Shown here: positions 1 to 8,372 of the stretch, one piece after another | Layout: each line of letters starts with the position of its first letter | Numbering within the stretch: the stretch's first letter is position 1 | Assembly (NCBI GenBank): GCA_905206195.1 | Contig: CAJLGN010000042.1 | Location: forward strand, 1-8,372 | DNA from: an uncultured Roseburia sp. | Lineage (GTDB): Bacteria > Bacillota > Clostridia > Lachnospirales > Lachnospiraceae | DNA: 8,372 nt | Reading direction: 5' to 3' | The notes under the pieces: generated by a model | Seen by the model: only the letters and a program-made list of their open reading frames with translations | What the model was told of the DNA's origin: nothing | Databases searched by the model: none | Translations under genes and position numbers: made by a program

Positions 1-628
1 CCATGCGCTCCGCAAATTGCGGATAGAACTCTCCCACTGTCTCGTAAGACTTCATGAAAAACTGCTTCAACAGAAACAAATGTATTGTTTTTGCCGCCCC
101 CTCGTCCGTCTCTTGCAAGCGCTCGTGCACCCGCCTGCGAAACTCATGCCAGGCGAGCAGGAACTGCTCATTTTGCTTCTGCTCCGGCGCATCCAGCCAC
201 CGGCTGACCTTCACCTTACTGCGGCCTGGCTTCCTGCAGGCGCCCGACTGTAGAAAGTAGCGAATCTGACTCTCCCCATAGATACGTCCCAGCGGAAATA
301 CTCTACACAGCCCCGGGCGCATCGCATGGATGCTGCATCGACCCTTCTCATCCAAAAACGCGCACTGTTCGAGCGCCCCCCTCATCTGGAGGTTTGGCAA
401 TATCAATCCCTCCACAAGATTCAGCTCAATGGTATCCTCCAGCAATTCCTCAAACTGCCTCCCCGTCGCGGCGTTAATCCTCCATATATCAAGCGGATCC
501 AAGACGATAGATGTCCCCATCTTCTCACAGCACGCATGGCATCCCTCGCAATCATTGCAAGCCGCGCGCACCATATCATTACTTCCGTATATTTTTCCAT
601 CCGATATCGCCTTCAAATCCTGCAACAT
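1..628 (-). CDS. YkgJ-family cysteine-cluster (CxxCxxCxxCC) protein, 3' end outside window
   Basis: Partial gene: the reading frame opens at ATG 626-628 and is still open at the window edge after 209 codons. A GAGAGG ribosome binding site lies about 7 nt before the start. Near the N-terminus is the family's hallmark cluster C24-x2-C27-x2-C30-x2-C33-C34. The second conserved block follows at about residues 89-111: C89, FL, G96-R97-C98-S-I-H, RP-G-L-C108-R-V-F-P, with a further Cys at 131. This is the metal-binding pattern of the YkgJ/PF03692 family (zinc or iron-sulfur cysteine cluster), a family related to the FliB flagellin lysine-N-methylase. The biochemical role of stand-alone members is not established, so I assign none. 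The C-terminal part (about 140-209) is helical and charged with no recognised motif. It lies downstream of metQ but is separated from it by a strong terminator, so it is probably a separate transcription unit. Family assignment is secure, function unknown. Confidence 0.85.
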   Translation of the reverse strand, partial: MLQDLKAISDGKIYGSNDMVRAACNDCEGCHACCEKMGTSIVLDPLDIWRINAATGRQFEELLEDTIELNLVEGLILPNLQMRGALEQCAFLDEKGRCSIHAMRPGLCRVFPLGRIYGESQIRYFLQSGACRKPGRSKVKVSRWLDAPEQKQNEQFLLAWHEFRRRVHERLQETDEGAAKTIHLFLLKQFFMKSYETVGEFYPQFAERM

Positions 629-755
629 ATTTCGACCCTCTCATCTTTTCTCTCTCCGCTGTTCCCCCTCCAGGGTTTTTTCCGTATCGACATATATTCT
701 TATTTTAATCCATTTGCTGCAAAGAAGCAACGCTGCAAAGTCGACATCAAAATAC

Positions 756-795
756 AAAAAGAACCGCCGCACAAAATCCTATATTCTGTGCGGCG
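756..795 (-). terminator. Rho-independent terminator of the metNIQ operon
   Basis: A 9-bp perfect stem (TGTGCGGCG, 787-795, with CGCCGCACA, 765-773) encloses a 13-nt loop. On the minus strand it is followed within a few bases by a T-run (plus-strand A-run 756-760). It starts 37 nt after the metQ stop codon, the right place to end the importer transcript before the YkgJ-type gene. Confidence 0.85.
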
Positions 796-832
796 TCCAT
801 TTTATAAAATCGACATTTTATTTCTTATCTTC

Positions 833-1744
833 TTATTCAAACGGAATGACTGCGCCATCATAGGTGTCATTGATATACTGCTTGAGCGCATCGGATTTCA
901 GCGCGTCCACCAGCGCTTTCACCCCCTCGCTGTTCTCATTGCCCTCTTTTACCGCAATGACATTCACGTAGGTTTTCGCCGCCTCAGAGTCAGACTCCTC
1001 ATAGGCGATGGAATCGTTGGCAACCGAATATCCAGCCTCCAGCGCGTAGTTTCCATTCAGCACGACGTAGGATACCTCCGGGATGACACGCGGAACTTGT
1101 GCAGCCTCCAGCTCCTCGATCTTCACATTGTACGGATTCTCCTCAATATCGTTGACTGTCGCCTCCAGTCCAGCGCCCTCTTTCAGAGTAATGATGCCGT
1201 TATCCTGCAGAAGAAGAAGCGCCCGCGCCTCGTTTGTGGTATCGTTTGGCACTGCGATCACATCGCCCTCCGCAATCTCTGCCAGATCACTCTTCGTTCC
1301 CGGGTAGATGCCAAATGGCTCATAATGAATTCCTCCCGCATTGACTAAGTGTGTCCCTTTTTCCGCATTGAAGTTCTCGAGATATGGGATGTGCTGGAAA
1401 TAGTTCGCATCGAACTCCCCGCTCTCCACCACCTCGTTGGGCAGAATATAATCGTCAAACACCGTGACCTGAAGATCCCAGCCCTGCTCTGCAAGAATCG
1501 TCTTCGCCTGCTCTAAAATCTCCGCGTGAGGGGTGGCGGAAGCCGCCACCGTGATCTTGCCCTTCGATGCAGCTCCCCCGGCCGCAGCACCTACCTCAGT
1601 TCCTCCGGCAGCGCCTGCTGCATCCGCCGCGGCATTCGCACCGCTGTTTGCATTTGCCTCTTCTCCTGTGCCGCCGCATCCCACCAAAGCTGTCAATGCC
1701 AGCACTCCTGCTAAAATTCCTGTCAATACTCTCTTTTTCATCAT
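833..1744 (-). CDS. metQ: MetQ/NlpA-family substrate-binding lipoprotein of methionine ABC importer
   Basis: This 303-residue lipoprotein captures the substrate (D/L-methionine in characterised MetQ proteins) outside the membrane and delivers it to MetI. It starts with a classical lipoprotein signal: MMKKR, a hydrophobic stretch (about 6-21) and lipobox L-V-G-C with Cys23 as the predicted lipidated residue. Residues 24-60 form an unusually long Ala/Gly-rich tether. The NlpA domain begins near 61 (GKITVAASATPHAEIL) and shows family signatures: FDANYFQHIPYL (111-122), VPNDTTNEARALLLLQ (165-180) and the C-terminal VKALVDALKSDALKQYI. Two ATG codons are adjacent; the first lies 5 nt and the second 8 nt after a GAGGAG site, so either could be used. 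It is the last gene of the operon, 16 nt after metI, and is followed by a terminator. The exact substrate (methionine, its derivatives or another amino acid) cannot be read from sequence. Confidence 0.93.
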   Translation of the reverse strand: MMKKRVLTGILAGVLALTALVGCGGTGEEANANSGANAAADAAGAAGGTEVGAAAGGAASKGKITVAASATPHAEILEQAKTILAEQGWDLQVTVFDDYILPNEVVESGEFDANYFQHIPYLENFNAEKGTHLVNAGGIHYEPFGIYPGTKSDLAEIAEGDVIAVPNDTTNEARALLLLQDNGIITLKEGAGLEATVNDIEENPYNVKIEELEAAQVPRVIPEVSYVVLNGNYALEAGYSVANDSIAYEESDSEAAKTYVNVIAVKEGNENSEGVKALVDALKSDALKQYINDTYDGAVIPFE

Positions 1745-1760
1745 GTAATCTCCTCTTCTT

Positions 1761-2423
1761 TTATGATCTGCGTCTGTCCAGTCTGGATGCGATCCGCATT
1801 CCTATAGTCTGGAAGATCTGTACCAATATCACTAATAAAATGACCGTCACCATCATAATGTCCACCTCGTAGCGGTTGTAACCGTAGCGGATAGCGATCG
1901 CTCCAAGTCCGCCGCCGCCGACCGCCCCCGCCATAGCGGAGTAGCCAAGAATCGTACCGATGGCAATCGTACTTCCGACAATGAGAGATGTCCGGGCCTC
2001 CACCAAAAGTACCTTTGTGATGATCGTCCAACTCCCTGCCCCCATGGACCGTGCCGCCTCGATGACCCCGGCATCGACCTCCTTCAAGGAGGACTCCACC
2101 ATACGCGCAATAAATGGCGCCGCCGCCATGACGAGCGGCACGATCGTGGCTGTGGAGCCGTAGCTTTTCCCAATCAGCGCTCTCGTGAAAGGAATCAGCA
2201 GGATCAGCAGGATTAAAAATGGGATACTCCGCACAATATTCGCGACCACATCCAACGCCTTGTAGCAGACTTTATTGGGACGGATTCCCTCCTGATCTGT
2301 GACGGCGAGCAAAATTCCCATCGGAAGTCCAAAGGCGTATCCAAGGAGCGTGGAGCCCACCGTCATGTACACCGACTCCCAGATACCAATCAGAATCATA
2401 TCAATCACCGCTTCACTCCACAT
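1761..2423 (-). CDS. metI: MetI methionine ABC importer permease
   Basis: This 220-residue inner-membrane permease has the usual MetI length and five predicted membrane segments (about 9-29, 30-42, 57-80, 90-112 and 187-210, with re-entrant hydrophobic stretches between 145 and 180). The ABC-permease coupling motif EAARSMGAG (122-130) contacts the MetN ATPase. The glycine-rich GYSAMAGAVGGGGLGAIAIRYGY (160-182) is typical of MetI. The start ATG lies inside the end of metN: the genes overlap by 11 nt, and AGGAGGTGA within the metN tail serves as a strong ribosome binding site about 6 nt upstream, which implies coupled translation. Two MetI copies with two MetN copies form the transporter core. 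Confidence 0.95.
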   Translation of the reverse strand: MWSEAVIDMILIGIWESVYMTVGSTLLGYAFGLPMGILLAVTDQEGIRPNKVCYKALDVVANIVRSIPFLILLILLIPFTRALIGKSYGSTATIVPLVMAAAPFIARMVESSLKEVDAGVIEAARSMGAGSWTIITKVLLVEARTSLIVGSTIAIGTILGYSAMAGAVGGGGLGAIAIRYGYNRYEVDIMMVTVILLVILVQIFQTIGMRIASRLDRRRS

Positions 2424-3492
2424 CTTCTGTCACCTCCTCGATCTCAAGTCCCTTTTCTGCCAGATATTCCTGCATCTGCCGCTGAAGTTCTTTCTCTGCG
2501 GGCAGTCCCAGTATCATCTCTCCCTTGGCAAATCCCCCGACATTCTTGGTGTCCGCGCGCAGGATGTTCACCGGAGTCCCAAACTTGAGTACCATATTGC
2601 CGATGACCGGCTCAAAGGCAGAATTTTGAGAAAATACAATGCGAAGCTTTTTGTTTCCGGACAGGCGCTCCACCTGGCGATCCTCTCCCTGCCACCGCTC
2701 GGCTTCCCCGCTCTCCTCGACGCCCGGCTGACCTTCCCAGCTTCCCTCCGGACGATCCTTCAAGATCAACTCTCTCGCCGCCCGCGACTTCGGATGGTTG
2801 AAAATGTCCTCCACGAGTCCCTGCTCCGCCAGCTCGCCCTGCTCCACAATTGCCACATGTGTGCAGATCTCGCGGATGACTGACATCTGATGGGTGATGA
2901 TGACAATGGTGATGCCAAATTCCCGGTTGATTTGCCGCAGCAGCGCCAAAATCGTCGCCGTGGTCTGTGGATCAAGCGCGCTTGTCGCCTCGTCACAGAG
3001 CAGAATCCGCGGATCAGATGCCAGCGCTCTTGCTATGGCCACTCTCTGCTTCTGCCCGCCCGAGAGTTGTGACGGATAGGCCTTCGCTTTTTCCTCCAAC
3101 CCCACCGTATGCAAAAACTGATATGCTTTTTCCCTCGCTTCCTTTTTTCCAGTTCCCTGAATCAGCATCGGAAAGCACACATTATCGATAACATTTTTCT
3201 GCATCAGCAAGTTAAAATGCTGAAATATCATTGCAATATCACTTCGCTGTGTGCGCAGCTCCTTCTCCGTGAGACTTCCAAGCTCCTGACCTCCCACGAT
3301 GACCTCCCCCGCGGTCGGCCGTTCCAGGTAGTTTAGACAACGCACCAAAGTGCTCTTCCCCGCGCCGGACATTCCGATAATCCCGTAGATATCGCCCTCC
3401 TCGATCTTAAGTGAAATATCCTTCAGGGCGTCCACACGGCCGCCTTTCTGCTCGAACGTCTTATATAAATGCCGTACTTCGATTGCTGACAT
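2413..3492 (-). CDS. metN: MetN methionine ABC importer ATP-binding subunit with NIL domain
   Basis: This 359-residue ATPase energises the importer. All nucleotide-binding motifs are present: Walker A GMSGAGKST (40-48), Q-loop Gln91, signature LSGGQ (143-147), Walker B ILLCDEA (163-169, catalytic Glu168), D-loop SALD (171-174) and switch His201. The C-terminal region (about 280-355) matches the NIL domain that, in characterised MetN proteins, binds methionine and inhibits transport when the cell is replete (known for the family, not tested here). Between the two domains (about 245-278) is a charged Glu/Gly-rich linker. The start has AGGA about 7 nt upstream, and the gene is first in metN-metI-metQ. 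A consensus-like promoter and a LysR-type dyad lie upstream. No S-box riboswitch is present, although such leaders are common before methionine importers in Firmicutes. Confidence 0.96.
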   Translation of the reverse strand: MSAIEVRHLYKTFEQKGGRVDALKDISLKIEEGDIYGIIGMSGAGKSTLVRCLNYLERPTAGEVIVGGQELGSLTEKELRTQRSDIAMIFQHFNLLMQKNVIDNVCFPMLIQGTGKKEAREKAYQFLHTVGLEEKAKAYPSQLSGGQKQRVAIARALASDPRILLCDEATSALDPQTTATILALLRQINREFGITIVIITHQMSVIREICTHVAIVEQGELAEQGLVEDIFNHPKSRAARELILKDRPEGSWEGQPGVEESGEAERWQGEDRQVERLSGNKKLRIVFSQNSAFEPVIGNMVLKFGTPVNILRADTKNVGGFAKGEMILGLPAEKELQRQMQEYLAEKGLEIEEVTEDVE

Positions 3493-3520
3493 GTCTGCTT
3501 CCTTTCTTGTCTGTCGTATC

Positions 3521-3552
3521 GCAAAAGCCCTGCTTGCCGGCTCTGCTTTTGC
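3521..3552 (-). other. Hairpin in the metN leader
   Basis: A perfect 8-bp inverted repeat (GCAAAAGC 3521-3528, GCTTTTGC 3545-3552) has a 16-nt loop. It begins about 5 nt after the predicted transcription start (near 3557) and ends 28 nt before the metN ATG. No T-run follows it on the minus strand, so it is not a terminator. It may stabilise the 5' end of the mRNA or be part of an operator; no function can be assigned. Confidence 0.45.
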
Positions 3553-3563
3553 TTACACTGATT

Positions 3564-3593
3564 ATTATAACAATGTACTGAAAAAAGTGTTAA
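3564..3593 (-). promoter_or_regulatory. Predicted sigma-A-type promoter of metNIQ
   Basis: On the minus strand, TTAACA (3588-3593, 5/6 match to the -35 consensus) is separated by 18 bp from a perfect TATAAT (3564-3569). The predicted start is near 3557, giving a leader of about 64 nt. This separates metNIQ from the lysR gene upstream. Confidence 0.7.
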
Positions 3594-3601
3594 TACGAGA
3601 A

Positions 3602-3644
3602 GCCGATAATTCATTATAGGCTATACCTATGACAAATCGTCGGC
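3602..3644. promoter_or_regulatory. Interrupted palindrome with LysR-type T-N11-A core upstream of metN
   Basis: Two 19-bp arms (3602-3620 and 3626-3644) flank a 5-bp centre; 14 of 19 positions are exactly symmetric. The core ATAGG-CTATA-CCTAT (3616-3630) contains the T-N11-A pattern of LysR-type operators (T3617, A3629). Its centre is about 66 bp before the predicted metN start, the usual place of the LysR-type recognition site at activated promoters. It lies between the lysR stop and the metN promoter. As RNA on the minus strand the arms could pair at 17 of 19 positions counting G-U pairs, so a role in ending the lysR transcript is an alternative, though no good T-run follows. Confidence 0.6.
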
Positions 3645-3655
3645 CCCGCGTGTAT

Positions 3656-4561
3656 TCACATGATTTTTTCCCGGTACCGTTCCAGTTCCCGGATATAGCT
3701 TTCCCCAATGTGACTGATCTTGGCGCCCTTTCGCTTCACATACCCGATGCGCATCTGCTCCGTCTCGCTGAGTGGAATCGCCATATAATCACTTCCGTTT
3801 AGCTCCTCGCAGATAATTCCAGAGCACAGTGTGTAGGCGTTTAGTCCCCTCATGAAATTGAGCATAGTGGCACGGTCGTTCGCCTTGATGAGCCGCTTGT
3901 AATCGTATGTGCTTTTCATCTCCTCTGCCAGGTACAGTGAATTATTCCTCCCCTGATCAAAAGAGAGGCAGGGATATGCGTCCAACTCCTGCATCGAAAT
4001 CGTCTCCCGGCCCGCCAGCGGATGGCCCGACCACAAGTAGACATAGGTATCACAGGAAAACAAGCCAATGAATTCCAACCCTTTTTCCCGGATAATCTTC
4101 ATGAGAACCTTCTCGTTGAAATCGTTCAAGTAAAGAACTCCGATCTCACTCTTAAAATTCCGCACATTCTCCATGACATCGTAGGTTGTCGTCTCGTGCG
4201 CCGCAAATTCATAGCTGTCCATCCCCGCCTTTTTCACCGTCTCCACAAACGCCTGCACCGAGAATGTGTAATGCTGCATGGACACACTAAACGTCTCCTT
4301 CTTCTGCTTGTCAATATAGCGCGACTGGAGCAGTCCAAACTGCTCCTTCACCTGCCTGGCGTAGCCGAGAAATTCCTCACCCTCCGGCGTGATGACGATA
4401 CCGCGGTTGGAGCGCAGAAAAATCTGGATTCCGATTTCCCCCTCCAACTCTTTGATCGTCTCTGACAGGCTTGGCTGGGAGAGAAACAGCTGCTTGGCAG
4501 CCTCGTTCATCGACCCACAATCCGCGATCGTGAGCGCATATCTCAACTGCTGCAATGTCAT
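3656..4561 (-). CDS. LysR-family transcriptional regulator
   Basis: This 301-residue protein has the usual LysR-type length. The winged helix-turn-helix spans about residues 2-60: MTLQQLRYALTIADCGSMNE, then the recognition helix LSQPSLSETIKELE (27-40) and the wing FLRSNRGIVITPEGEEFL. The rest is the LysR substrate-binding domain (about 90-295), which in this family senses a small effector; the ligand is unknown. The ATG overlaps the yitT stop as ATGA (4558-4561), so translation is coupled and the regulator is made with the membrane proteins upstream. It lies directly upstream of metNIQ in the same orientation, with a LysR-type dyad in the gap, so control of the importer (for example in response to sulfur or methionine status) is plausible inference. 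Control of its own operon or distant genes cannot be excluded. Confidence 0.95.
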   Translation of the reverse strand: MTLQQLRYALTIADCGSMNEAAKQLFLSQPSLSETIKELEGEIGIQIFLRSNRGIVITPEGEEFLGYARQVKEQFGLLQSRYIDKQKKETFSVSMQHYTFSVQAFVETVKKAGMDSYEFAAHETTTYDVMENVRNFKSEIGVLYLNDFNEKVLMKIIREKGLEFIGLFSCDTYVYLWSGHPLAGRETISMQELDAYPCLSFDQGRNNSLYLAEEMKSTYDYKRLIKANDRATMLNFMRGLNAYTLCSGIICEELNGSDYMAIPLSETEQMRIGYVKRKGAKISHIGESYIRELERYREKIM

Positions 4562-5439
4562 TTTGCCGCCTCCCCCTTTTCCAAATATTGCTTGTTCCTG
4601 GAAAACCCGCGCCCGGATACCTCGCTGACCCTGCTCACGATCACAAACGCTTCCTCGTCGACCGCGCGGATCAGCTTCTCTGTCCGCGCCAGCTCGCGCA
4701 TGGACACCACAGTCAGGAGCATCTGTGTGTCCCGCTTCATGTACCCGGTCTCACTTTTTACCATGGTGACACCGCGGTCAATATCGTTTAAAACCGCCTG
4801 CCGGATGGCCTCGATCTTTTTGCTCACCACCTTGATCTGCATCTTCGCAGTCCCGAGCATCAGACATTTATCGAGCACCGTGCTATAGACGATGACCAGC
4901 AGAATTCCGTACAGAATCTGCTCCCCGGTACTCTTTACTCCCTGGAGCAGGAGAATCAGCATATCGAACACATAGATGGAGCGTGACACCGGAATCTTAA
5001 AATAGCGGTTGAGCACCAGCGGCGGAATGTCCATGCCCCCGGTGGAAGCCCCCATCCGGATGACAATTCCGATCGCCACCCCGATGCAGATACCGCCAAA
5101 TACTGTACATAAGAGCAGATCCCCCGTCATGGAATACCCACGCAAAAATCTGCTGATCAACTCCAGTGCGATGGGGTAGCTGAAGGTGCTTACAATCGTG
5201 TTCGCAGCAAATTTCCAGCCAAACACAGACAGTCCAATCAAAAACATAACCATGTTGAAAACCAGCACAAAGCCAGACACCGAAAGCCCGGTCATCTCAT
5301 TCACAAAAAGCCCGATCCCGGTCATCCCTCCGGTAATCAGTCCACCCGGCAGGATAAACATGGCGACGCCGAGGGCGTAAAGACAGTTTCCCAGTATCAC
5401 GGCCCCCGTCTCCATCAGGCGTTTTAGCAATCTATTCAT
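4558..5439 (-). CDS. YitT-family membrane protein (DUF161 with DUF2179)
   Basis: This 293-residue integral membrane protein has about six predicted membrane segments in residues 10-195. Signatures of the YitT family are visible: FILPGGLITGGMTGIG (28-43) and a second glycine motif GASTGGMD (130-137). The soluble tail (about 200-280) fits the DUF2179 domain usually fused to this family, including GRGF at 276-279. The transported substrate of YitT proteins is not firmly known. Its ATG overlaps the end of the preceding small membrane-protein gene by 8 nt, with an AAGGG-type site upstream, and its stop overlaps the lysR start. The three genes therefore read as one translationally coupled unit. Family assignment is firm, function open. 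Confidence 0.92.
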   Translation of the reverse strand: MNRLLKRLMETGAVILGNCLYALGVAMFILPGGLITGGMTGIGLFVNEMTGLSVSGFVLVFNMVMFLIGLSVFGWKFAANTIVSTFSYPIALELISRFLRGYSMTGDLLLCTVFGGICIGVAIGIVIRMGASTGGMDIPPLVLNRYFKIPVSRSIYVFDMLILLLQGVKSTGEQILYGILLVIVYSTVLDKCLMLGTAKMQIKVVSKKIEAIRQAVLNDIDRGVTMVKSETGYMKRDTQMLLTVVSMRELARTEKLIRAVDEEAFVIVSRVSEVSGRGFSRNKQYLEKGEAAK

Positions 5440-5848
5440 CCTCTTTCCCTTCTTTCCACCGTCGCATGGCTTTTCGAATCAACTTATAGATTTCACGCAC
5501 CGCGGAGAAAATCAAAAACATGACTACAAATCCGAAGATACCTGTCACGATATCCGCAAATTCCATATTTCCCGTGTTCGTCACCTTCTGCCCGATCTCA
5601 ATCGCAAAAGTGATTCCCATGATGAGGGTGAACACATAGATCCACGCGATGACCATCACATGGTCGCGCTTTGCCAGCCACTTAAAAATCGGATAGACAA
5701 CGAAAAGAAATGCCATTCCCAAGACGCCTACCACCAGAAAGTGCAGCTCCTTATCCGTAAAATTATATTCAAACGCGTCGTTTAACTGCAGAATATGGGC
5801 GTGAATCTTCGCCACATACTCCACGAGCAGATATAAAAGCTCTTTCAT
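5432..5848 (-). CDS. Small membrane protein, VanZ-like
   Basis: This 138-residue protein has three predicted membrane segments (about 36-54, 63-83 and 97-115) and a basic, charged C-terminus (RRWKEGKEDE). The pattern IEIGQ (83-87) followed by D99 and G103/G106 resembles the conserved E-x2-Q ... D ... G block of VanZ-type proteins. The N-terminal extension (1-33) lacks a first VanZ helix, so the match is partial and the assignment is a suggestion only. GAGAGG stands 4 nt before the ATG. It overlaps yitT by 8 nt, which supports it as a real, co-translated gene. It is 79 nt after the Fe-S membrane gene, with a hairpin in the gap, so it may start or continue a transcript. Confidence 0.75.
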   Translation of the reverse strand: MKELLYLLVEYVAKIHAHILQLNDAFEYNFTDKELHFLVVGVLGMAFLFVVYPIFKWLAKRDHVMVIAWIYVFTLIMGITFAIEIGQKVTNTGNMEFADIVTGIFGFVVMFLIFSAVREIYKLIRKAMRRWKEGKEDE

Positions 5849-5898
5849 CTCACCTCTCCCTTCGCATTTGGAATAAGATTACTACAAAATGCTCCAAA

Positions 5899-5922
5899 GC
5901 GCAAGCTGGCATGGCAGCGCGC
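5899..5922 (-). other. Intergenic hairpin after the Fe-S membrane gene
   Basis: An 8-bp stem (GCGC 5899-5902 and GCTG 5905-5908 with CAGC 5915-5918 and GCGC 5919-5922) has a 2-nt bulge and a 6-nt loop. It begins 5 nt after the stop codon of the Fe-S membrane gene. On the minus strand the downstream bases contain only short T-runs, so it is at best a weak terminator or an mRNA-stabilising hairpin between the ferredoxin pair and the VanZ-like/yitT/lysR genes. No convincing promoter for those three genes was found in this gap. Confidence 0.4.
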
Positions 5923-5927
5923 TGCAT

Positions 5928-6515
5928 TTATACCTCCTCTCTGTGCTTAAGTTGGCAAATTCCCTGCGTCATCGTCCCCATCGGACAGTAGACACACCAG
6001 GAGCGCGGTTTAAAGAGAAGCATGGTGATAAGCCCGAGTACCGTGGATGTGAGCATCACACTGTAAAAGCCAAAGGCAAACTGCGCCGCCCACGGTGCGA
6101 CCGCATTTCCGCGGTACGCAAACTGCCACGGGAGCTTAAAGGTCCAAAGCAGCTTTACAACCTCTTTTAAGCCATTCGTTCCCACAAAGACCAGATAGGT
6201 AGAAAAAATCATATTGAGGAACATCGCCATAAAAAAGGTGAGGAAACCGTACCGAAACCACTTGGTCTTTAAAAACCCCGGGACGTCCTTATTTCTGGAT
6301 AATCCAAGCCTGCCCCCCAGCACCTCGAACAACTGCCCTCTCCCACAATACCGGTTGCAGTATGCCTTATTTCCCTTTACAATGGAAATCAAAAGCGGCA
6401 CGCAAAAGCAAATCAGCCCAAGCCACGCAAACAAAATATTAAAAAATCCAAGTGCCAAGTAGGTGGCAGAGACAACCCACAGGTAGTCATACCATCTTTT
6501 TTTCTTCTTATTCAT
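5928..6515 (-). CDS. Membrane 4Fe-4S binding protein, NapH-like (Fer4_5 type)
   Basis: This 195-residue membrane protein has about four predicted membrane helices (about 12-30, 31-47, 88-112 and 142-167). Two cysteine motifs lie just after helices 2 and 4: C53-NRY-C57-GRGQLFEVLG and W-C174-VY-C177-PMGTMTQGICQLK. This repeated helix pair plus Cys motif is the plan of NapH/YccM/NosR-type proteins, which pass electrons between the quinone pool or soluble carriers and cofactors. The protein is shorter than NapH and lacks its C-terminal soluble ferredoxin domain. That part seems to be supplied by the separate 65-residue ferredoxin encoded 24 nt upstream. The start has AAGGAG about 10 nt upstream. 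No oxidoreductase partner lies nearby. A maturation or electron-delivery role is inferred. Confidence 0.88.
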   Translation of the reverse strand: MNKKKKRWYDYLWVVSATYLALGFFNILFAWLGLICFCVPLLISIVKGNKAYCNRYCGRGQLFEVLGGRLGLSRNKDVPGFLKTKWFRYGFLTFFMAMFLNMIFSTYLVFVGTNGLKEVVKLLWTFKLPWQFAYRGNAVAPWAAQFAFGFYSVMLTSTVLGLITMLLFKPRSWCVYCPMGTMTQGICQLKHREEV

Positions 6516-6539
6516 ATAGCAAATTCTCCTTCTTCCACT

Positions 6540-6737
6540 TTATTCTGTCAGCTCTCGAACTGTGATCACAGACGCCGGACACGCCTTCACACAGATGCCA
6601 CAGCCCACACACAACTCTCCGGTCACCATGGCGTAGATTCCCTTCGGGACACCGATGGCCCCGCGCGGACACACCTTGCCACAGGTACCGCAGCCGACAC
6701 AGAATTTCCTGTCTACGAACGCTCTTCTTTTTTGCAT
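6540..6737 (-). CDS. 2[4Fe-4S] ferredoxin-type protein
   Basis: This 65-residue small electron carrier has two complete cluster motifs: C13-x2-C16-x2-C19-x3-C23-P and C43-x2-C46-x2-C49-x3-C53-P, which bind two 4Fe-4S clusters in cross-over fashion as in clostridial ferredoxins. I chose ATG 6735-6737 over an upstream in-frame ATG at 6807-6809 because AAGGAG lies 5 nt before it, the extra residues look non-coding, and the longer form would start upstream of the predicted promoter -10. It precedes the NapH-like membrane gene by 24 nt and probably forms an operon with it. It diverges from the Crp/Fnr regulator across a 155-bp gap that holds a Crp-type site at the activation position of its promoter. 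Confidence 0.9.
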   Translation of the reverse strand: MQKRRAFVDRKFCVGCGTCGKVCPRGAIGVPKGIYAMVTGELCVGCGICVKACPASVITVRELTE

Positions 6738-6768
6738 AAAATCTCCTTCCTGTTCCATCTTTTTTTGC

Positions 6769-6774
6769 ATTATA
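6769..6774 (-). promoter_or_regulatory. -10 element of the ferredoxin operon promoter
   Basis: A perfect TATAAT on the minus strand gives a predicted start near 6762, about 25 nt before the ferredoxin ATG. The hexamer 17 bp upstream (CAGTCC) matches the -35 consensus at only 2 of 6 positions, as expected for a promoter that needs an activator. Confidence 0.6.
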
Positions 6775-6794
6775 ACGGCAGTGCACACACGGGA

Positions 6795-6811
6795 CTGTAA
6801 CCAACTCACAC
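6795..6811. promoter_or_regulatory. Candidate Crp/Fnr operator TGTGA-N5-TTACA before the ferredoxin
   Basis: On the minus strand TGTGA-GTTGG-TTACA (6796-6810) forms a near-perfect dyad. Its centre (6803) is 29 bp from the ferredoxin -10 edge, about -41 from the predicted start, overlapping the place of the missing -35. It is about 62 bp before the predicted start of the divergent regulator gene. On the plus strand it shares 12 of 16 bases with the site before trxA (CTGTAA... versus CTGTGA..., both ending TCACA). Confidence 0.55.
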
Positions 6812-6829
6812 AAACGTTTCCATTTTCCC

Positions 6830-6858
6830 TTGCTATCCGGCATATTTGCCTGTATCAT
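6830..6858 (+). promoter_or_regulatory. Predicted promoter of the Crp/Fnr regulator gene
   Basis: TTGCTA (6830-6835) and TATCAT (6853-6858, 5/6) are separated by 17 bp, giving a predicted start near 6865. The -10 lies in a direct repeat TATCATAAA (6853-6861 and 6864-6872) spaced 11 bp apart. Confidence 0.5.
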
Positions 6859-6892
6859 AAAGCTATCATAAAAATAAAAGGAGTTATATGCT

Positions 6893-7567
6893 ATGTTAAA
6901 CCAGGAGGATTTGTCCACACTCCGCGAAAATCTGGCATTTTGGGAACAACTCAGCCCCGCGCAGAGAGAGCTGCTCACCGCAAGCACAAAGCGCGCCCAT
7001 TTCTCAAAAGGGCAGGCATTGCACTGCGGTGAGAACGACTGCATCGGTGTCCTGCTCGTCAAAAGCGGCAGCATTCGCGCATACATCACCTCAGACGAGG
7101 GCAGAGAGGTCACCTTGTACCGTCTGGAATCCGGTGATATCTGCATCCTCTCCGCCTCCTGTGTGATGCAAAGCATTGATTTTGATGTCTCGGTCGACGC
7201 CGAGACGGACTGCGAGGTTCTCCAGATCTCCTCGATGGGATTTTCACGCCTCGCCTCTGAAAATATCTATGTGGAGCTTTTTTCTTATAAGATGACTGCA
7301 GAGCGTTTCTCGGACGTTATGTGGGCGATGCAACAACTTCTTTTCACCAGCTTCGACAAGCGTCTCGCGTCGTTCTTGCTGGACGAGTGCGCAAAAAGTG
7401 GCGGTGATACGCTCCACATAACCCACGAGCAGATCGCACGATATCTCGGCTCCGCCAGGGAGGTAGTCTCCCGGATGCTCAATTATTTTTCGAAGGAAGG
7501 GTACGTGTCGCTCTCCCGGGGTACAATCACCCTCCTCGACCGAAAGGGACTGCGCAAGGTCCTCTAG
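6893..7567 (+). CDS. Crp/Fnr-family transcriptional regulator
   Basis: This 224-residue protein has the standard Crp/Fnr layout: an N-terminal cyclic-nucleotide-binding-type beta-roll (about 15-120), a long dimerisation helix (about 124-152) and a C-terminal winged helix (about 155-220). The recognition helix reads G-S-A-R189-E190-V-V-S-R194-M-L, the same R-E-x-x-x-R spacing with which E. coli Crp contacts TGTGA half-sites; the matching sites are present in this window. There are six cysteines (45, 50, 84, 90, 107, 166), but no FNR-type N-terminal cluster C-x2-C-x5-C and no clear cAMP-binding signature, so the signal is unknown. The start has AGGAG about 9 nt upstream; an ATG 5 nt earlier is closer to it but reads only Met-Leu-Cys-stop. 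It diverges from the ferredoxin operon and converges on trxA. Redox sensing is inferred from the neighbours. Confidence 0.95.
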   Translation: MLNQEDLSTLRENLAFWEQLSPAQRELLTASTKRAHFSKGQALHCGENDCIGVLLVKSGSIRAYITSDEGREVTLYRLESGDICILSASCVMQSIDFDVSVDAETDCEVLQISSMGFSRLASENIYVELFSYKMTAERFSDVMWAMQQLLFTSFDKRLASFLLDECAKSGGDTLHITHEQIARYLGSAREVVSRMLNYFSKEGYVSLSRGTITLLDRKGLRKVL

Positions 7568-7587
7568 AGCATCAAAACCCAAAATGA

Positions 7588-7646
7588 AAAAAGAGGATGT
7601 CTGAAAGGTAAGCTCTTCCTCGATACCTTCCGGACATCCTCTTTTT
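7588..7646. terminator. Bidirectional rho-independent terminator between regulator gene and trxA
   Basis: A very long stem: AAAAAGAGGATGTC (7588-7601) pairs perfectly with 7633-7646 and AAGGTA (7605-7610) with TACCTT (7624-7629). One mismatch and one G-U pair lie between the two blocks, and the loop is 13 nt. It is flanked by an A-run on the left and a T-run on the right, so it works on both strands, as expected between convergent genes. Confidence 0.92.
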
Positions 7647-7677
7647 GCAAGACAATATCTACGCTGTCATTGCCTCG

Positions 7678-7989
7678 TTATACTTCCAACATCTTTAATA
7701 TCTCTGCCTTGGACTTTACACCGACAGAGTTTGATACTACCTGACCATCCTTCACGACCATGAGCGTCGGGATTGTCATGATCTTGTACTGCGCCGCGAG
7801 CTCCGGCTCGTCGTCCACGTTAATCTTGCAGATCTTGGCATCGGTCACCTCGCCCGCCAGCTCCTCCACAACCGGGAGAAGCATCTGGCACGGTCCGCAC
7901 CATGTTGCCCAGAAATCCACCAGTACCGGCTTGTCTGATTTTAATACTTCGCTCTCAAAATTGTCCTTTGTAATGTGTAATGCTGCCAT
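7678..7989 (-). CDS. trxA: Thioredoxin
   Basis: This 103-residue cytoplasmic thiol-disulfide reductant has the typical thioredoxin length. The active site is WCGPC (30-34) with redox cysteines 31 and 34; the buried Asp25 (VDFWA) and the cis-proline motif TIPT (Pro74) are present. The tail VKDGQVVSNSVGVKSKAEILKML matches the family, although the usual G-x3 loop residues are slightly altered (SNSVGVKSK). AAGGAG lies 7 nt before the ATG. No thioredoxin reductase gene lies next to it within the window. It stands alone after a promoter with an activator-like Crp/Fnr site and ends at a terminator shared with the regulator gene, which suggests control by that regulator. Confidence 0.97.
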   Translation of the reverse strand: MAALHITKDNFESEVLKSDKPVLVDFWATWCGPCQMLLPVVEELAGEVTDAKICKINVDDEPELAAQYKIMTIPTLMVVKDGQVVSNSVGVKSKAEILKMLEV

Positions 7990-8032
7990 ATCTTTTCTCC
8001 TTTTCGGTTTGCTGTTTTATTCTCTGAATGTT

Positions 8033-8038
8033 ATTTTA
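8033..8038 (-). promoter_or_regulatory. -10 element of the trxA promoter
   Basis: TAAAAT on the minus strand (5/6) has a predicted start near 8026, about 36 nt before the trxA ATG. The hexamer 17 bp upstream (ACAGAT) matches the -35 consensus at no position, again suggesting activator dependence. Confidence 0.5.
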
Positions 8039-8057
8039 CCCATTTTTTTGTTTTTAT

Positions 8058-8074
8058 CTGTGAGCAGATCACAG
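8058..8074. promoter_or_regulatory. Candidate Crp/Fnr operator CTGTGA-N5-TCACAG before trxA
   Basis: A perfect palindrome with 6-bp arms (8058-8063 and 8069-8074) and a 5-bp centre; the core is TGTGA-N5-TCACA. Its centre (8066) is 28 bp from the -10 edge, about -40 from the predicted start. It lacks a following T-run on either strand, so a terminator reading is unlikely. It has the same form and position as the site before the ferredoxin. Confidence 0.6.
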
Positions 8075-8097
8075 TCCCGGTAAATAAAAAAATTATT

Positions 8098-8372
8098 TTA
8101 GTCTCTTTTGTAAATAGAGGCGCATCCCTCCTCCCCCATGATTTCCACTCGGAAGTCTTCCTGCACACAGCAGAGCAAAGACCAAGCGCACGCGCTGTAG
8201 TGACGCCACGAACACGCGGATAATTTCCGCCGGATCTAACTGCCTGTCCAAGAAAACACTCCCCAAAACAGTTCATCGTCCCCTGCCCCGCCACATCAAA
8301 CAGGGATCGGTTCACATTGTCTTTTATTCCAAGGGCACCGTTTGGTGCACTTCCTCGGTATGCCCCGCCTGG
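8098..8372 (-). pseudogene. Coding-like remnant with frame changes, 5' part outside window
   Basis: Unrecognised. The minus strand reads like protein in three frames in succession. From the window edge to about 8255 one frame reads ...NVNRSLFDVAGQGTMNCFGE. From about 8255 to 8175 a second reads LDPAEIIRVFVASLQRVRL. From about 8175 to the TAA at 8098-8100 a third reads QEDFRVEIMGEEGCASIYK. Third-position G+C is high in each segment in its own frame and falls outside it. Base composition turns sharply AT-rich just past 8115-8100, where the last frame stops, as at the end of a gene. One frame stays open to 8031, but its last 25 codons run through AT-rich promoter sequence and look non-coding. 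The likely explanation is a decayed gene or sequencing indels (T4/G4 runs at 8252-8266). It could also be ordinary non-coding DNA. Confidence 0.35.

Follow-up and report, generated by a model that had tools for sequence, protein, structure and literature searches.

A Crp/Fnr-family protein as the predicted class II activator of ferredoxin and thioredoxin genes through a TGTRA-N5-TYACA operator in Clostridia

The window analyzed here, an 8,372-nucleotide stretch of DNA from an uncultured Roseburia sp., contains two matched palindromes with half-sites five base pairs apart. They flank the gene of a Crp/Fnr-family protein that probably binds both and is a predicted class II activator of a ferredoxin gene and of the thioredoxin gene trxA. 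Upstream sequences aligned across Clostridia show conservation of the site, of the 5-bp gap and of the spacing to the predicted -10 hexamer. An earlier sequence-only reading of this DNA had arrived at the same interpretation, which is supported by our results and was right in its core. If the proposed regulation is true, anaerobic gut bacteria and acetogens would possess a transcriptional system dedicated to the repair of thiols and sulfane sulfur.

Paired operators in the window and their conservation

The regulator gene (6893..7567, plus strand) encodes a protein of 224 amino acids, and the predicted targets on both of its sides are located on the minus strand. On one side, a gene for a 2x[4Fe-4S] ferredoxin-like protein (6540..6737, minus strand; Pfam Fer4_9/Fer4), the start of which we set at the ATG at 6737, likely forms one transcript with a gene encoding a NapH-like membrane protein with a Fer4_5 domain (5928..6515, minus strand; Pfam Fer4_5). 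On the other side, trxA (7678..7989, minus strand) encodes a thioredoxin with the WCGPC motif that scores above the cut-off of TIGR01068. The regulator gene and trxA are convergent, and an inverted repeat in the gap that separates them (7580-7650) resembles by eye a shared two-way terminator. Elsewhere in the window, the genes at 833-3492 were judged by eye from their translations to encode an ABC transporter of the methionine type, with its permease, ATPase and substrate lipoprotein; a weak matrix match there (score 12.1, 1816-1835), located before the lipoprotein gene and within the permease frame, is probably due to chance.

The pattern TGTRANNNNNTYACA (TGTRA-N5-TYACA) matches the window at two places only, which are the two palindromes reported earlier, and 200 dinucleotide shuffles of the window yielded a mean of 0.04 matches and reached two in none of the 200 rounds. 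The putative operator of the ferredoxin promoter (6796..6810, minus strand) reads TGTGA-GTTGG-TTACA toward ferredoxin and TGTAA-N5-TCACA on the plus strand, with a matrix score of 15.8; that of the trxA promoter (8059..8073, minus strand) reads TGTGA-TCTGC-TCACA and scores 21.7. Compared to the wider consensus TGTRAY-N3-RTYACA, each has one inner base that does not fit (G for Y in the ferredoxin site, C for R in the trxA site), and consequently both are missed by the stricter pattern applied in the genome scans.

A search of genome contigs for the regulator returned 156 places. We used the best 80 loci of these 156, which are 51-74% identical and come from Lachnospiraceae, Clostridioides, Acetobacterium, Agathobaculum, Anaerotignum, Christensenella and others. 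Among these best 80 of 156, a trx gene is convergent with the regulator gene and no more than 400 bp behind it at 29 loci, and NapH-like and ferredoxin genes were both found at 12. With the window left out, genes were assigned by the best tblastn match per locus, and the 200 bases before each gene were searched at loci with at least 150 upstream bases (53 for trx, 14 for ferredoxin, 79 for the regulator and 13 for NapH-like genes). Before trx, N5 sites were present exactly in 13 of the 53 regions, in 32 at up to one mismatch and in 48 at up to two, compared to 0, 0.4 and 4.1 in dinucleotide shuffles; before ferredoxin, the corresponding counts among 14 regions were 5, 13 and 13, compared to 0, 0.4 and 1.7. 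The palindrome, whose conservation before orthologous genes the sequence-only reading had set as a test, is thus kept before both. NapH-like genes lacked an N5 site at up to two mismatches in all 13 regions. Spacings of N2, N4, N6 and N8 showed no excess over shuffles before trx or ferredoxin. N3 and N7 were raised before trx at two mismatches (8/53 and 28/53), as would be the pattern expected of register-shifted matches to N5 sites, and N3 and N9 were slightly raised before ferredoxin (2/14 each at one mismatch). For C. difficile, it has been suggested that trxA1B1 and trxA2 share a regulator, as yet uncharacterized (PMC10880999); the present scans did not find an N5 site at the trx genes of this species.

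The suggestion that the regulator might also control its own gene fared differently. At up to one mismatch, an N5 site precedes 5 of the 79 regulator genes (shuffles, 0.6), and at each of these five loci (L034, L041, L046, L050 and L056) it belongs to a ferredoxin or trx gene that is transcribed divergently. Autoregulation via the ferredoxin-side site was rejected as a general feature, as its conservation is lacking.

Promoter geometry and mode of action

On the ferredoxin side of the window, a perfect TATAAT, the predicted -10 (6769..6774, minus strand), begins 36 bases past the first T of the site. On the trxA side, the predicted -10 TAAAAT (8033..8038, minus strand) begins 35 bases past it. 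The distance from the dyad center to the -10 is therefore 29 bp for ferredoxin and 28 bp for trxA, which places the operators at about -41 and -40, within one base of the earlier estimate. Both promoters had also been described as devoid of a -35 element, and by eye no hexamer located 16-17 bp before either -10 has more than three of six matches to TTGACA.

To compare these promoters with their relatives, we aligned 133 distinct sites with a matrix score of at least 19 in loci L001-L196 or at least 15 in the window, each taken in its better-scoring orientation and with 75 downstream bases required. A hexamer with at least five of six matches to TATAAT begins 36 bases after the first T of TGTGA in 69 of the 133 sites, as for ferredoxin, and 35 bases after it in 33, as for trxA, so that a total of 102 sites have a predicted -10 positioned 28-29 bp past the dyad center. 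When the downstream bases were shuffled over 500 rounds, the mean was 5.8 of 133 and the maximum 14. The matrix does not span the -10, which makes this test independent of it. No hexamer 17 bp upstream of the -10 in the same 102 sites has more than three matches to TTGACA. The class II layout attributed to the two window promoters, with a center near -41, a predicted -10 and no good -35, is thereby borne out well beyond the window.

Most of the sites from which the matrix was built fall inside the 133, and base counts within the site were hence taken from the 60 distinct, less selected seed sites, the two window sites among them, whose consensus toward the target is T-n-TGTGAYYnRRTYACAGAA. In 59 of the 60 seeds, a G immediately follows the downstream half-site, whereas its upstream mirror is C in only 8. 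The following base is A in 53, and since its mirror is T in 45, this outer A is perhaps just part of the palindrome. Both window sites carry the outer G, as GA at trxA and GT at ferredoxin. A 16-17 bp spacer would put this G on the third base of the -35 (TTGACA). As the mirror base of the G is not conserved and the G falls on that position, the most fitting reading of the asymmetric motif is an operator that takes in a portion of the -35.

We propose that a dimer of the regulator would bind the 15-bp sequence TGTRA-N5-TYACA, 28-29 bp upstream of a TATAAT-like hexamer, and that from this class II position (about -41) the bound protein would touch RNA polymerase and compensate for the poor -35. 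The same operator could conversely serve repression, with the Crp/Fnr protein covering the -35 region, which the site does overlap, and blocking RNA polymerase until released by a redox signal. We regard repression as unlikely: a repressor has no need of a fixed helical phase, yet 102 of the 133 sites occupy two adjacent offsets, and the low similarity to TTGACA in those 102 sites is a usual mark of activator dependence.

Operator spacing, predicted regulon and co-occurrence with the regulator

The spacing of five had been contrasted earlier with N6 for Crp and N4 for Fnr. In the portion of PMC1274295 available to us, the consensus sequences of Crp-like, Fnr-like and HcpR sites are TGTGA-N6-TCACA, TTGAC-N4-GTCAA, TTGAT-N4-ATCAA and GTAAC-N4-GTTAC, all with six bases from the inner A to the T (A-N6-T). 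The N4 of Fnr thus reflects only a difference in register, while the other half of the claim holds: the A-N5-T core of the present site is, at 5 bp, shorter than these published cores.

The spacing was also assessed in 56 genomes picked for carrying the regulator; the window's own genome lies outside this set. The N5 pattern TGTGAYNNNRTYACRGA had 76 matches in 40 genomes compared to 7 for the backwards pattern, and the looser TGTRAY form had 41 compared to 7 in the 16 other genomes. In 39 of the 56 genomes, an N6 pattern had 36 matches compared to 4 backwards, thus exceeding its control too, and an N4 pattern had 16 compared to 6. Context separates N5 from N6 genome-wide: only 12 of 104 N5 sites are located within frames of at least 150 aa and 67 have a -10 at the right distance, whereas 24 of 35 N6 sites (from the 39 genomes) are located within such frames and none of the 35 has a -10 in place. 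The association of the motif with promoters, another check named in the sequence-only reading, is confirmed by this comparison. A single N6 match precedes a CoA-disulfide reductase-like gene (L303). We also observed that part of the N6 excess comes from one coding stretch (TGTGACGGATATCAC) recurring in several genomes (L279, L281, L292 and L293). With N5, and not N6, strongly enriched before trx and ferredoxin, the sites do not conform to the Crp-type operator TGTGA-N6-TCACA. Chance palindromes were ruled out as an explanation by the shuffles, the upstream conservation, the placement of the -10 and the differing contexts of N5 and N6.

In the 56 regulator-bearing genomes, we counted 115 distinct pattern sites, with identical contexts counted once, and named each target family by one or a few members of its cluster. 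The sites precede trxA (28), rhodanese or CoA-disulfide reductase genes (24), Fe-S/NapH-like genes (13), ccdA (7), rpmE (4), a family of 64-66 aa proteins (3), C_GCAxxG genes (3), DUF6132 (2) and ABC transporter genes (2, in two genomes); the 29 remaining sites are single cases that include trxB, peroxiredoxin, glutaredoxin and a response regulator. At L003, the CoA-disulfide reductase is a single chain of 833 aa that also carries rhodanese, TusA and DsrE2 domains. Further sites precede genes for desulfoferrodoxin (L062), rubredoxin proteins (L207, L252), rhodanese proteins (L203, L249) and a sulfur-transport protein (L235). Sites without a redox link include those before rpmE in four related genomes, those before the ABC transporter genes in two, and the 12 of the 29 single sites that are located within frames of more than 150 aa. 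In the four related genomes with an rpmE site (L086, L122, L161 and L187), this site is an exact N5 match 67-68 bp upstream of the gene, which encodes ribosomal protein L31; it either marks a genuine target or is a coincidence passed on by descent. The 64-66 aa proteins, with SARF near their start, recur behind N5 sites at L100, L163, L192 and L219; the L163 member has no Pfam or NCBIfam match.

The pattern sites cluster at thiol and sulfur genes, and the predicted regulon is wider than the local redox regulon proposed earlier. The ferredoxin and trx sites of that proposal are conserved, but its restriction to the locus did not hold, as sites precede rhodanese, CoA-disulfide reductase, ccdA and trxB genes elsewhere. 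The regulator would accordingly switch on a genome-wide thiol and sulfane-sulfur set that we propose to comprise thioredoxin, thioredoxin reductase, CcdA, rhodaneses, a CoA-disulfide reductase-rhodanese-TusA-DsrE2 protein and the ferredoxin/NapH-like pair.

Sites and regulator co-occur. In a class set of 391 genomes, of which 23 with weak homologs (5 of them with a site) were set aside, a pattern site was found in 43 of 67 genomes with a strong homolog compared to 67 of 301 without a close homolog (Fisher p ~1e-10, uncorrected for kinship), and 162 matches in the forward direction compare to 57 backwards across all 391. This pattern, too strict to match either of the sites in the window, is absent from 24 of the 67 regulator-bearing genomes; L005 has a trx site that departs from it at the base at which the window's trxA site does. 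In the strong-homolog genomes, 29 of 64 sites, from 26 genomes, are located within 6 kb of the regulator gene (overlapping two-strand matches merged). In one family of 60 genomes, a site is present in 22 of 26 with a homolog (E<=1e-30) and in 14 of 34 without, again uncorrected for kinship, with 51 and 21 sites, respectively. Among inspected sites of this family, mostly one per genome, 9 of 10 without a homolog are located within frames of more than 150 aa compared to 6 of 21 with one; the tenth site of the former group is a proper trx promoter. Across the genomes of the class without a close homolog, 11 of 15 inspected sites are within such frames. The three sites inspected in weak-homolog genomes precede ccdA, rhodanese and NapH-like genes.

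The sites could also be genuine operators of thiol genes read by another regulator, the Crp/Fnr gene being a mere neighbor. In favor of such a reader, N5 sites precede redox genes in some genomes that lack a close homolog: in G181, G281, G361 and G499 (L241, L243, L242 and L244, respectively), where no homolog was found at E up to 1e-30, the site precedes a CoA-disulfide reductase gene, although only one of the four has a -10 with five of six matches in place. These sites make it possible that a different protein is the reader there, and another, perhaps more distant, Crp/Fnr protein may recognize the same operator in the genomes without a close homolog. For the operator as a whole, however, a reader other than the adjacent Crp/Fnr protein is improbable, slightly more so than repression, given the co-occurrence of sites and regulator, their adjacency and half-sites that are those expected of an R-E recognition helix (PMC1274295, available portion).

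The regulator protein, its possible signal and known systems

The window protein belongs to the Crp/Fnr superfamily (PF00027, 38.8 bits, cut-off 27.5; PF13545, 68.6 bits, cut-off 27; PF00325, 35.9 bits, cut-off 21), and its match to the Crp family NF008732, at 59.9 bits, is far under the cut-off of 266. It is identical (100%, rounded) to a protein from a Roseburia MAG (P0002). Its closest solved relative is 3dv8 (E 3.5e-62), which also ranks first by fold, with 48% identity. The AlphaFold model has a mean pLDDT of 84.7 and a pTM of 0.61, with residues 90-94, below 50, as the least certain part; the predicted structure and its comparison with PDB entries confirm the family. As noted from the sequence earlier, the protein encoded between the two sites has an R-E-x-x-x-R recognition helix (R189-E190-V-V-S-R194), in which R189-E190 is kept in 81 of 81 regulators and R194 in 79 of 81, and this helix fits TGTGA-type half-sites.

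C50, C84 and C90 of the sensor domain are present in all 81 regulators; H44 is present in 74. The oxygen sensor FNR binds a [4Fe-4S] cluster through an N-terminal cysteine cluster; FNR-type sensing was rejected, as the window protein has no cysteine before residue 45 and thus no such N-terminal cluster. The CO sensor CooA uses Cys75 and His77 as haem ligands; these positions correspond to Ile85 and Ser87 of the window protein in an alignment to 1ft9, and CooA-type sensing was rejected likewise. The three invariant cysteines are simply compatible with a persulfide or thiol sensor role. A thiol or persulfide signal appears to be the likeliest input, with less certainty than the binding and activation proposed above, and the three cysteines might then read an oxidized-thiol or persulfide state. 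More tentatively still, the protein could represent a widespread clostridial Crp/Fnr subfamily with a 1-bp-shorter operator merged with the -35 G, which senses persulfides or disulfides via the three cysteines and jointly switches on thioredoxin, rhodanese, CoA-persulfide reductase and ferredoxin; this full combination is conceivable, though we lean against it.

HcpR controls hcp and a ferredoxin-like gene in response to NO and, in C. difficile, activates frdX-hcp when NO is present (PMC12915319). That the present regulator is HcpR is very improbable and was rejected on hcp context, operator spacing and the specificity residue, despite the shared superfamily, the ferredoxin-like target, the presence of the regulator in Clostridioides and, in G001, its distance of only about 7 kb from an hcp gene. 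None of 18 hcp loci (fetched from 23 PF03063 matches, with flanks of up to 1.5 kb), including that of G001 (L267), has an N5 site at a matrix score of at least 13. Of 18 regulator-bearing genomes, 12 contain a PF03063 match and the other 6, whose assemblies are possibly incomplete, yielded none. According to PMC1274295, the cores of known HcpR and HcpR2 sites are A-N6-T, and the residue that is Glu in all 81 of the present regulators is Ser in HcpR2 of C. difficile. The two systems nevertheless share a clostridial Crp/Fnr protein, a ferredoxin-like target and an activator role, the last two predicted here (Rodionov 2005, PMC1274295; Kalra 2026, PMC12915319), and they differ in the absence of the site from the 18 hcp loci, in spacing and in the second specificity position, which is Glu here and Ser or Pro in clostridial HcpR2 (PMC1274295).

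In the openly licensed literature, searched partly at the level of titles and the starts of abstracts, we found no description of this regulon, of its motif, of a link between Crp/Fnr proteins and persulfides or rhodanese, or of N5 half-site spacing; the accessible part of PMC11481553 mentions neither Crp nor Fnr. The function-unassigned structure 3dv8, a Crp/Fnr protein of Eubacterium rectale, has cysteines at the equivalents of C50, C84 and C90 and the R-E-x3-R motif, and differs in the residue that precedes R-E, which is H instead of A (H-R-E-V-I-T-R).

E. coli Crp and other regulators of TGTGA-N6-TCACA sites share with the present system the TGTGA/TCACA half-sites and the R-E-x3-R helix, and Crp-type class II sites are placed near -41, as here. 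Unlike in E. coli Crp, the half-sites are 5 and not 6 bp apart, and the predicted targets are thiol and sulfur genes. This raises the structural question of how a Crp-type dimer would sit on half-sites that are one base pair, or about 34 degrees of helix, closer. In their targets, the nearest counterparts are the persulfide-responsive regulators CstR, FisR and SqrR, which control thiol/disulfide or sulfane-sulfur genes, e.g., those for rhodanese and CoA-disulfide reductase; the MarR-type BmoR of Bacteroides fragilis reportedly controls genes of this kind as well (PMC6158253). All four belong to other protein families, and for the present Crp/Fnr protein a sulfur signal is a prediction.
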